From positions 1 to 64,000 of the forward strand of contig JADZBD010000004.1 in the NCBI GenBank assembly GCA_020852255.1: a stretch of 64,000 nt of DNA, read 5' to 3'. Shown one piece after another: positions 1 through 64,000 of the stretch (positions are counted from its first letter, which is position 1; every line of letters starts with the position of its first letter). The notes under the pieces are model-generated. The model did no database searches. It had not been told where the DNA came from and was given only the letters and a program-made list of their open reading frames with translations. The position numbers and the translations under genes were made by a program. The DNA comes from Bacteroidia bacterium. Its GTDB lineage: Bacteria; Bacteroidota; Bacteroidia; JADZBD01.

Positions 1-120
1 ATTGCCCAGAATAAACCCACCGCTGCAAGATGGGGCTGTATTTGCTTTTGAATAAAGAGAGGAAAACAGCATCACCAAGCTACTAATTAGGTAGAGCGCT
101 GATTTTCTGATAATTACACA

Positions 121-129
121 GGGGGGGGG
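121..129. repeat. Homopolymer tract G9
   Basis: Nine consecutive G lie seven bases upstream of the promoter-like octamer TACATTTC (137-144), that is, in the spacer where the -33/-7 spacing of a Bacteroidota promoter would be set. Such tracts are prone to slippage. Confidence 0.85.
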
Positions 130-136
130 TGAATTT

Positions 137-144
137 TACATTTC
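137..144 (+). promoter_or_regulatory. Weak candidate -7 element (TACATTTC)
   Basis: It differs from the Bacteroidota consensus TAnnTTTG at the last base only. It precedes the TPR/phosphatase gene by about 90 bases. No convincing -33 TTTG is visible at the usual distance, so support is modest. Confidence 0.35.
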
Positions 145-233
145 CCATGACCTGAAGATTTAAGCAATGATACAAAATGAGAATGAAAATCAAAAGCGAA
201 TCTACTTTGAACCTTAACCTATCTTTGACTGGT

Positions 234-2474
234 ATGAGGCACCTGCTTCTCTGTTACATTTTTCTGAGTTCTGCCCTATCCTTTTCCCAGAATCACTCCC
301 TTATTGACTCTCTTCAGCAAATTCTCAAAACCGCAGGACAAGACACCGTGCGTGTGAACGCCTGGAACACTATCGGGTATGAATACCGGAGAATGAGCTG
401 GGATTCTACCTTTCAATATGCCTCCAAAGCGCTGAAGCTTGCACGGAAGATCAAAGACCGAAAGGGAGAAGCGCTGGCGCTGAACAATATCGGAATCTCC
501 TTTCACTTCCGGGCTCTCTATGATTCTGCCTTAAGCTATTATGGACGTGCCCTGAAGATCCGAACCGAAATTAAGGAGATGAAAGGCATTGCCTCCTGTC
601 ATACAAACATGGGAATCATTCAGTATCTCAAAGGCAATTATGATACTGCCATGGGAAGGCACCGTAAAGCGTTCCAGATTCAAAAACAACTGAAAGATAC
701 TAACGGGTTGGCCAATACTTCCAATAACATGGCCAGTGTGTACCGCTACCAGGGGAATTATGAAAAAGCACTTGAGCTCTTTATTCAGGCTTTGCATTTC
801 TACGAGCGTTCAGGTGATCAGGCCGGAAGATTATATGCCCTGAATAATATCGGAATTATCTATGCCTCACTGGATCAACATGAAAAAGCAATTGCTACTT
901 ACAAAGAAGGTATTGTTGTGGCAGAAAAAACAAGCGATAATTTTATCCTTGCTGTTCTCTACACCAATCTCGGAATCGAATTACTGGATCTGAAAAGAAC
1001 CGGGGAAGCTATCGTTTACTTTGAAAAAGGCTATAGGCTGGCCAAAGAAATAAATACACATCAGGGGATGGCTACCTGCGCCACGAATCTGGGGCGGGCG
1101 TATCTCGATATGAATCAATTGCCTAGGGCAGCTGCATACGTAAAGGAAGCCCTGACTTATTATAATAAGAGCGGCGAGAAACAAGGACAGGTAAGTGCTA
1201 TGAACCTGCTTGCACAGGTATATATCGCAGGCAAAGATCGCGGCAGCGCCGAACAACTTCTGAACCAGTCCCTGAAGATCTGTAAGGAGGTAGGATTAAT
1301 GGATCATCTGGAAACCGTTTATTTTCATTTGTATACCATTGCAAAAGAGCGGAACGATTCTAAAACAGCACTCACCTGGTTCAAGCTTCACTGCCATCTT
1401 AAAGACTCTTTGCTCAACAGTAACAATTCCAATTCCATTACAGAGCTGCAGGCAAGATTTGAGACGGAGAAAAAAGAAAAACAGATCCTGCTTTTAGAAA
1501 AGGAGCAGACACTGCTTGGTACTCAATTGGAAGAACAAAAAAGTTCACTGATCACAACCAACATCACACTTCTGGCTCTGGGCCTCCTGATTGCGTTGAG
1601 TGCCCTTCTGGTAGCAGTAGTAATACGTACACTGAAACGAAGAAAAAAGATCAACGAAGAACTTACGCACTTAAATATTTCCATTCTTTCCAAAAAAGAA
1701 GTGATTGAACAACACAACGAGGAAATTCAGCGTAATTTGGTTCTCGCCGGTGAGATCCAGGCCGGCATCCTCCCCCGCACGGACGTATTACAAAAACACC
1801 TGAAGGAGTATTTTCTGCTCTTTCAGCCCAAAGAAGCTGTAAGCGGCGATTTCTACTGGGTGAAAGAGGTTACCGATGGTATTCTTGCGGCTGTGGTAGA
1901 CTGCACCGGTCATGGAGTTCCGGGAGCATATATGTCGGTTATGGCCTATGAGTTTCTGGAGGATATTTGCAGAAAAAATAATAACCTATCCCCGGCCGGT
2001 ATCCTGAATGCTTTAAACAAGAGGTTGTTTGAACAGCAAAAGGAAAGCAGTTTTTCGGAAAACCCCGGGCTGGACATAGGTATTGTTCTTATTCGTCCGG
2101 GAAGAAAAGAAATTATCTACAGCGGCAGCCGGCAGCCCCTTTGGCACCTAAAACAAGGAAGTACAGAACTGAAAGAGGTGAAGGCAGACAAGAAGTTTAT
2201 GGGACTACATCCCGACACGAATTTCAGCGAAATACTAATTAAAACCGAATCGGGCGATGTATTGTATCTGTTCTCTGACGGATACGCAGATCAGATTGGT
2301 GAACAGAGTAAAAAAAAGATGCTGGCACAGGTGTTCAGAGAGAAGATAATCCAGGGCGCGGGAGAGTTGGCGGATATGAAATGGCAGGAAAAATTACTTG
2401 CTGAGTTCTTTGAACAATGGAAAGGAAACAGGGAGCAGGTAGATGATGTAACTATTTTAGGAATTCGTCTGTGA
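234..2474 (+). CDS. TPR sensor with C-terminal PP2C/SpoIIE phosphatase domain
   Basis: Exported or membrane-anchored signalling phosphatase of about 746 residues. I chose ATG 234 rather than 177 because it starts a clean signal peptide (MRHLLLCYIFLSSALSFSQ). About nine TPR units follow (A-x-x-Y-x-x-A-L pattern). Then come an acidic/basic coiled coil, one membrane helix (ITLLALGLLIALSALLVAVV) and a second coiled coil into the linker (EIQAGILP). The SpoIIE/PP2C domain is intact: GDFYW, VVDCTGHGVPGAYMS with metal-ligand Asp about residue 556, LFSDGYAD and DDVTILG. Topology suggests periplasmic TPRs and a cytoplasmic Ser/Thr phosphatase, possibly acting on an anti-sigma antagonist, but no partner is encoded nearby. 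The stop overlaps the start of the next paralogue (GTGA), so the two are coupled. Confidence 0.88.
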   Translation: MRHLLLCYIFLSSALSFSQNHSLIDSLQQILKTAGQDTVRVNAWNTIGYEYRRMSWDSTFQYASKALKLARKIKDRKGEALALNNIGISFHFRALYDSALSYYGRALKIRTEIKEMKGIASCHTNMGIIQYLKGNYDTAMGRHRKAFQIQKQLKDTNGLANTSNNMASVYRYQGNYEKALELFIQALHFYERSGDQAGRLYALNNIGIIYASLDQHEKAIATYKEGIVVAEKTSDNFILAVLYTNLGIELLDLKRTGEAIVYFEKGYRLAKEINTHQGMATCATNLGRAYLDMNQLPRAAAYVKEALTYYNKSGEKQGQVSAMNLLAQVYIAGKDRGSAEQLLNQSLKICKEVGLMDHLETVYFHLYTIAKERNDSKTALTWFKLHCHLKDSLLNSNNSNSITELQARFETEKKEKQILLLEKEQTLLGTQLEEQKSSLITTNITLLALGLLIALSALLVAVVIRTLKRRKKINEELTHLNISILSKKEVIEQHNEEIQRNLVLAGEIQAGILPRTDVLQKHLKEYFLLFQPKEAVSGDFYWVKEVTDGILAAVVDCTGHGVPGAYMSVMAYEFLEDICRKNNNLSPAGILNALNKRLFEQQKESSFSENPGLDIGIVLIRPGRKEIIYSGSRQPLWHLKQGSTELKEVKADKKFMGLHPDTNFSEILIKTESGDVLYLFSDGYADQIGEQSKKKMLAQVFREKIIQGAGELADMKWQEKLLAEFFEQWKGNREQVDDVTILGIRL

Positions 2475-4123
2475 AAAAACTATTTCTTTTTCTTCTGTGC
2501 GTTTCAATCTCATCTCTGTGGGCAGGGGAAAGTATTGTCGATTCATTACTGAGAGTCATTCCTCAAACTGCGAATACACAAAAAGTAGATTTGATTGCTG
2601 ATCTCGTATACGAATACGAAAATCTTGGAAACTACAGTGAGGCGGTGCGAATGGGAGACTGGGGTCTCCGGCTGGCCGATTCACTCGGGTATGCACCCGG
2701 AAAAGGAATGCTGTATAACCATCTCGGAGCTGTATATAAAGCCAGAGGGGACTTTCAAAAAGCGCTGAAATATTTTCAAAATGCCGAACGCATACTTACT
2801 GAAATCAGGAGTGAGAGAGGCCTCGCCTCTTTACGTCTGAACCTCGGTAATCTGTATAATTCCCTGGGGAAAAAAGATAAAGCAGAAGCGTATTACCTAA
2901 AATCACTGGAATTTGGAAAAAAGGCAAATGATCCCCGGATAATGGCAGTGTGCTATTCCAATATTGGTGCCCTGAAGCACATGGCAAATAAGCTCAATGA
3001 AGCTGAATATTTTTATAACCTTTCGTTAAAATTAAAAGAATCAATAGGCGATTCGGCCGGAGCGGCAACATTGTACAACAATTTAGGAATTGTTTATTTC
3101 GATAAGGGGGATTTTAAAAAAGCGGAATCGTACTACCAAAAATACTATAATCTGGCCGTTCAATTCGGGATGAAGATTGATGCCGTAACTGGCAAACTCA
3201 ATCTCGGCGAGATTTATACATATCTCGGAAAATTCGATGAAGGAATTCGTATTCTGGAAGAAGGACTGCAGGATGCCGTTAACTTACATGCCCGGGAGCT
3301 TGAACAAGCGGCCTATGAAACGTTACAGATTGTCTGGGAACAAAAGGAAAATGCCGGCAAAGCACTGTTCTATGCTGAACAATTACGTAATCTGAAAGAT
3401 TCCCTGCTCAACGAAGAAAACGCTCAGACCATGGCCGAACTGGAAACCCTGTTCGAGACGGAGAAAAAAGAGCAGGAGATTAACCTGCTGACCAAAGAAA
3501 ACACCATCCGTGATCTGGAATCTAAAAAAGCAGATGCCGAACTGACCCGAAAGAACACCTTGAAGTATGGTTCTATCGCCGGTGTTGTGCTGCTTTTCTC
3601 TTTGCTTTTCTTCTTCCTGAAAAGTTCAGCGGATCAAAAAAAGAGCAATCAGCTGATGGAAGAGAAAAATAAAGAGCTGGAATTCCAGAACACAATCCTG
3701 GAACAGAAAAACGCGCTGATACACGACAGCATAGAGTATGCAGGGATCATTCAACGAACGCTTTTCCCATCTGATGAAGTGCTTCTGAAAGAATTTGGCG
3801 GCATTCGCCTGGAAAGAAAACCCGATCAGCCGATCGCGAACTATGCCTGCGCCATTGAACGTACAAACACCTCGCCGGTTCTCTTCTTTGTGCAAAGTCA
3901 TTTACACGGCGTGTCGGGATCTCTGCACGCCTTGAGGGTGTATCACGAACTGCGCAACTATTGCTTTACAAATCTGACATTCGATCCGAAAAAAGTGATG
4001 GATTATATTCGAAAGCACGGTTCCGCTCAATGGAAAGCCGTGGCGGCGTATAAGCAATCTGGATCGCCTGAATTGAGATTAAAGGGCCACCAAGACTTAG
4101 AGGATAAATTGCGGACATTGTAA
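2471..4123 (+). CDS. TPR sensor with degenerate SpoIIE-like domain
   Basis: Paralogue of the preceding gene, 550 residues, starting at a GTG that overlaps its stop codon. It has a signal peptide (MKKLFLFLLCVSISSLWA), about seven TPR units, a coiled coil, a membrane helix (YGSIAGVVLLFSLLFFFL) and the linker HDSIEYAGIIQRTLFP. What follows still resembles the start of a SpoIIE domain, but VVDCTGHGVPGA of the partner is replaced by VQSHLHGVSGSL. The metal-binding Asp is therefore gone, and the C-terminal SDG and DDVT blocks are absent. By sequence it cannot be an active PP2C enzyme. It may be a pseudophosphatase that modulates or pairs with the upstream protein, or a decaying copy. The reading frame itself is undamaged. 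Confidence 0.82.
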   Translation: MKKLFLFLLCVSISSLWAGESIVDSLLRVIPQTANTQKVDLIADLVYEYENLGNYSEAVRMGDWGLRLADSLGYAPGKGMLYNHLGAVYKARGDFQKALKYFQNAERILTEIRSERGLASLRLNLGNLYNSLGKKDKAEAYYLKSLEFGKKANDPRIMAVCYSNIGALKHMANKLNEAEYFYNLSLKLKESIGDSAGAATLYNNLGIVYFDKGDFKKAESYYQKYYNLAVQFGMKIDAVTGKLNLGEIYTYLGKFDEGIRILEEGLQDAVNLHARELEQAAYETLQIVWEQKENAGKALFYAEQLRNLKDSLLNEENAQTMAELETLFETEKKEQEINLLTKENTIRDLESKKADAELTRKNTLKYGSIAGVVLLFSLLFFFLKSSADQKKSNQLMEEKNKELEFQNTILEQKNALIHDSIEYAGIIQRTLFPSDEVLLKEFGGIRLERKPDQPIANYACAIERTNTSPVLFFVQSHLHGVSGSLHALRVYHELRNYCFTNLTFDPKKVMDYIRKHGSAQWKAVAAYKQSGSPELRLKGHQDLEDKLRTL

Positions 4124-4143
4124 TATATTGATTTTCAATATAC

Positions 4144-4174
4144 TTGCCTACCTGTTGACTAATCCGTACCTTTG
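4144..4174 (+). promoter_or_regulatory. Promoter of the purF-like gene
   Basis: TTG at 4144-4146, a 20-base spacer, then TACCTTTG at 4167-4174, an exact Bacteroidota -7 element. It lies 12 bases before ATG 4187 and rules out the in-frame start at 4172, which would fall inside the -7 element. Confidence 0.75.
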
Positions 4175-4186
4175 TACTCTTCCCCT

Positions 4187-6085
4187 ATGAGCGACGAGAT
4201 CAAACACGAGTGCGGGATTGCGGTGATACGGTTGCTCAAACCCCTGCACTATTACCAGGAAAAATACGGAACCCCGTTCTATGGTTTAAAAAAGCTGTAC
4301 CTGCTTATGCAGAAACAGCATAATCGCGGGCAAGACGGAGCCGGAATGGCTACCATAAAACTGGACGTAGCTCCCGGCCGGCAATACATACACCGTCTGC
4401 GCGCTACCGGTTCCGGTGCCATCCAGGATATTTTTTCAAAGATCAATGGCAAACTGGATGAAATCAAAAAAGCCAAACCGGAAAAATTCAAGAATACAGA
4501 TTGGATTAAAAAACATGCTCCCTTTGCCGGAGAAGTGATGCTCGGGCATCTACGTTACGGCACATATGGCAAAAACAGCATGGATACCTGTCATCCTTTT
4601 CTGAGGCAGAATAACTGGCAGACCAGAAACCTGGTAGTGGCCGGAAATTTTAACCTCACCAACGTGGATGAACTTTTTGAAAAGCTGGTTGAGCTCGGTC
4701 AGCATCCGCGTGAAAAAGCCGATACGATCACCGTTATGGAAAAGATCGGACATTTTTTAGATGAGGAAAATGAACTTCTCTTTCAGAAATTCAAAAAAGC
4801 CGGTCATACCAATGCCGAAATCTCCGGACTGATTGCTTCTAATCTGGATGTTGCCGAAGTGCTGCGCAATGCTTCCCGTAAATTCGACGGAGGATATGCC
4901 ATGGCAGGACTGATGGGGCATGGTGATGCGTTTGTACTCCGTGATCCGAACGGCATTCGCCCCGTGTACTGGCACCAGGACGACGAGGTAGCCGTGATCG
5001 CCTCCGAACGCGCCGCCATACAAACCTGTTTCAACCTGCCATTTGAAGACATCAAAGAAATAGAACCCGGACATGCCATCATCATCCGGGCCAATGGAAA
5101 TGTTACGCAGGAACTGATCAACGATCCCGGTGAAAAACGCTCCTGCTCTTTCGAAAGGATCTATTTCTCTCGTGGGAACGATAAGAACATTTACCAGGAG
5201 CGGAAAGCACTGGGAAGATACCTGACCCCGGCGGTGGTGAAAGCCATTGACAACGATATTGACAACACTGTATTCTCCTTCATTCCCAATACCGCCGAAA
5301 CCGCCTTCATTGGTTTAGTGGATGGGATCAATATGCATCTCGATACCATCAAACGGCATGAGTTCATACAGCTTGGCGGGAAGGTAGCGGATGAAAAGAT
5401 GATGGCACTCTTGAACCGTCGGCCACGCGTAGAGAAAATAGCTGTAAAAGATATTAAGCTGCGCACCTTCATTACCGATGATTCACACCGTGAAGATCTG
5501 GTGGCGCACGTATATGATACCACCTACGGCGTGGTGCGTGCAACGGATAACCTGGTGGTGATCGATGATTCTATAGTGCGCGGAACCACACTTAAGAACA
5601 GTATTTTAAGAATTCTGGACCGCCTGGGGCCAAAGCGCATCATTATAGTTTCTTCAGCTCCCCAGATCCGTTATCCCGATTGTTACGGCATTGACATGGC
5701 CAAGATGGGCGACTTCGTAGCTTTCCAGGCTGTTATAGAACTTATCCGGGAAAGAAACATGGATGAACTACTGGATGAGGTTTATGAAAAAGCGAAAGCG
5801 CAAATGGCAAAGCCCCGGGAGAAATCCCAAAATGTGGTGAAAGCCATTTACGAACCGTTCACTCCCGAAGAAATTTCTGCCAAAGTTGCTCAGCTGCTTA
5901 CTCCAAAAGAGATGAAAGCGGATGTAAGTGTAATTTATCAATCCATTGAAGGCTTACATCATTCTTGTCATAAGCATACCGGTGACTGGTATTTCACCGG
6001 CAACTACCCTACTCCCGGCGGCCATCGCGTGGCGAACCGGGCCTTCATCAATTATATGGAAGGGAAGAATGTGAGGGCGTATTAA
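4187..6085 (+). CDS. purF: Amidophosphoribosyltransferase, long Bacteroidota type
   Basis: Catalyses the first step of purine synthesis: PRPP plus glutamine gives phosphoribosylamine. The protein has 632 residues, against about 470-505 for most PurF. The N-terminal class II glutaminase half has KHECGIAVIR with Cys9, so an eight-residue propeptide would have to be removed to expose the nucleophile, then QHNRGQDGAGMA. The C-terminal phosphoribosyltransferase half carries the PRPP loop VVIDDSIVRGTT and the downstream SSAPQIRYPDCYG. The extra length lies mainly between and after these blocks and matches what I know of Bacteroidota homologues. Start is set by the promoter. It stands alone, converging on the TonB receptor with no bases between stop codons. 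The family call is firm; whether this is the organism's only PurF cannot be told from the window. Confidence 0.9.
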   Translation: MSDEIKHECGIAVIRLLKPLHYYQEKYGTPFYGLKKLYLLMQKQHNRGQDGAGMATIKLDVAPGRQYIHRLRATGSGAIQDIFSKINGKLDEIKKAKPEKFKNTDWIKKHAPFAGEVMLGHLRYGTYGKNSMDTCHPFLRQNNWQTRNLVVAGNFNLTNVDELFEKLVELGQHPREKADTITVMEKIGHFLDEENELLFQKFKKAGHTNAEISGLIASNLDVAEVLRNASRKFDGGYAMAGLMGHGDAFVLRDPNGIRPVYWHQDDEVAVIASERAAIQTCFNLPFEDIKEIEPGHAIIIRANGNVTQELINDPGEKRSCSFERIYFSRGNDKNIYQERKALGRYLTPAVVKAIDNDIDNTVFSFIPNTAETAFIGLVDGINMHLDTIKRHEFIQLGGKVADEKMMALLNRRPRVEKIAVKDIKLRTFITDDSHREDLVAHVYDTTYGVVRATDNLVVIDDSIVRGTTLKNSILRILDRLGPKRIIIVSSAPQIRYPDCYGIDMAKMGDFVAFQAVIELIRERNMDELLDEVYEKAKAQMAKPREKSQNVVKAIYEPFTPEEISAKVAQLLTPKEMKADVSVIYQSIEGLHHSCHKHTGDWYFTGNYPTPGGHRVANRAFINYMEGKNVRAY

Positions 6086-8479
6086 TCACTTCCCTCTGAA
6101 ATCTATTCTGTAATAAAAGATCGGCATAAAGCCCAACTGGTATTCTTTAATAATGGGATTCTGAGGATCCCCGGAATACGTTAAGCCCAATTCATTTTCT
6201 ACACCGAATGCATTCACAAGATCTACGCCAATTTCATGCGTTAGCTTTGACCGGTTGATTTTCAGGCCAAGTTTAAAATCAAAACGGAAATAATCATTAA
6301 AGCGCTGAGAATTTCTCAATGAATCATATTCCACAATTTCCCCCCAGAAAATGGAAGCTGCAGTATCCGCAGGGGTAAAGCGCTTGCCTCCGGAATAGGT
6401 AGATTTTATGGCAGTAGTTAAGGTGGTGTTCTTACTCTTCCCAAATTTAAATTCCTTCCCAATCAGAAAATTAGTACCCCAACTTCCATCAAAATCTGAG
6501 TTGCGCTCCTTTCCATCACTCCCTTTATATAACGCCTGGTAAACAGACGCATTCACCATCATGTACCACTTATCTGCAAATCCTTTTTCATAGGTTATTT
6601 CAAATCCAATATTATCCGCTGTGCCTTCATTTACGAGATAACCGGGGAAAAAACGGGAAAATGTACTGCCCTGGTTTACCAAAGAGAAAGAGGAAGGGAA
6701 AGTATCTATAGGCACATCAAAAAGATGTTGATAGTAGCATTCTGCCTTCAGGGTAGCGGATTTACCAATAAAACGCTGATATCCTAAAACCGCATGATGA
6801 CTGTTGGTGAATTGCAGTTCTTTGTTATGCAAATAGTATTTCCCCGCTGAATCAGTGATCTGTGAAAGCGTAATATATGCGGGAATAACCTGGCTATGCA
6901 GCCCATATCCCAACGTGAGCGTATTCACCTTTGCAAACGAATATTTCATTCCCGCACGGGGCTCAAGAGCAAAATCTCCATTAAGTGAATAGTACGTCCC
7001 ATGCAATCCTGCCGTGAAGGAGAGATGATCTGTGCGCTTATATTTCCACTGAAAATAGGGCTGTGCCATGATCCCCGTCTCCTTTGCATCATTTCTGCGT
7101 ATCCAATAGCCTGCCTGTTCAATAAACAGGGAATCATACATATCATGCACCCAATGATCTGCAATCACCCCTGCTTTAATACTGTGGCTGGCGTTGAACT
7201 TCTTGTTGTAGGAAACATTCAGAGATATTTTATCTGATAAGTATTTGTAATCCAGTTTGTCAACCATGGTATCCATTACACCTGTGAGCGAATCGCGCGT
7301 GAATATTGTATGAATGGCGCCGGAATACGATTTGTAGTACGACAGAACTCCCTTGAAGTATGTTTTTTCGTTCAGCGATTTGGAATAGGACATACCTATC
7401 AACCCCATGCCTGTAGTAAAATACTGATCACGGTTATTATCACCGTATGTCTCTACCTCATCTCTGTTTTTATCACTCAGGATAATATCAATGTCGCTGT
7501 ATCCCCCTACTCCAAAAAGGGAAAAATTATTGTTTTTCTTTCCGGGGAAATTCAATTTAAACGAAAGGTCCTGGTACTTCGGGGTAGCATTGGTGCCAAG
7601 ATTGATATTCAGGGCGTCAAAAAAAACAAATGTAGAGTACCGATATGCCAGGAGATAAGTGGATCCGGATTTCTTCGAAATGGGTCCCTCTAAGAATAAT
7701 TCAGTGCCCAGCAGTCCGAACTGAGCGGAGATCTCGTGCTTTTCATTATTCCCATTACGCATTTTGATATCAAATACCCCGGCATTCGCATTGCCGTATT
7801 CAGCCGGAAAAGCACCCATATAAAAGTCGGAAGCTCCGAAAACTTTATTATTCAAAATGGAGATAGCACCTCCTGCAGTTCCGGCCACGGCAAAGTGATT
7901 GGGATTGGGAACGTCCACCCCCTCGATACGCCAAAGTAAACCCATAGGAGAATTTCCGCGAATGGTAATATCATTACGGGAATCATCAGATCCGCCGACA
8001 CCGGCAAAATTAGAAGCCATCCGCCCGGGATCACCCCGGCTGCCCGCATAGCGGTTGGTTTGCTCAATGTCAAATACTTTCACGCTCACAAATCCCATTT
8101 CATTGTTGGCGTCTTCCTTTTGTGTCCCTGTGATCTCAACTTCGCCGAGGTTGGTCACGCTTTCCTCCATTTCAATATTCAGAATGGTTTCCTTCCCTGC
8201 ATCTACAATAACATTCTGGATCAACCGATCCTGGTAACCGATAAAAGAAATGCGTATCACATAGCGACCCAGCGGAACCTTTTCCAGCCGGAAGTTGCCG
8301 TTTATATCCGTATTTGCAGAAATCTTCAATGTTGAATCCCCCACAATTTTCACTGCTGCTCCCGGAATACCCATTTGCGACTCCTTATCTACCACTGTTC
8401 CCCGAATCGTTTGCGTGATCTGAGAATAAAAAGTCTGCTGGAAGGCAAGAAGGCAGGAAAGGAATAGAACTATTTTCAT
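6086..8479 (-). CDS. TonB-dependent receptor with carboxypeptidase-D-like N-terminal domain
   Basis: Outer-membrane active transporter of 797 residues. It has a signal peptide ending FQQTFYSQ, a carboxypeptidase-D regulatory-like domain (about residues 22-110, IRGTVVDKESQMGIPGA), then a plug (RIEGVDVPNPNHFAV, ADFYMGAFPAEYGNANAG) and a beta-barrel with alternating aromatic strands that ends in a hydrophobic strand (FMPIFYYRIDFRGK). There is no SusD partner next door, so it is not a classic SusCD glycan-uptake pair. The substrate is unknown; iron chelates, vitamins or peptides are possible. Its own promoter lies just upstream. It converges on purF with zero intergenic bases. Confidence 0.9.
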   Translation of the reverse strand: MKIVLFLSCLLAFQQTFYSQITQTIRGTVVDKESQMGIPGAAVKIVGDSTLKISANTDINGNFRLEKVPLGRYVIRISFIGYQDRLIQNVIVDAGKETILNIEMEESVTNLGEVEITGTQKEDANNEMGFVSVKVFDIEQTNRYAGSRGDPGRMASNFAGVGGSDDSRNDITIRGNSPMGLLWRIEGVDVPNPNHFAVAGTAGGAISILNNKVFGASDFYMGAFPAEYGNANAGVFDIKMRNGNNEKHEISAQFGLLGTELFLEGPISKKSGSTYLLAYRYSTFVFFDALNINLGTNATPKYQDLSFKLNFPGKKNNNFSLFGVGGYSDIDIILSDKNRDEVETYGDNNRDQYFTTGMGLIGMSYSKSLNEKTYFKGVLSYYKSYSGAIHTIFTRDSLTGVMDTMVDKLDYKYLSDKISLNVSYNKKFNASHSIKAGVIADHWVHDMYDSLFIEQAGYWIRRNDAKETGIMAQPYFQWKYKRTDHLSFTAGLHGTYYSLNGDFALEPRAGMKYSFAKVNTLTLGYGLHSQVIPAYITLSQITDSAGKYYLHNKELQFTNSHHAVLGYQRFIGKSATLKAECYYQHLFDVPIDTFPSSFSLVNQGSTFSRFFPGYLVNEGTADNIGFEITYEKGFADKWYMMVNASVYQALYKGSDGKERNSDFDGSWGTNFLIGKEFKFGKSKNTTLTTAIKSTYSGGKRFTPADTAASIFWGEIVEYDSLRNSQRFNDYFRFDFKLGLKINRSKLTHEIGVDLVNAFGVENELGLTYSGDPQNPIIKEYQLGFMPIFYYRIDFRGK

Positions 8480-8492
8480 GGAGTGGTTTTTT

Positions 8493-8500
8493 CAAATATA
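8493..8500 (-). promoter_or_regulatory. Promoter -7 element of the TonB receptor gene
   Basis: The minus strand reads TATATTTG, an exact TAnnTTTG match, 13 bases before the ATG at 8479. Confidence 0.7.
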
Positions 8501-8510
8501 CATCAGCTAT

Positions 8511-8537
8511 TAAAATAAAAAAGGGCCCGAAAGCCCT
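8511..8537 (-). terminator. Rho-independent terminator of the yceD-accC operon
   Basis: On the minus strand AGGGC pairs with GCCCT around a six-base loop (TTTCGG), followed by TTTTTT. It begins a few bases after the accC stop codon and lies just before the TonB receptor promoter. Confidence 0.8.
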
Positions 8538-8541
8538 ATTC

Positions 8542-9882
8542 TTACTCTGTGAGGTCAAATCCCTCCAAAAACTTGGTGGTATAATTGCCTTTTAAGAAAT
8601 TTTCGTCCTTCATCAGGCGTAAATGGAAGGGGATGGTGGTTTTAACTCCTTCCACCACAAATTCCGACAGTGCTCTGTACATTTTACTGATGGCTTCATC
8701 CCGAGTCTGCGCCATGGTAATGAGCTTCGCGATCATACTGTCGTAATTGGGCGGGATGGTATAGCCTGCGTAAATATGGGAATCTACACGAACACCGTGT
8801 CCGCCTGGTACATGCAGGGTAGTGATTTTACCGGGGCAGGGGCGAAAATTATTGAAAGGATCCTCTGCGTTGATGCGGCATTCGATCGCATGCAACTGAG
8901 GATAGTAATTTTTTCCCGAAATGGGGACCCCGGCTGCGATCATGATCTGTTCACGGATGAGGTCATAGTCAATCACTTCTTCTGTGATGGGATGTTCCAC
9001 CTGGATGCGGGTATTCATCTCCATAAAATAGAAATTCCGGTGCTTATCCACGAGAAATTCGACGGTGCCTACTCCTTCATAATTCACGGCCTGACCGGCT
9101 CTGATCGCAGATTCTCCCATTTTGTCTCGCAATTCAGGGATCATGAATGGAGATGGTGTTTCTTCCACCAATTTCTGGTGACGGCGCTGAATGGAACAAT
9201 CTCTTTCCGAGAGATGGCAGACCTTTCCGTATTGATCTCCGGCGATCTGTATCTCTATGTGCCGCGGTTCTTCGATATACTTTTCCATATACATGGCACC
9301 GTTGCCAAAAGCGGCTTCGGCTTCCTTGCTGGCGGATTCAAAGTGAGCGGAAAATTCCTCTTCCTTCCAGATAATCCGCATTCCTCTTCCACCGCCACCG
9401 GCGGTGGCTTTAATGATCACAGGATATCCGATATCTGCGGCAAGGCGTTTCCCTTCTTCTGCATCTGTCAGCAATCCTTCAGAGCCGGGCACGCAAGGAA
9501 CGCCGGCTTTTATCATTGTTGCCTTGGCATTCGACTTATCCCCCATTCCATCTATCTGTTCGGGAGTTGCACCGATGAATTTGATCTTATGTTCTGCACA
9601 GATCCTGGAGAACTTTGAGTTTTCACTCAGGAATCCGTAACCCGGGTGAATAGCATCTGCATTGGTAATTTCTGCTGCCGAAATAATGCTTGGAATATCG
9701 AGGTAAGATTCCTTGCTGGGAGGAGGTCCTATACAAACTGCTTCGTCTGCAAACTTCACATGGAGAGATTCCTTATCCGCCGTGGAATAAACCGCAACCG
9801 TTTTGATTCCCATCTCACGGCAGGAACGGATGATACGCATAGCGATCTCACCCCTGTTTGCTATTAAAATCTTTTTAAACAT
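8542..9882 (-). CDS. accC: Acetyl-CoA carboxylase, biotin carboxylase subunit
   Basis: Carboxylates the biotin of AccB using ATP and bicarbonate, the first half of malonyl-CoA synthesis. It has 446 residues, the usual length. Visible landmarks are the N-terminal biotin carboxylase fold ([15 protein letters not shown]), the ATP-grasp glycine loop [11 protein letters not shown], the catalytic block [15 protein letters not shown] and the C-terminal domain with [15 protein letters not shown]. It is the last gene of the operon, 55 bases after accB, and is followed directly by a terminator. The carboxyltransferase genes accA and accD are not in the window. Confidence 0.97.
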
Positions 9883-9937
9883 CGTTTCGTCTTCTAAACT
9901 CAGTTACGCCACATCCGTCCGCTCCATTCACAGCCTG

Positions 9938-10444
9938 TTAATTCGGCTCAACCAGGAATAGTGGCTGATCGTATTCCACTGGAGTAGCATCATCTACCAG
10001 CACCTTCACGATTCTTCCGGAGATCTCCGCTTCAATTTCGTTGAAAAGTTTCATGGCTTCAATAATACATACCACTTTCCCGGGTTTGATCTCATCCCCT
10101 ACATTCACAAAGGCAGGTTTATCAGGGCCTGCCTGGCGGTAGAAAGTGCCGATCATGGGAGATTTAATAGTGATCAGCTTGCTGTCGGCTTTCGGAACCG
10201 TTTCTTTCTTTGATTCTGCCTGTTTGTTATCCGCAACCGGCGTTGCTGTTGCAGGAGCCACCTGTTGCACGGGTGCAGCAGTCATAACCGGTGCTGCCTG
10301 CATAAAAACAGGAGCGTCCTGACCCTTATTTTTTCCATTACCGGTTTTAATGATGATCTTGAAATCTTTGTTCTGCAGCTCCACTTCGCTTACGCCTGAC
10401 TTGGCTACAAACTTGATCAGATCCTGGATCTCGCTTAGTTTCAT
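9938..10444 (-). CDS. accB: Acetyl-CoA carboxylase, biotin carboxyl carrier protein
   Basis: Carries biotin between AccC and the carboxyltransferase. With ATG 10444 it has 168 residues and begins MKLSEIQDLIKFVAKSG, which aligns with known AccB N-termini. An alternative ATG at 10471 would add nine residues and would sit two bases after the fabH stop, so coupling from there is also possible. A Pro/Ala-rich linker (about residues 45-85) joins the N-terminal segment to the biotinyl domain. The biotin-accepting Lys is in CIIEAMKLFNEIEAE, preceded by SPMIGTFYRQAGPD. It lies in the operon between fabH and accC. Confidence 0.95.
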   Translation of the reverse strand: MKLSEIQDLIKFVAKSGVSEVELQNKDFKIIIKTGNGKNKGQDAPVFMQAAPVMTAAPVQQVAPATATPVADNKQAESKKETVPKADSKLITIKSPMIGTFYRQAGPDKPAFVNVGDEIKPGKVVCIIEAMKLFNEIEAEISGRIVKVLVDDATPVEYDQPLFLVEPN

Positions 10445-10473
10445 TGGATATTGGTCTTTGGTGTGTGACATAT

Positions 10474-11463
10474 TCAGTAGGCCCATTTTAAATAAATGGC
10501 ACCCCATGTGAAACCTCCTCCGAACGCAGAGAAAATGAGTTTATCTCCTTTCTTCAGCTGTTTCTCATAATCCCATAAAAGCAGTGGAATGGTTCCTGCT
10601 GTGGTATTTCCGTATTTCTCAATATTCATCATTACTTTTTCCGGTCCGATTCCCATCCTTTCGGCGGTGGCATCAATGATCCGCTTATTAGCCTGGTGCG
10701 CCACCAACCAGGCGATGTCGTTCCCGGTGAGTTTATTTCGCTCCAGAATTTCTGCCGAGATATCGGCCATTCCCTTCACAGCATACTTAAACACAGCCTG
10801 CCCCTCCTGATAAATGTAATGAAGCTTTTTGTCGACAGTTTCATGGGAAGGAGGCAAAACAGAGCCCCCCGCTTTCTGATGGAGATGCACGCGCCCCGAT
10901 CCATCCACTTTCATCACCGAATCCATAATTCCGTATTCTCCGGTAGTTGGCTCCAGCAACACCGCACCGGCGCCGTCTCCGAAAATGATGCAGGTAGCAC
11001 GGTCGGTATAATCAACAATCGCTGACATTTTATCGGCACCTACCACGAGCACTTTCTTATACCTTCCGGTTTCAATAAATTGTGTGCCGGTAGTAAGCGC
11101 GAAGAGAAAACCCGAACAAGCAGCAGCCAGATCGAATCCCCATGCGTTTTTCATCCCGAGTTTATCGCAGATCACGTTAGAGGTAGAAGGAAATACATAG
11201 TCCGGTGTTACAGTTGCTACAATAACCAGATCAATCTCCATCGGGTCAAGGTTCTTTTTCCGGAGCAGGTCGCTGATTGCGCCTACTGCCAGATCCGATG
11301 CACCTTTTCCCTCACCCTTAAGAATTCGCCTCTCCTTTATGCCAGTTCTTGTTTGAATCCACTCATCATTGGTAGCAACCATTTTCTCCAGTTCCTTGTT
11401 GGTCAGCACATAGTCGGGGACATATCCTCCAACGGCAGTGATTGCGGCTCTAATTCTGGTCAT
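10474..11463 (-). CDS. fabH: Beta-ketoacyl-ACP synthase III
   Basis: Condenses an acyl-CoA primer with malonyl-ACP to start fatty acid synthesis. It has 329 residues, the family length. The catalytic triad is visible: Cys in [11 protein letters not shown], His in [11 protein letters not shown] and Asn in [13 protein letters not shown]. The N-terminal [17 protein letters not shown] block is typical. It starts two bases from the plsX stop, a strongly coupled arrangement, and is followed by accB. Confidence 0.97.
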
Positions 11464-11464
11464 A

Positions 11465-12403
11465 TTACTGAAAAGCTTTACTGATGAGTCCTGTTAAACC
11501 CGCTTCCGCCACTTCATAGGTTAGTTTCACCATATTCTTAATGGTTTTGGCGTTGGATATGCCATGACCGATAATCACTGTGGAATTAATTCCCAGAATG
11601 GGTGTACCACCGTAATTCTCGTAATTGAATCTTTTGAAATAATCGTTGAGAAGCTTATGCTTTGCCATCAGCGTAAAAATGGCTTCTGCTTCCTTGAGTA
11701 CGATGTTTCCTGTAAATCCTTCACAAACGATCACATCTGCTTTGTCATTGAACAGATCCCTTCCCTCCACATTGCCGATAAAGCAGAAATCCTTTGATTC
11801 CTTCATCAAATGGTGGGCCGCCTGCGTTACCAGGTTACCTTTTTCAGCTTCCTCACCAATGTTGAGAAGAGCCACCTTTGGATTTTTGATCTTATAGACG
11901 TGTTCCGCGTAAATAGATCCCAGGATACCGAACTGATAGAGTACATCGGGTTTGCAATCGGCATTAATTCCCACATCGAGTATAAGGCCAAATCCGCCGT
12001 TTTCTTTGGGAAGCACAGAGGTGATGCTTGGGCGAATTACTCCGGGGATCGTTTTCACGGAAAACATGGAACCCACCAGCATTGCACCGGTGTTGCCTGC
12101 AGAAGCAAAACCATCCAGTTTCTTTTCTTTCAGCAGACGGAAGCCAACAGCGATAGACGAGTTTGGTTTTTGTGAAAAGGCTTTAGTCGGATGCTCCCCC
12201 ATCCCGATCTGGTCAGGAGCGTGTACAATTTCTAACGCAGAAACATCGGCATTCTCCTTTGCCAGGCGCGAGCGGATATCTGCCTCATCACCGATCAGCA
12301 CCAGCTTTACCGACGGAGGCAGTTCCTTCAGAGCCAATGCTGCACCCCCGATTGTAGCATCAGGTGCGAAGTCGCCTCCGAAAATGTCAAGACCGATTCT
12401 CAT
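11465..12403 (-). CDS. plsX: Phosphate acyltransferase
   Basis: Makes acyl-phosphate from acyl-ACP for phospholipid synthesis with PlsY. It has 312 residues with [20 protein letters not shown] at the N-terminus (other PlsX proteins start with a similar IAxDxMGGD block), [11 protein letters not shown] in the middle and [13 protein letters not shown] near the C-terminus. Place in the operon between rpmF and fabH is the classic arrangement. Confidence 0.96.
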
Positions 12404-12424
12404 ACCGGGGGATAAGGAGAGCCT

Positions 12425-12607
12425 TTAAGCTTTCTCCATTACCACTTTCCCTTTATAGTAGAGTTTTCCCTCGTGCCAGTAGGCGCGATGGTAAAGGTGT
12501 GTTTCTCCGGTTGCAGGACACACCGCCAGTGTAGGCGCAGTAGCGGTATAGTGCGTTCTGCGCTTGCGGCTACGACTCTTGGATAATCTTCGTTTTGGAT
12601 TTGGCAT
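12425..12607 (-). CDS. rpmF: Large-subunit ribosomal protein L32
   Basis: Basic 60-residue protein beginning [20 protein letters not shown], typical of L32. Only one Cys is present (AVCPATGE), so this is a zinc-free form lacking the paired CxxC motifs of other L32 proteins. It sits 22 bases after yceD and 21 bases before plsX. Confidence 0.97.
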
Positions 12608-12629
12608 GACTTTGTTTTTACGCTACGCG

Positions 12630-13157
12630 TTATTTAATTTTTATTGACTTCAGTTTATCCCAGCGCTCATCTCTCCCTTCGTCATCTCTTGCGCCGAACT
12701 CTTCCAGTTTACTGATCATTTCCCTGTCGCAAAGCGACTCGTCATTCAACACTTCACACGCTACCTTGCGCACCGGCAATGAGAGTTGCACATACTCATT
12801 CAGGTAGGGTGCCAGGTCGATCTCCGATTCGGAAGCCGGAAGGGCAATAATCTCCCCATCCTCTTCACGTGTTTCGTCTCCGCCCAGTTTAACAACCAGC
12901 TGATGTTCTCCATTCACCGGGAGTGTGCAGGGAATGCCGCAACGGTCGCACTGTGTCCGGAAAGTTCCGCTGATGGTAAAATTGAGCACCAGCATCGTAC
13001 TTTGCCTTATCAGTTCCAGATCCGCAACAAGTTCCCCTTCCCTTATTTCTGGTGTATGGAAGGCTTCAAAGAACGAATTTCCTAACTCAAACTCAAAGCG
13101 GTGGGTTCCAGGCTTTAATCCCGCAAATGGGAGAACATATTTCTTTCCTAATCCCAC
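12630..13157 (-). CDS. yceD: YceD family (DUF177) protein
   Basis: 175-residue member of the DUF177/YceD family, whose genes almost always precede rpmF; the family is linked to 23S rRNA processing in some organisms. It holds a Cys pair (CDRCGIPC) that may bind metal and an acidic stretch (GGDETREEDGEI). The start is GTG 13157. An ATG eleven bases upstream is in a different frame and is not used for this protein. It is the first gene of the operon that runs to accC. Confidence 0.88.
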   Translation of the reverse strand: MGLGKKYVLPFAGLKPGTHRFEFELGNSFFEAFHTPEIREGELVADLELIRQSTMLVLNFTISGTFRTQCDRCGIPCTLPVNGEHQLVVKLGGDETREEDGEIIALPASESEIDLAPYLNEYVQLSLPVRKVACEVLNDESLCDREMISKLEEFGARDDEGRDERWDKLKSIKIK

Positions 13158-13179
13158 GCCGCTTCATTTTAAAGGGTCG

Positions 13180-13187
13180 CAAAAATA
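13180..13187 (-). promoter_or_regulatory. Promoter -7 element of the yceD-rpmF-plsX-fabH-accBC operon
   Basis: The minus strand reads TATTTTTG, an exact TAnnTTTG match, 22 bases before the GTG of yceD. It shows that the lipid operon can be transcribed separately from nuo. Confidence 0.7.
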
Positions 13188-13245
13188 GCCTAATCTTTTC
13201 AGACCCCAAAAGGGGGCATTCAAAAACCTGGCACGTGAAATTCGG

Positions 13246-13304
13246 TAAAAAAACGGCAGAAATGGCCATTTTTAACGAAAAAATGGTGCATTTTCGACGA
13301 AAAT
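13246..13304 (-). terminator. Probable terminator region after nuoL
   Basis: Two AT-rich hairpins lie downstream of the nuoL stop: ATTTTCG/CGAAAAT (13290-13304) and CCATTTTT/AAAAATGG (13265-13285). On the minus strand a run of seven T follows the second about 14 bases later. The layout is looser than a textbook terminator. Confidence 0.45.
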
Positions 13305-13313
13305 CGCTAAAAA

Positions 13314-15218
13314 TCAGAGATAAATCTTGAAAAGAAGGATAAGTCCCACTCCCAGTGCCATAAGAAAAATATAGAAACCGAGGTATCCGCTTTGCACATA
13401 ACGGATGATCCCGGAACTCCAACGGACCAGAGAGCCCATGCCGTTTACGATGCCGTCGAAAAACTGGGGATCGGCAACGAGGGAAAGAAATCTTGAAATC
13501 TTGTCTAAGGGTCTGGTAATTATAGCGTTATAAATTTCATCTACATAATACTTATTAAACACCACTCTGCTCATAACACCCATTTCCTTTTCGGAGGCAG
13601 GAGGAATGATTTCCTTTTTCCGGAATGCCTGGAAAGCAAGATAAATAGCCAGGCCGGCGCAAGAAAGCGTAATTGCAAGAATCGTCCATTCTGTAGTATG
13701 GCTTAGGGAAAGTGGAATCATCCTGGAAACCGAATCGCTGAATACGGGTTGCAGGAAATCACCGAGCAGGTGAGGCGCTCCAAAAAGATGGGGAATGCCT
13801 ACCAGTCCGCCAAGCACAGAAAGAACAGCCAGAATTATAAGCGGGATGGTCATTGATGGCGGCGATTCGTGAATAGGATGTTTGGGGTCTTCATGTCCTC
13901 GGAACTTTCCAAAGAAAGTCAGGTAGAACAGGCGGAACATATAGAAGGCGGTGAGCATACTGCCAATCACTCCGAGCAGCCAGTAAATAGGGCTGTGATT
14001 AAAAGCATGTGCGAGGATCTCGTCTTTCGAGAAAAATCCGGAGAAAGGAGGAATTCCGGAGATCGCGATGGTTCCAATGGCAAAGACCATGAAGGTAGTG
14101 CGGATCCTTCCTTTGAGTCCTCCCATTTTACGAATGTCCTGTTCATGATGCAGGGCATGAATCACACTGCCGGCGGCAAGGAAGAGAAGCGCTTTAAAAA
14201 AGGCATGTGTCATCACATGAAATACTGCGCCGGTATAGGCGCCCACGCCGAGTCCGAGGAACATATATCCCAACTGCGACACGGTGGAGTAAGCCAAAAC
14301 CTTTTTGATATCATTCTGGAATACACCTATAGTTGCGGCAAACAGCGCGGTGATGAGTCCAACCACTGCTACGAATTCCATTCCGGTTGGAGCCAGTGTA
14401 TACAAGATATTGGAACGAGCTACCATATAGATACCTGCGGTAACCATGGTGGCGGCGTGAATGAGCGCGGAAACCGGTGTAGGGCCGGCCATGGCGTCGG
14501 GGAGCCAGGTATAGAGGGGAATCTGCGCACTTTTTCCCATAGCGCCGATGAACAAAAACACGGTAATGGCGATCAGGGTGGGATCATCTGTTCGCATTCC
14601 TTTAAGTCCGGCAAAAACTTCAGAATATGTTATCGAATTGAAGTTCACCCAAATCATAAGTATACCGATAATGAATCCCAGGTCACCGATACGATTCATT
14701 ACAAATGCTTTTCGGGCGGCGTTGTTATATTCCCGGTTTTTGAACCAGAAGCCGATCAGGAGATAAGAACAAAGACCTACTCCCTCCCACCCCACAAACA
14801 TCAGCAGGTAATTGTCTCCCATCACCAGGAGAAGCATGAAGAAAATGAACAGGTTGAGGTAAGCGAAGAAGCGGTTATGTCCCTCATCCTCCTTCATATA
14901 CCCGGTTGAATAAACATGGATCAGGAATCCGATTCCGGTGATCACAAGGAGAAAGAGAGAAGAAAGCGGATCAATGAGGAATGAAAAATTACTGACAAAG
15001 TTGCCCGCCTCTATCCACGAAAAGAGGTGAACCGTGTGCGCATGTTCTCCGGCGTCCAGCAGTTCAAAAAACACACCCAGTGAAACGGCAAAGGAAGCCA
15101 GCACCGCCAGGCAGGCTACCGCACCTGAAATTCCCTTACTCATCTTTCCTCCGAAAAATGCGTTTACTGCCCATCCGAGGAGGGGAAACACAGGAATAAG
15201 CCAGGCGAGTGCGATCAT
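13314..15218 (-). CDS. nuoL: NADH-quinone oxidoreductase subunit L
   Basis: Proton-pumping antiporter-like subunit at the far end of the complex I membrane arm. It has 634 residues, with many transmembrane helices and the family blocks FLIDPLSSLFLL, GWEGVGLCSYLLIGFW, KSAQIPLYTWLPDAMAGPTP and HAFFKALLFLAAGSVIHALH. The C-terminal lateral-helix region and final helix are present, so the gene is full length. It is the last nuo gene here: nuoM and nuoN, normally next, are missing. Confidence 0.96.
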   Translation of the reverse strand: MIALAWLIPVFPLLGWAVNAFFGGKMSKGISGAVACLAVLASFAVSLGVFFELLDAGEHAHTVHLFSWIEAGNFVSNFSFLIDPLSSLFLLVITGIGFLIHVYSTGYMKEDEGHNRFFAYLNLFIFFMLLLVMGDNYLLMFVGWEGVGLCSYLLIGFWFKNREYNNAARKAFVMNRIGDLGFIIGILMIWVNFNSITYSEVFAGLKGMRTDDPTLIAITVFLFIGAMGKSAQIPLYTWLPDAMAGPTPVSALIHAATMVTAGIYMVARSNILYTLAPTGMEFVAVVGLITALFAATIGVFQNDIKKVLAYSTVSQLGYMFLGLGVGAYTGAVFHVMTHAFFKALLFLAAGSVIHALHHEQDIRKMGGLKGRIRTTFMVFAIGTIAISGIPPFSGFFSKDEILAHAFNHSPIYWLLGVIGSMLTAFYMFRLFYLTFFGKFRGHEDPKHPIHESPPSMTIPLIILAVLSVLGGLVGIPHLFGAPHLLGDFLQPVFSDSVSRMIPLSLSHTTEWTILAITLSCAGLAIYLAFQAFRKKEIIPPASEKEMGVMSRVVFNKYYVDEIYNAIITRPLDKISRFLSLVADPQFFDGIVNGMGSLVRWSSGIIRYVQSGYLGFYIFLMALGVGLILLFKIYL

Positions 15219-15246
15219 GCGGTGAAAGAGTAGTTACAGAACTGAT

Positions 15247-15573
15247 TTACCATTTAAGTTTATTGAGAAAGCTGATATCAGTGGTGCCGATACTGCGGTA
15301 GACCATCATCAGTATCGCTAGTCCTACGGCTACTTCCGCCGCGGCCACCACCAGAACAAAAAATACGAAGACTTGCCCGGCCGCATCACCCAGGTAATTG
15401 GAGAAGGCCACCATAAGAAGATTCACGGCGTTCAGCATCAGCTCCACGCACATAAAGACAATAATGGCATTGCGGCGGATGAGTACGCCCAACACGCCTA
15501 TACAAAAAAGTACCACACTCAGGGTGATGTACCAGTTGACCGGCAGTGCGATCTTTGCAATTACAGGTTCCAT
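15247..15573 (-). CDS. nuoK: NADH-quinone oxidoreductase subunit K
   Basis: Small membrane subunit of complex I, 108 residues, three predicted helices. It has the conserved buried glutamates in [14 protein letters not shown] and [13 protein letters not shown] used in proton transfer. It lies between nuoJ (5 bases away) and nuoL (28 bases). Confidence 0.95.
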
Positions 15574-15578
15574 ACGTT

Positions 15579-16085
15579 CTATTTCACTTCCCGTTTTCCC
15601 AACAAAACAGCTCCTACCATTCCGGCGAGGAAAAGTACAGAGGATATCTCGAAGGGAAGAAGAAATTGCTTGAATAACACATCGCCCAGGTTCTCGACCA
15701 ATCCAATTTGCTGCCCGCCCTGTATTGTCATTTCCGCATTGGCTCCCACGGCTCCGGATAAAACCAGTACCAGAAGTCCGGCCGGCAGTGCGAATAACAA
15801 CTTGGTCATGAATTCCCGCCTGGGTTCACTTTCTTTATTCAGATTCAGCATCATAATCACATAGAGGAACAAGACCATAATAGCTCCCGCATACACCATA
15901 ATATGCACAGCAAAGAGGAATTGTGCATTGAGGAGAAGATAATGTCCCCCTATGCAGAAAAAGGTCATGATCAGGTAAAGCACGCTGTGCACCGGATTAC
16001 GTGAAAGCACCACCATAAGCGCGCAGGCGATGGCCAGAAACGAGAGTCCGTAAAAAGCGTATTCCGTAAGCAGGTCGGCGTTCAT
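15579..16085 (-). CDS. nuoJ: NADH-quinone oxidoreductase subunit J
   Basis: Membrane subunit of complex I, 168 residues with about five helices, including the family motif [20 protein letters not shown] and [17 protein letters not shown]. Its start codon shares a base with the nuoI stop, indicating tight coupling. Confidence 0.94.
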
Positions 16086-16660
16086 CAGCGGTTATGTGCG
16101 TATCGGTTATTTTTTTTGAATTCAAGAACATTGGCCGTTTGTCGTTTTGTTACATCCGTCCGTTTGTCGGCAGAAACACCTTCCACCAGGATATTTTTCC
16201 CGAACACCAGGACTCCTCTCTTATAGAGGGCGGGAGGCATACGGTCCGTCAGAAAGATGGCTTCTTTGGGACAGGCTTCCTCACAATCGCCGCAGAAGAT
16301 ACACCGGAGCATATTTATCTCATAAACGGCGGCGTACTTTTCTTCCCTGTAAAGGTTTTCTTCACCGGGCTTACGTTCCGCCGCGGTCATGGTAATGGCT
16401 TCAGCCGGACAGGCTACGGCGCAGAGGCCGCATGCGGTACAACGCTCTCTTCCCATTTCATCCCGTTTTAGCACATGCTGTCCGCGGTAAGTAGCTGCGA
16501 ATGGACGCTTTACTTCCGGGTAACTCACGGTAGCTTTCCGCCTGAAAAAGTGGCTCAGTGTAATTAGCATACCGCTGAAAATAGCCGGGAGGTAGATGCG
16601 CTCCAAAAGCGTCATTTCCTTTTTCACCACTATTATCGATCGGTTGGTCAGGTTTGCCAT
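16085..16660 (-). CDS. nuoI: NADH-quinone oxidoreductase subunit I, two [4Fe-4S] ferredoxin
   Basis: Electron-transfer subunit of complex I carrying clusters N6a and N6b. The true start is ATG 16660 (MANLTNRSIIVVKKE), giving 191 residues. The open frame extends a further 195 bases into nuoH, but that part is not coding in this frame. Two CxxCxxCxxxCP motifs are visible, CTACGLCAVACP and CIFCGDCEEACP. The start overlaps the nuoH stop by one base (TGATG). Confidence 0.95.
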   Translation of the reverse strand: MANLTNRSIIVVKKEMTLLERIYLPAIFSGMLITLSHFFRRKATVSYPEVKRPFAATYRGQHVLKRDEMGRERCTACGLCAVACPAEAITMTAAERKPGEENLYREEKYAAVYEINMLRCIFCGDCEEACPKEAIFLTDRMPPALYKRGVLVFGKNILVEGVSADKRTDVTKRQTANVLEFKKNNRYAHNR

Positions 16661-17691
16661 CACAATTGCCTTAATAGTATTATTGCCCCCGTAATAAGAA
16701 TATTCAGAACAGCGAGCGGAAGCAGCACCTTCCATCCGAGGTTCATCAGCTGATCGTAACGGAACCGGGGAAGTGTCCAACGCACCCAGAGGAAAAGGAA
16801 AATAAAGAAACAGACCTTCATCATCATCACTCCGAAACTCACCACGCTGATCCACAAAGGATCGGTCACATAATTGTAGATAACCGGGAAGTTGTATCCG
16901 CCGAAGTAGAGCGTACTGATCACCGCAGCGGAAATAAACATATTAATATATTCCGCGAACAGGTAGAAGCCCAGTTTCATGGAGGAGTATTCTGTATGAT
17001 ATCCTCCGACCAACTCCGATTCGCATTCAGGAAGATCAAAGGGGGCGCGGTTAGTTTCCGCAAAGGCGCAAATAATAAAGATCAGGCAACCAAGGGGCTG
17101 ATAGAGAACGTTCCAGTGCCATCCCAGCTGTTGCTCTGCGATTTGCCCTACACTGAGCGTGCCGGTGATCATGATCAGCGCGATGAGCGAAAGCCCCATG
17201 GCTAATTCGTAGGAAATCATCTGTGAAGAAGCGCGCAACGCACCGAGCAGTGAATATTTGTTATTGGAAGCCCATCCGCCGATCATAATTCCGTATACGC
17301 CCACAGATACCACGCCCAGTAAATAGAGTATTCCAATATTTACGTCTGTTGTCTGGATAGGATAATGAGTTCCGTCCGTGGCAACATAATCCTTTCCCCA
17401 TGGTATAACCGCTCCGGTCATCAGGCATGTAAACATGGCGATTCCCGGACCGAGAATGAATAAAAACAAATTCGCCCGGTTGGGAATAAACTCTTCCTTC
17501 ATAAACATTTTCACTCCGTCGGCCATGGGCTGCAGAATACCAAAAGGGCCTGCGCGATTCGGACCAAGACGATCCTGGAGGAAGGCGGCTACTTTTCGCT
17601 CCGCATACGTAGTATACATTGCAATCACCAGAGAGAGCGTGAAAACTCCCAGCACCAGCAACACCTTGTATATTAAAAAACTCAGTTCCAT
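16660..17691 (-). CDS. nuoH: NADH-quinone oxidoreductase subunit H
   Basis: Membrane subunit that forms the quinone-binding chamber with NuoB and NuoD. It has 343 residues with about eight helices. Conserved blocks are AYAERK-like TYAERKVAAFLQDRLGPNR, LQPMADGVKMFMKEE, AFAETNRAPFDLPECESEL and GYHTEYSSMKLGFY. Confidence 0.96.
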   Translation of the reverse strand: MELSFLIYKVLLVLGVFTLSLVIAMYTTYAERKVAAFLQDRLGPNRAGPFGILQPMADGVKMFMKEEFIPNRANLFLFILGPGIAMFTCLMTGAVIPWGKDYVATDGTHYPIQTTDVNIGILYLLGVVSVGVYGIMIGGWASNNKYSLLGALRASSQMISYELAMGLSLIALIMITGTLSVGQIAEQQLGWHWNVLYQPLGCLIFIICAFAETNRAPFDLPECESELVGGYHTEYSSMKLGFYLFAEYINMFISAAVISTLYFGGYNFPVIYNYVTDPLWISVVSFGVMMMKVCFFIFLFLWVRWTLPRFRYDQLMNLGWKVLLPLAVLNILITGAIILLRQL

Positions 17692-17693
17692 TC

Positions 17694-18719
17694 CTATTTG
17701 TTATTGGGATCCAGAGCGCCCTCACCCAATTGAATCCTTTTCCCTTCCAGGTTTTTGCGCGGTTTATCTGTCTTTTTGTGGCCCTCTTTCAACTCGTAAT
17801 GATTTGCGGAGATCACGGAGTGGCGGTCTATGTGGCTGGGACCTTCAATGACCCAATCCGAGGTAAGCTTGTGTTCGAAGCGGCAGGAATTGCAGATCCA
17901 GCCCGGTTTGCCGTCAAAGGTCTGCACTTCGCCCCACTGATCTTTACGCGCGGTAACGCGCAAAACTTCCTCTCCTTTGTACCATAGGCGAACTTTACCG
18001 CAGCACTTATCACAACTTCTGTGCGCATCCACCGGTTTTGTAAACCAAACCCTGTTCTTGAAGCGGAATGTCATGTCGGTAAGTGCGCCCACCGGACACA
18101 CATCAATCATATTTCCGCACATTTCGTGTTCCACTGCATTTTTAATGTAAGTTGAGATCTCCGCTACGTCCCCGCGGTACATTACACCGTGAACCCTTCC
18201 CGGGCACAGCTGATCGGCCACTTTAACACAGCGGTAGCAAAGGATGCAGCGGTTAACGTGCAGCTTGATATATTTTCCGATATCCGTCATTGGAAATGTC
18301 CGGCGCTTGAACTCATAGCGTGTACGGGCCTTTCCGTGTTCATACCCCAGGTCCTGCAAGTGACATTCGCCGGCCTGATCGCAAATCGGGCAATCCAGTG
18401 GGTGATTGATCAGCAGAAATTCCACCACACCGGCTCTTGCCTCCTGAAGGTCGGGTGCGGTCATGTTCTGCACTTCCATTCCGTCCATCACCGTTGTACG
18501 GCAGGAAGCCACCGGCTTGGGCATTGGGCGCGGGTCTTTTTCAGATCCCTTCGTCACTTTCACCAGGCAGGTACGGCAGTAGCCTCCGGAAGTTTTCAGA
18601 TGAGAGTAATAACACATGGCCGGCGGTACTACATTTCCTCCGATCATGCGTGCCGCATTCAGGATGGTGGTACCATCCGGAACCTCTATGGTTTTGCCGT
18701 CTATTGTAACTTTTGCCAT
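17694..18719 (-). CDS. nuoG: NADH-quinone oxidoreductase subunit G, short form
   Basis: Iron-sulfur subunit of the complex I peripheral arm. At 341 residues it lacks most of the molybdopterin-oxidoreductase-like C-terminal region of the classical subunit of about 700-900 residues. What remains is the [2Fe-2S] ferredoxin domain (CYYSHLKTSGGYCRTCLVKV region), the HxxxCxxCxxxxxC site (HPLDCPICDQAGEC), the double [4Fe-4S] motif (RCILCYRC, CGNMIDVCPVG) and a Cys-rich remnant of the next domain (SCDKCCGKV, CNSC). Short NuoG is, to my knowledge, common in Bacteroidota, so I read it as the normal form, not a truncation. It abuts nuoF. Confidence 0.93.
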   Translation of the reverse strand: MAKVTIDGKTIEVPDGTTILNAARMIGGNVVPPAMCYYSHLKTSGGYCRTCLVKVTKGSEKDPRPMPKPVASCRTTVMDGMEVQNMTAPDLQEARAGVVEFLLINHPLDCPICDQAGECHLQDLGYEHGKARTRYEFKRRTFPMTDIGKYIKLHVNRCILCYRCVKVADQLCPGRVHGVMYRGDVAEISTYIKNAVEHEMCGNMIDVCPVGALTDMTFRFKNRVWFTKPVDAHRSCDKCCGKVRLWYKGEEVLRVTARKDQWGEVQTFDGKPGWICNSCRFEHKLTSDWVIEGPSHIDRHSVISANHYELKEGHKKTDKPRKNLEGKRIQLGEGALDPNNK

Positions 18720-20062
18720 CAGGCTTCCTGTAACTTATGAATGCGGTAATAATGTTTCACGTCCTTTATTCCTTTAGGGTTCTTCACGTATTCTTCAAAT
18801 TCTGCTCTGAAATGGCGGATAGCGGAGGCTACGGGCCACGCGGCGGCATCGCCCAGCGGACAAATGGTTTTGCCTTCGATCTTACTTTGAATGTCCCACA
18901 GCAGATCAATATCCTCCAGAGTACCGTGCCCGTCAAGGATCTTATGCAGGATTTTCTCCATCCATCCTGTTCCCTCGCGGCAGGGTGAACACTGTCCGCA
19001 GGATTCATGATGATAAAAGCGGGAAAAATTCCACAAATTCTTTACGATGCTGGTATCCTCGTCCATTACAATAAATCCTCCGGAACCCAGCATGGTGCCG
19101 GTGGCGAAACCTCCGTCGGCCATAGATTCATACGTCATCAGGCGCGGTTCTCCCTTTGCTGTTTTCAGGATCAGATCCGCGGGCAGTATGGGAACAGAAG
19201 ATCCTCCGGCAACCACCGCCTTCAGTTTCTTTCCGTTTCTGATTCCACCGCAATATTTTTCTGAGTAGATGAATTCTTCCACGGGCACACCCATTTCAAT
19301 TTCATACACTCCCGGTTTGTTGATATGACCACTGGCAGAGATGAGCTTCGTGCCTGTGGATTTTCCAACTCCGATCTTCGCATATTCATCACCGCCCTGC
19401 ATTACGATAGGAACCACTGCTGCAATAGTTTCCACATTATTCACCACGGTAGGGCATCCGTATAATCCTGCCACTGCAGGGAAGGGTGGTTTGATACGCG
19501 GATTGCCTCTTTTACCTTCGAGTGATTCAAGCAATGCCGTTTCTTCCCCGCAGATATATGCGCCGGCTCCTACCTGAACATACAAATCGAGCGAATAATC
19601 AGTTCCCAGAATATTCCTGCCCAGCCAGCCGGCGGCGTACGCTTCTTCGATCGCCTTTTCAAGAATACGCGAAACATAAAAATATTCCCCGCGGATATAA
19701 ATGAAAGAGGTATTTGCACCCAGCGCGTAGCTGGCAGTAATCATTCCTTCCACCAGCAGGTGAGGGATTCGTTCCATGAGGTACCGATCCTTGAAAGTAC
19801 CCGGTTCTGATTCGTCTGCGTTGCAGACAAGATAGCGCGCCACTCCCGGAGGTTTGGCCAGGAAACTCCATTTCATTCCTGTTGGGAAGCCCGCTCCTCC
19901 TCTTCCGCGAAGCCCGGATTTCTTCACCTCTTCAGTGACGGCGTCGGGCGCCATCGTTTTCAGGGCTTTTTCCACAGAAGCATATCCCCCCTGTTGCCGG
20001 TATACTTCGTAACTCTGTATACCCGGCACATCGTTGTGTGTAAGAAGCAGTTTGCGGCTCAT
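18719..20062 (-). CDS. nuoF: NADH-quinone oxidoreductase subunit F
   Basis: NADH-oxidising flavoprotein of complex I, 447 residues. It contains the NADH/FMN site RGRGGAGFPTGMKW, VCNADESEPGTFKDR, YIRGEYF, GAGAYICGEETALLES and the [4Fe-4S] N3 ligands ESCGQCSPCREG with TICPLGD. Its start overlaps the nuoE stop by four bases. Confidence 0.97.
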   Translation of the reverse strand: MSRKLLLTHNDVPGIQSYEVYRQQGGYASVEKALKTMAPDAVTEEVKKSGLRGRGGAGFPTGMKWSFLAKPPGVARYLVCNADESEPGTFKDRYLMERIPHLLVEGMITASYALGANTSFIYIRGEYFYVSRILEKAIEEAYAAGWLGRNILGTDYSLDLYVQVGAGAYICGEETALLESLEGKRGNPRIKPPFPAVAGLYGCPTVVNNVETIAAVVPIVMQGGDEYAKIGVGKSTGTKLISASGHINKPGVYEIEMGVPVEEFIYSEKYCGGIRNGKKLKAVVAGGSSVPILPADLILKTAKGEPRLMTYESMADGGFATGTMLGSGGFIVMDEDTSIVKNLWNFSRFYHHESCGQCSPCREGTGWMEKILHKILDGHGTLEDIDLLWDIQSKIEGKTICPLGDAAAWPVASAIRHFRAEFEEYVKNPKGIKDVKHYYRIHKLQEA

Positions 20063-20601
20063 TGGTTCCGGGGTTCAGGAGTATCAGTATACGATTTTCT
20101 TTTTCCGTCCTTTTTAAAACGATCCATCAGCTGATCCACTTTGTCCAGGGTAAGATTTTCATAATAATCTGCTCCTACCTGCATCATCGGCGCGGTTCCG
20201 CAGGAACCCAGGCATTCTACGGTTTTAAGGGTGAACATCCCGTCCTTGCTGGTTTCACCTGGTTTGATGCCATATTTCTTGCCGAAATGAGCCACTACAT
20301 CCTCAGCACCCAACATCCAGCACGAAGAAGTACGACACACCTCTATTACACACTTCCCGACCGGTTTCAGGTTAAACATAGAATAAAAGGAGGCCACTTC
20401 GTACACCTCCACCGGCTGGATGCGTAACAATGAAGCCACATAGTCCATCACTTCCGGGCTCAGCCAACCGTCGAATTCCGCCTGCGCGATATGCAGTACA
20501 GGAATCAGCGCTGATTTCTGCTTCCCTTCCGGATACCTCCGGATGATCTTCTGTACGAGCTCGAGTGTCTCGGAATTGAAAGCTATATTTCTGTTACTCA
20601 T
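20059..20601 (-). CDS. nuoE: NADH-quinone oxidoreductase subunit E
   Basis: [2Fe-2S] N1a subunit of the NADH module, thioredoxin-like fold, 180 residues. Cluster ligands are visible as CRTSSCW and VECLGSCGTAPMMQV. It overlaps nuoF and follows nuoD after a 57-base gap, the largest inside the front half of the operon. Confidence 0.95.
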   Translation of the reverse strand: MSNRNIAFNSETLELVQKIIRRYPEGKQKSALIPVLHIAQAEFDGWLSPEVMDYVASLLRIQPVEVYEVASFYSMFNLKPVGKCVIEVCRTSSCWMLGAEDVVAHFGKKYGIKPGETSKDGMFTLKTVECLGSCGTAPMMQVGADYYENLTLDKVDQLMDRFKKDGKRKSYTDTPEPRNQ

Positions 20602-20658
20602 TTTCCAGTATTCGTATCCTGCTCTATATTCATCTGTATCCTTCCCTGAAGACAGGGG

Positions 20659-21882
20659 TCAGGCATCCAGCTCGCCTGCGATTACATTCATTGAACTCAT
20701 GGTAAGGATGGCATCGCTCAGCATACCTCCTTTAATCATCTCCGGATATGCCTGGTAGTAAATGAAGCAGGGTCTCCGGATATGCATACGGTACGGGGTT
20801 CTTCCCCCGTCGCTTACCAGATAAAAACCTAACTCACCGTTACCGGCTTCAACAGAGTGATAGACTTCCCCTTTCGGCACCTCGTTCTCTCCCATCACAA
20901 TCTTAAAGTGATAGATGAGCGCCTCCATGCTGTTATAAACTTCTTCTTTCGGAGGAAGGTAAAATTCGGGCAGAACCGCGTGAAAATCTCCATCAGGCAT
21001 ATTTTTGATCGCCTGTTCTATGATGCTGTAGGATTCCCACATTTCCTGCTGGCGTACCATAAACCGGTCGTACACATCGCCGTTGGTTCCTACCGGTATT
21101 TTAAAATTAAAATCGCTGTAGGAGGAATACGGATTCATAACACGTACATCGTAATCCACACCTGCGGCACGAAGGTTAGGGCCTGTAAATCCATAGTTCA
21201 GCGCACGTTCGCCGGAGATCGGTCCCGCACCGATAGTCCGGTCCATAAAAATACGGTTCCGTTCCACCAGGTTGCTGAACTCCTTCATTTTAGCAGGGAA
21301 ATCCTTCATGAAGCGATGGATTTTTTCCCAGGCCTTGGGAGAGAAATCCCGCTCCATTCCGCCGATACGGCCAATGTTTGTAGTAAGCCGTGCTCCGCAG
21401 ATCTCTTCAAAGATCTCATAGATCTGTTCTCTGCTCTGGAAGAAATAAAGAAACCCTGTCATGGCACCGGTATCAACTGCGATCACGGTATTACAAATGA
21501 TGTGATCTGCAATGCGGGACAGTTCCATAATAATAACACGCAGGTATTCTGCACGTTTAGGAATTTCCGCTCCGATCAGTTTCTCCACCGTCATGTGCCA
21601 TCCCATATTATTTATTGGAGAGGAGCAATAATTCAAACGATCCGTAAGTACCGTAATCTGGTAATAGGGTTTCCGTTCTGCGATTTTTTCAAATGCGCGG
21701 TGTATATATCCTACGGTTGGTTCCGCATCGAGAATAATCTCGCCGTCCATTTTCAGCACATTCTGGAAAATCCCGTGCGTAGCCGGATGTGTGGGGCCAA
21801 GATTAAGAATGGTGTATTCTCTTTCCTCTCCCGTACGAGGATCAATGAATGTATTCCTGTTTGTATAAACCTCCTCGCTCAT
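20659..21882 (-). CDS. nuoD: NADH-quinone oxidoreductase subunit D
   Basis: 49-kDa-type subunit lining the quinone site, 407 residues. Family blocks are [10 protein letters not shown] (its first His binds the quinone head group), [32 protein letters not shown] and the C-terminal [18 protein letters not shown]. It overlaps nuoC by four bases. Confidence 0.97.
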
Positions 21883-22382
21883 CGTCCGAACATTGCATCA
21901 TTTTTATCTGACCGACCGCCGTCCTCTACTCGGTATTCCTTACGCATTGGATAATAATTCATTTCATCCATGTTCAGAATCCGCTTCAGGTTGGGATGTC
22001 CGGTAAAGCGTATGCCGAAAAAGTCGTATTCCTGTCGCTCCTGCCAGTTGGCAGAGGCAAAAATACCGGTGAGGGAAGGTACGGTAGGATCCGAAACCGG
22101 AAAAAATGTTTTGATCCTGATCCGGTGGTTTTTCGGAAGGTTATGAAACTGGTACATTACACCTAATTCCTTTCCTTTCTGTTCAGGAAAATGCAAACCG
22201 CAAAGGGTAGTGAGAAACCGGAAGCCCATATCGGGGTCATCGTATAGGAAACGGGCGATCTCCTCTATTTTATCCCGCTTCACTTCAAAGACCGGAAAGT
22301 CATAATCCATTGATGAGGCCAGAATGGCATCGCCAAACGTTGCTTTCAGTCTATCGCCTACCGATACAAGAAGTTCGCTCAT
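21879..22382 (-). CDS. nuoC: NADH-quinone oxidoreductase subunit C
   Basis: 30-kDa-type subunit of the peripheral arm, 167 residues from ATG 22382 (MSELLVSVGDRLKATFG). The frame stays open further upstream inside nuoB but is not coding there. The family signature is WQERQEYDFFGIRFTGHPNL followed by the MRKEYRVED-type end. It shares one base with the nuoB stop (TAATG). Confidence 0.95.
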   Translation of the reverse strand: MSELLVSVGDRLKATFGDAILASSMDYDFPVFEVKRDKIEEIARFLYDDPDMGFRFLTTLCGLHFPEQKGKELGVMYQFHNLPKNHRIRIKTFFPVSDPTVPSLTGIFASANWQERQEYDFFGIRFTGHPNLKRILNMDEMNYYPMRKEYRVEDGGRSDKNDAMFGR

Positions 22383-22942
22383 TATTCCAATCCGTATTTT
22401 GACATCAATTGCCTGTAGGCCTCTGAATTTCTTCTGCGGAGGGATTCCTTTCCCACCAGATCCTGAATACGCAGCAGTCCTTCGATCACCTGTTCCGGAC
22501 GCGGAGGACAACCGGGGATATAGACATCTACCGGGATGATCCGGTCAATTCCCTGCAACACACTATACGAGTCAAAAACGCCTCCGCTGCAAGCGCAGGC
22601 ACCCATGGATAAAACCCATTTGGGTTCTGCCATTTGTTCATAAACCTGTCGCAGGATAGGAGCCATTTTTTTTGCAATCGTTCCCATCACCATCAGAAGA
22701 TCCGCCTGGCGCGGTGAAAAACTCAATCGCTCCGAACCGAATCTTCCAAGATCATAGGTAGAAGCCATGGTTGCCATAAATTCAATTCCGCAACAGGAAG
22801 TAGCAAACGGCAGAGGCCAGATCGAATTTTTGCGGGCCAGGCCCACCGCACGGTCAAGAGAGGTAGCAAAGAATCCGGTTCCTTCAACACCTTCCGGTGC
22901 CGTTACAACATTATAATCCGCTGGTTTAGAAAGCATCGTCAT
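22382..22942 (-). CDS. nuoB: NADH-quinone oxidoreductase subunit B
   Basis: Subunit carrying cluster N2, which reduces quinone; 186 residues. Ligand motifs are FATSCCGIEFMA, GACACSGG and PGCPPRPE. It begins three bases after nuoA. Confidence 0.97.
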   Translation of the reverse strand: MTMLSKPADYNVVTAPEGVEGTGFFATSLDRAVGLARKNSIWPLPFATSCCGIEFMATMASTYDLGRFGSERLSFSPRQADLLMVMGTIAKKMAPILRQVYEQMAEPKWVLSMGACACSGGVFDSYSVLQGIDRIIPVDVYIPGCPPRPEQVIEGLLRIQDLVGKESLRRRNSEAYRQLMSKYGLE

Positions 22943-22945
22943 AAA

Positions 22946-23314
22946 CTACTCCCACTTTAAAGCACCCTTTTTCAAAATATAAAAGAAACCGACCATAAAA
23001 AAGAGGATGAAGGTGGCCATTTCAATGAATCCCAACCAGCCCAAATCTTTGAATTTCACCGCCCAGGGATACATAAAGATGACTTCCACATCAAACAATA
23101 CGAAGAGGATGGCTACTAAAAAATATTTGATAGAAAAAGGGATTCGGGCATTTCCATGCACAGGAATACCACATTCAAAAGTGTCATTCTTTACCTCTGT
23201 TTTACGTTTCGGACCCAGCACATGAGTTGCAAAAAGGGCGACCACCACGAAGCCGGCGGCAACAATTGCTGTAATGACAATAGGGAGGTAAGCCGTTAGT
23301 GAATTTCCTTCCAT
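22946..23314 (-). CDS. nuoA: NADH-quinone oxidoreductase subunit A
   Basis: Small membrane subunit, 122 residues, three helices, with the loop FECGIPVHGNARIPFSIKYF and FDVEVIFMYPWA typical of the family. It is the first nuo gene. A near-consensus promoter lies 20 bases upstream. Confidence 0.96.
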   Translation of the reverse strand: MEGNSLTAYLPIVITAIVAAGFVVVALFATHVLGPKRKTEVKNDTFECGIPVHGNARIPFSIKYFLVAILFVLFDVEVIFMYPWAVKFKDLGWLGFIEMATFILFFMVGFFYILKKGALKWE

Positions 23315-23334
23315 AAAGGAGTGAAATAGAGCTA

Positions 23335-23342
23335 CAAGTTTA
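23335..23342 (-). promoter_or_regulatory. Candidate nuo operon promoter -7 element
   Basis: The minus strand reads TAAACTTG, one mismatch from TAnnTTTG, 20 bases before the nuoA start. Confidence 0.5.
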
Positions 23343-23428
23343 ATGATTACTCCGCTTGGATTGACAGGGGGGAAGGTTTTTTAGACCAGGTGGCTCCTGA
23401 TTAGGATAAATCCTTGTAAAATAGGGGG

Positions 23429-24112
23429 TTAACCTACGTTTTTCCCATTCATCTGCATGATCTCCGTCAGGTTCTTACGAACGAGGTCGGGAACCTTGCA
23501 ACCGGAGGCCGGATAGCCGACAGGAATGAGCAAAAACGGCTTCTCATTTTCCGGTCTCTGAAGGATACGTGCGAGAAAATTCATCGGACTTGGAGTGTGT
23601 GTAAGGGCCACAAGTCCTGCCTGATGAACAGCCATGAGTAAAAAGCCGCAAGCGAGCCCCACACTTTCCTGAACATAATAATTCTGTCGTTTCTTTCCTT
23701 CAATGATCTCATAGGGTCTTTTAAATACCACGATCAGGGCAGGAGCGATTTCGAGGAACGGCTTTCTGAAATCAGTTCCCAGGGGTTCCAGATCTTCCAG
23801 CCACTCCTCGCTCATGCGGTTTTCATAGGATGCCTTTTCTTCCCTTTCCGCTTCCTCCCTTATTTGCCTTTTGATTTCCGGATCGGTGACCAGGTGAAAA
23901 TTCCATGGTTGTTTATGCGCGCCGGAAGGAGCGGTTGATGCGGTACGGATGATATCTTCAAGAACCGAAAGAGGCACCGGCCGGTCGGAATAATCCCGCA
24001 CTGTTCTTCGCGTATCGGCCCATTGATAAAATTCGCGTGCCCGGTGTATCATTTCATCCTCGGGATATTCACGGTGTACAAAGGGGATCAGGGGAAGTTT
24101 GTGAGAGCTCAT
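23429..24112 (-). CDS. Nitroreductase-fold flavoprotein, iodotyrosine-deiodinase-like
   Basis: FMN enzyme of the nitroreductase superfamily, 227 residues from ATG 24112 (MSSHKLPLIPF); an upstream TTG at 24118 lies inside the promoter. Motifs RRTVRDYSDRPVP and APSGAHKQPWNF place it with the IYD subgroup, which removes halide from halotyrosines. The three residues that form the active-site lid over the halotyrosine in human IYD (Glu157, Tyr161, Lys182, from memory) have counterparts at Glu92, Tyr96 and Lys117 with identical spacing (4 and 21). A C-terminal PVGYP-x6-VPDL block also matches. I infer a reductive dehalogenase of halotyrosine-like substrates; a generic nitroreductase is the fallback. 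It is divergent from purN. Confidence 0.8.
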   Translation of the reverse strand: MSSHKLPLIPFVHREYPEDEMIHRAREFYQWADTRRTVRDYSDRPVPLSVLEDIIRTASTAPSGAHKQPWNFHLVTDPEIKRQIREEAEREEKASYENRMSEEWLEDLEPLGTDFRKPFLEIAPALIVVFKRPYEIIEGKKRQNYYVQESVGLACGFLLMAVHQAGLVALTHTPSPMNFLARILQRPENEKPFLLIPVGYPASGCKVPDLVRKNLTEIMQMNGKNVG

Positions 24113-24115
24113 GCT

Positions 24116-24152
24116 CAAAGGAACTGCAATTAAGTTAAATTTACAATCTTTG
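24116..24152. promoter_or_regulatory. Divergent promoters between the IYD-like gene and purN
   Basis: Minus strand: TTCCTTTG (24116-24123), one mismatch from TAnnTTTG, three bases before ATG 24112. Plus strand: AATCTTTG (24145-24152), also close to consensus, four bases before GTG 24157. Both transcripts would be nearly leaderless. Confidence 0.45.
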
Positions 24153-24156
24153 TCCT

Positions 24157-24720
24157 GTGAAACGGCTGATCATCTTCGCTTCCGGTGAAGGAACGAATGC
24201 GGAACAACTCATTCAGCATTTCCGGAAGAATAAAAAAGCGGAAGTGCTATGGGTGATAACCAACCGGCTTTGCGGTGCGGTTAAGCGTGCATTACAGGCA
24301 GATGTACCGGTACTGATTCTGGACCGGCGAGATTTTTTCAGGGATCCGAAATTTATCCGGTTTATTCAGAAACAGCAGCCGGATCTGATCGTGCTTGCAG
24401 GATTTCTATTGCTTGTGCCGAAAGAGCTGATCGCTGCATTTCCCGGAAAAATCATCAACATCCATCCTGCCTTGCTTCCGAAGTACGGGGGGAAAGGCAT
24501 GTACGGTGAGAATGTTCACAAAGCCGTGATCGCCGCAGGAGAAAAAGAGAGCGGGATCAGTATTCACGAAGTAAACGAAAAATTTGACGAAGGCAGAATA
24601 CTGTTTCAGGCCGCGTGTGCTGTTGAGCCGGCCGACACCCCGGAGACCCTCGGGGCCCGCATTCACGCGCTGGAGTATCTTCATTTCCCTGCTCAGATCG
24701 GCAAAATTCTCGGCGTTTAA
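24157..24720 (+). CDS. purN: Phosphoribosylglycinamide formyltransferase
   Basis: Formylates GAR with 10-formyl-THF in purine synthesis. It has 187 residues, starting at GTG 24157. Visible are the substrate loop FASGEGTNAEQL, VLAGFLLLVPKEL with the helix that follows, the catalytic NIHPALLPKYGGKGMYG (Asn and His) and the Asp block VNEKFDEGRILFQ. It is a single gene, divergent from the flavoprotein and converging on metG. Confidence 0.95.
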   Translation: MKRLIIFASGEGTNAEQLIQHFRKNKKAEVLWVITNRLCGAVKRALQADVPVLILDRRDFFRDPKFIRFIQKQQPDLIVLAGFLLLVPKELIAAFPGKIINIHPALLPKYGGKGMYGENVHKAVIAAGEKESGISIHEVNEKFDEGRILFQAACAVEPADTPETLGARIHALEYLHFPAQIGKILGV

Positions 24721-24744
24721 TCCATCCCTTTCTTTATTAGCTCT

Positions 24745-24764
24745 TTCCCGAAATATCCCGGGAA
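24745..24764. repeat. Inverted repeat between purN and metG
   Basis: TTCCCG and CGGGAA flank an eight-base loop in the convergent gap. There is no U-run on either side, so a terminator role is possible but weak. Confidence 0.35.
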
Positions 24765-24894
24765 GAATTGATCGTACCATTGTCCGGTATGAAAAACACA
24801 ATACGCTTTGGTATTTTCTCTGTTAGCTATTAAAGGACCCGGTGGCGCTGTGCGGACCTAAAACAGGTAGTAAAAGCAGATAGTTCTCAGTTTT

Positions 24895-26928
24895 CTATTT
24901 GATCACTGCCCCATCCACCGCTCCATCACCCGGCGTTACAAAACGCAGACTTCCGTCCGGATTTTCCGCCATCAGGATCATACCCTTCGACTCAATACCG
25001 CGTATCTTCCTTGGCGCCAAATTCACAAGAACACTTACCTTCTTCCCAACAATTTCTTCCGGTTTAAAGAACATTGCTATTCCGGAAACCACGGTACGCT
25101 GATCCAGACCGGTATCCAGTTTAAGCTTCAGCAACTTGTCGGCACCCGATACTTTTTCTGCTTCGAGTATTACTCCTGTACGAATGTCCATTTTAGAAAA
25201 ATCATCATACGTGATTTCCTGCTTTCCGGGAAGGATTCCCTCCGGTGCGGCGCTGGTTTCGTTCATTCTTTTTGTTTCGAGTAGTTTGTTCACCTGTTCC
25301 ACAATCGCAGGATCTTCTATTTTTTCGAAAAGCAACTTGGCTTCTGCTATCCGGTGCCCTTTGAGCAGCAGATCGGTACGGGCAGCATCCGACCACCGGT
25401 AACCTTTCAATTTCAGCATTTCTCTCAACTTGTGTGCGGAGAAAGGCATAAACGGCTCCATCAGCAGTGACAATCCGGCGCAGATCTGTAGTGATATGTT
25501 CATAACCGTTCGCACTCTTTTCTCGTCTGAGGACTGTAACTTCCATGGTTCGTTATCGGCCAGGTATTTATTTCCGGCACGCGCCAGATTCATGAATTCA
25601 GTGAGTGCTTCGCGAAATCGAAACGCCTCCAGTGAGGCGGATATCCGTGACGGAAAGGCGGCGATATCCTCCAACAACAAGAGATCGTTCCGGGTGTATT
25701 CCTCCGCTCCGGGAACCTCTCCACTGTAGAATTTATGTGTAAGTACGAGCGTTCTGTTCACAAAATTTCCGAGAATAGCAACCAGTTCACTGTTGTTTCT
25801 CGATTGGAAATCCTTCCAGGTAAAATCATTGTCCTTCGTTTCCGGTGCATTGGCGCACAGGACGTAACGCAGCACATCCTGCTTGCCGGGAAAATCCCTG
25901 AGGTATTCGTGCAGCCAGACCGCCCAGTTACGGGAGGTAGAAATCTTATCGCCTTCCAGGTTGAGAAATTCATTGGCCGGAACATTGTCGGCCCACCGGT
26001 ATTCGCCGTGTGCCATCAGCATAGCGGGGAAAATAATACAGTGAAATACAATATTATCCTTCCCGATAAAATGGATGATCCGCGAATCTTCTCTTTTCCA
26101 GTATTTTTCCCAATCAGCAGTAAGTTCCCGGGTTGCAGATATGTATCCGATAGGTGCATCAAACCACACATACAGCACCTTGCCTTCGGCTCCAGGTAAC
26201 GGAACTTTCACTCCCCAATCAAGATCACGGGTCATAGCGCGAGGCTGAAGTCCGGCGTTTAACCATGATTTGCACTGGCCAAAAACATTACTCTTCCATT
26301 CCGGATGACTATTAATATACTCCCCGATCCGAGTCTGCATTTTATCCAGCGGAAGAAACCAGTTCTTTGTCTTTCTCATCACCGGTTTTTCCCCACTCAA
26401 TGTAGACCTGGGGTTCAGAAGTTCCGTAGGGCTCAGGGATGTTCCGCACTTTTCACACTGATCTCCGTACGCGTTGTCGTTACTGCACTTCGGACAGGTT
26501 CCCACAATGTAACGGTCTGCAAGAAACTGTTGTGCCTTTTCATCATAGTACTGTTCGGTTACCTCTTCGGTAAAAACTTTTTTATCATACAGTGTTTTAA
26601 AGAAGGAAGATGCCGTTTCATGATGGGTCTTACCGGACGTTCGGGAATAAATATCGAAGGCAATGCCGAATTCGCTGAACGAATCCTTCATCATCTGGTG
26701 GTATTTATTCACTACCTCTTGCGGAGTAATATTCTCCTTACGTGCTTTGATTGTGATGGGAACGCCATGTTCATCGGAACCACAGATAAATTTTACATCC
26801 TCCCCTTTCAGGCGCAGGTAGCGCACGTAGATATCCGCAGGCAGATAACAACCGGCCAGATGACCAATATGCACCGGACCATTTGCGTACGGTAATGCTG
26901 CAGTTATCAGATGTCTCTGAAATTTCAC
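24895..26928 (-). CDS. metG: Methionyl-tRNA synthetase
   Basis: Charges tRNA-Met; 677 residues. It has the HIGH motif ([11 protein letters not shown]), a zinc knuckle ([18 protein letters not shown]), the KMSKS-equivalent [11 protein letters not shown], and the C-terminal tRNA-binding dimerisation domain ([23 protein letters not shown]). The start is GTG 26928, four bases from an exact -7 element, implying a leaderless message. Confidence 0.97.
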
Positions 26929-26932
26929 ACCG

Positions 26933-26940
26933 CAAAGTTA
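26933..26940 (-). promoter_or_regulatory. Promoter -7 element of metG
   Basis: The minus strand reads TAACTTTG, an exact TAnnTTTG match, with only four bases between it and the GTG start. Confidence 0.7.
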
Positions 26941-27011
26941 AGAATTTCAGTGTGTTATGATAAGTTCAGGCAGGAATATCCTTGGTAAACGGAAGATTCA
27001 TACTGGTAAAA

Positions 27012-27620
27012 TCAGGCGGGAGCGGTCTCGTCGTGTTCAAAGCAATCCAGCAATATCTCCTGATTCATTATCTCCTTCTTGAGTTTTTCACAATAAAGAC
27101 TTTGCTGCCGGGGCGAATAATGTGTGCATGTGGTACACATACGCTGACGTCGGATCACCCCGTCCTTACGGAGTCCGGTTAACGCTTTAACCAGACAATC
27201 GAACATGCGAGACTTCTCTTCAGTGGAATGACCGGCGAGTAAATTATGAAGCGGTGATGAAAAATGTTCCAGCTGGCCGGCCATATGTTTACCCTGCCTG
27301 GTCAGTTTAATATAAAAACTTCTGGAGTCTGCAGAGGTGGGCTCCTTTTGGATCAGTTTCTTTTTTACCAGCGTTTTCACCACTTCGGAGATGGTGGGTT
27401 TGCTCATGGCGAACTCCTCTGAAAGACACGTAATGGTGCAGTGGCCGCGATCATGGTAATTGAGAAAAATCAATAGCTGTACCTGGATCGGACTGAGCTT
27501 GTGCTTTTTCCCGGCTTCCCAAAGCATCACCCGAAAGGATTCCGAGATGCGCTCCAGTGCTACTACAATGCGCGCATCGAGATCGCGGAACTGCAGAGAG
27601 GGATCATAGGGGGAGGTCAT
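27012..27620 (-). CDS. MarR-family regulator with C-terminal four-cysteine module
   Basis: 202-residue DNA-binding regulator. The winged helix is seen at about residues 40-110 (LSPIQVQLLIFL, AMSKPTISEVVKTLVKKKLI, wing SADSRSFYIKLT). Beyond the usual MarR end lie four Cys in the order Cys162-x2-Cys165-x11-Cys177-x15-Cys193, suited to bind zinc or an Fe-S cluster or to sense redox state; the ligand is inference. It is divergent from the LD-carboxypeptidase gene with 57 bases between, and the AT-rich palindrome TAAATTTA sits in its promoter, a possible autoregulatory site. Confidence 0.85.
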   Translation of the reverse strand: MTSPYDPSLQFRDLDARIVVALERISESFRVMLWEAGKKHKLSPIQVQLLIFLNYHDRGHCTITCLSEEFAMSKPTISEVVKTLVKKKLIQKEPTSADSRSFYIKLTRQGKHMAGQLEHFSSPLHNLLAGHSTEEKSRMFDCLVKALTGLRKDGVIRRQRMCTTCTHYSPRQQSLYCEKLKKEIMNQEILLDCFEHDETAPA

Positions 27621-27627
27621 GCGGGAA

Positions 27628-27635
27628 TAAATTTA
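27628..27635 (-). promoter_or_regulatory. Candidate -7 element and palindrome of the marR-like gene
   Basis: TAAATTTA is its own reverse complement and fits TAnnTTTA. It ends seven bases before the ATG at 27620. Confidence 0.45.
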
Positions 27636-27666
27636 TAATAATCGGCGGAATATCTGAAGACCTGCT

Positions 27667-27674
27667 TACTTTTG
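27667..27674 (+). promoter_or_regulatory. Promoter -7 element of ldcA
   Basis: TACTTTTG, an exact TAnnTTTG match, three bases before ATG 27678. The TTG inside it is in frame with the gene and could be misread as a start codon. Confidence 0.7.
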
Positions 27675-27677
27675 ATT

Positions 27678-28574
27678 ATGATTTTGCCACCATACCTCAC
27701 CAGGGGAGATACGGTACATCTGGTAGCTCCGGCGAGGAAAGTCACTGAAACTGAGATAGCCGGAGGGATTTTACGACTTGTGGATGAAGGATTTAATGTT
27801 GTAACATCGAAAAATTTCTACAAAGAATCACACCAGTATGCGGGTACCGATGAGGAGCGGACGGCGGATCTGCAGAACGCGCTCGACGATCCCGGGGTGA
27901 AGGCCATTATATGTGCACGGGGAGGATATGGAACACTGCGGGTCCTCGACACGCTTGATTTCGGAAAATTTAACAAACATCCGAAGTGGCTGGCGGGTTT
28001 CAGTGACATTACGGTGCTTCATGCCCGTCTGCAGAGATTAGGATACGCCAGTATTCACGGACCACTGCTTATCAATTTTTCTAAAGATGAGTATGCAGCG
28101 GATCTGCTGATGGAGATGTTGAAAGGCGGGAACACAACGATCAGTTCCCCACCCCATGACCTCTCGATACCCGGTAAGGTGAACGGAGTAATCACCGGAG
28201 GAAATCTATCCCTTCTTTACGCCCTTCAGGGCAGTGCCGACATGCCGGATCTGAGGGGAAAAATTCTTTTCATTGAAGACCTGGACGAATACTTGTATCA
28301 CATGGATCGCATGATGCGTTCTCTTTGGCGTTCAGGTACCTTTAAGGGTGTTGCAGCGGTAATCATAGGAGGGATGAGCGATATGAAAGACAATCCGGTG
28401 CCATTCGGTAAACCCGCAGAAGAAATCATCAGGGAAATGTTGGAACCCTTAGGTGTTCCTCTTTGTTTCGGATTTCCTTCAGGTCATATTTTACCGAACA
28501 CACCCATTAAGTTCGGCGTTGAAGCTGAACTTTCAGTTTCGGAAAAGGGCGGAATCCTTCGGTTTATGAAATAA
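27678..28574 (+). CDS. ldcA: Muramoyltetrapeptide LD-carboxypeptidase (family S66)
   Basis: Cytoplasmic serine peptidase that removes the terminal D-Ala from recycled murein tetrapeptides. It has 298 residues, the family length. Motifs are LVAPARKVT, CARGGYGTLRVLD, the nucleophile block WLAGFSDITVLHA, GPLLINF, TGGNLSLLYALQGS, the Glu segment LFIEDLDEYLYHMDRM and the His block FGFPSGHILPN. It is transcribed alone, divergent from the MarR-like regulator, which may control it. Confidence 0.92.
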   Translation: MILPPYLTRGDTVHLVAPARKVTETEIAGGILRLVDEGFNVVTSKNFYKESHQYAGTDEERTADLQNALDDPGVKAIICARGGYGTLRVLDTLDFGKFNKHPKWLAGFSDITVLHARLQRLGYASIHGPLLINFSKDEYAADLLMEMLKGGNTTISSPPHDLSIPGKVNGVITGGNLSLLYALQGSADMPDLRGKILFIEDLDEYLYHMDRMMRSLWRSGTFKGVAAVIIGGMSDMKDNPVPFGKPAEEIIREMLEPLGVPLCFGFPSGHILPNTPIKFGVEAELSVSEKGGILRFMK

Positions 28575-28599
28575 AAAAAACCCGGAATCTCTCCCGGGG
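28573..28599 (-). terminator. Terminator of the DUF4412-like gene
   Basis: On the minus strand CCCGG pairs with CCGGG around an eight-base loop and is followed by eight T. It lies between the convergent ends of ldcA and the 28621 gene. Confidence 0.75.
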
Positions 28600-28620
28600 T
28601 CTGTCTGATGTTCGAATAGC

Positions 28621-29250
28621 TTACTTGTCAAATTTTGTATATCCGGCGGGGATGCTAAACAAACCGGCATCAACCGCTTTCTTTTCCACCTTCGTGGCAT
28701 CCATAGTCTCAGTTACTTTGCCATCCATGGCGCTCAGTGTGGAGTACATCGGAAACATGCCGTCCATTCCGGGAATCTGCTGGAAATAAACCGAAAACTT
28801 GTCTTTACGATTAAGCACCTTCAGCATTTTTGAGAAAAAGTTGAATTTGCCTGCCGCCACCCAGTGGCTAACGATCGTATTCTCCGTGGAATTAGTCACT
28901 TTATATTCCACGCACTTGTACCCATTGATGGTCTTGGTATTCTTGGTCTTTTCTACCTTACACTCTCCTGCCGGCTTGGAAGGCGCCGGTGTTTTCTGTT
29001 CCAGGTACATTTTACGCTCGTGGCTCAGAGAGGTCATGGTTCCCGCCTTCAGGTCGATCAGAAAAGTACCTTCTACTTTTCCTGTCTTACTGTTCAATTC
29101 GTCAATACGTACCTTATCACCCTTAATGTAGTACAGGTAGTTAATGGTATCGTAGGCCGTTTTCTTGCTGAAGGCGATGGTACCTTCGAACTGGGCAAAT
29201 GCTCCTAACGTAAAGGCAGTGAGGAGCAGAATGGAAAAGATCTTTTTCAT
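28621..29250 (-). CDS. Secreted DUF4412-like protein
   Basis: 209 residues with a clear signal peptide (MKKIFSILLLTAFTLGAFAQ). The body is beta-rich: EGTIAFSKKTAY, YYIKGDKVRI, GTFLIDLKAGTMTSL, NGYKCVEYKV. This matches the layout of the DUF4412 family of periplasmic or outer-membrane-associated proteins in Bacteroidota, whose function is unknown. Two Cys (GECKV and YKCVEY) could pair. It is single, with its own promoter and terminator. Confidence 0.75.
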   Translation of the reverse strand: MKKIFSILLLTAFTLGAFAQFEGTIAFSKKTAYDTINYLYYIKGDKVRIDELNSKTGKVEGTFLIDLKAGTMTSLSHERKMYLEQKTPAPSKPAGECKVEKTKNTKTINGYKCVEYKVTNSTENTIVSHWVAAGKFNFFSKMLKVLNRKDKFSVYFQQIPGMDGMFPMYSTLSAMDGKVTETMDATKVEKKAVDAGLFSIPAGYTKFDK

Positions 29251-29272
29251 GAATTTTTTCTGTTTGGGGTTA

Positions 29273-29280
29273 CTAAAGTA
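29273..29280 (-). promoter_or_regulatory. Candidate -7 element of the DUF4412-like gene
   Basis: The minus strand reads TACTTTAG, one mismatch from TAnnTTTG, 22 bases before the ATG at 29250. Confidence 0.45.
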
Positions 29281-29452
29281 CTATTTTTTTCAGTGGTGGC
29301 AAGAACCGTACCAGCCGGCGGAAAGAGGCCCGGCTTTAAACCCTGCATGTCTCATAAGTGTTTAGTAATCCGACAGTTATTTGGCTCGGAGAAGGGTTCT
29401 CAGAACCAGACGGATTTGAAATGAGATGACTTCCTTATTTCGAAGAAAAAAC

Positions 29453-29842
29453 ATGACAGAACATCTGGAACTGGGAAAGCAGGGAGAAGATCTTGCCTGT
29501 GCCTGGTATGAAAAAAGGGGCTACAAAGTGATGGCCCGGAACTGGCGGCTGAAAAAACTGGAATGTGACCTCATCCTGAGCAATGATCTGTTTGTGGTAT
29601 TTGCCGAGGTAAAAACACGGAGCAACATCTCATTCGGGGAACCTCAGGTATTTGTGACACATGAAAAGCAGCTCAATCTTCTTCGTCTTGCCAATTTCTA
29701 TATGCAGATTCACGCTATTGACAAAGAAGCGCGGTTCGACATCGTTTCCGTTGTGCTGGGGTGTGGAATCGAAAAAACCGAGGTTTTCGAAGACGCTTTT
29801 AATGCTGTTAGCGTCAATATGAGGGGAAAGCGGAGGAATTAA
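29453..29842 (+). CDS. YraN family (UPF0102) putative nuclease
   Basis: 129 residues from ATG 29453 (MTEHLELGKQGEDLA), the position where family members begin; ATGs at 29421 and 29426 are less likely. The fold is that of Holliday-junction resolvase-like nucleases, with the metal-site pattern ECDLI followed by VFAEVKTRS. Function in the cell is not established. It lies 16 bases before rluB, but rluB has its own promoter element. Confidence 0.88.
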   Translation: MTEHLELGKQGEDLACAWYEKRGYKVMARNWRLKKLECDLILSNDLFVVFAEVKTRSNISFGEPQVFVTHEKQLNLLRLANFYMQIHAIDKEARFDIVSVVLGCGIEKTEVFEDAFNAVSVNMRGKRRN

Positions 29843-29846
29843 AAGT

Positions 29847-29854
29847 TACCTTTG
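29847..29854 (+). promoter_or_regulatory. Promoter -7 element of rluB
   Basis: TACCTTTG, an exact TAnnTTTG match, starting five bases after the yraN-like stop and ending four bases before ATG 29859. Confidence 0.7.
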
Positions 29855-29858
29855 CCGA

Positions 29859-31433
29859 ATGGAAAAAGATGAAAACAGATCGGAAGGCAAAGGCCGGAGA
29901 TCAGATGGCGGAAAACGAAAGGGAGCGTTCGGCAGAGATAATAAAAAACCATTCAGGAAAAAATTTGAGAGCGGCGGCGACAGAAAACCTTTCAGGAAAA
30001 GCTCTGACCGCGACGGAGATAAAAAACCTTTCAGGAAAAGTTTTGGCCGCGACGGAGATAAAAAACCCTTCAGGAAAAGTTTTGGCCGCGACGGAGATAA
30101 AAAACCCTTCAGGAAAAGCTTTGACCGCGATGGAGATAAAAAACCTTTCAGGAAAAGCTTTGACCGCGACGGCGATAAAAAACCCTTCAGGAAAAGTTTT
30201 GGCCGCGACGGCGATAAAAAACCCTTCAAGAAAAGCTTTGACCGCGACGGCGATAAAAAACCCTTCAGGAAAAGCTTTGACCGCGACGGAGATAAAAAAC
30301 CCTTCAGGAAAAGCTTTGACCGCGACGGAGATAAAAAACCTTTCAGGAAAAGCTTTGACCGCGACGGAGATAAAAAACCCTTCAGGAAAAGCTTTGACCG
30401 CGATGGAGATAAAAAACCTTTCAGGAAAAGCTTTGACCGCGATGGAGATAAAAAACCTTTCAGGAAAAGCTTTGACCGCGACGGAGATAAAAAACCTTTC
30501 AGGAAAAGCTTTGACCGCGATGGAGATAAAAAACCCTTCAGGAAAAGTTTTGACCGCGACGGAGATAAAAAACCCTTTTCAAAATACCAGCAAAATGAGG
30601 GATCCTTCAAAAAGAGGTATGAAAAACGAGGGGATAAGGAGACATTCAAGGAACAAAAAAAGGCTTTTCTGAATGAGGAGTATAAAGCAGAGGAAGGGGA
30701 GATTCGCCTGAACAAATACATAGCACATGCGGGAGTATGTTCCCGTCGGGAAGCCGATGAATTAATTAAAGCAGGGGCGGTGAAAGTGAACGGCGAAGTG
30801 GTTACCGAAATGGGATTCAAGGTAAAAGCCGGGGACGTTGTGAATTTCGGAGGCGAACCGTTAAAATCGGAGCGTAAAGTATACCTTCTGTTGAACAAGC
30901 CAAAAGATGTTATAACCACCACCGATGATCCGCAGGGAAGAGACAATGTGATGAACCTGGTGAGGAAAGCCTGCCGGGAGAGGATCTATCCGGTAGGAAG
31001 ACTGGACAGGGCTACAACCGGGGTCTTACTTTTCACGAATGATGGTGAGCTCACCAAAGTACTTACCCATCCCAAACACCGCGTACCAAAAATGTACCAT
31101 GTGGTGCTGGATAAAACACTGACCAAATTTGATTTCGAAGCCATTCAGAGCGGGGTAAAACTGGAAGATGGGGTGATCGCTGCAGACGTCATTGACTATA
31201 TTGGCGACGGCAGCAACAAGCGCGAAATCGGTCTGGAGATCCATTCCGGGCGAAACCGCATTGTACGGAGGCTCTTCGAACATCTTGGTTATAAGGTGAC
31301 TAAACTGGACAGGGTCATGTTTGCCGGGCTAACCAAAAAAGACACACCCAGAGGAACCTGGAGGTTCCTTACAGAGAAGGAGATAGGCTTTTTAAAGATG
31401 TACCGGCCGAAGGAAGAGCGAGCAGGCGGTTAA
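29859..31433 (+). CDS. rluB: 23S rRNA pseudouridine synthase (RluB/RsuA type) with repeat-expanded N-terminus
   Basis: The C-terminal half is a standard enzyme: S4 RNA-binding domain (IRLNKYIAHAGVCSRREAD, about residues 285-340), then the pseudouridine synthase domain with catalytic Asp383 in YPVGRLDRATTGVLL, YHVVLDK and HSGRNRIVRRLFEHLGY. The first 280 residues are disordered, charged sequence dominated by tandem 13-residue repeats with consensus DKKPFRKSFDRDG, giving 524 residues against roughly 240-300 for compact relatives. A Lys/Arg-rich, disordered extension is common in Bacteroidota RluB, but copy number here is high and regular. It probably adds nonspecific RNA affinity. The start is fixed by the promoter, which leaves virtually no leader. 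Confidence 0.93.
   Translation: MEKDENRSEGKGRRSDGGKRKGAFGRDNKKPFRKKFESGGDRKPFRKSSDRDGDKKPFRKSFGRDGDKKPFRKSFGRDGDKKPFRKSFDRDGDKKPFRKSFDRDGDKKPFRKSFGRDGDKKPFKKSFDRDGDKKPFRKSFDRDGDKKPFRKSFDRDGDKKPFRKSFDRDGDKKPFRKSFDRDGDKKPFRKSFDRDGDKKPFRKSFDRDGDKKPFRKSFDRDGDKKPFRKSFDRDGDKKPFSKYQQNEGSFKKRYEKRGDKETFKEQKKAFLNEEYKAEEGEIRLNKYIAHAGVCSRREADELIKAGAVKVNGEVVTEMGFKVKAGDVVNFGGEPLKSERKVYLLLNKPKDVITTTDDPQGRDNVMNLVRKACRERIYPVGRLDRATTGVLLFTNDGELTKVLTHPKHRVPKMYHVVLDKTLTKFDFEAIQSGVKLEDGVIAADVIDYIGDGSNKREIGLEIHSGRNRIVRRLFEHLGYKVTKLDRVMFAGLTKKDTPRGTWRFLTEKEIGFLKMYRPKEERAGG
30018..30563 (+). repeat. 39-bp tandem minisatellite, 14 full units
   Basis: The GAT that starts each unit recurs exactly every 39 bases from 30018 to 30564, giving 14 complete units with no change of length. 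Two degenerate units lie upstream and a partial one downstream. Units differ by a few substitutions (Phe-Asp or Phe-Gly; one Arg to Lys at unit 6). Because 39 is a multiple of three, all copies stay in frame within rluB. Confidence 0.95.
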
Positions 31434-31539
31434 TGGCCGGCAGACTGTAAATGAAACCTTTTGTTGATAATCCCGTTCAAGTTTTACCTGAACCTGCTGT
31501 CCGCATGAGCATTATCTACCCCGAAATTTGCCTCTGCAT

Positions 31540-34209
31540 ATGCAAACACCCGGAGACCTGCCTCCTCCCCGCTCCTTCAGTTGGTTACGCCTGCTGAGGC
31601 GTTTGCTTCTTTGGTTACTTTTTTCATTTCTACTGCTCCTTGTCGCTGCATTCATCCTGCTCAAAGTGTATGAGGATGATATAAAAAACTACGCCATTGG
31701 GGTAATGAATGAACGGCTGGCCACGCCCGTGCTAATTCATCCCGAAGATATTGACGTAACCTTATTCTCCTCCTTTCCTTACGCCGCGGTCGACTTCCGC
31801 AACATGAGTGCACTGGACGCCTGGGATGGAAAAAAAGATACCCTTTTTCGCGCCGGTCTCATCGCTCTGCGGTTTAATGCCCTGCAGCTGTTCAAGGGTG
31901 ACCATACGTTCAGGGAACTTGCCATTGAAAACCTGGATTTTAACCTGAAGATTGACTATAAGGGCCGGAATAACTTTTCCATCTTTAAAGAAAGCAGAGA
32001 TAGTAATGCCGCAGGATCCTTCCGTATTAAACTCGAAACCATCCACCTCAGCAATTCGCGTATCCGGTATACGGATCAAAGAGAAAATTTTCATCTTGAC
32101 ATAAAAACCGGGGTAACTGAAATGTCCGGCGATTTTACCTCTGCTCAATACGAACTAATGGTTCATTCCAATCTGCTGATCCGTGAACTGCGGTCCGACA
32201 GCACCAGCTACCTTGAAGATAAACCGGCGGATCTGGAATTTACCTTCGACGCATTACAAAATACCTACACTATCCGCGAAGGATCTGTTAAACTGGCAGA
32301 TCTGCTGCTGCGTGCAGAAGGATCTTATAGCACAGGAAAAAATACGGATAACATCCGGGTGACCCTGAAAGGAGAAGAAATGGATATTGCATCTGTGTTG
32401 TCATTGTTACCATCCCGTCTTACTGAAAAAACAAAAGGTTACGCTTCTGATGGTGATTTTTTCTTCACCGCCGAGATCAGCGGTGATCCCTCTCGTCCCG
32501 TGGTCGCCTCCTCCTTTGGTATCCGCAACGGCACCATCACAGAAAGGGAATCTTCTGTAACACTTGATCACGTAGAACTGAACGGGGAATATATAAACAG
32601 GGACTTGAAGGATGCGAAAAAGAACCTCACCATTCCCGCCGAGTTGAAGATCAGGTCCTTTTCTGCCGGGATCGGCGGCGGAAAGATCGCCGGCAACCTG
32701 CGGATTGGAAATTTTGATCACCCGAACGCTGCATTTACACTGGAGGGCAGCATTGGACTTAAAGATTTGCAGGGCTTGCTCAAAATAGACACCCTGCAGG
32801 ATATTTCAGGAAATCTAAAACTAAACATACGCTACGAAGGTCCGATGAAATCTGGTGCAGGATTCACAGTGAATGACCTCGATCACATCCGTACTTCCGG
32901 AGATATGCAGATCAGCGACGGTGAGATCAGCCTGAAAAATTCAACACTTAAGGTCACCGGCCTGAACGGAGAATTTAAACTTCAGAATGAAGACGTTATA
33001 GTGAAGGAGTTCTCCTGCAAAGCTCTCTCGAGCGACATTTTACTCAAGGGTGAATGCCGTAATCTGGTTCGCTATGCCCTGAGTAGTGAACATCCCATGA
33101 CTGTTGACGCAATTTTCGTATCGCAGTTTCTTGATCTGAATGAACTGCTGGCCAATAAAAATGAAGAAACTATTTCAGATACGGCTTATCACCTCGCGTT
33201 TCCGGACCAGGTGAATCTTAAACTGGAGACACGCATTGCCAGGACTGTTTTTCGCCAGTTCGAAGCCACTCAGATCAAAGGTGACCTCCTCATGCGCGAC
33301 CGCAAGCTGATTATGGATCCGGTGAGTTTTAAAACCATGGACGGAATCATCAATACCATGCTTATGGTAGATGCCGACCGGCCTCACGACATTCTTATCA
33401 CCCTGGATGCCGACCTTCAAAGCATCAATGTCAATAAACTTTTTGCGCAGATGGAAAATTTCGGTCAGGATTACCTCACAGATAAACACCTCCGGGGTTT
33501 CGCTACCGCTGATCTGCAGCTGGCTTCGGTGCTGGGAAAAGATCTGCGCATCGATCCGGACAAAGTGTACGCCAGAGGAACTATCACTATTGAGCGCGGT
33601 GAACTGATCGGATTTGGTCCGTTTCTGGAGATCGCGGACGATCTGAAAAAAGATGTACTGATGCGTGAATTCATCGAAACCGACGAATTCAGGAAGAAAA
33701 TGGAGCATATACGATTCACAACGCTGGAAAATGAGATTGAGATCCGCAAGCAGAAGATCAGTATACCGAAAATGGAGGTGCAGTCGAGCGCGATGAACAT
33801 CACCTTCTTCGGGTCTCATACGTTTAACAATGAAATTGATTATCATTTCAGCTTTCTGCTAAGTGAGGTAATGACGAAGCAGAAAAAACGGCGGGAAGAG
33901 AAAAACAAGGAATTCGGTGTAGAGGAAGATGACGGCACCGGGAAAATCCTCTACTATACTATGGTGGGTACAACCGATAAGTACGAAGTTAAAAAAGACT
34001 ACACCTCCAAAAAAGAAAAGCGAAAGGAGGATATAAAAAAAGAAAAAGAAAACCTTAAAGAGATCCTTAAGGAGGAGTTCGGATGGTTTAAAAAAGATTC
34101 GTCGGGGAAGAAAAGTCCTGATCCTAAAAAGCAGGAGAAATTCATCCTGAAATGGGAGGAGGATCCCAAAAATCCGAAAAAAGACGCTGAGGAAGACGAA
34201 GATTTCTAA
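31540..34209 (+). CDS. AsmA-like envelope protein
   Basis: 889 residues from ATG 31540; an upstream TTG at 31528 falls inside a promoter-like ATTTG. One N-terminal membrane anchor (WLLFSFLLLLVAAFILL) is followed by YEDDIKNYAIGVMNERLATPV, the AsmA N-terminal signature, a long beta-rich body and an AsmA C-terminal domain (KLFAQMENFGQDYLTDKHLRG region; FTTLENEIEIRKQKISIP). The last 90 residues are a Lys/Glu-rich charged tail. AsmA-like proteins are envelope proteins linked to lipid transport between membranes; the specific role here is inferred. It is followed by a histidine kinase gene 36 bases on. Confidence 0.85.
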   Translation: MQTPGDLPPPRSFSWLRLLRRLLLWLLFSFLLLLVAAFILLKVYEDDIKNYAIGVMNERLATPVLIHPEDIDVTLFSSFPYAAVDFRNMSALDAWDGKKDTLFRAGLIALRFNALQLFKGDHTFRELAIENLDFNLKIDYKGRNNFSIFKESRDSNAAGSFRIKLETIHLSNSRIRYTDQRENFHLDIKTGVTEMSGDFTSAQYELMVHSNLLIRELRSDSTSYLEDKPADLEFTFDALQNTYTIREGSVKLADLLLRAEGSYSTGKNTDNIRVTLKGEEMDIASVLSLLPSRLTEKTKGYASDGDFFFTAEISGDPSRPVVASSFGIRNGTITERESSVTLDHVELNGEYINRDLKDAKKNLTIPAELKIRSFSAGIGGGKIAGNLRIGNFDHPNAAFTLEGSIGLKDLQGLLKIDTLQDISGNLKLNIRYEGPMKSGAGFTVNDLDHIRTSGDMQISDGEISLKNSTLKVTGLNGEFKLQNEDVIVKEFSCKALSSDILLKGECRNLVRYALSSEHPMTVDAIFVSQFLDLNELLANKNEETISDTAYHLAFPDQVNLKLETRIARTVFRQFEATQIKGDLLMRDRKLIMDPVSFKTMDGIINTMLMVDADRPHDILITLDADLQSINVNKLFAQMENFGQDYLTDKHLRGFATADLQLASVLGKDLRIDPDKVYARGTITIERGELIGFGPFLEIADDLKKDVLMREFIETDEFRKKMEHIRFTTLENEIEIRKQKISIPKMEVQSSAMNITFFGSHTFNNEIDYHFSFLLSEVMTKQKKRREEKNKEFGVEEDDGTGKILYYTMVGTTDKYEVKKDYTSKKEKRKEDIKKEKENLKEILKEEFGWFKKDSSGKKSPDPKKQEKFILKWEEDPKNPKKDAEEDEDF

Positions 34210-34233
34210 CGCTTTCCGCTTCTGAATTTTCCC

Positions 34234-34241
34234 TATTTTTA
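34234..34241 (+). promoter_or_regulatory. Candidate -7 element of the histidine kinase gene
   Basis: TATTTTTA, fitting TAnnTTTA, four bases before GTG 34246. Confidence 0.5.
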
Positions 34242-34245
34242 CTCT

Positions 34246-35748
34246 GTGAGCATCTATTCCCGGAAGCAGCGCTGGAAGATTGCGCTTTTCGTTACTGCGG
34301 TTGTAATTGTAGGGATCTCCCTGTGGTACACGAACCTGCTCGTAAGGAAAATCGCAGACGAAGAACGCCAAAAAGTGGCACTTTGGGCGGAAGCAATTAC
34401 ACGAAAAGCAAACCTCGTACGTTTTACAAATGATCTGTTTGATAAGATCGAGGAAGAAGAACGCAAGAAAGTAGAACTGTGGGCCCTGGCCAATAAGGAA
34501 CTCAGTAAAGATCTCCAGGACTTCACGTTTGTGTTTGAAGTGATCAGGAATAACGTCACCATTCCCGTGATCATTACCGATGAGAACGGAAAGGTGACCC
34601 TGACTAAAAACCTCGACAGTGCTACAATAAAATCGGACGCTGCCCTATCCCAATCTCTCCTGCGGATGCAGGAACAGCATGTTCCGATAGAGATCGACAT
34701 TTACAAAGGCCGCAAGCACCGGCTGTATTACATGGATTCACGGATTTTCTCCGAACTGAAAACCGTATTCGATGAACTTATTAAAACATTCATCAGCGAG
34801 GTGGCTGTTAATTCTGCTTCTGTTCCCGTAATTTATACCGATTCCACCCGCCGCAAAGTCATTGATTTCGGAAAGCTTGACAGTGCGAAGATGAAAGACA
34901 CCCTGTTCGTTCATCAGCAGATAGAAAAAATGGCAGCTCAAAATCCTCCCATAGAAATCAACCTGGGAGATAATAACCGCCAGTATATTTTCTATAGCGA
35001 ATCCTTTCTGCTGACTCAACTGAAATATTATCCGTACGTTATGTTCGGTGTGATCGGACTTTTCCTGCTGGTTTCTTATACTCTCTTCAGTACCGCCCGG
35101 AAAAGTGAACAGAATCAGGTATGGGTTGGTATGGCAAAAGAAACGGCTCACCAGTTAGGCACCCCCTTATCCTCGCTGATCGCCTGGATAGAGGTACTAA
35201 GGATGAAAGGAGTCGATGAAAGCACGCTTAAGGAACTGAAGAACGACGTAAACCGGCTTGAAACCATTACAGAACGCTTCTCAAAAATCGGTTCCATGCC
35301 TGTGCTGGAACGGCATGATATGACTCAGGTTATGGAACGATGTCTGGAATATCTGCGAAACCGTACAAGCCGCAATGTAACGTTTGCTCTGCAGCCTAAC
35401 GGACCCGGACCTTTCATGGCTGCCGTGAATGTTCCCCTGTTTGACTGGGTTGTTGAAAACATATGCAAGAACGCAGTGGACGCAATGGACGGAACAGGAG
35501 CAATACGCATCGAACTGACCGATCAGGTACAATATGTTTATATAGATATCTCGGATACAGGCAAAGGAATTCCTAAATCGAAATACAAAACGGTATTCGA
35601 ACCCGGATTCACTACCAAACAGCGGGGATGGGGCTTGGGATTGTCGCTGGTAAAGCGCATCATTGAGAATTATCATGACGGCAAGGTGTTTGTAAAAAGC
35701 TCTGAGTCAAATAAAGGAACAACCTTCAGGATTGTATTACACAAGTAG
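34246..35748 (+). CDS. Membrane sensor histidine kinase
   Basis: 500 residues, GTG start. The N-terminal helix (IALFVTAVVIVGISLWY) and a second helix (YYPYVMFGVIGLFLLVSYTLF, about residues 263-283) enclose a sensor region of about 230 residues. That region contains repeated modules, each with a PVI-x-TD block and a PIEI block followed by YY or YIFY. The kinase core has the H-box AKETAHQLGTPLSSL with His302, N-box ENICKNAVDAM, G1 DTGKGIP, F-box FEPGFTT and G2 GWGLGLSLVKRI. No response regulator gene is adjacent, so it is an orphan here. The ligand is unknown. Confidence 0.92.
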   Translation: MSIYSRKQRWKIALFVTAVVIVGISLWYTNLLVRKIADEERQKVALWAEAITRKANLVRFTNDLFDKIEEEERKKVELWALANKELSKDLQDFTFVFEVIRNNVTIPVIITDENGKVTLTKNLDSATIKSDAALSQSLLRMQEQHVPIEIDIYKGRKHRLYYMDSRIFSELKTVFDELIKTFISEVAVNSASVPVIYTDSTRRKVIDFGKLDSAKMKDTLFVHQQIEKMAAQNPPIEINLGDNNRQYIFYSESFLLTQLKYYPYVMFGVIGLFLLVSYTLFSTARKSEQNQVWVGMAKETAHQLGTPLSSLIAWIEVLRMKGVDESTLKELKNDVNRLETITERFSKIGSMPVLERHDMTQVMERCLEYLRNRTSRNVTFALQPNGPGPFMAAVNVPLFDWVVENICKNAVDAMDGTGAIRIELTDQVQYVYIDISDTGKGIPKSKYKTVFEPGFTTKQRGWGLGLSLVKRIIENYHDGKVFVKSSESNKGTTFRIVLHK

Positions 35749-35800
35749 GCGGGGAGAATAAAAACACAGAGTTACAGATAAAAACATCCTTCCCATCTCC

Positions 35801-36883
35801 ACGATTTATTTTCATATTCCCTTCTGCAAACAGGCTTGTCAATACTGTGACTTTCATTTTTCTACACAGCTCCGGCAGAAGGAAGAAATGCTCCGGGTGA
35901 TGCGGCGGGAGCTGCTGAACCGGAAACAGTATCTCAGCGAAAAAAAAATCAGCAGTGTTTACTTCGGAGGTGGCACTCCTTCCCTGCTGCATGCGGGTGA
36001 GATCATGGAGCTTCTGGATCTGGTTCAAAAAGAATTTACGCTTGATACCGATGCAGAAATCACGCTGGAAGCCAATCCCGACGATCTTAGTGGTACAAAG
36101 ATCACCGAACTTAAACAGACTTCCATCAATCGCCTCAGCATCGGCATTCAAAGTTTTTTTGATGAGGATCTGAAATACATGCACCGTTCTCACAACGTTT
36201 CCCAGGCAGAGGCTTCGGTAAAGAGGGCGCAGGATGCGGGATTTGAAAACCTTACACTGGATCTCATCTACGGGTTTCCGCTGCTCAGTGATGAGAAATG
36301 GAGAAAAAATATGCAAAAGACTGCGGAGCTCGGTGTACCGCATTTATCCTGCTACAGCATGACCGTGGAACCGGGAACAGCCATGGACAAACTGGTCCGT
36401 AAAGGAAGAAAGCCACCGATGAATGAAGAACAATCGGCACGGCAGTTTGAACAGCTGATGGATTTTGCCGATACGGCAGGCTTCATTCACTATGAGATCT
36501 CCAATTTCGGAAAAGAAGGATATTTTTCGGCACATAATACAGCGTATTGGTCAGGTGTGCATTATTTAGGAATCGGACCCTCCGCACATTCGTTCGACGG
36601 TAACTCGAGGCGATGGAACATTGCCGACAACATGAAGTACATACATTCAGAGGGACAGGAATACGGGGAGGAAATGCTCACTGAGAAAGATCAACGCAAC
36701 GAATATATCTTAACCAGACTCCGGACCAGAGATGGGGTGGATGAATCAGCCGTGGGCCACCTGCCCGAAAAGGTGGAAAATCTGATCGTAACAGGCCGGA
36801 TGGTTCGTAAGGGAAATCGCTTAACTTTAACAAGGAGAGGTCTGCTTATCGCTGACCGGATCGCCTCTGATTTTTTTGTATGA
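35801..36883 (+). CDS. hemW: HemW-like radical SAM protein (oxygen-independent coproporphyrinogen III oxidase family)
   Basis: Radical SAM protein linked to haem trafficking; the family is often mislabelled as coproporphyrinogen oxidase. The cluster motif CKQACQYC (Cys9, Cys13, Cys16 from 35801) lies upstream of the first ATG (35888), so the gene must start earlier. The frame is open back to the stop at 35759-35761 but contains no ATG, GTG or TTG. ACG 35801, one base from ATG and placed exactly where homologues have their initiator (M-I-Y-F-H-I-P-F-C), is the best choice; ATT 35804 is next. Further motifs are FGGGTPSLL, ITLEANPDD, SIGIQSF and the HemW-type C-terminal domain. A four-base overlap couples it to the next gene. 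Confidence 0.85.
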   Translation, partial: TIYFHIPFCKQACQYCDFHFSTQLRQKEEMLRVMRRELLNRKQYLSEKKISSVYFGGGTPSLLHAGEIMELLDLVQKEFTLDTDAEITLEANPDDLSGTKITELKQTSINRLSIGIQSFFDEDLKYMHRSHNVSQAEASVKRAQDAGFENLTLDLIYGFPLLSDEKWRKNMQKTAELGVPHLSCYSMTVEPGTAMDKLVRKGRKPPMNEEQSARQFEQLMDFADTAGFIHYEISNFGKEGYFSAHNTAYWSGVHYLGIGPSAHSFDGNSRRWNIADNMKYIHSEGQEYGEEMLTEKDQRNEYILTRLRTRDGVDESAVGHLPEKVENLIVTGRMVRKGNRLTLTRRGLLIADRIASDFFV

Positions 36884-37629
36884 AACTGAGTGTAACCATT
36901 TCGGGAAGAACTTTTCAATTCGATAGTGCCGCCGGCACTGACATTTCCATTCCCCTGCGCGCTGCGGATGATAATATTACTGCCTGGCACGTTTCTCCAC
37001 CCCGGTTTGAACCGGTACGTATGGGTAACTGGGTGGGCGATGTGAATCACGGGGCCAGCGTGAATTTCAGAGATATTTTCTTTAACCCTCACGGTCACGG
37101 AACACATACCGAATGTGTGGGACATATCAGCCGGGAACTATTCACCATCAACCAATGCCTGAAAGAATTCATATTCCTTTGCGAAGTGGTGAGCATTACG
37201 CCGGAGAAGAAGGGCGATGATCTTGTAATCACCGAAAGTCAGGTAAAACGCTGCAGGAAAAACAGGCAGGCCCCGGCATTTGCCATTCGCACACGCCCGA
37301 ATTCTGAACGAAAACTTCGCTTTCAATATACCGGTACCAATCCTGCCTATCTGCATCCTGAGGCCATTGCCCTGCTGGTTGAACAAGGTGTGGAGCATTT
37401 GCTCATTGATACACCTTCCGTGGATAAAGAAGAAGACGGAGGACAACTACTGGCACATCGCGCATTTTGGGAATATCCCGCGAATACACAATCGCACCGG
37501 ACCATTACCGAACTTATTTATATTCCTGATACTGTTCCCGACGGCACTTACCTGCTGCATTTGCATATCGCCTCGTTTGAAAACGATGCCAGTCCGGCCA
37601 AACCGGTGCTTTATCACCTGGCACAATGA
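36880..37629 (+). CDS. Cyclase-family metal hydrolase (kynurenine formamidase-like)
   Basis: 249 residues of the cyclase/KynB family. The metal motif HGHGTHTECVGH is present, after VNHGASVNFRDIFFNPHG. The family hydrolyses amides or lactones such as N-formylkynurenine, but the substrate cannot be assigned because no tryptophan-degradation genes are near. It overlaps hemW (ATGA) and the following gene (ATGA), forming a three-gene unit. Confidence 0.83.
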   Translation: MKLSVTISGRTFQFDSAAGTDISIPLRAADDNITAWHVSPPRFEPVRMGNWVGDVNHGASVNFRDIFFNPHGHGTHTECVGHISRELFTINQCLKEFIFLCEVVSITPEKKGDDLVITESQVKRCRKNRQAPAFAIRTRPNSERKLRFQYTGTNPAYLHPEAIALLVEQGVEHLLIDTPSVDKEEDGGQLLAHRAFWEYPANTQSHRTITELIYIPDTVPDGTYLLHLHIASFENDASPAKPVLYHLAQ

Positions 37630-37982
37630 ATATTGAACAGATCAGGCAATACTGTCTTGCCAAAAAAGGCGTAGAAGAATGTTTGCCGTTTGGTCCGGAC
37701 ACGCTGGTAATGAAAGTTGTAGGCAAAATGTTTCTGCTGGCCGGACTCGATGAACACCCAGTTGAGATCAATCTAAAATTTGATGCGGACAAGATGGATG
37801 AACTTCGCGCAGCCTATCCATGCATCATTCCAGGCTATCACATGAACAAACGCCATTGGAATACCGTTATCTGTGACGGATCAGTACCTGATGCACTTAT
37901 CCGCTCCTGGATAGACCGCTCCTATGAGTTGGTGACTGAAGGACTAAGTAAGAAGCTGAAATCTGAACTCCGGAAACTTTAA
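37626..37982 (+). CDS. MmcQ/YjbR family protein
   Basis: 118 residues with the family pattern: YCLAKKGVEECLPFG near the start, KMFLLAGL, the ligand-like strand PVEINLKFD and HMNKRHWNTV. The fold resembles CyaY-type or double-wing proteins, and DNA binding has been proposed for some members. The biological role is unknown. It overlaps the cyclase gene by four bases and ends the unit; a terminator follows 60 bases on. Confidence 0.88.
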   Translation: MNIEQIRQYCLAKKGVEECLPFGPDTLVMKVVGKMFLLAGLDEHPVEINLKFDADKMDELRAAYPCIIPGYHMNKRHWNTVICDGSVPDALIRSWIDRSYELVTEGLSKKLKSELRKL

Positions 37983-38040
37983 AAACTCTCCCCCGGCCCC
38001 CTCCCTGAGTCCTCAGAAAGGGGTATCCGGAGTGAGTCTG

Positions 38041-38074
38041 AACACCCTGGATCCCGACTAACCCGGGTGTTTTT
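38041..38074 (+). terminator. Terminator after the hemW-cyclase-mmcQ unit
   Basis: AACACCC (38041-38047) pairs with GGGTGTT (38065-38071) and runs into a T-tract. The loop is 17 bases. Confidence 0.65.
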
Positions 38075-38142
38075 CCGCTTTATCAATAACCCCATGTTGA
38101 TAGCGAATGTCCTCAGTATGACGATAAAGCAGAACGAGGGTT

Positions 38143-38150
38143 TAACTTCG
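38143..38150 (+). promoter_or_regulatory. Candidate -7 element of the DUF502 gene
   Basis: TAACTTCG, one mismatch from TAnnTTTG, five bases before ATG 38156. Confidence 0.45.
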
Positions 38151-38155
38151 TACTC

Positions 38156-38728
38156 ATGAAAAAGATAACTGCCTGGTTTATAAATGGCTTACTGATCGTG
38201 GTTCCTGTTGGCATCACTGTTCTTGTGGTTACCCGTATCATCTACTGGATAGAAGGCGTGGTGGGAAAGGTGGGAGGGATCATCAACTCTGTGATTGATC
38301 CCTGGCTGATTCTCCTGATTTCACTGGTGGTGATCCTGGCAGTTGGTGCCTTAGGGACAACCCTCTTTTTCAAACCCTTGCTCACATTTCTGGATCATGC
38401 GCTGGAGAAAACACCTGTCGTAAAAACTGTTTACTCCTCGATCAAGGATATTTTCAGCGCCCTTGTTGGGAGCAAGAAGAAATTCAACAAACCGGTGATG
38501 GTGGCGGTGAGTGAGGACAAAACCATCCGGCAAATCGGATTTATTACCAGCGAAGATCTTTCCCACCTTCACATTCCCGGCGCTCTGGTTGCAGTATATC
38601 TTCCCACCTCCTACTCCTTTGCCGGCAAGGTGCTTATCGTGCCTAAGGATTATATTGTTCCAGTAAATGCACCCCCAGGCGATGTCATGAAATTCGTGCT
38701 CAGCGGCGGGATAACAGAGGCGGATTGA
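38156..38728 (+). CDS. DUF502 membrane protein
   Basis: 190 residues with two membrane helices (WFINGLLIVVPVGITVLVV and WLILLISLVVILAVGALGTTL). The family-typical blocks are KTPVVKTVYSSIKDIF, IGFITSED and VYLPTSYSFAGKVLIVPK. Members are inner-membrane proteins of unknown function. It is probably transcribed alone. Confidence 0.88.
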   Translation: MKKITAWFINGLLIVVPVGITVLVVTRIIYWIEGVVGKVGGIINSVIDPWLILLISLVVILAVGALGTTLFFKPLLTFLDHALEKTPVVKTVYSSIKDIFSALVGSKKKFNKPVMVAVSEDKTIRQIGFITSEDLSHLHIPGALVAVYLPTSYSFAGKVLIVPKDYIVPVNAPPGDVMKFVLSGGITEAD

Positions 38729-38751
38729 GTTCTGAATTGGCACTGATTTTG

Positions 38752-38759
38752 TATCTTAG
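38752..38759 (+). promoter_or_regulatory. Candidate -7 element of the 38780 gene
   Basis: TATCTTAG, one mismatch from TAnnTTTG, 20 bases before ATG 38780. Confidence 0.4.
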
Positions 38760-38779
38760 GCAAGACTAAAATCACTCCC

Positions 38780-39445
38780 ATGAAAACTATTATACTACCC
38801 CTCTGCCTGTTCGTTGCTGCCGGTGCTTTTGCACAAAAAAACAAAGTGGATGAAAAGAACGAAAAGATCGGCGGCGGGAATAATAACGCCCTTGTAGTTT
38901 ATATTTATGAGAACACCCCTGATAACATTCTGAAAGAATGGAAATCGCTGATGCGGGATAATGATGCGAAAGTGACCACCAAAGACGGTGAACAGTTCTC
39001 CGACAACGCCGTCATCAAGCGCGTCAATGGAAATAATACCATGGATGTTTATGCGCGTGCGGAGACCGGAAAGGACGGTGAGGTAAAGCTCATCGTTGCC
39101 TTCAATCTGGGCGGGGCCTTCCTGAATTCAAAGGAGCATAGTCAGCAATATAAGGAAGCGGAAAAAATGCTGCAGGAATTTGCCAATAAACTTACCAAAG
39201 AAGCCATTGAGGCGCAACTGAAAGCAGCGGAAAAACTGCTTGGCAACATGACAGATGATCAGGAAGATCTGGTGAAGAAAAATAAAAATCTGAAAGAAGA
39301 TATTGAAGAATACAAAGAAAAGATCAAAAAAGCTGAAGGAGAGGTCGTAACGAACGAAGAGATGCAGAAGAAGAAACTTGCTGAGATCGAAGTGCAGAAA
39401 AAAGTAGTGGAGGACATTAAAAAGAAGAAAGCGGCGGTGGATTAA
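38780..39445 (+). CDS. Secreted coiled-coil protein of unknown function
   Basis: 221 residues. A signal peptide (MKTIILPLCLFVAAGAFAQ) precedes a small mixed domain (about residues 20-120: NNALVVYIYENTP, VYARAETGKDGEVKLIV). The second half is Lys/Glu-rich and predicted to be helical or coiled coil (LKEDIEEYKEKIKKAEG). I do not recognise the family. The first domain resembles small Bacteroidota periplasmic proteins with heptad tails, but no function can be assigned. It converges on the cysteine desulfurase gene with a 12-base gap. Confidence 0.7.
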   Translation: MKTIILPLCLFVAAGAFAQKNKVDEKNEKIGGGNNNALVVYIYENTPDNILKEWKSLMRDNDAKVTTKDGEQFSDNAVIKRVNGNNTMDVYARAETGKDGEVKLIVAFNLGGAFLNSKEHSQQYKEAEKMLQEFANKLTKEAIEAQLKAAEKLLGNMTDDQEDLVKKNKNLKEDIEEYKEKIKKAEGEVVTNEEMQKKKLAEIEVQKKVVEDIKKKKAAVD

Positions 39446-39457
39446 GTCACTCCGGTG

Positions 39458-40576
39458 TTATTTCACCAGCGCACTGATAAAAGAACTAACCTGTTCTTCC
39501 GTATTCAGTTCCCCGAATGAAATCCGGACCGAATGCTGTATCTCTTCGTCCGGTACCCCCATGGCCTGAAGAACATGCGAAGGCTCCGGGTTAGCGGAAG
39601 TGCAGGCGGAACCAGAGGAGAAAGCGAATTCTGGCAATTTTACGATCAGCCTGCTGGCCTTTTCCGGAGCATAAACCAGATTGGAGGTATTGGGGAGCCT
39701 CACACCGGAAGCATTTACACTTCCTTTACCGGAGGCAATGAGCTCCTTTTCCATCCGGTCGCGCCACTTTTCATATACCGCCGCATGCTGAAGCATCTCC
39801 GGCAGGCGTTCCACAGCAGCGCCTAACCCTACAATCCCGGGTACGTTCAGTGTGCCGCTTCGTAATCCTCGTTCATGTCCGCCTCCGAAGATCAAGGGCG
39901 ATAGGGTCACCCTGGGGTTCTTCCTCCTGGCATAGATCATTCCCACACCCTTCGGCCCGTAAATTTTATGTCCCGACATACAGCAGATATCTATTCCCAG
40001 TTCATGAATATCCACAGGTATCTTTCCCCAAGCCTGTGTGGTATCGCTCATCAGTATGCTGCCCTTGCTGTGAACAATTTCAGCGATCTTCTTCAAGTCC
40101 TGAATCACCCCGGTTTCGTTATTGGCCAGCATGATGCAAACCAATAGGGTCTTATCCGATACTGCTTGTTCCAGCTCATCGGGATTAATCCTTCCACTAC
40201 GATCAACGCCGAGGCGGGTTATTTTCGCGCCCTTTTCGCCCAGGTACCGGCAGGTATCCAGCACGGCTTTGTGCTCCGAACCCACCGTAACAATCTCCCG
40301 GCCTTTGGAAGCATACGCTTCGTAAACACCGCGAATCCCCAGGTTGATCGCCTCGGTGGACCCGGAGGTAAAAATGATCTCCTGCGAGGAACATCCTATA
40401 CTTGCTGCAATCGTTTCCCGTGCCTGTTTCACCGCCCTTTCCGCGTGCAATCCATAGGCGTGAGTGCCACTGGAGGCATTACCGAAATGAACGGAAAAAA
40501 AAGGAAGCATCTTCTCCAGCACCCGCGCATGAACGGGTGTGGAGGCGTTATGATCAAAATAGGCGATACTATTCAA
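39458..40576 (-). CDS. Cysteine desulfurase (NifS/IscS class)
   Basis: PLP enzyme that takes sulfur from cysteine for Fe-S clusters or thiolation; 372 residues. It has YFDHNASTPV, GSEHKAV, ANNETGVIQDL, SDTTQAWGK, the PLP lysine in MSGHKIYGPKG and the sulfur-accepting Cys in FSSGSACTSANPEPS, with GLRSGTLNVPG between. No scaffold (IscU/NifU) or other isc genes are adjacent. The start is a TTG at 40576 that lies inside the last codons of the preceding gene, an eight-base overlap. No ATG is available near the conserved N-terminus, so translation is probably coupled. Confidence 0.92.
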   Translation of the reverse strand: MNSIAYFDHNASTPVHARVLEKMLPFFSVHFGNASSGTHAYGLHAERAVKQARETIAASIGCSSQEIIFTSGSTEAINLGIRGVYEAYASKGREIVTVGSEHKAVLDTCRYLGEKGAKITRLGVDRSGRINPDELEQAVSDKTLLVCIMLANNETGVIQDLKKIAEIVHSKGSILMSDTTQAWGKIPVDIHELGIDICCMSGHKIYGPKGVGMIYARRKNPRVTLSPLIFGGGHERGLRSGTLNVPGIVGLGAAVERLPEMLQHAAVYEKWRDRMEKELIASGKGSVNASGVRLPNTSNLVYAPEKASRLIVKLPEFAFSSGSACTSANPEPSHVLQAMGVPDEEIQHSVRISFGELNTEEQVSSFISALVK

Positions 40577-41420
40577 TGATAAGTCTTCGCGAATCGGATC
40601 CGTAATCTGAGATCAATGTCACCAGATACATTCCCGGAGTCATTCCGTGCAGACTCAGCACATCAGTTCCGCTGCGGATTTCGTGAACAAATAAAGTTCT
40701 TCCGGAAAGATCACTGATCAGCAGTTTTCCTTCGGCTGTGGTTCCCGGAATCCATGAAGTATAGAGCCAACTGCGAGCCGGATTGGGATAAATATGAAAA
40801 TTGTTGCTGTTTACCCATTCATTCATCCCGGGATTGCAACTGATAAATACAATGTTGATGGTATCTTCTGAGGTGCAATTCAGCATATCGGAAGTTGTAC
40901 AGATATATTGGCCCGGTGCTGTCACATCAATAAACTGTGTGGTGTCGCCTGTGTTCCAGGAATAGGATGCTCCGGGCATTAAGGGACCAACGGAAACGGT
41001 ATCTCCCCAGCAGGCGGTATCGTTGGGAAGTGCCTGAAGGGAATTAAGGAATGCGCTCTGTGTAACGAAAATGGTATTGGGACTATTGTTACTGGTATCC
41101 ACCGGATTGGTGGCAATGATGCGCACACGGTAAAAAAATCCGAAGTTCACGTTTTGAGGAAGGGTGGCGAAAATAATGCCGCTGGTAAACCAGGTCATCT
41201 GGCCGATCTGGACCGGGTTGCCCCAGTTTCCCCATTGATCCGAGAGTTGTACTTTAAACTGGTTTCCAAAGCTGAAACTACCCCCGGTGACCGTGAAAGG
41301 AACGATCACCTGGCTTCCCGCACAGGTTCCCAACTGAAGGACAGAGTCGCAGGTAACACTTGGCTGAGCGCCAGCGAAGATGCTGAGCATGATGGCAATA
41401 GAGAGCAGACGGATTTTCAT
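40569..41420 (-). CDS. T9SS-sorted secreted protein
   Basis: 283 residues with a signal peptide (MKIRLLSIAIMLSIFAGA), an immunoglobulin-like or PKD-like beta region (VTCDSVLQLGTCAGSQVIVPF and MPGASYSWNTGDTTQFIDV) and a type A C-terminal sorting domain (FHIYPNPARSWLY, LLISDLSGRTLF, LHGMTPGMYLVTL). Predicted to be exported by Sec, then by the type IX system to the surface or medium. Function is unknown. It is co-oriented with and overlaps the cysteine desulfurase gene, an odd pairing with no obvious functional sense. Confidence 0.82.
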   Translation of the reverse strand: MKIRLLSIAIMLSIFAGAQPSVTCDSVLQLGTCAGSQVIVPFTVTGGSFSFGNQFKVQLSDQWGNWGNPVQIGQMTWFTSGIIFATLPQNVNFGFFYRVRIIATNPVDTSNNSPNTIFVTQSAFLNSLQALPNDTACWGDTVSVGPLMPGASYSWNTGDTTQFIDVTAPGQYICTTSDMLNCTSEDTINIVFISCNPGMNEWVNSNNFHIYPNPARSWLYTSWIPGTTAEGKLLISDLSGRTLFVHEIRSGTDVLSLHGMTPGMYLVTLISDYGSDSRRLIIE

Positions 41421-41438
41421 AGCATATTTATAGAGGGC

Positions 41439-41465
41439 TAAAAGTAATAAGATTCCTTATCTTTA
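41439..41465. promoter_or_regulatory. Back-to-back promoters between two T9SS cargo genes
   Basis: Minus strand TACTTTTA (41439-41446) serves the 41420 gene. Plus strand TATCTTTA (41458-41465) serves the 41485 gene. The two elements are 11 bases apart, so the -33 regions overlap the opposite promoter. Confidence 0.55.
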
Positions 41466-41484
41466 ATTCACAAAATTCAGGCGT

Positions 41485-43908
41485 ATGAAAAGTTCTCTAT
41501 TTGCGGTGCTGCTCCTGTCCGTCAGCCTGCAGTCGCAAACGCTTACCTATGAACAGGTAAAAGCGGAGATGGAAAGCTATTTTCTTGAAAATCCCGGTGC
41601 CAAAGGCCAAAAACAGTTCGATCGCTGGAAGTATTTTACCGAAAACCGGTTAAACGAGGACGGAACCTTTCCCGATCCGGAAATTCTGCTGAGGGAATGG
41701 ACACTTTACAAGGCGGAACATGCCCGCGTGATGAGTACCCAAAGCACAGCAAACTGGCAGCAGTGGGGTCCCAATCCTTCCTTCAGGGTGGGAAGAACCC
41801 AGTGCTTACGCCAGGATCCCGGCAACCCCCTTACCTGGTACCTGGGAACACCTGCTTCCGGTTTATGGAAAACAACCGACGGGGGCATAAACTGGACCGC
41901 ACTCACGGAAAACATGCCCATCCTGGGTGTTTCGGATGTGGCCATACACCCTCTTACTTCTTCCACCCTCTATATGGCTTGCGGTGATGCCGATGCCGGA
42001 ACACTGAACAACGTGTACAGCACCGGAGTCATGAAAAGCACAGACGGGGGATTAAACTGGAGCACCACCGGTTTGAATTGGAATTTTTCAGCCTCCCGGA
42101 GGATCGGAAGATTGATCATCAATCCTGATTCCGCGAACGTGCTGCTCGCAGCAACCTCCAACGGAATTTACAGAACCCGCGATGGAGGAATCACCTGGAC
42201 TCAGGTTCGCACCGGAAATCATGAGGACATTGAATTTCATCCCCTCAACAGCGGGATTGTGTATGCCGGCTCCTCCAGTCAGTTTCTTCGTTCGGCGGAC
42301 GGCGGATACACCTGGACAGCTATTACCTCCGGTGTGCCTGCCACAGGAAACCGGGTAATCGTAGCCGTAACCCCCGATAATCCGCTCGCTGTTTACTGCA
42401 TTTTTGCGAGCTCCTCGGCCTTCACCGGCCTGTATAAATCCACGGACGAGGGTCTGAACTTTTCCACCCTTCCAAGTACAGGTGTCTCCAGCACCGTAGG
42501 GCCGTTTCCCTGGTACGCGCTTACACTGGCTGTTTCTCCAAGGGATGAAGATATGATTGCCATCGGGGGCGTACTGGCAACCCGAACAATTAATGGAGGA
42601 ACCAACTGGAGTAGCTGCGGAAGCGAAAACGACTACCACGATATGATGTTCTGGAAAAACAGTAAAGATTCCATGTTTATCTGCAATGATAAGGGAATCT
42701 ATCGCATCAATAACCTTACGTCCACACCTACCGGAGTAACAAATTTCAATGCCGATCTGAATCTGATCATGGCTTATAAGATGTGTATCTCTCCGGCACA
42801 GCCTGATTGGGCTTTTTGCGGAACACAGGATAACGCAACGTATAAACTTAATACTGGTACCTCATCATTTTCCGGTGTCATTTTCAATGCAGACGGAGGT
42901 TACTGCGTAACAGATGCCGCCACAGGAAATTTTGTACTTGCGCAAAAAGAATATGGCCAGCTCTTTAAATCCACCACCGGCGGCGATGCCTTCAGCTATT
43001 CTGCATGCTCTCCTCCCTCGATGGCCAACCAGGGTTATTTTGTTACACCCGTGGGTCTTCATACTCAGAATGCACAAATCGTTTACGCCGGATATGATGA
43101 GGTATGGAAAAGTACAGACGGAGCAAGTACCTGGGCTACCGTTTCTTCTTTCCCGGGCAGTACCGATCTGCGCGAGATGACGGTTGCACCTTCGAACGGA
43201 AATGTGGTGTACGTTTCCACTGGATCCAATCTATGGAAAACGCCCGATGGCGGAACCACCTGGATTGATCTGACCGGTACTTTGCCCTTCACCTCCTCCC
43301 TTTTGGATATTTGCATTCACAGCACGGATACCTCCAGGATCTGGATTCTACGCGGAGGATTTACCGCAGGTGGAAAAGTATACTACTCTTCCAATGGCGG
43401 ATTGAACTGGACCAACGTAAGCGGAACACTGCCGAATGTTCCTGCCAACTGCCTCGTACATGAGAATAACTCGGTAGACGGCTTATACCTGGGAACGGAT
43501 CTTGGCGTTTATTACCGCGACAATACCATGAGCGACTGGGTTTCCTATTCGACCGGATTGCCCGTGGTAATTGTTAATCAATTGGAAATCCAGTACAGTA
43601 CAAATAAAATCGTGGCAGGCACGATGGGAAGAGGAATCTGGATCTCTTATTTGTATCAATTTACCGTTGGCCAGGAACAGGAGAAGGACTCAAAATTCAT
43701 AGTTTTTCCCAATCCGTCCGACGGAATATTCACCGTTGAAAAAGAAGGCTTAGCTACTGTGTATAGTATGGATGGCAAGATTGCTGCTCAACTATTGCTT
43801 ACTAAAAATCAAAATAAAATCAATCTGCAGTCGCATCCCGCGGGTGTCTATCTTCTCGAAGTGCTCTCGAATGGTCATATCTACCGGGAAAGGTTAGTGC
43901 TGCACTAA
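41485..43908 (+). CDS. T9SS-sorted Asp-box (BNR/sortilin-type) beta-propeller protein
   Basis: 807 residues. A short signal peptide (FAVLLLSVSLQSQ) is followed by about ten Asp-box repeats of the form WKTTDGGINWT, MKSTDGGLNWS, YRTRDGGITWT, WKSTDGASTWA and YYSSNGGLNWT. These form one or two beta-propellers. A type A sorting domain closes the protein (IVFPNPSDGIFTVE, LQSHPAGVYLLEVL). Asp-boxes also occur in sialidases, but I see no sialidase catalytic arginine cluster, so an adhesin or carbohydrate-binding role is as likely as an enzymatic one. It ends two bases from the stop of the alpha-2-macroglobulin gene on the other strand. Confidence 0.88.
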   Translation: MKSSLFAVLLLSVSLQSQTLTYEQVKAEMESYFLENPGAKGQKQFDRWKYFTENRLNEDGTFPDPEILLREWTLYKAEHARVMSTQSTANWQQWGPNPSFRVGRTQCLRQDPGNPLTWYLGTPASGLWKTTDGGINWTALTENMPILGVSDVAIHPLTSSTLYMACGDADAGTLNNVYSTGVMKSTDGGLNWSTTGLNWNFSASRRIGRLIINPDSANVLLAATSNGIYRTRDGGITWTQVRTGNHEDIEFHPLNSGIVYAGSSSQFLRSADGGYTWTAITSGVPATGNRVIVAVTPDNPLAVYCIFASSSAFTGLYKSTDEGLNFSTLPSTGVSSTVGPFPWYALTLAVSPRDEDMIAIGGVLATRTINGGTNWSSCGSENDYHDMMFWKNSKDSMFICNDKGIYRINNLTSTPTGVTNFNADLNLIMAYKMCISPAQPDWAFCGTQDNATYKLNTGTSSFSGVIFNADGGYCVTDAATGNFVLAQKEYGQLFKSTTGGDAFSYSACSPPSMANQGYFVTPVGLHTQNAQIVYAGYDEVWKSTDGASTWATVSSFPGSTDLREMTVAPSNGNVVYVSTGSNLWKTPDGGTTWIDLTGTLPFTSSLLDICIHSTDTSRIWILRGGFTAGGKVYYSSNGGLNWTNVSGTLPNVPANCLVHENNSVDGLYLGTDLGVYYRDNTMSDWVSYSTGLPVVIVNQLEIQYSTNKIVAGTMGRGIWISYLYQFTVGQEQEKDSKFIVFPNPSDGIFTVEKEGLATVYSMDGKIAAQLLLTKNQNKINLQSHPAGVYLLEVLSNGHIYRERLVLH

Positions 43909-43910
43909 CC

Positions 43911-46900
43911 CTACTTGCCGACCTGAACACGTATTCCTTCGGAGTGAGACGTAAACTCCGGCGCGTACATACACTGGATGGTGGTGATACCATTGCTGAA
44001 ATCGCCGGAATGAGAAACTACCAGCGGATATTCAAATACGTACGTTCCTTTGCTCAGGCGGTGGAAGAAAAAATTCGTAGCCGCATCGCGTGTGCTCTCG
44101 TAATAGTATAAACCATCCTGCCAGCGTGTTCCGCTGAAAACATTGGTAGGTTCAAAACCTGAAGCGCGCATATCTTTCATGTGCACATATTCCATGTCTC
44201 TGTCTACCCGCAACTCAATCCGCACCTTGATTTTATCCCCGATCTTCAATATAGTTTTTTCGGTAACAGGTGTAATCACCGGACCGGAAGCCGTATTTCT
44301 CTCCACAAATAACTTTTTATTCAGTTTGAGCGGTGTTTCGTGAGGGGTGATTTTATCCAGCTGCTCGAAATATTGCCAGTATACTGCGCCCCAACTCACC
44401 CCTTCATCTTTTTTGGTGATTTTAATGGTGCCCATATCCCGCTTGATATCTCCTCCTGTCCAGGAATGCTTGAAATAATTGCTGCCTTCCTCTACTTTCA
44501 GGTCGGGTATGGATTGCTTATCCACTTTCATATTTCCGAGCATTATTTCTACACCTGATTCTGTGCTCAGCCAGTCGGTGCCTCTTAATAGAAGCGCATA
44601 AACCGCCTCGGTGGTGGCCTTGGTTGTTTGCCAGTTCTGCGTTTGTTTGCTTTTCAGCAGCCATACTTTGAGATCATCTACTGCCTTCTGGTCTTTAGCC
44701 ACTTCGTCAAAGGCTTCTATGAGTAAGGCCTGGCATTCAATCGGGGCCTCATACCAATAGAATCCGGAATAATTCTCCTTCCAGTACATTCCCATCTCCT
44801 CGCTGACAATAGCGTTATCTTTCAGTGATTTCATGATATCCTTTGGCACCATGCTCTTCTCGTCGAACCGGTACAGGCCGAGGGCGATCATTCCCTGCAT
44901 ATAACGACCCTTGTTCAGCCAGTATTTCGCCGCCTGGCCTTTGTAGTAATCAAAAGCCGCTTTGTTACCTGAGGATACTTCAACGTCCATGAAATAAGAC
45001 CGGGCATACAGATACTGAATTGCGAAATAATTCAGATGATCCTCGTGCATGTGTGCCTTGTCGTGCTTCAGTATCCAGCGGTAATCCTCTGCAATCCGGT
45101 TATCAAGGTAGCGAACACCGTCTTTAATCATATTCCAGGTCTTGTAATCACTACGCATACTTTTAACTCCAAGATGATCCAGGTGACCAAAGCCGGTGAT
45201 AATGTGCTGCGTGATGTAGCGGTCGTCGGGAAATCCTTCAAACCAGGGCCAGCCGCCGTTGCTCATCTGCATTTTCTTCAGTTTTGTAAAGGCCTTATTC
45301 AATTCGGCCGACATGCGGTTCAGATCGAAAAGCAGGCCCACTCTTTTTTTCCTTTCACTTTCGTCTTTAGCATCCAGCACCCAGGGAGTTTCTTCGAGAA
45401 TAGCCGACTTCAGTTCCTGATTCTTCTGAAGATTCGAAAGAAATGCGTCCGGAGATTTTGACTTCCACGCATCGAATACTGCTTTTACTTTTGGATGAGA
45501 ATTCGCAATATGCGAAGCAATGCTGTTTGAATAGAATCGGGAAAAGGTTTGCTCCGCACACTCGTAAGGATATTCCATCAGGTATGGCAGGGATTGTACA
45601 GCATACCATGCCGGGTTGGATGTAAACTCCAGAGTAAAGCGGTGATCTCTGAGAGTGGTACTTCCTCCGTTACGGTTCATGAATTTCTCAAAGGTGAAGG
45701 TTTTACTTTGCTTGCTTCTTACAGGGAGTGGCATAGATTCGGTAACCAGCATCCGGTTGGTGAGTACAGGCACTGCCATTTCCTCTCCGTCAGTAAACTT
45801 TCCGGCTTTTGCTACCACTTTGTATGTGATCGCTCCATATCCTTCGGGGATCTCGAGATCCCAGGAAACAGATGTACTCTTTCCCTTCCCGGCGGTAAAT
45901 GGCCGCTCGCCAATGGTAGAGAAATTCCCGTGGATGGCCATCATTACTTTCGGAGTAATTTCCTTCATACTGAGGGCATCGTACAGGATGAGATCTGCCG
46001 TACCACTCATATCCCCGGCAGAAAGATTCGTGATCTTCGCTGTAAAAGTGATCCGGTCGTTCTCCCTGAAGAAACGAGGTGCGTTGGGTACTACCATTAA
46101 CTCTTTCTGAGTGACCAGTTCCTTTGTAATTTGTCCGAACTTAAGGTCCTTCGTATGGGCAAAACTCATCACTTTCCACTTTGTCAGTGACTCGGGAACA
46201 GTAAATTTCACAACCAGGCTTCCGTTTTCATCCGTTTGCAGATCAGGGTAGAAAAAGGCTGTTTCGGCAAAATTGGAACGCGCTTTCACTTCGGTATTCT
46301 CGCCTCCTGATGTTTCCGGTGTGTCATTTGCAAATGTTGCGGTTACACTTCCCAGCGTCACTTTGCTTCTTTCTTCCTCCATCTCCTTCTTCTCACTGGG
46401 CGCCGGTGCACCCCCCGTGGATTTATCGGCCTTGTAAAATCCATTCTTTCGCGGAGCGCTGTCTTTGGTGTTAATGCTAACCTCATCCATTTGACGCAGG
46501 TCATTGTCGCCCTCGTATGAATCATAGTAGTAATAATCATAATATCCGTAAACGGAATAACCGAACCAGTTGAGTTTGTCATAATACCGCACCGGATAAT
46601 ACGGATGATAGTTCCATTCCTGGCTGTACTGATTCCAGTCGTTGGACCCATAGCTGCCGGATACGTTCCACATTTTGGTTCCGCTCATGGATGCATAGAC
46701 TGAAAAATACCAGTAATTCGGCCGGAAGGCATCCAGGGAAGCGTCGTACATAGCCGTTACCATCTCCGCCATAGCCTTTTCACCCTTCGGTCCTTTAATA
46801 CGGATCTTCCACTCTTCTTTTTCCCCTGGTAACAATTTGTTCCTGAAAGTTTCATACTCAATGGACAATTCCTTGTTCGTCCACGGCACATTTATATTAA

Positions 46901-49900
46901 AACTGCGGGAGTAGATCCTGTTGTTATACATCGTATAAAAATGTACCGCAATATTCCCACGGTACTTTTCCAGAATGGGAATTTCCAGCCTGCGCTGTCC
47001 TTTCGGAAGTTTCATCCACTCGTTCCGGATTATTTTCCCATCCTGCTCCACCTCTGCACGAAGCAGAATCGTTGCTTCGGCTGTTCCCAGCAGGATTACT
47101 GCCTTCTCTCCCGGCTCCACTGTCTCCTCCGTAAGATGAGCCCAAAAGACTGCGTTCGTCGGGATCTGGTTCACCCCGGGATTCACTACAGTGATCACCC
47201 TTTCCTCCTTGACCACTTCTCCGAATTTATCCGTTGAACTGAGTTCAAAAAGATAAGTGCCCGGACTCTGCAGAACATAATTCAGGAAATTCTGAACTTT
47301 TGCTGTTACGAAACCGGTGTCTTTCCCGTCTTTCTTTCCCATAAACGACTGGAATCCGGCCTGGGTGATGTACTGCACCTGCCTTGATCTCAATTCATTC
47401 TCACTCCCATAAGCGTCTAAGGGAAAATCCCGTTCAAACTCACCCGAAGTGATTAGCTGTTGGTCCGGTACGGGCCAGTAGCGGTCGCGGTATGTTCGCC
47501 CCGGAGTTACAATACGACTGACTTTTACAATTCCTGAGGCTGCAACAGGATCCCCGCTCCGGTTGGTGGTGAGCACATTCAAATGACTCACCGACTTCCC
47601 GGTAACCAGTAAATCGGGAATATGCAGCGAAAGCATCAGGCTCGAATAGGACGCATCCACCCAGGTGCTGGTGCTTTGGGTCTCTCCGTTTATATCCGTT
47701 ATGTCTGCATACACTTTATAAGAATAAGTGGGAGAATATTTTCGCAGAACCGAAGGATCCGGAATAAGTTCAAAGGGGATTACGAACCCACCCGTGTCAT
47801 TGGAGGTAGTAAAACCACTGGTAATCTCCATTTCAGGAGAGCTGGGAGCGTATCCACGCCAGTAACACCACGAAGGGAACCGGGCCGATCTTACAACACG
47901 GTATTTCACATTAGCACCATCTATCCTGGCTCCTGAATACGCTTTTGCCAGTCCCTCGATCGTTACTTTATCGTTCAGACGGTACTCTCCCTTCAGTTTG
48001 TTGATGCTCACTTCGAACTTTGGCCGCTTATATTCCTCCACGGATACACTTTTAGCGCTGTATCCGTCCTTGATCTGCATCGTGCCGTTAAGAACGCCCA
48101 TAGGAGCCGTAAAAGAACCGGAATATGAACCGTACTCATTCGTGGTTAACTGCAGCGTGGCCGCTATCTGATAATTCACATCATAGAGTGAAACACTCAC
48201 GGTTCGGTTGGGAAGAATGCGGTTGGTATCACCATCCGATTCCAACATAATACCTTTAAAATAGATGATCTGTCCCGGCCGGTAAATTCCGCGGTCGGTG
48301 AAAATAAAAGACCGCGTATAGAAATGCTTCTTTTCGGGATAATGCTTATACTGATAATAGGTGTGTTCCGTCTGGATCATATCCGTTCCGTTTCGGAACT
48401 CCATATAAAAACTTCTTCCATTCTCTGTTTTCGGGGGAACCAGGAAATAACCGTTTGAATCGGTTGTGTATTTTTCTCCTTTGATCCATTCGTAATTCCG
48501 GGTAACATTATTATATCGCTCATACATCAGCTGTCCTGAAGCTCCCTTCATCACTTCCCCGCTCATGCGCTGCTGCACCGTAAACTCAACCGAATAATCT
48601 TCCCGTGTGCGCGACACGTAGGCTATATTCGACACCCAGCAGGTACCGTACGATATCGCTTCGCCTTTGTAACTGAAATTTTTGGATGAAGATGCGAGCA
48701 GCAGATAATATCCTTCCTTAAGTGCCGGAATCCGGATCTCTGCAGTATGGATCTGGAAATCACTATCGTTCGGCACCGTTTGCTCCCATGCATTCAACAC
48801 CGGAAGTTTTACCAGCTGATCCATCAGTTCTTCGCTGTAGTACTTATCGCGGAGACGATCGAATTTCTGCGGATCAATCTGTACCACCCGCAAGTAAATT
48901 TTGTTCATATTGCGGTGAGTGAACAGCGCACGGAAAGGTGCCAGCGGTGTGTTGACTTTTTCAGTCCGAAGATCCATTTCTTTGCGCAAAATAGTTTGCT
49001 CAAGGGCAGTGCAAAGACCAGCCCCGTGGGAGTTCGGATGCCTTTTTGCCGCCGAACGGGCTATATCCAGCGCCTTCCTGCGATCCCAGCGATACTGGTC
49101 GCCCTCCAGGGGTTTGTATTTAGCACTTCTGTTGCCAAACCAAATAGCAATTTGATATGCAACTTCCGAAGAAGACGGATCATTGTATACCCGCTTCTCG
49201 AGCTCGTACAATGCCTCCAGATACAGCGAATCACGAAACTCTGAGGTGTGATGATCGCGGACAAATTGCAGGCGTTTTAAATCCACATCCACCCGCTGTT
49301 CGGGTGTGCTGTCGGCTGCATGAAAGTTCAGCAATTGCTGGAAAAGTATCATGGCGTCATACTTCCTCGACAACGAATCGGTGTTTTCCAGCCTGAAACG
49401 GGGAAATTCATCCGACGGACGAAAATAATCTTCAGAACTCAACTCAAAAGTCTGTGCCGGCTTAGTGATATCTGCTTCCTTGTTAATGTAAAAGTCGAGT
49501 GCCCGGTGTGCGAGAAAATCGTAGAGGGTAGGACGCATCTTTCGTCCTCCGGAATCGTAATTATAAAGAACCGGTTCAAAATATCCCACCGGTGTGCGCT
49601 TAAGTGAATCTGTGTTTTCAAGCGATGCCCGGTGGTGTTTGAAAACCTGATCAACCAGATGACTGAGATCCCAGGTGGCTACATCCTCTGGCTTAAAATT
49701 AACCGTAACACTTCGCTCAATAAATTTCCACCGGTTCGACTGATAATAGTTCCAATATGTTTCAGCAATGATCGAATGCAGCATATTTTTCAGCGGAAAC
49801 TTCGATCCGTTTAACTCTTTCTGCAGATCATTGAGTGCCCTTTCCTGGTCAAACTCCTCCACATACCGTTCAAACTTCATGCGATGCATGATGGATTTTA

Positions 49901-50144
49901 TAACCTGTGGATCGTTTTTATCCTTTTTGGCCTGACTGTAAATCATTTCCACACGTTCAAGCGCTTTCCGGTAAAGTCCCTTGGTGGTGAGAGAATCTAC
50001 CCGTTTCCACTCCTTTTCGTAACTGCTTCCTTTCGGAAACTTGAGTGGTTCATCCCCCGGGTGGCGCGGACCCACGAGTCCGATGGAGGCAAATACAGTG
50101 GAAACAAACAGGGCGTAGAGATAGAAGATCTTAGGAAAGCGCAT
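43911..50144 (-). CDS. Alpha-2-macroglobulin family protein
   Basis: Giant envelope protein, 2077 residues, with a signal peptide (IFYLYALFVSTVFA). Order: an alpha-helical, TPR-like N-terminal region (about 40-400), macroglobulin MG-type beta domains including the bait-like middle (FIFTDRGIYRPGQIIYFKG), a Tyr-rich insertion (about 1150-1215), the alpha-2-macroglobulin domain (ETAFFYPDLQTDENGSLVV, VPESLTKWKVMSFAHT), and the terpenoid-toroid thioester domain with Cys1529-Ala-Glu-Gln1532 in YPYECAEQTF. The thioester motif is intact, so covalent trapping of proteases or other attackers is plausible. No lipobox is seen and no penicillin-binding-protein gene (the usual partner in Proteobacteria) is adjacent. 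T9SS cargo genes flank it. Confidence 0.93.
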   Translation of the reverse strand: MRFPKIFYLYALFVSTVFASIGLVGPRHPGDEPLKFPKGSSYEKEWKRVDSLTTKGLYRKALERVEMIYSQAKKDKNDPQVIKSIMHRMKFERYVEEFDQERALNDLQKELNGSKFPLKNMLHSIIAETYWNYYQSNRWKFIERSVTVNFKPEDVATWDLSHLVDQVFKHHRASLENTDSLKRTPVGYFEPVLYNYDSGGRKMRPTLYDFLAHRALDFYINKEADITKPAQTFELSSEDYFRPSDEFPRFRLENTDSLSRKYDAMILFQQLLNFHAADSTPEQRVDVDLKRLQFVRDHHTSEFRDSLYLEALYELEKRVYNDPSSSEVAYQIAIWFGNRSAKYKPLEGDQYRWDRRKALDIARSAAKRHPNSHGAGLCTALEQTILRKEMDLRTEKVNTPLAPFRALFTHRNMNKIYLRVVQIDPQKFDRLRDKYYSEELMDQLVKLPVLNAWEQTVPNDSDFQIHTAEIRIPALKEGYYLLLASSSKNFSYKGEAISYGTCWVSNIAYVSRTREDYSVEFTVQQRMSGEVMKGASGQLMYERYNNVTRNYEWIKGEKYTTDSNGYFLVPPKTENGRSFYMEFRNGTDMIQTEHTYYQYKHYPEKKHFYTRSFIFTDRGIYRPGQIIYFKGIMLESDGDTNRILPNRTVSVSLYDVNYQIAATLQLTTNEYGSYSGSFTAPMGVLNGTMQIKDGYSAKSVSVEEYKRPKFEVSINKLKGEYRLNDKVTIEGLAKAYSGARIDGANVKYRVVRSARFPSWCYWRGYAPSSPEMEITSGFTTSNDTGGFVIPFELIPDPSVLRKYSPTYSYKVYADITDINGETQSTSTWVDASYSSLMLSLHIPDLLVTGKSVSHLNVLTTNRSGDPVAASGIVKVSRIVTPGRTYRDRYWPVPDQQLITSGEFERDFPLDAYGSENELRSRQVQYITQAGFQSFMGKKDGKDTGFVTAKVQNFLNYVLQSPGTYLFELSSTDKFGEVVKEERVITVVNPGVNQIPTNAVFWAHLTEETVEPGEKAVILLGTAEATILLRAEVEQDGKIIRNEWMKLPKGQRRLEIPILEKYRGNIAVHFYTMYNNRIYSRSFNINVPWTNKELSIEYETFRNKLLPGEKEEWKIRIKGPKGEKAMAEMVTAMYDASLDAFRPNYWYFSVYASMSGTKMWNVSGSYGSNDWNQYSQEWNYHPYYPVRYYDKLNWFGYSVYGYYDYYYYDSYEGDNDLRQMDEVSINTKDSAPRKNGFYKADKSTGGAPAPSEKKEMEEERSKVTLGSVTATFANDTPETSGGENTEVKARSNFAETAFFYPDLQTDENGSLVVKFTVPESLTKWKVMSFAHTKDLKFGQITKELVTQKELMVVPNAPRFFRENDRITFTAKITNLSAGDMSGTADLILYDALSMKEITPKVMMAIHGNFSTIGERPFTAGKGKSTSVSWDLEIPEGYGAITYKVVAKAGKFTDGEEMAVPVLTNRMLVTESMPLPVRSKQSKTFTFEKFMNRNGGSTTLRDHRFTLEFTSNPAWYAVQSLPYLMEYPYECAEQTFSRFYSNSIASHIANSHPKVKAVFDAWKSKSPDAFLSNLQKNQELKSAILEETPWVLDAKDESERKKRVGLLFDLNRMSAELNKAFTKLKKMQMSNGGWPWFEGFPDDRYITQHIITGFGHLDHLGVKSMRSDYKTWNMIKDGVRYLDNRIAEDYRWILKHDKAHMHEDHLNYFAIQYLYARSYFMDVEVSSGNKAAFDYYKGQAAKYWLNKGRYMQGMIALGLYRFDEKSMVPKDIMKSLKDNAIVSEEMGMYWKENYSGFYWYEAPIECQALLIEAFDEVAKDQKAVDDLKVWLLKSKQTQNWQTTKATTEAVYALLLRGTDWLSTESGVEIMLGNMKVDKQSIPDLKVEEGSNYFKHSWTGGDIKRDMGTIKITKKDEGVSWGAVYWQYFEQLDKITPHETPLKLNKKLFVERNTASGPVITPVTEKTILKIGDKIKVRIELRVDRDMEYVHMKDMRASGFEPTNVFSGTRWQDGLYYYESTRDAATNFFFHRLSKGTYVFEYPLVVSHSGDFSNGITTIQCMYAPEFTSHSEGIRVQVGK

Positions 50145-50211
50145 AGGATCAATACATTAGGTAAGTGAGTGTGTGTTTACCCTTTAGATGCAAAGAACGG
50201 GGTTATTCCAT

Positions 50212-50236
50212 AAAAAAAGGGTGCCGGAGCACCCCC
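50212..50236 (-). terminator. Terminator of the 50260 T9SS gene
   Basis: On the minus strand GGGTGC pairs with GCACCC around a four-base loop and is followed by six or more T. It also separates this gene from the macroglobulin gene downstream. Confidence 0.8.
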
Positions 50237-50259
50237 ATTTGTACATTTATTAAAAGGTC

Positions 50260-51075
50260 TTACTGAAGAATCCATCTTTTCCCGCTGGTTAACCCGTTTT
50301 CGCCTCGCACCATTACATAATACTGACCCTTAGGAAGGGTGCTAAGGTCAAGCGAAACACTAGATCCCTGTTTCATTTCTTTCCAAACCGACCTTCCCAG
50401 TACGTCGATCAGTTCGATCTCATGATTTCCCAGGTCAGAAAAATTCATCGTCAGTGAGCCGTTAGACGGGTTCGGACCCATGCTCCATTCACCCGCAGCG
50501 AATTCCAACAATCCGGTCGGAGGAGTGGCACAGCAGTTCCCGCCCTGGCTCAGGTAATAAGGGCCTCCCCAGCATCCATATTGCGTAAGGTGATAACGCA
50601 TCAGCCCGTTAAACTTGGTTTGGAAAAAATGTACGATCTGGTCCGGTGTATTGCATCCGCCCTGATTCACATTGGTAGTGCAGCTGTAATTGCAAATGAT
50701 CGAAGCAGAACCGAAGGGGTTGTTATAAGTAGCCGGGGGATAAATGGTGATGGTATCAATGGGATTCGCCACCCCGGTGATCACGGTGTTAAAAGGCGGA
50801 TTCAAACTGCAATGGTTGTTGCCGGCATCAAACCCTGCGTACCACACACCGGTTACATTTCCTGCATAGGTTCCGGTGATGTTGATGCGGGAAAACTCAT
50901 AGGAGACGATACCGATCTTGAGGTTAGGAATATTCTGATCCACGTTGATGTTCAGTATGCCACCATCATAGTTAGAATAAATGGCAATGTTTCCGTTGGG
51001 ATTGCAGATGGAAGTGGTTTGGGCGAAGGCAAATCCACTCAAAATTGTAAGTAGGAAAGTAGAGATTTTTCTCAT
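50260..51075 (-). CDS. T9SS-sorted secreted protein
   Basis: 271 residues from ATG 51075 (MRKISTFLLTILSGFAFAQ); an in-frame codon further upstream lies beyond the promoter element. The body is a beta-rich, Cys-containing region (SIICNYSCTTNVNQGGCN, CWGGPYYLSQGGNCC) of unknown fold. The end is a type A sorting domain (WSMGPNPSNGSLTMNFSD, IELIDVLGRSVW, LPKGQYYVMVRG). Probably a surface or released protein; function unknown. It is single, with promoter and terminator. Confidence 0.82.
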   Translation of the reverse strand: MRKISTFLLTILSGFAFAQTTSICNPNGNIAIYSNYDGGILNINVDQNIPNLKIGIVSYEFSRINITGTYAGNVTGVWYAGFDAGNNHCSLNPPFNTVITGVANPIDTITIYPPATYNNPFGSASIICNYSCTTNVNQGGCNTPDQIVHFFQTKFNGLMRYHLTQYGCWGGPYYLSQGGNCCATPPTGLLEFAAGEWSMGPNPSNGSLTMNFSDLGNHEIELIDVLGRSVWKEMKQGSSVSLDLSTLPKGQYYVMVRGENGLTSGKRWILQ

Positions 51076-51091
51076 GGCTTGGGCTTTAAAG

Positions 51092-51099
51092 TAAAGATA
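51092..51099 (-). promoter_or_regulatory. Promoter -7 element of the 51075 gene
   Basis: The minus strand reads TATCTTTA, fitting TAnnTTTA, 16 bases before the ATG. Confidence 0.55.
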
Positions 51100-51121
51100 C
51101 AAAAAGTGCCGGGGATCCGCT

Positions 51122-51574
51122 TCAGTCTCTCTTTTTCCGGAAGAAGTCTTTCAACAGCTGCGTGCATTCTTCCGCTTCCACTCCTTTGATGACCTTTGTT
51201 TTGGGATGGAGAACCGGATGATGAAGTAGAGTATATCCCTTTTTAGGATCAGCGGCACCGTAAACAATTGCTCCCACCTGGCTCCAGGCCAGCGCACCGG
51301 CACACATCACGCAAGGTTCCAGTGTGATATAAATCGTGCATTCATTGAGGTATTTTCCTCCCAAATGATTGGCCGCAGCCGTAATGGCTTGCATTTCAGC
51401 ATGCGCCGTTACATCATTTAGTCTTTCCGTGAGATTATGACACCGCGCAATGATCTGTCCATGGCACACCACCACAGCACCCACGGGCACCTCATCCGCA
51501 TCGAAGGCCTTCTGAGCCTCCCGAAGGGCTTCCTTCATAAATCGCCTGTCATCCGTTTGCGAAAGTATGCCCAT
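51122..51574 (-). CDS. tadA: tRNA-specific adenosine deaminase-like nucleoside deaminase
   Basis: Zinc deaminase of 150 residues. The catalytic HAE (TAHAEMQAI) and PCxxC (LEPCVMCAGAL) motifs are intact, with EALREAQKAF at the N-terminus as in TadA. The likely role is A-to-I editing of the tRNA-Arg wobble base; guanine deaminases share the motifs, so a related activity is possible. It has a leader of about 100 bases with an 11-bp inverted repeat directly before the start. Confidence 0.88.
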   Translation of the reverse strand: MGILSQTDDRRFMKEALREAQKAFDADEVPVGAVVVCHGQIIARCHNLTERLNDVTAHAEMQAITAAANHLGGKYLNECTIYITLEPCVMCAGALAWSQVGAIVYGAADPKKGYTLLHHPVLHPKTKVIKGVEAEECTQLLKDFFRKKRD

Positions 51575-51577
51575 GAT

Positions 51578-51626
51578 TTCCTTGGTTATCGTTTCGTTTC
51601 ACTTCTTCGGAATCCTAACCAAGGAA
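51578..51626. repeat. 11-bp inverted repeat in the tadA leader
   Basis: TTCCTTGGTTA (51578-51588) and TAACCAAGGAA (51616-51626) are perfect inverse copies with 27 bases between. They start four bases upstream of the tadA start and lie downstream of its promoter, so they would form a hairpin in the mRNA leader or a protein-binding dyad. Confidence 0.75.
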
Positions 51627-51681
51627 GCTGAATCATCCGGTCTATTTCTTCCATATTATCCCGGGATGAAAGTTTGGGTCT

Positions 51682-51710
51682 CAAAGTTAAAATCGTTTTA
51701 GAAACGCAAA
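51682..51710 (-). promoter_or_regulatory. Promoter of tadA
   Basis: The minus strand reads TTTG (51710-51707), 17 bases, then TAACTTTG (51689-51682), an exact -7 element. Transcription would start about 100 bases before the tadA start codon. Confidence 0.6.
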
Positions 51711-51746
51711 GTGAACAAATAATTTGCCGGAGAATCCGTATTTTCT

Positions 51747-51754
51747 TACATTAG
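51747..51754 (+). promoter_or_regulatory. Candidate -7 element of the 51790 gene
   Basis: TACATTAG, one mismatch from TAnnTTTG, 35 bases before the ATG. Confidence 0.35.
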
Positions 51755-51789
51755 TGTAAAGCTACGCTATTTACCAAAGACCCTCCCCT

Positions 51790-52080
51790 ATGCCTGCAGC
51801 AGAAAAACAATGCACCATTGTTCCCAAGGAAAAGATTCCTTACCTGGAATTCCCCAATGCTGAAATACTGCAGAACCCTGAGGAAATTAAAAAACGCCGT
51901 TCAGATCTGGAACGCGCCTTATCGCTGGGCAACCTGGAATATGTGAAGGTGAAAATTACATTTCAGGATAACATCGGGTGCAAGGCTGTAGAAACCACGG
52001 TATGGGGGCTTACTGATAAAAGAGTGATCCTCAAGAGTGGAGCAGTCATTCCAATTCACCGGGTGATTGCCATCACCTGA
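51790..52080 (+). CDS. Small conserved-looking protein of unknown function
   Basis: 96 residues, no signal peptide or membrane segment. The first half is helical and charged (NPEEIKKRRSDLERALSLGN). The second half reads as four or five short beta strands (YVKVKITFQD, AVETTVWGLTD, KRVILKSGAVIPIHRV). The overall pattern, and the phrase WGLTDKRVILK, recall small cytoplasmic proteins widespread in Bacteroidota that I remember only as hypothetical. A small beta-barrel that binds RNA or a protein is conceivable, but nothing here proves it. Codon use and composition match the neighbours. Confidence 0.7.
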   Translation: MPAAEKQCTIVPKEKIPYLEFPNAEILQNPEEIKKRRSDLERALSLGNLEYVKVKITFQDNIGCKAVETTVWGLTDKRVILKSGAVIPIHRVIAIT

Positions 52081-52082
52081 TC

Positions 52083-52104
52083 TATACACTCGTTATTGTG
52101 TATA
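52083..52104. repeat. Inverted repeat TATACAC/GTGTATA
   Basis: Seven-base arms with an eight-base loop, starting three bases after the 51790 gene. There is no T-run, so an operator or weak terminator are both possible. Confidence 0.5.
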
Positions 52105-52215
52105 CGTAAGATATTACAATCTATTATTCTGATTTTCAATAATTTAAATGATATTCACTCATTTGACCGGATAAGAATCCGGATAATTAAATTAGAGGAT
52201 CCTGTGCTGAGCATC

Positions 52216-52223
52216 TAGGTTTG
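52216..52223 (+). promoter_or_regulatory. Promoter -7 element of the lipoprotein gene
   Basis: TAGGTTTG, an exact TAnnTTTG match, 18 bases before ATG 52242. The in-frame TTG at 52221 is part of it. Confidence 0.65.
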
Positions 52224-52241
52224 TGTTATAAAACCAAGCAC

Positions 52242-53186
52242 ATGAAAAAAGCCGTTCTTACTTGCATCACCGCATACACCCTGTTGATCCTCACCTCCTG
52301 TTTCAAGGAACCAAACAAAGTCCCCGGCGGTGATCGCCCTGCGGGATGGTTTGAATCAGTAGATGAGTTTTGTGACCATGTAAAACCCCGCCCGTACATC
52401 TTTTCTGTAAACAACCAGAATGGCGGAAGCTTCACCACACCAAAAGGAACGGTGGTGACAATTCCGTCAAATGTATTTGTTACACAAACTAACGGACCGG
52501 TTACCGGCGATGTACTGGTTGAATTCCTGGATGTATTTAAGAAGAGTGACATGCTGTTACTAGACATGGGAACGGAGTGGGCTAACGGCGGCGCCTTGGA
52601 ATCTACCGGAGAATTTTTCGTCCGGGCCACGCAAAATAATGTTCCGGTTATTCTCAACGGAGTTAATCCTATACAGGTTGAACTACCTGCCTTTAACAAT
52701 CCCATTGATACCGGAATGACTGCCTTCGACGCGGCTCCTGACACAACTGGTCAGAACCTGGTGTGGTGGAATTCGGGACAAAATTCGCTTGTTGCAACAC
52801 AAAGCAGTTACATTTTTTATCTGTATCAATTCTCGTCTCCGGCTTCCAACGGAACCATGTGCAACAGTGATCAGCCCTGCTTCCAAAATGTACCCATGGC
52901 TACCCTTACTATGGTTCCCACAAATAGTCCTGCTGAATTCGGGACGGAGGTGTTTCTGTGTTTTACCGGGGTAAACGCCATGGTTCATGTTTATGGCGCG
53001 CAAAACTTTCCATACAGTTTCGCTCCGGTTGGTTACCAGGCTACCCTCATTGCAATTGGGGCGAAGGATGGAAAACTGTATTCTTCTTTCACGCCGCTTA
53101 CCATCACAAACAATATGACGGTGAATTTCACTCTAACAGAAACCACCGAAACAGCTTTCAAAGCAGCTATAGACGCGCTCAACTAA
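52242..53186 (+). CDS. Surface-type lipoprotein
   Basis: 314 residues. A lipoprotein signal (MKKAVLTCITAYTLLILTSC) places the mature Cys at residue 21. The mature part is beta-rich with FTTPKGTVVTIPSNVFV, VLVEFLDVFKKSDMLL and ALESTGEFFVRA. This block recurs in large Bacteroidota envelope proteins, sometimes described as ZU5-like, but I cannot assign a function. A possible disulfide pair is present (GTMCNSDQPCFQ). A strong terminator lies 23 bases after the stop. Confidence 0.8.
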   Translation: MKKAVLTCITAYTLLILTSCFKEPNKVPGGDRPAGWFESVDEFCDHVKPRPYIFSVNNQNGGSFTTPKGTVVTIPSNVFVTQTNGPVTGDVLVEFLDVFKKSDMLLLDMGTEWANGGALESTGEFFVRATQNNVPVILNGVNPIQVELPAFNNPIDTGMTAFDAAPDTTGQNLVWWNSGQNSLVATQSSYIFYLYQFSSPASNGTMCNSDQPCFQNVPMATLTMVPTNSPAEFGTEVFLCFTGVNAMVHVYGAQNFPYSFAPVGYQATLIAIGAKDGKLYSSFTPLTITNNMTVNFTLTETTETAFKAAIDALN

Positions 53187-53209
53187 TTACCTCTGCATTT
53201 TCGGAGGCG

Positions 53210-53247
53210 GCCCGGGGAAAAGATGGGGATCTTCCCGGGCTTTTTTT
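53210..53247 (+). terminator. Terminator of the lipoprotein gene
   Basis: GCCCGGG (53210-53216) pairs with CCCGGGC (53234-53240), with a partly paired interior, followed by seven T. Four bases later the next promoter begins. Confidence 0.85.
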
Positions 53248-53251
53248 ACCG

Positions 53252-53259
53252 TATCTTTG
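53252..53259 (+). promoter_or_regulatory. Promoter -7 element of the kelch gene
   Basis: TATCTTTG, an exact TAnnTTTG match, 14 bases before ATG 53274. It rules out the upstream in-frame start at 53223, which is inside the terminator. Confidence 0.7.
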
Positions 53260-53273
53260 CAAAAATCACATTC

Positions 53274-54446
53274 ATGAAACCCGTATTATTCTCTGCTTTT
53301 TGTTTTCTGCTAACTGCTTCATACAGCCAGGGAAGCTGGATTCAGAAAACGAACATTCCCCCTTCCGCACGGAACGAAGCGACTGCTTTTTCAATTGGAA
53401 ATCTGGGATATGTAACGCTCGGGTCTACTACAGGGCTGGCAACCGATATTTGGGAATACGATCCCTCCGCCAATACTTGGACCCAGAAAGCTAATTTTCC
53501 GGGCGCCGGACGCAACAGCCCGGTTTCCTTTTCCATCTCCGGAAAAGGTTATGTGGGTACCGGCGGCACCTACAATGATTTCTGGGAGTTTGATGCTGCC
53601 GCTAATGCCTGGACCGTACGAACCAATTTTGGCGGAGCCGGCCGGGAGGGTGCAGTAGGATTTTCCGTGAACGGCAAAGGATACATCGGTACCGGAGGAA
53701 GCTATCAGAATGATTTGTGGGAATATGACCCTGCTTCCAATGCCTGGACTCAGCGTGCCAATTTACCGGCCAGTGCGCGTTATCACGCCATTGGATTCGG
53801 CATTGGTAATTATGGATACATCGGAACCGGCTTCGGCGGAACATTTTATTCTGACCTCTGGCAGTTCAATCCGGTGGCCAATACCTGGTCTCCCCGTTCG
53901 CCGTTTCCATTGGCCGGAGTGGATCGTTCAGAAGTTTTCGTAATTGGTATGGCTGCATACCTATGTGCAGGATGGAACGGCTCCAGTGCGCAGAATTATC
54001 TCTATGAATACAATTCGCTTACAGATACCTGGTCTGTACAAACTTCACTTCCCGCCAATGCCCGTTACAACGCCATTGGTACGGCCATAGGAAATAAAGG
54101 ATATGTGGGCGCAGGTTACAGCAACTTAAATGATTTCTGGGAGTTCACACCATCCGTTATTGTAGGACTGGATAACGAGGAGTCACTCATCACTTCTCTG
54201 ACACTTTTTCCAAATCCTGCTTCTTCGTCTCTTCATGTGGTCCTGAATCTCAGAGAGCCGGGTAGTTGTAATCTGGCGGTATCTGACCTCAGCGGAAAGC
54301 TGATTGACCGTGTTGCATCCGGTAAAACATGCGGAGCAGGCGAGCATACGTTTACTATTTCCGTAGAGTCTCTTCCGGCCGGGGTTTACTTTCTTTCAGT
54401 GCAGGCCGGGAATTCATCTGAACAAAGAAAGTTTATTGTAAGATGA
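53274..54446 (+). CDS. T9SS-sorted kelch-repeat protein
   Basis: 390 residues. A signal peptide (MKPVLFSAFCFLLTASYSQ) is followed by six kelch-type blades with the recurring pattern GKGYIGTGG and DLWEYDPASNAWTQRANLP, giving a six-bladed propeller, and a type A sorting domain (LTLFPNPASSSLHVVLNL, LAVSDLSGKLID, LPAGVYFLSVQAG). Probably displayed or released as an adhesive or binding module. It is a close relative of the partial protein at the right edge. It overlaps the next gene by four bases (ATGA). Confidence 0.9.
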   Translation: MKPVLFSAFCFLLTASYSQGSWIQKTNIPPSARNEATAFSIGNLGYVTLGSTTGLATDIWEYDPSANTWTQKANFPGAGRNSPVSFSISGKGYVGTGGTYNDFWEFDAAANAWTVRTNFGGAGREGAVGFSVNGKGYIGTGGSYQNDLWEYDPASNAWTQRANLPASARYHAIGFGIGNYGYIGTGFGGTFYSDLWQFNPVANTWSPRSPFPLAGVDRSEVFVIGMAAYLCAGWNGSSAQNYLYEYNSLTDTWSVQTSLPANARYNAIGTAIGNKGYVGAGYSNLNDFWEFTPSVIVGLDNEESLITSLTLFPNPASSSLHVVLNLREPGSCNLAVSDLSGKLIDRVASGKTCGAGEHTFTISVESLPAGVYFLSVQAGNSSEQRKFIVR

Positions 54447-55276
54447 AGACGTTACTGCTGCTGCTCTCCGGAGTCATTTTATTATGCCCGGAACTGCTTT
54501 CCCAAACTTCCGGTCCGGCCGGCCCTGGCTCCGCAGTCAACACGATGTGTAGTTTTTCGTACAGCAGCATGGTGGGATATACTCCTGCCACCAATGTAAT
54601 GAGTTCAGACAATGTGTATGCAACCGCGTCACATTGCGATTGCTGTGATCAGAATACCCAGTGTTTGTTTGCCACTAATTTCGGATTCAGCATTCCCCTT
54701 TCTGCCACCATCAATGGCATCGTTGCGGAAGTAGAGAAGCGGTCCGGACCGAACGGACAGATGCAGGATAACCCGGTAATGATTCTGAAGAACGGAACCG
54801 AGACCGGCACCAGTCATTCCCTTCCCGGCAACTGGGGTTACACAGATCAGTATTACACCTACGGCAGTTCCACAGATCTGTGGGGTGCCACATGGTCGCC
54901 GGCTGACATCAATAACTCAGGATTTGGCCTGGGATTTGCCTCCATCAGTTACACCTGCTTCGGAAACAATCAGCCGCTGGTTTCTTATATTGATCATGTA
55001 CGGATAACCATTCATTACACGGATTTAAGTACCGGTATCCATTCTTCCCAAAGCAGCGATGAGATACGTGCCGGAGCCGACCGAGATGGCTTTTTCGTTT
55101 ACCTTCCGGCTGAAGGAATTATTAAGCTGGTTATTACCGACCTGTCAGGCAGGCAGCGAATGCAACAGGATATCTCAGGTAAAGGATATCATCCTGTGTT
55201 TTGTGAGGAACATGGCATGTTTCTTTTGCAGGTCATCGGCACGAACGGTGTTGCTGCCTTTCGTGTATTTCGCTGA
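54443..55276 (+). CDS. Secreted Cys-rich protein with a degenerate sorting-like C-terminus
   Basis: 277 residues with a signal peptide (MKTLLLLLSGVILLCPELLS). The body contains a compact Cys cluster (SHCDCCDQNTQC) and a beta-sandwich-like region (GIVAEVEKRSGPNGQ, VSYIDHVRITIHY). The last 70 residues resemble a T9SS sorting domain in the strands IIKLVITDLSGRQRM and MFLLQVIGTNGV but lack the PNP motif, so export by T9SS is less certain. Translation is coupled to the upstream kelch gene. I do not recognise the central domain. Confidence 0.72.
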   Translation: MKTLLLLLSGVILLCPELLSQTSGPAGPGSAVNTMCSFSYSSMVGYTPATNVMSSDNVYATASHCDCCDQNTQCLFATNFGFSIPLSATINGIVAEVEKRSGPNGQMQDNPVMILKNGTETGTSHSLPGNWGYTDQYYTYGSSTDLWGATWSPADINNSGFGLGFASISYTCFGNNQPLVSYIDHVRITIHYTDLSTGIHSSQSSDEIRAGADRDGFFVYLPAEGIIKLVITDLSGRQRMQQDISGKGYHPVFCEEHGMFLLQVIGTNGVAAFRVFR

Positions 55277-55282
55277 TTTCAC

Positions 55283-55290
55283 TATCTTTA
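55283..55290 (+). promoter_or_regulatory. Promoter -7 element of the tRNA-Cys unit
   Basis: TATCTTTA, fitting TAnnTTTA, seven bases after the stop of the 54443 gene. A perfect six-base inverted repeat, CCCTTT/AAAGGG, lies at the expected start point (55294-55306). Confidence 0.55.
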
Positions 55291-55304
55291 CGTCCCTTTA
55301 AAAG

Positions 55305-55368
55305 GGTCCTGTAGTCCGCCGTGGCGGATGGGCAGAGCAGTAAAGCTCTCTAAAAAATCTCAAATATT
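55305..55368 (+). pseudogene. tRNA-like relic upstream of tRNA-Cys
   Basis: This 64-base stretch begins with the same ten bases as the tRNA-Cys gene (GGTCCTGTAG) and also shares GGCAGAGC and AAAGCTC with it. In place of the D-arm is a perfect hairpin (TCCGCC-GT-GGCGGA, 55315-55328). The anticodon-like stem AGAGC/GCTCT closes a six-base loop, not seven, and the T-arm and 3' acceptor strand are missing. It looks like a tandem copy of tRNA-Cys with an internal deletion. It would be transcribed with the real tRNA and may be inert or processed. Confidence 0.6.
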
Positions 55369-55439
55369 GGTCCTGTAGCCGAGAGGTTAGGCAGAGCTCT
55401 GCAAAAGCTCCTACACCAGTTCGAATCTGGTCGGGACCT
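55369..55439 (+). tRNA. tRNA-Cys (anticodon GCA)
   Basis: A full cloverleaf of 71 bases. The acceptor is GGTCCTG/CGGGACC with one G-T pair, followed by T8-A9. The D-arm is GCC/GGC. The anticodon arm is GAGCT-CTGCAAA-AGCTC with GCA at 55401-55403. The T-arm is ACCAG-TTCGAAT-CTGGT. CCA is not encoded. Confidence 0.95.
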
Positions 55440-55459
55440 CAATATATCAATGAACGATG

Positions 55460-55487
55460 AAAGCGCTTTTGGGCGCTTTTATCATTT
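55460..55487 (+). terminator. Terminator after tRNA-Cys
   Basis: AAAGCGC (55460-55466) pairs with GCGCTTT (55473-55479) around a six-base loop, then a T-rich tail. Confidence 0.8.
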
Positions 55488-55490
55488 TTG

Positions 55491-55498
55491 TATCTTTA
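55491..55498 (+). promoter_or_regulatory. Candidate -7 element of the delta-60 gene
   Basis: TATCTTTA, fitting TAnnTTTA, right after the tRNA terminator. If used, the leader to the chosen start is about 105 bases. Confidence 0.5.
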
Positions 55499-55607
55499 TA
55501 CTGTTCCAGGCATCCCCCTCTGTTTCTCAGATTACGAACCTGTGCATGAAATAAGCACTTTAAGTTCGCCTTTGGTTCACGCCATAAGAAGGATCTTTTC
55601 CGTTAAC

Positions 55608-57995
55608 GTGCGGCATCATACCTTTTTGCTTATTCTTTGGGCCTCCAACGCCAACTGGAGTTTTTCCCAAACCACCGGCGTAAACCAATATGCGTGGATC
55701 ACTAACGGTCCGGTGTATTGCATTGAACCCTCTCTGAATGGTGTGTATGTTGGGGGAAACTTCACCGATGTGGGTCCACCCACCGGCCACTTCGTTTTTC
55801 TTGATTCCACATCCGGTTCGGTGCTTCCCGGCCATCCGAAAATCTCCGGCAACATTTATTCCTGCATTGAAGATTCCCTGGGCGGCTGGATCATTGGTGG
55901 TGAGTTCCTCTATAAGAATGTTAGAAATCTTGCCCGGATCAGCTCAACCGGTCAGGTGGATACGAATTGGTTTCCGAATCCTGACGGACCAGTGTACTGC
56001 ATCTCCAGAGGGAAAAAACGCATTTACTTCGGCGGAATCTTCGCCAACGTGGAGGGTGAATCCCGTACCAATATCGCCGCCATTGATACCAATGGCACAC
56101 TTGACCTCAACTGGATACCTCAGTCTGATGGCCCAGTTTATGCACTCATCGCTGACACAGCAAATGATCTTGTTTACGCAGGAGGTGATTTTTCACAGAT
56201 CGGGGGTGCGGCCCGAAGCAATATTGCACGGCTTGATACCATCACCGGATCTATACTTGGACCTGCTTTTCCATACATTGATTATTCCTTTTTGGTGAAC
56301 GGTGTCATTCACTGTCTGGCGTTAAGGAATGATACCTTATTTGCCGGCGGCGATTTTACAGAAGTAAACAATTCTCCCCGTCAAAGGTTTGCCGCCTTCT
56401 CCACAGCCAATACCCTGCTCGGGATCTCGGTGTCCTGTAACGCAACGGTGTATGCACTCGCGTTGCATGATGGTAATCTGATCCTCGGAGGTGCCTTCAG
56501 TACCGTCAACAGCACCATGCGTAACCGCATCTGTATGTTAGATATTGGGTCCGGAATGCTTACCTCCTTCAATCCATACTTCGATGGCCGGATTATGACG
56601 CTTCAATGCAATGATTCACTGATTTATGCGGGTGGAATCTTCGAAACGATAAACAATATTCCCCGGAAAAATCTTGCCGCGATCGGAATGAATTCCGGTA
56701 CACTTTCTCCCTGGAATCCTCATATGAGTAATGCGGTACGATGCCTGCTGGTGCAAAACGATACGATCATTTGCGGTGGAGAATTCTCCAGTGCCGGAGG
56801 ACTTTCGGTACAGTACATCTTTGAATTTGATCCGGTTACCGGGCAACCTACGTCTTTCAGCCCCGGAACAAATGGTCCCGTAAATACTGCTTTTCTCAAA
56901 GATTCCATGCTGTTCCTTGGGGGACAATTCTTCGAAGCATCCGGCCAATCCAGGATGAATCTCGCCATCTACAATGTTAACACCGGCGCACTATCCACGC
57001 AAGAGTTCCCGGTTAATGGTCCTGTCAGAAAAATTACGGCATCGGGAAATGAGTTATTTCTGGGCGGAAATTTCACCATGGTAAACAACTTACCCAGAAG
57101 CAATGCAGCTTCCATTGATCTTAATCTAAATCAGGTTACAATGTGGGCACCGGATCCTAATGGAACGGTGAATGATATTATTGTATCCGGCGACCGGATC
57201 TACATCGCAGGATATTTTTTGCAAGTAAAGGGTTATCCGAAAAAAAGGATAGCCTGCGTGAGCAGAACCACATCCTATCCGTTGATGAACTGGAGTGCTG
57301 ATTTCAATGACGGCGTATACGACATTGTAATCCATAATGGTCACTTATATGCCGGAGGATTTTACACGCTGATTAATGGTCAATCCAGAAACTATCTGGC
57401 TCGCCTGGATACCTCCAATGGCGCCTTGAGCACCTGGAACCCTAACCCAAACCAGATCGTTCATTGCCTGTTTTTGCATGGAGATAGCCTTTTAGTGGGA
57501 GGAAGATTCAACTCCATCCTGAACACCTGGAGACCGGGTAGTGCGGAGATCGATCTGAACTCTGATCAACTTACTGCTTTTTTCACTCCAACGGATAAAT
57601 ATATATATAGTATGTTGTATAAGAACGGGAATCATTACCTCGGTGGCAATTACGCTGAAATATGCAGCATGTATCATCCGCATTTTGCCGTTCACTACAA
57701 CGCATTGCTCACGTCGGCTCCTCTGTCAGCCGGGAATGAAAATGATATTCTTGTTTATCCGAATCCAAGCCAGGGTGTGGTGGTGGTAACACTTTCAGGA
57801 CCTGTACCCGATCATGCAACAATCAGCATTTCGGATCTTTCCGGACGCCTTATCGTGAAACAGGGTATTTCTCCCGATAAAACCTCTCCTGAATTCAGGT
57901 TAGACTTAAGTGCATTCAGCAACGGAGTCTATTTCTGCACGATTGAAGGCGATTCACTTCGGAAGGTGTGTAAATTGATCATCCGCAAAGATTAA
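55608..57995 (+). CDS. T9SS-sorted delta-60 repeat protein
   Basis: 795 residues from GTG 55608. That codon starts a plausible signal peptide (RHHTFLLILWASNANWSFSQ). The frame is open further upstream to 55488 but holds no ATG after the promoter, so the start is uncertain. The body has about 14 repeats of roughly 50 residues, each with a core such as VYAGGDFSQIGG, LFAGGDFTEVNN or LFLGGNFTMVNN. This is the delta-60 pattern that folds as stacked propellers. The end is a type A sorting domain (ILVYPNPSQGVVVVTLSG, ISDLSGRLI, FSNGVYFCTIEG). Likely a large surface or released structural protein. Confidence 0.85.
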   Translation: MRHHTFLLILWASNANWSFSQTTGVNQYAWITNGPVYCIEPSLNGVYVGGNFTDVGPPTGHFVFLDSTSGSVLPGHPKISGNIYSCIEDSLGGWIIGGEFLYKNVRNLARISSTGQVDTNWFPNPDGPVYCISRGKKRIYFGGIFANVEGESRTNIAAIDTNGTLDLNWIPQSDGPVYALIADTANDLVYAGGDFSQIGGAARSNIARLDTITGSILGPAFPYIDYSFLVNGVIHCLALRNDTLFAGGDFTEVNNSPRQRFAAFSTANTLLGISVSCNATVYALALHDGNLILGGAFSTVNSTMRNRICMLDIGSGMLTSFNPYFDGRIMTLQCNDSLIYAGGIFETINNIPRKNLAAIGMNSGTLSPWNPHMSNAVRCLLVQNDTIICGGEFSSAGGLSVQYIFEFDPVTGQPTSFSPGTNGPVNTAFLKDSMLFLGGQFFEASGQSRMNLAIYNVNTGALSTQEFPVNGPVRKITASGNELFLGGNFTMVNNLPRSNAASIDLNLNQVTMWAPDPNGTVNDIIVSGDRIYIAGYFLQVKGYPKKRIACVSRTTSYPLMNWSADFNDGVYDIVIHNGHLYAGGFYTLINGQSRNYLARLDTSNGALSTWNPNPNQIVHCLFLHGDSLLVGGRFNSILNTWRPGSAEIDLNSDQLTAFFTPTDKYIYSMLYKNGNHYLGGNYAEICSMYHPHFAVHYNALLTSAPLSAGNENDILVYPNPSQGVVVVTLSGPVPDHATISISDLSGRLIVKQGISPDKTSPEFRLDLSAFSNGVYFCTIEGDSLRKVCKLIIRKD

Positions 57996-58049
57996 AGACA
58001 AAGAGACGCGGCATCACCCCAAAAATAACAGTACGCACTGGCACTGCAT

Positions 58050-58916
58050 TTATTCCTTCACGATGAATTTCATGATCTGTTTACCCTCTGTGAGGATACG
58101 GATGGTATAAATGCCTGCAGGTAGGCCGCTGAGGTCAGCGCTGAAAACTCCGGTAGCGTTTTGATATTCCTGAACACCCTGTCCGAATACATTTAAAACC
58201 TCTATATCCACACCGGCAGGAAATGAACTGAGGTCAATTGAAAACAGACCCTTGCTCGGGTTGGGGAACACGATTAGATCCTTCGGATAAATATCTGCGG
58301 CCACCTCGGTACTGAGATTACCCGTGATTAAAATATTATCAATGGCAAATGAAGGATTGGTACCATACCCAGAGCTTGTGAATCCGAAGCGCAGGCGTAA
58401 ATCCGTTTGATTTAAAATTCCGGGAACCTGTGCAGAACTAATCGTCTGTGCTGCCCAGTTCGGATTACCACTATATCTTGCAACAGGCGATGTAATATTG
58501 GTCCAGCTGTTACCCCCGTCCGTGCTGTAATCCACAAACCCGTAACTTGCCAATAAGGGACCCGTTTGTCCCTGACACAGCCAATCAAACTGAATTGTTA
58601 CTGCCGGCTGCCCAACAGTACTGAATCCGGAGGTCATGGTAGCATATACCGTTTCACCTGAACCACTTCCAAGGATCACATATACCGCACAATAATCTCC
58701 CGACAGATCGTCATACACATGCAGGTAATTGCCTCCTCCCTGATTGGGGGTATTGTCTACACAGGTGTAGACATTGTTCACCACCCAGGTGTTGAATGCA
58801 TTGCCCATCTGTAAATTCCATCCGGCATTGCCGTTGGTGAAATTATTCTGGTAAAGAGTGGTTTGAGAAACTCCTGCCAAAGACAGGAACAAAAGGGCGG
58901 AGAAAAGAGTCTTCAT
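58050..58916 (-). CDS. T9SS-sorted MAM/lectin-like protein
   Basis: 288 residues from ATG 58916 (MKTLFSALLFLSLAGVSQ); the frame is open further upstream, but the promoter lies in between. The single beta-sandwich domain (about residues 20-195) resembles MAM or jelly-roll modules: NNFTNGNAGWNLQ, VTIQFDWLCQGQ, VDYSTDGGNSWTNI, LRLRFGFTSSGYG, FAIDNILITG. A type A sorting domain follows (LIVFPNPSKGLFSIDLSS, LPAGIYTIRIL). Probably binds glycans or other cells; not proven. Confidence 0.82.
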   Translation of the reverse strand: MKTLFSALLFLSLAGVSQTTLYQNNFTNGNAGWNLQMGNAFNTWVVNNVYTCVDNTPNQGGGNYLHVYDDLSGDYCAVYVILGSGSGETVYATMTSGFSTVGQPAVTIQFDWLCQGQTGPLLASYGFVDYSTDGGNSWTNITSPVARYSGNPNWAAQTISSAQVPGILNQTDLRLRFGFTSSGYGTNPSFAIDNILITGNLSTEVAADIYPKDLIVFPNPSKGLFSIDLSSFPAGVDIEVLNVFGQGVQEYQNATGVFSADLSGLPAGIYTIRILTEGKQIMKFIVKE

Positions 58917-58943
58917 GAGAACGGGCGTATGCGGTGGAACATG

Positions 58944-58951
58944 TAAAGTTA
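58944..58951 (-). promoter_or_regulatory. Promoter -7 element of the 58916 gene
   Basis: The minus strand reads TAACTTTA, fitting TAnnTTTA, 27 bases before the ATG. Confidence 0.5.
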
Positions 58952-59033
58952 ATGAAGTAGAGCAATATATGCAAACCGGGAGCTTGTCATCTGTCAGAAT
59001 GAGTAAGATCATATCCAAAGAGTATACGTGCAA

Positions 59034-59041
59034 TACATTTG
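59034..59041 (+). promoter_or_regulatory. Promoter -7 element of the 59058 gene
   Basis: TACATTTG, an exact TAnnTTTG match, 16 bases before ATG 59058. It makes the in-frame start at 59028 impossible. Confidence 0.7.
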
Positions 59042-59057
59042 CATTAAAATATATACC

Positions 59058-60434
59058 ATGAAAACGCTCTTTACAGTATCCTTGTTTTTGATCGGGATGA
59101 CCGGAGTTTCCCAAACTATTCCGAACGGTGGTTTTGAAAGTTGGAATACCGTCACGTTTCTGAATCCCTCAAACTACCCTCAGACCTCTAATTACGACGG
59201 ATACCGGTACGGATTGCCTGTTAACACCACGCGCGTTACAGATGCTCAGCTTGGAACCTATGCCGTGAATATGGTTACGGTCTCCAACAGCACGGATACT
59301 ATGTTCGGGTACTTTGTGAACGGAGATCCCGGTACACTGGAAGGTGGAATTCCAATGAATCAGATTCCTACTTCCCTGACCGGATATTACAAGTGTTCGG
59401 TTCCGGCCGGAGATACCGCTATCTTTTTGCTTGTATTTAAGCAGGCCGGCAATCCCATCGGCCAATACATCTATAAATTCACTGGCACCCAAAGCACCTA
59501 TGCTCCCTTTTCTATTCCTGTTTCGCTACCGGGCAATCCGGATTCTGTTATTGTTGGGGCAGCCTCCAGCAACGCGTTTCAATGGCAGGGTATTCCTGGA
59601 AGCATGCTGCAACTCGACAATCTTTCTTTTACCGGGGTTAGCAACCAGCCCCCACTGCTCAACGGAAGTTTTGAAAACTGGGCCAATCAGAACATGCATT
59701 TCCCCTCGCAGCTTACAGTGGGAGGTGATACAGCAGTGAGAACTACGGATGCCTATGCGGGAACGTATGCCATCAAACTTACAACGATGGATTACGGAAA
59801 TAATAACTACGGACAATCTGCGGTAACAAACGGGCTTTTTACTGACAACGGCGTACAAGGAGGCCGGCCATTTTCTTTAATGACGGATACCATTTGCGGG
59901 TACTATAAATACCTGGTGAACGGAATCGACAGCGCTGCGTTGTGGGTCAACATCACCTCCGGAGGAAACCCGGTGGGTGGAATATATACAGGTCTGCCGC
60001 CCGTCTCAGTGTATACCTATTTTGAATTTCCGCTGATATCCGGCTCAATGCCTGATACCCTGCTCTTCTTCGCCGGCTCTTCTTCTAATAATACCACACA
60101 GGCCAATGTAGGCAGTCGGCTTTATCTGGATGATGTGCGTCTGAAAAGCCAGCCTGTTTCAGTTACTTCCACAACGCATTGGAGAAAACAGCTCCGGCTT
60201 TCTCCGAATCCCGCAACGGATCATACCCGTATAGAATGGAACACCGGATCGTCCGAACCTGTGGTAATCACCCTTTCAGACATTCAGGGAAAGGTGATCT
60301 CTGTATTTTCATTGCCCGGGAATACCCCCCACATGCTGCTAGACCTGAATGGATTTGAAGCCGGAGCATATCTCGTAAATGTAAAAACTCAAAGCACCAG
60401 CCTGAGTAAAAAACTAATCGTGAACGGACACTAA
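59058..60434 (+). CDS. T9SS-sorted protein with two tandem carbohydrate-binding-like domains
   Basis: 458 residues with a signal peptide (MKTLFTVSLFLIGMTGVSQ). Two homologous beta-sandwich domains follow. The first starts PNGGFESWNTVTF (about residue 20) and the second LNGSFENWANQNMHF (about residue 205). Each has a GTYAxxxxT strand, a GYYK strand and a closing LDN or LDD strand. The GFE-x-W start recalls PCMD-type and other carbohydrate-binding modules of Bacteroidota. A type A sorting domain ends the protein (LSPNPATDHTRIEW, TLSDIQGKVI, FEAGAYLVNVK). Function in adhesion or polysaccharide binding is inferred. Confidence 0.83.
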   Translation: MKTLFTVSLFLIGMTGVSQTIPNGGFESWNTVTFLNPSNYPQTSNYDGYRYGLPVNTTRVTDAQLGTYAVNMVTVSNSTDTMFGYFVNGDPGTLEGGIPMNQIPTSLTGYYKCSVPAGDTAIFLLVFKQAGNPIGQYIYKFTGTQSTYAPFSIPVSLPGNPDSVIVGAASSNAFQWQGIPGSMLQLDNLSFTGVSNQPPLLNGSFENWANQNMHFPSQLTVGGDTAVRTTDAYAGTYAIKLTTMDYGNNNYGQSAVTNGLFTDNGVQGGRPFSLMTDTICGYYKYLVNGIDSAALWVNITSGGNPVGGIYTGLPPVSVYTYFEFPLISGSMPDTLLFFAGSSSNNTTQANVGSRLYLDDVRLKSQPVSVTSTTHWRKQLRLSPNPATDHTRIEWNTGSSEPVVITLSDIQGKVISVFSLPGNTPHMLLDLNGFEAGAYLVNVKTQSTSLSKKLIVNGH

Positions 60435-60463
60435 ACCGTTCGGTTTCTTTAAGGAACAGATTG

Positions 60464-60471
60464 TACCTTTG
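60464..60471 (+). promoter_or_regulatory. Promoter -7 element of the TPR sensor pair
   Basis: TACCTTTG, an exact TAnnTTTG match, seven bases before ATG 60479. The in-frame TTG at 60461 lies just before it, so it cannot be the start. Confidence 0.7.
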
Positions 60472-60478
60472 GGATGCT

Positions 60479-61894
60479 ATGCCGTTCCGGGTACTTCTGT
60501 TTCTTTTTCTTTCTTCCCCCCTTCTCTTTTCCCAAACCATACCGGATTCTCTGTACCGGCAGATCAAAGGAGGCACAGATTCTGTACGTCTGAAAGCGCT
60601 GCTTCAACTCAGCAAAACACATTCGTCCATTTTCCACGATTCCGGACTTTGGTATGGCAAGAAAGCCCTGGAACTTGCGACCGATCTGGAGGACCTCAAA
60701 AATCAGGCCTGGGCATTGAATTACATCGGGAGTACTTTTTATTACCATGGCAATTACGACAGCGCCCGTAAATACCACGAGGAAGCACTGGACATTCGTT
60801 TAATCATCGGAGATAAAAAAGGATTAGGTGCCTCCTACAACAACCTGGGAAATATCTATGACGATGAAGGTAATTCTTCCGTTGCACTGGAATATTATCA
60901 AAAGGCCCAGCGCTATTTTGAAGAGATCGGTTTCCTGACCGGGATGGCCATCACTTATAACAGTATTGGGAATCTCTACTATTACCGTAAAGAATTCGTG
61001 AAAGCCCTGGACTACTTTAAACGCTCTTATGCAATCCATGAAAAGGGCGGAGATACACTCGGGTTGATCCATACCTGGAATAACATGGCCATCATCTATG
61101 ACGACCTGAATGAAAAGAATAAGGCACTGGATTGCTACCTCCGCTCTTTGAGCATGGCTGAAAAATCCGGTTATACGGACGCCATCCTGACCTGCTATTC
61201 GAATCTGGCTCAGATCTACATGAATAATGGTGATTACAAGGTTTCGGAAGAATATACCCGAAAAGCCCTGAAAGCTAATGAGTCGTATGGTGACTCCACC
61301 CAACTGATCTCTCTGTATACCAATTTTGCAATACTCCACCGAAAGAAGGGAAATCTGGATTCTGCCATCTATTATTGCCAGTTGTCACAATCTATTGCCC
61401 TGCGGAATAAACTTCGCTCCTCTGTTGCCTACAATTACCAGTTTATGGCTGAGGTATTGGCCAAACAGGGCAAGTTTAAAGCGGCGTACGATATGCACAA
61501 GCTCTTTTCGCTGACAAACGATACCGTACTGAACGAGGAGAACAGCCGGCAGGTCAGCGAAATGGAAACACGGTTTGAAACGGCCAAAAAGGACAAGGAA
61601 ATCATAAAAAAGAATGCGGAAATAAAAAAAGCAGAAGCCGAAAGTGCCAGCAACACCCTTCAACGGAATGCACTCCTTGGAGGGTTGCTCGTACTATTAG
61701 CTTTCACCATCTATATTGCGAACAGCTACATAAAGAAAAAACGGGTACACCGGATTATGGCAGAACAAAAACATATTATTGAAGAAAAGCAGCGCGACAT
61801 TCTCGACAGCATTTACTATGCCCGGAAGATCCAGCGCTCTCTTCTGCCAAATGAGCACTACATGTTCCAAACTTTAAAACGGCTGAAACCATGA
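60479..61894 (+). CDS. TPR sensor ending at the phosphatase linker (no catalytic domain)
   Basis: 471 residues from ATG 60479 with a signal peptide (MPFRVLLFLFLSSPLLFSQ). About eight TPR units follow (GDKKGLGASYNNLGNIYDDE type), then a coiled coil, one membrane helix (ALLGGLLVLLAFTIYIANSYI), a second coiled coil and the linker ILDSIYYARKIQRSLLP. In the paralogue at 234 a SpoIIE phosphatase follows this kind of linker. Here the protein ends 14 residues later at a normal stop that overlaps the next start codon by four bases. It may signal by pairing with a separate effector or be a remnant. Confidence 0.84.
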   Translation: MPFRVLLFLFLSSPLLFSQTIPDSLYRQIKGGTDSVRLKALLQLSKTHSSIFHDSGLWYGKKALELATDLEDLKNQAWALNYIGSTFYYHGNYDSARKYHEEALDIRLIIGDKKGLGASYNNLGNIYDDEGNSSVALEYYQKAQRYFEEIGFLTGMAITYNSIGNLYYYRKEFVKALDYFKRSYAIHEKGGDTLGLIHTWNNMAIIYDDLNEKNKALDCYLRSLSMAEKSGYTDAILTCYSNLAQIYMNNGDYKVSEEYTRKALKANESYGDSTQLISLYTNFAILHRKKGNLDSAIYYCQLSQSIALRNKLRSSVAYNYQFMAEVLAKQGKFKAAYDMHKLFSLTNDTVLNEENSRQVSEMETRFETAKKDKEIIKKNAEIKKAEAESASNTLQRNALLGGLLVLLAFTIYIANSYIKKKRVHRIMAEQKHIIEEKQRDILDSIYYARKIQRSLLPNEHYMFQTLKRLKP

Positions 61895-63318
61895 AACGTT
61901 TGGGTCTGTTGTTGATCATGATTGCTCATGTGTTCTGCTGCTACAGCAACAACGAACATAGAACAGATAGTCTGTTAAAAAGACTGGAAACGGAACAGGT
62001 TGACAGCAATAAGGCAGATATTTTCAGAAGGCTGTATCGGTTAACGGTGAATTCTGAACCTGAAAAGGCTAAATACTTTCTTGAGCAGGGACTTACCCTT
62101 TCCCGGAAAGCCGGGTTGCTAAAGCGGGAAGCCATCTTCCTGAACGGCTTGGGAGAATATTACAGGAGGAAGGGTGATTTTAAACAAGCAGTCAGCTTTT
62201 ACATGCAGTCGCTGGCATTATGCCAAACACATAAATTCAGGCTGGAAGAATCCTGGGCATTCAACAATCTGGGAGAAGTGGCCCGGATGAAAGGAGATTA
62301 TACCACTGCCTTGAAGCAATATCAACAGAGCCTGCGTATCAAAGAAGAGCTGAATGATCAAAAAGCTGTTTCGAGCACACTGAACAACATCGGATTAATC
62401 TTTCTGGAGCAAAAGAAATATAAGGAAGCACTATTGTATTTTGAACGAAGCTTAGAAACCCGGGCCAAGCTTGGTCTGCGTGATCAGTTAGCCACTAATT
62501 ACACGAATATCGGAAGAATCTATTATGAAAGCGGAAACTACCTTCTTGCCCTCCAGTACTTTCAAAAAAGTCTGGAGTTAGACAGGGAATTCAACATGCC
62601 GGATGAGGTGATGATGGATTTGAATAATATCAGTGAGATGTATGTGCATTTGGGAAAAAGGGATTCCGCATTGATCATTATCCGGGAGGCGTTAAAAATT
62701 GCCATAGAACTCGGAGATACCTACACGGAAACCCTGATCCGCGTGAATGTTGGAGATCAGCTGATGGAACGTGGAGATGATAAAGAGGCCATCGTGCACT
62801 ATGAACGGGCTATTTCACTCGGGGAGCATTCCGGCTTCCGGGAGTTGCTGAAAGATGCCTATCGCGCACTCTCCGAATTATATTACAAGTGGGGCGATCA
62901 CGAGAAGGCTTTCACCCTGCATCAGCAGTATACTATTCTGAAAGATTCCATTTATAATGCAGAAAATCTGCGCATCGGGAACGAGATGCAGGTCAAATAT
63001 GAGACGGAAAAGAAGAACAAGGCTTTAACAGCTAAAAAAGCAGATGCCGAAGTAGCAGTGGCCGAAAATAAGAAACGCAGTCTTGAGCGGAACATGATGC
63101 TGGGAGGGGTAGGATTAGGTATTGCTTTGGCCATTTTTGTTTTCCGAAGTTTCCGGCAACAGCAAAGAAACAATAAAATGCTTCAGGAGCAAAAGGAGAT
63201 CATTGAAGAAAAACAAAGGGAGATATTGGACAGCATTCGTTATGCCAGGAGGATACAGCAGAGCCTGATGCCTACGGAAAAGAATATATCCAGGCACATA
63301 AGCAGAACGAAATCCTGA
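61891..63318 (+). CDS. TPR sensor ending at the phosphatase linker (no catalytic domain), second copy
   Basis: 475 residues, with a signal peptide (MKRLGLLLIMIAHVFCCYS) and overlapping the upstream paralogue (ATGA). The architecture is the same: about eight TPR units, coiled coil (EVAVAENKKRSLERN), a membrane helix (MLGGVGLGIALAIFVF), coiled coil and the linker ILDSIRYARRIQQSLMP, then a stop 14 residues later. The two genes therefore share the same end point, which argues for a functional architecture, not random truncation. It converges on the right-edge kelch gene with a 25-base gap. Confidence 0.84.
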   Translation: MKRLGLLLIMIAHVFCCYSNNEHRTDSLLKRLETEQVDSNKADIFRRLYRLTVNSEPEKAKYFLEQGLTLSRKAGLLKREAIFLNGLGEYYRRKGDFKQAVSFYMQSLALCQTHKFRLEESWAFNNLGEVARMKGDYTTALKQYQQSLRIKEELNDQKAVSSTLNNIGLIFLEQKKYKEALLYFERSLETRAKLGLRDQLATNYTNIGRIYYESGNYLLALQYFQKSLELDREFNMPDEVMMDLNNISEMYVHLGKRDSALIIIREALKIAIELGDTYTETLIRVNVGDQLMERGDDKEAIVHYERAISLGEHSGFRELLKDAYRALSELYYKWGDHEKAFTLHQQYTILKDSIYNAENLRIGNEMQVKYETEKKNKALTAKKADAEVAVAENKKRSLERNMMLGGVGLGIALAIFVFRSFRQQQRNNKMLQEQKEIIEEKQREILDSIRYARRIQQSLMPTEKNISRHISRTKS

Positions 63319-63343
63319 ATAACGGGTTCAGAAAAAGAAATAC

Positions 63344-64000
63344 TTACTGCACCACCACCCTTTTAAGGGCCACTTCCTTGTTTCCTTCCATGATCTTACA
63401 GAGGTAAATACCTGAAGGAACATCTTTACGGTACAAGGTGAAGTGGGTTGCACCTGAAGGAATGATTTCTTCAGTGAGCTTACGTCCATCGGAACTATAC
63501 ACGGATAGAAGACCATTCTTCAAAGGCTGTGAGAAGGTGAATAGCGCCTCTGTTTCCATGGGGTTAGGGAAAATATTAACCTGCAGGCCTGATAATTCAT
63601 TCAGTGCGGATGGCCCAGGCGTATATTCCCAGAACATCTGAGAGCCTCCGTTCGCGTATCCTGTTCCTACATAACCCTTATTTCCGATCACGAAAGTTGC
63701 CTGACAACAACTGGGAGGACCGCCAAAATTGGCTACCTGTGTCCAGGTATTCCCTGCAGGATCATATTCCCACCAGTCGTTCATGTATGTGTTCGGATAT
63801 CCCGTTCCGATATATCCTTTCCCTGCTAAAGCAAACCCTACCGCTGCCCTCCTGGCATCAAAGAAATTTGCACGCTGGGTCCAGATGTTAGTTGCCTGAT
63901 CCCACTCCCAGAAATCCTGACGGTTTAAGTTTCCATCGAATCCTGTTCCATAATATCCTTTGGTGCCAATAGAAAATCCAACACCCCAATGCGAAGCAGC
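63344..64000 (-). CDS. T9SS-sorted kelch-repeat protein, 5' end beyond the window
   Basis: Partial gene. The frame is open from the stop at 63344 to the last base of the window, 218 residues, and continues to the right. At least three kelch blades are visible (GYYGTGFDGNLNRQDFWEW, KGYIGTGYPNTYMNDWWEY and KGYVGTGYANGGSQMFWEY). A type A sorting domain follows (VNIFPNPMETEALFTF, LSVYSSDGRKL, VPSGIYLCKIME). The blades are close to those of the 53274 protein, so the two are paralogues. The first ATG inside the window (63784) is internal, not the true start. Confidence 0.87.
   Translation of the reverse strand, partial: AASHWGVGFSIGTKGYYGTGFDGNLNRQDFWEWDQATNIWTQRANFFDARRAAVGFALAGKGYIGTGYPNTYMNDWWEYDPAGNTWTQVANFGGPPSCCQATFVIGNKGYVGTGYANGGSQMFWEYTPGPSALNELSGLQVNIFPNPMETEALFTFSQPLKNGLLSVYSSDGRKLTEEIIPSGATHFTLYRKDVPSGIYLCKIMEGNKEVALKRVVVQ

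What the first reader, a model, noticed from the sequence alone, without database searches (positions are those of the whole stretch)
55283..55487. tRNA-like relic in tandem with tRNA-Cys
A 64-base element copies the first ten bases, the centre and the 3' flank of tRNA-Cys, but has a perfect TCCGCC/GGCGGA hairpin as D-arm and no T-arm. It lies between the tRNA promoter and the mature tRNA, so each tRNA-Cys transcript would carry it. It could be inert, aid processing, or release a small RNA.
Basis: seen in the sequence. Interest (0 to 1): 0.55.

Follow-up and report, generated by a model that had tools for sequence, protein, structure and literature searches.

The report
Hairpin-scarred tRNA copy beside tRNA-Cys
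Just before its cysteine tRNA gene this bacterium carries a broken copy of that gene with a small DNA hairpin lodged in it; the same kind of scar sits beside many other tRNA genes in related bacteria, which points to an undescribed small mobile element that nests in tRNA genes.

Summary
The element is real: 55305-55368 holds the first ten bases of tRNA-Cys, a perfect TCCGCC-GT-GGCGGA hairpin where the D-arm should be, an anticodon-arm-like hairpin, no T-arm, then the intact tRNA-Cys (55369-55440). The claimed copy of the tRNA's 3' flank is not better than chance.

It is not a lone relic. Similar interrupted copies precede tRNA-Cys in other Bacteroidota, and in the window's own genome lie beside Met, Gly, Val (twice), Ser, Ala and His tRNAs. 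Of 22 Cys and Val copies found without asking for a hairpin, 18 carry one (2.8 expected). Upstream copies keep the 5' part; downstream ones end with the 3' part. Some hairpins are dispersed repeats. Two congeners share one identical tRNA-Val copy with different hairpins, so the hairpin is exchanged as a unit. In four of five genomes small GIY-YIG nuclease genes sit in the same places (15 in 85 kb around tRNAs, none in 800 kb sampled elsewhere), 10 of 15 next to a displaced tRNA fragment.

Best reading: a scar of REP-like hairpin insertion into a spare, partial tRNA copy; transcribed as leader, probably inert. The driver (GIY-YIG nuclease, RAYT or replication error) is not shown. My ten literature searches found no description of it.

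The parts
55283..55290 (+). promoter -7-like box TATCTTTA (Bacteroidota TAnnTTTG consensus recalled, one mismatch); transcription expected to start just after it
   Evidence: placement of the exact box examined for 139 tRNAs
55305..55314 (+). relic, 5' part: GGTCCTGTAG, identical to tRNA-Cys bases 1-10
55315..55328 (+). inserted palindrome TCCGCC-GT-GGCGGA in place of the D-arm
55329..55349 (+). relic, middle part: TGGGCAGAGC-AGTAAA-GCTCT, with an anticodon-arm-like hairpin (55334-55338 with 55345-55349)
55345..55368 (+). A-rich spacer before the tRNA, with GCTCTCTAAAAAAT resembling a boxA antitermination sequence (E. coli boxA recalled); overlaps the arm above; no T-arm
55369..55440 (+). intact tRNA-Cys(GCA)
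55456..55483 (+). intrinsic-terminator-like hairpin with T-run after the tRNA

Best explanation
The element is the scar of a REP-like hairpin (palindrome) lodged in a spare, partial, tandem copy of the tRNA-Cys gene, next to an intact copy that keeps the cell alive. Shown: the architecture; its recurrence beside many tRNAs in Bacteroidota; upstream copies keep the tRNA 5' part and downstream copies end with the 3' part; inserts sit in the tRNA arms; some of the palindromes are dispersed repeats or are shared between relics of different tRNAs in one genome; in one orthologous pair one palindrome has been exchanged for another in an otherwise identical relic. Inferred: hairpin insertion and partial duplication arise together (for example by repair at a cut or stalled tRNA gene, the intact copy coming from an uninterrupted sister), because a hairpin in a single-copy tRNA would be lethal. 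Inferred: the relic is transcribed in the pre-tRNA leader, removed by 5' processing, and has no selected role. Which enzyme moves the hairpins is open; small GIY-YIG nuclease genes are the most conspicuous partners at other tRNAs, but none is in this window.
For: Recurrence: 10 of 13 GTDB loci with the pattern are Bacteroidota tRNA-Cys with such a copy (the other 3 hold no tRNA). Own genome: copies upstream of Cys, Met, Gly, Val-gac, Val-tac and Ser-gct, downstream of Ala and His, that is 8 of 35 ARAGORN calls, one of the 35 being itself a relic. Shared hairpins in the own genome: TCCGCC type in Cys, Met and Gly relics, CCTGTCTGGCGAC type in Ser and His relics, GCCTATAC type in both Val relics. 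Coupling: 18 of 22 distinct Cys and Val copies found without requiring a hairpin have perfect arms of 6 bp or more, 2.8 expected from shuffles; the units are not all independent. Interrupted-copy detector: 34 rows (3 repeat one locus) for 152 tRNA entries, against 13 of 7940 non-cognate tests. Dispersed repeats: TCCCGATAGCTATCGGGA has 8-26 copies in 8 of 16 distinct genomes (9 of 17 handles), reversed control 0; the G145 double hairpin has 12 copies, 8 within 200 bp of a tRNA, a zone of 0.35% of the genome. Exchange: congeners G145 and G175 share an identical Val relic (34 of 34 bases outside the palindrome; 184 of 201 aligned columns in the 200 nt before it) with different palindromes. G001 lacks the Cys relic.
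Against: The own genome has no Y1/RAYT match, and its TCCGCC hairpin is only weakly repetitive (10 sites with varied loops, reversed control 0), so mobility is not shown in this genome. The 18-bp palindrome is mostly away from tRNAs: 2 of the 13 listed G145 copies lie within 200 bp of one. In G000 the excess of such palindromes near tRNAs is modest (2 in 22 kb against 6 in 400 kb). The window spacer is not a detectable copy of the leader (1116 of 2000 shuffles as good), so the duplication step is inferred from other loci (Gly, Ser, Met). Copies without an inserted palindrome exist (G354; 4 of 22 lack perfect 6-bp arms; one of two G399 tRNA-Met units). The hairpin stayed perfect while neighbouring parts decayed, which selection could also explain. 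No expression data.
Confidence: 0.62

Rival explanations
1. Functional leader. The hairpins and the boxA-like stretch act on transcription or processing of the tRNA-Cys precursor, or the relic's GGUCCUG competes with the tRNA's own 5' strand for the 3' acceptor strand and so tunes folding.
For: Promoter-like boxes lie before the relics, not between relic and tRNA. The predicted fold of the joint transcript pairs relic GGUCCUG with the tRNA 3' end (MFE -48.3). The relic folds better than shuffles (z -2.5). A hairpin followed by CTCTCTAAAAAAT or a close variant precedes tRNA-Cys in L016, L018 and L057 too.
Against: Rare and scattered: 6 of 395 class genomes match the hairpin-spacer-tRNA-Cys pattern, two of them (G335, G113) not examined, and the other genome of the same family lacks the relic. 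Copies lie also downstream of tRNAs and beside many isotypes. In one pair of congeners the hairpin was swapped for an unrelated one.
Confidence: 0.15
2. Driver variant: small GIY-YIG nucleases cut tRNA genes in the arms, and repair inserts hairpins or the nuclease gene itself while a partial copy restores the tRNA (homing-like). The window relic is an ORF-less product.
For: 15 GIY-YIG ORFs in 85 kb around tRNAs of five genomes (G000 4, G145 7, G001 3, G399 1, G403 0), 0 in 800 kb of background from G145 and G000 (the HMM was built from six such ORFs, which match PF01541); all 15 on the tRNA's strand; 10 of 15 have a tRNA fragment on the far side. The nuclease ORFs at the orthologous Val locus of two congeners are only 40/95 identical.
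Against: No GIY-YIG ORF in this window; none at tRNAs of G403 although it has three tandem Cys units; none in six Cys-relic loci of the class search (L013, the window itself, included); and the two found in ten GTDB Cys-relic loci lie over 2 kb from the tRNA, so such ORFs also occur elsewhere. None near eleven loci of dispersed palindromes. 5 of 15 lack a far fragment. No cleavage data.
Confidence: 0.35
3. RAYT (Y1 transposase) moves the palindromes as REPs, and relics are merely tolerated landing sites.
For: Palindromes are short, dispersed and stem-conserved with varied loops; Y1_Tnp present in 8 of 9 genomes tested, weakly in G403 and G399.
Against: No match in the own genome; no GTAG or CGTC tag common to the inserts (the GTAG before the window hairpin is tRNA sequence); does not by itself explain the coupled partial duplication.
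Confidence: 0.25
4. Ordinary decayed tandem duplicate or attachment-site fragment of an integrative element, the hairpin being a chance or decay product.
For: Partial tRNA copies from element integration are common (PMC9897764, passages read).
Against: Hairpins occur in 18 of 22 units against 2.8 expected; upstream copies keep the 5' part with no kilobase-size element between copy and tRNA; hairpin swapped between congeners.
Confidence: 0.06

Closest known systems
REP / REPIN palindromes and RAYT transposases (PMC3116915, PMC3733652; passages read)
   Same: short GC-rich palindromes, dispersed, stems conserved while loops vary
   Different: these sit inside partial tRNA copies, one was exchanged at a fixed site, they share no GTAG/CGTC tag, and the window's genome has no Y1 transposase match; the passages I saw do not name tRNA genes as hosts
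GC clusters of yeast mitochondria (PMC4478555, passages read); double-hairpin elements and the Neurospora palindromes are recalled
   Same: mobile GC hairpins that merge and shuffle at homologous sites, differences between species in the loops; that paper cites a proposal that intron endonucleases move them, while itself leaning to RNA-mediated copying
   Different: bacterial chromosome, nesting in tRNA copies, and no target-site duplication seen here, whereas GC clusters have short flanking repeats
tRNA gene fragments left by integrative elements (PMC9897764, passages read)
   Different: there the copies flank a kilobase-size island; here 64 bp, with a hairpin inside the partial copy and no integrase
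GIY-YIG homing endonucleases (PMC1564403, passages read; phage T4 SegB in a tRNA cluster is recalled)
   Same: free-standing GIY-YIG ORFs next to tRNA genes, differing between congeners at one locus
   Different: 10 of 15 are paired with a displaced tRNA fragment; the solved relatives found by sequence for one of them are UPF0213 proteins 1zg2 and 1ywl
Rickettsia palindromic elements (recalled; mentioned in a PMC3733652 passage)
   Same: palindromes inserted inside genes
   Different: no insertion in partial tRNA copies is known to me; not compared by sequence

Membership tests
REP / REPIN with RAYT | short palindrome present in many dispersed copies | tested here: inconclusive
   Met for TCCCGATAGCTATCGGGA in related genomes (8-26 copies); the window palindrome type has only 10 sites with varied loops in the own genome
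REP / REPIN with RAYT | RAYT (Y1_Tnp) gene in the genome | tested here: not met
   0 matches in G000; matches in 8 of 9 genomes tested
REP / REPIN with RAYT | GTAG or CGTC tag beside the hairpin | tested here: not met
   GTAG before the window hairpin is tRNA bases 7-10; other inserts follow other tetranucleotides
Integrative element attachment-site fragment | partial tRNA copy at the far end of a kilobase-size element with integrase | tested here: not met
   copy lies directly before the intact tRNA with no ORF of 60 aa or more between them
Free-standing homing endonuclease locus | endonuclease ORF inserted at the target | tested here: not met
   no GIY-YIG ORF in the window; GIY-YIG ORFs lie at 15 other tRNA loci
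Free-standing homing endonuclease locus | cleavage of the uninterrupted target | not testable with these tools
   needs purified protein
Known Rfam RNA family | match above gathering score | tested here: not met
   only tRNA-Cys matched in the window
Rickettsia palindromic elements | sequence similarity to the described element families | not tested
   no reference sequences were compared

The most novel reading that the evidence does not exclude
tRNA genes of Bacteroidota host a homing-like system: small GIY-YIG nucleases cut tRNA genes within the arms, and the break is healed by inserting a hairpin cassette or the nuclease gene while a partial duplication rebuilds the tRNA. Hairpin cassettes then shuffle among sites. 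It would be a chromosomal, bacterial counterpart of mitochondrial GC clusters, with the proposed endonuclease partner visible beside the scars.
Probability: 0.33. Interest if true: 0.85.

Novelty: new variant of a known kind. Interest (0 to 1): 0.7.

Why it matters
tRNA genes are treated as stable anchors for integration of large elements. Here they look like nests for tiny hairpins and nuclease genes that break a spare copy while an intact one is kept. If hairpin insertion and partial duplication are one event, it is a new way for a parasite to enter an essential single-copy gene. It also makes the old question of how small palindromes move directly testable, because a candidate nuclease, its target and its scars lie side by side in some genomes. 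For annotation it explains odd tRNA pseudogene calls (for example the low-scoring tRNA-Phe call at G000:C21:36892, which is a tRNA-Ala copy with a hairpin).

Tried and rejected
A copy of the tRNA 3' flank in the spacer: rejected. A chance palindrome: disfavoured. Presence in the only other genome of the family: no. Target-site duplication by the hairpin: not seen; tRNA bases run on across the insert with losses of 0 to about 12 bases. Nine listed dispersed-palindrome loci (two are the same place) show no clear flanking duplication: best match of a 20-nt flank within 300 nt was 14 of 20, without a control. A GIY-YIG gene in the window: none. An alignment of the Cys locus between G145 and G175 and within genus g43 was uninformative, as the flanks do not align. 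A strict rule that downstream copies hold only the 3' part: broken by L049 (downstream copies that begin with the 5' part, the last one an interrupted copy that ends with the 3' part) and by the near-complete downstream copy in L207. Paper searches that found no description of hairpin-interrupted partial tRNA copies: (titles, abstract starts and counts seen), with passages read; no paper was read whole. Weak or doubtful rows kept in the counts: at least L125 and the L176 downstream row may be chance, and the insert that the L083 row reports has no palindrome, although the tRNA-His copy has a hairpin further on. Val-gac scored 11.0 against a non-cognate maximum of 14.5; its hairpin is imperfect. 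The Leu-cag copy is too decayed and was not counted.

Only 6 regions of G399 (10 tRNAs, of 56 matches) were examined. Rarity figures come from exact patterns and are lower bounds. The GIY-YIG HMM was built from six ORFs, several of which lie in the scanned loci. The 18 relic-bearing tRNAs were picked by hand.

Full report
What is there. The window lies in a genome of 3.28 Mb in 28 contigs (G000:C4:1-64000); that it is Bacteroidota is inferred from its relatives. It holds one tRNA, tRNA-Cys(GCA), at 55369-55440. The 64 bases before it read GGTCCTGTAG (identical to tRNA bases 1-10), TCCGCCGTGGCGGA (a perfect hairpin), T, GGGCAGAGC-AGTAAA-GCTCT (an arm like the anticodon arm), and CTAAAAAATCTCAAATATT. 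Folded alone the relic forms the two hairpins (-19.1 kcal/mol, z -2.5); folded with the tRNA, its GGUCCUG pairs with the tRNA 3' end in the predicted minimum. The tRNA is more similar to its own upstream flank (12.5) than to any of the other 34 flanks (at most 8.5). The claim that the spacer copies the tRNA's 3' flank fails (957 and 640 of 2000 shuffles as good). A promoter-like box with one mismatch lies before the relic. In 16 of 18 relic-bearing tRNAs chosen by me the exact box lies before the relic, in none between relic and tRNA; only 52 of 121 other tRNAs have it within 40 nt, so this is moderate evidence that the relic is part of the tRNA-Cys transcript.

It recurs at tRNA-Cys. A search of 395 genomes of the class found matches in 216, a few extending upstream of the tRNA. 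Reading these gave copies with other hairpins in G145 and G363, a longer and less regular one in G134, a decayed one without an inserted palindrome in G354, and two tandem units in G316. One scan of GTDB species contigs for two tRNA-Cys starts 41-101 bases apart gave 13 loci: 10 are Bacteroidota tRNA-Cys with an interrupted copy before it, and 3 contain no tRNA. The hairpins differ: TCCGCCGCGGCGGA, TCCCGATAGCTATCGGGA, TCCGTCAGCTGACGGA, TCTCGGTTAAACCGAGA and others. The only other genome held of the same family, G001, has no relic at tRNA-Cys. By exact pattern 6 of 395 class genomes show a hairpin-spacer-tRNA-Cys arrangement, two of them not examined, so it is uncommon and patchy.

It recurs at other tRNAs. 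Of the window genome's 10 TCCGCC-GGCGGA sites (reversed control 0), one is this relic, one is in a second relic before tRNA-Met, and one is inside the RNase P RNA (RF00010, 238 bits). Reading the flanks of the genome's tRNAs (positions) showed interrupted copies of the cognate tRNA upstream of Cys, Met, Gly, Val-gac, Val-tac and Ser-gct; the Gly and Ser copies come as tandem units whose spacer is repeated as well. Downstream copies follow Ala and His. Within this genome the Cys, Met and Gly relics share the TCCGCC type of hairpin, the Ser and His relics a CCTGTCTGGCGAC type, and the two Val relics a GCCTATAC type. The same survey of G145, G403, G001 and part of G399 (139 tRNAs in all, positions) found many in G145, several in G399, a few in G001, and in G403 clearly only tRNA-Cys (three tandem units).

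Anatomy. A script that looks for a tRNA copy interrupted by an insert, without asking for a hairpin, gave 34 rows for 152 tRNA entries (three rows repeat one locus); non-cognate tests passed the threshold 13 times in 7940. Twenty-four of the 34 inserts contain perfect arms of at least 6 bp; for 20 of 34 the palindrome is better than in 95% of shuffles. Upstream copies keep the tRNA 5' part and carry the insert after t9 to t36 (D or anticodon arm). Downstream copies end with the tRNA 3' part and carry it in the anticodon or T arm. L049 and L207 show that downstream copies may also hold the 5' part. In G145 a 39-41 bp double hairpin is inserted at several sites with no tRNA base lost. Among 22 distinct Cys and Val copies found by patterns that do not mention a hairpin, 18 have perfect arms of 6 or more against 2.8 expected from shuffles; two of the other four have TCCGCC...GGCGGA ends with a long loop, one has 5-bp arms, one is degenerate. 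The units are partly related to each other. Duplication and hairpin thus look coupled.

The hairpin is a unit that moves or is exchanged. TCCCGATAGCTATCGGGA occurs 8-26 times in 8 of 16 distinct genomes tested and never reversed. In G145 only 2 of its 13 listed copies are within 200 bp of a tRNA (binomial 9e-4), but of the 12 copies of the double hairpin 8 are, a zone that is 0.35% of the genome (binomial 1e-17; tandem copies are not independent). Palindromes of this style occur 12 times in 21 kb around G145 tRNAs and 3 times in 400 kb of background; in G000 the contrast is weaker, 2 in 22 kb against 6 in 400 kb. The clearest case is tRNA-Val in the congeners G145 and G175: the 200 nt before the relic match in 184 of 201 columns, the relic is identical in all 34 bases outside the hairpin, including a shared change and a shared spacer, but the hairpin is TCCCGATAGCTATCGGGA in one and TCCGCCGCGGCGGA in the other; G175 also has a further relic unit. 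Stepwise mutation cannot easily give this; replacement of the cassette can.

GIY-YIG nuclease genes share the sites. Six ORFs next to tRNAs match PF01541 (E 2e-10 to 1e-17). With a profile built from these six, 15 ORFs were found in 85 kb of tRNA neighbourhoods of five genomes (G000 4, G145 7, G001 3, G399 1, G403 0) and none in 400 kb each of G145 and G000 background. All 15 are on the tRNA's strand, and 10 of 15 have a fragment of the same tRNA on the far side of the ORF. Examples: in G000 tRNA-Ala, then the ORF, whose last residues are coded by the D-arm of a tRNA-Ala copy, whose anticodon arm is replaced by TCCCGCGTGAAACGCGGGA; in G145 tRNA-Val, then the ORF, then t40-t76 with TCCGCCGCGGCGGA in the T arm, then a terminator with a similar hairpin in its loop. 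The ORFs at the orthologous Val locus of G145 and G175 are only 40/95 identical, while that of G175 is 62/84 identical to that of G256, another genus. Against a general role: there is no such ORF in the window or near eleven loci of dispersed palindromes, and two found in GTDB Cys-relic loci lie over 2 kb from the tRNA.

How it most likely works. Shown: an interrupted partial copy beside an intact tRNA, recurrent, on both sides, with a hairpin that was exchanged in one orthologous pair. Inferred: hairpin insertion into a single-copy tRNA would be lethal, so what survives are cases in which the intact gene was rebuilt beside the broken one, for example by joining an interrupted and an uninterrupted sister copy. 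The relic is then transcribed in the leader and discarded. Possible drivers are a GIY-YIG nuclease, a RAYT (no match in this genome) or hairpin-induced template switching; none is demonstrated. A function for the leader cannot be excluded, but the patchy occurrence, the downstream counterparts and the swapped hairpin speak against it.

Known kinds. It works like REP palindromes and like the GC clusters of mitochondria, for which merging and shuffling at homologous sites is described and involvement of endonucleases has been proposed (PMC4478555, passages read). It is not filed as a REP/RAYT member, because the own genome lacks the transposase match and the tag. It is not an attachment-site fragment of an integrative element (PMC9897764, passages read), since no element lies between the copies. 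In ten searches of the paper library I found no description of hairpin-interrupted partial tRNA copies or of their pairing with GIY-YIG genes; most subscription papers are outside that library.

Noticed in passing
L008 1418-1808 (G000:C18 near 63534): The RNase P RNA of the window's genome carries TCCGCCTTTGGCGGA in one helix and two similar GC hairpins ending in TTTGGCGGA in others, as if the same palindrome had entered several helix tips.
   Followed up: partly
L260, L258, L201, L209, L264, L265, L269, L270, L276: Small GIY-YIG nuclease ORFs lie directly beside tRNA genes on the same strand, followed by a displaced fragment of the same tRNA; in L086 and L201 the end of the ORF is coded by the tRNA fragment or the hairpin.
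   Followed up: yes
L211 2125-2562 (G172): A tRNA-Val(gac)-like gene truncated in the T loop runs straight into a GIY-YIG ORF, and a promoter-like copy and a second start of the same tRNA follow, as if the nuclease gene had captured the tRNA promoter.
   Followed up: partly
L209 1970-2015 and L063 around 1500: Palindromes of the same type sit in the loop of a terminator-like hairpin or between the arms of another inverted repeat, suggesting a preference for hairpin loops in general.
   Followed up: no
window 55345-55358; G145 loci L103, L108, L109, L114, L116: Leaders of these tRNAs carry a boxA-like stretch (GTTCTTT or GCTCTCTAAAA) just before the tRNA or the relic (boxA recalled).
   Followed up: no
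L049, 72-380 bases after the start of tRNA-Cys: Beyond its upstream relics this locus has a downstream array of tRNA-Cys copies, the last one interrupted at least twice and complete at its 3' end.
   Followed up: partly
L198 (G145:C1 near 1398200): A long run of tandem ttaggag heptamers lies upstream of the tRNA-Arg(tct) relic.
   Followed up: no
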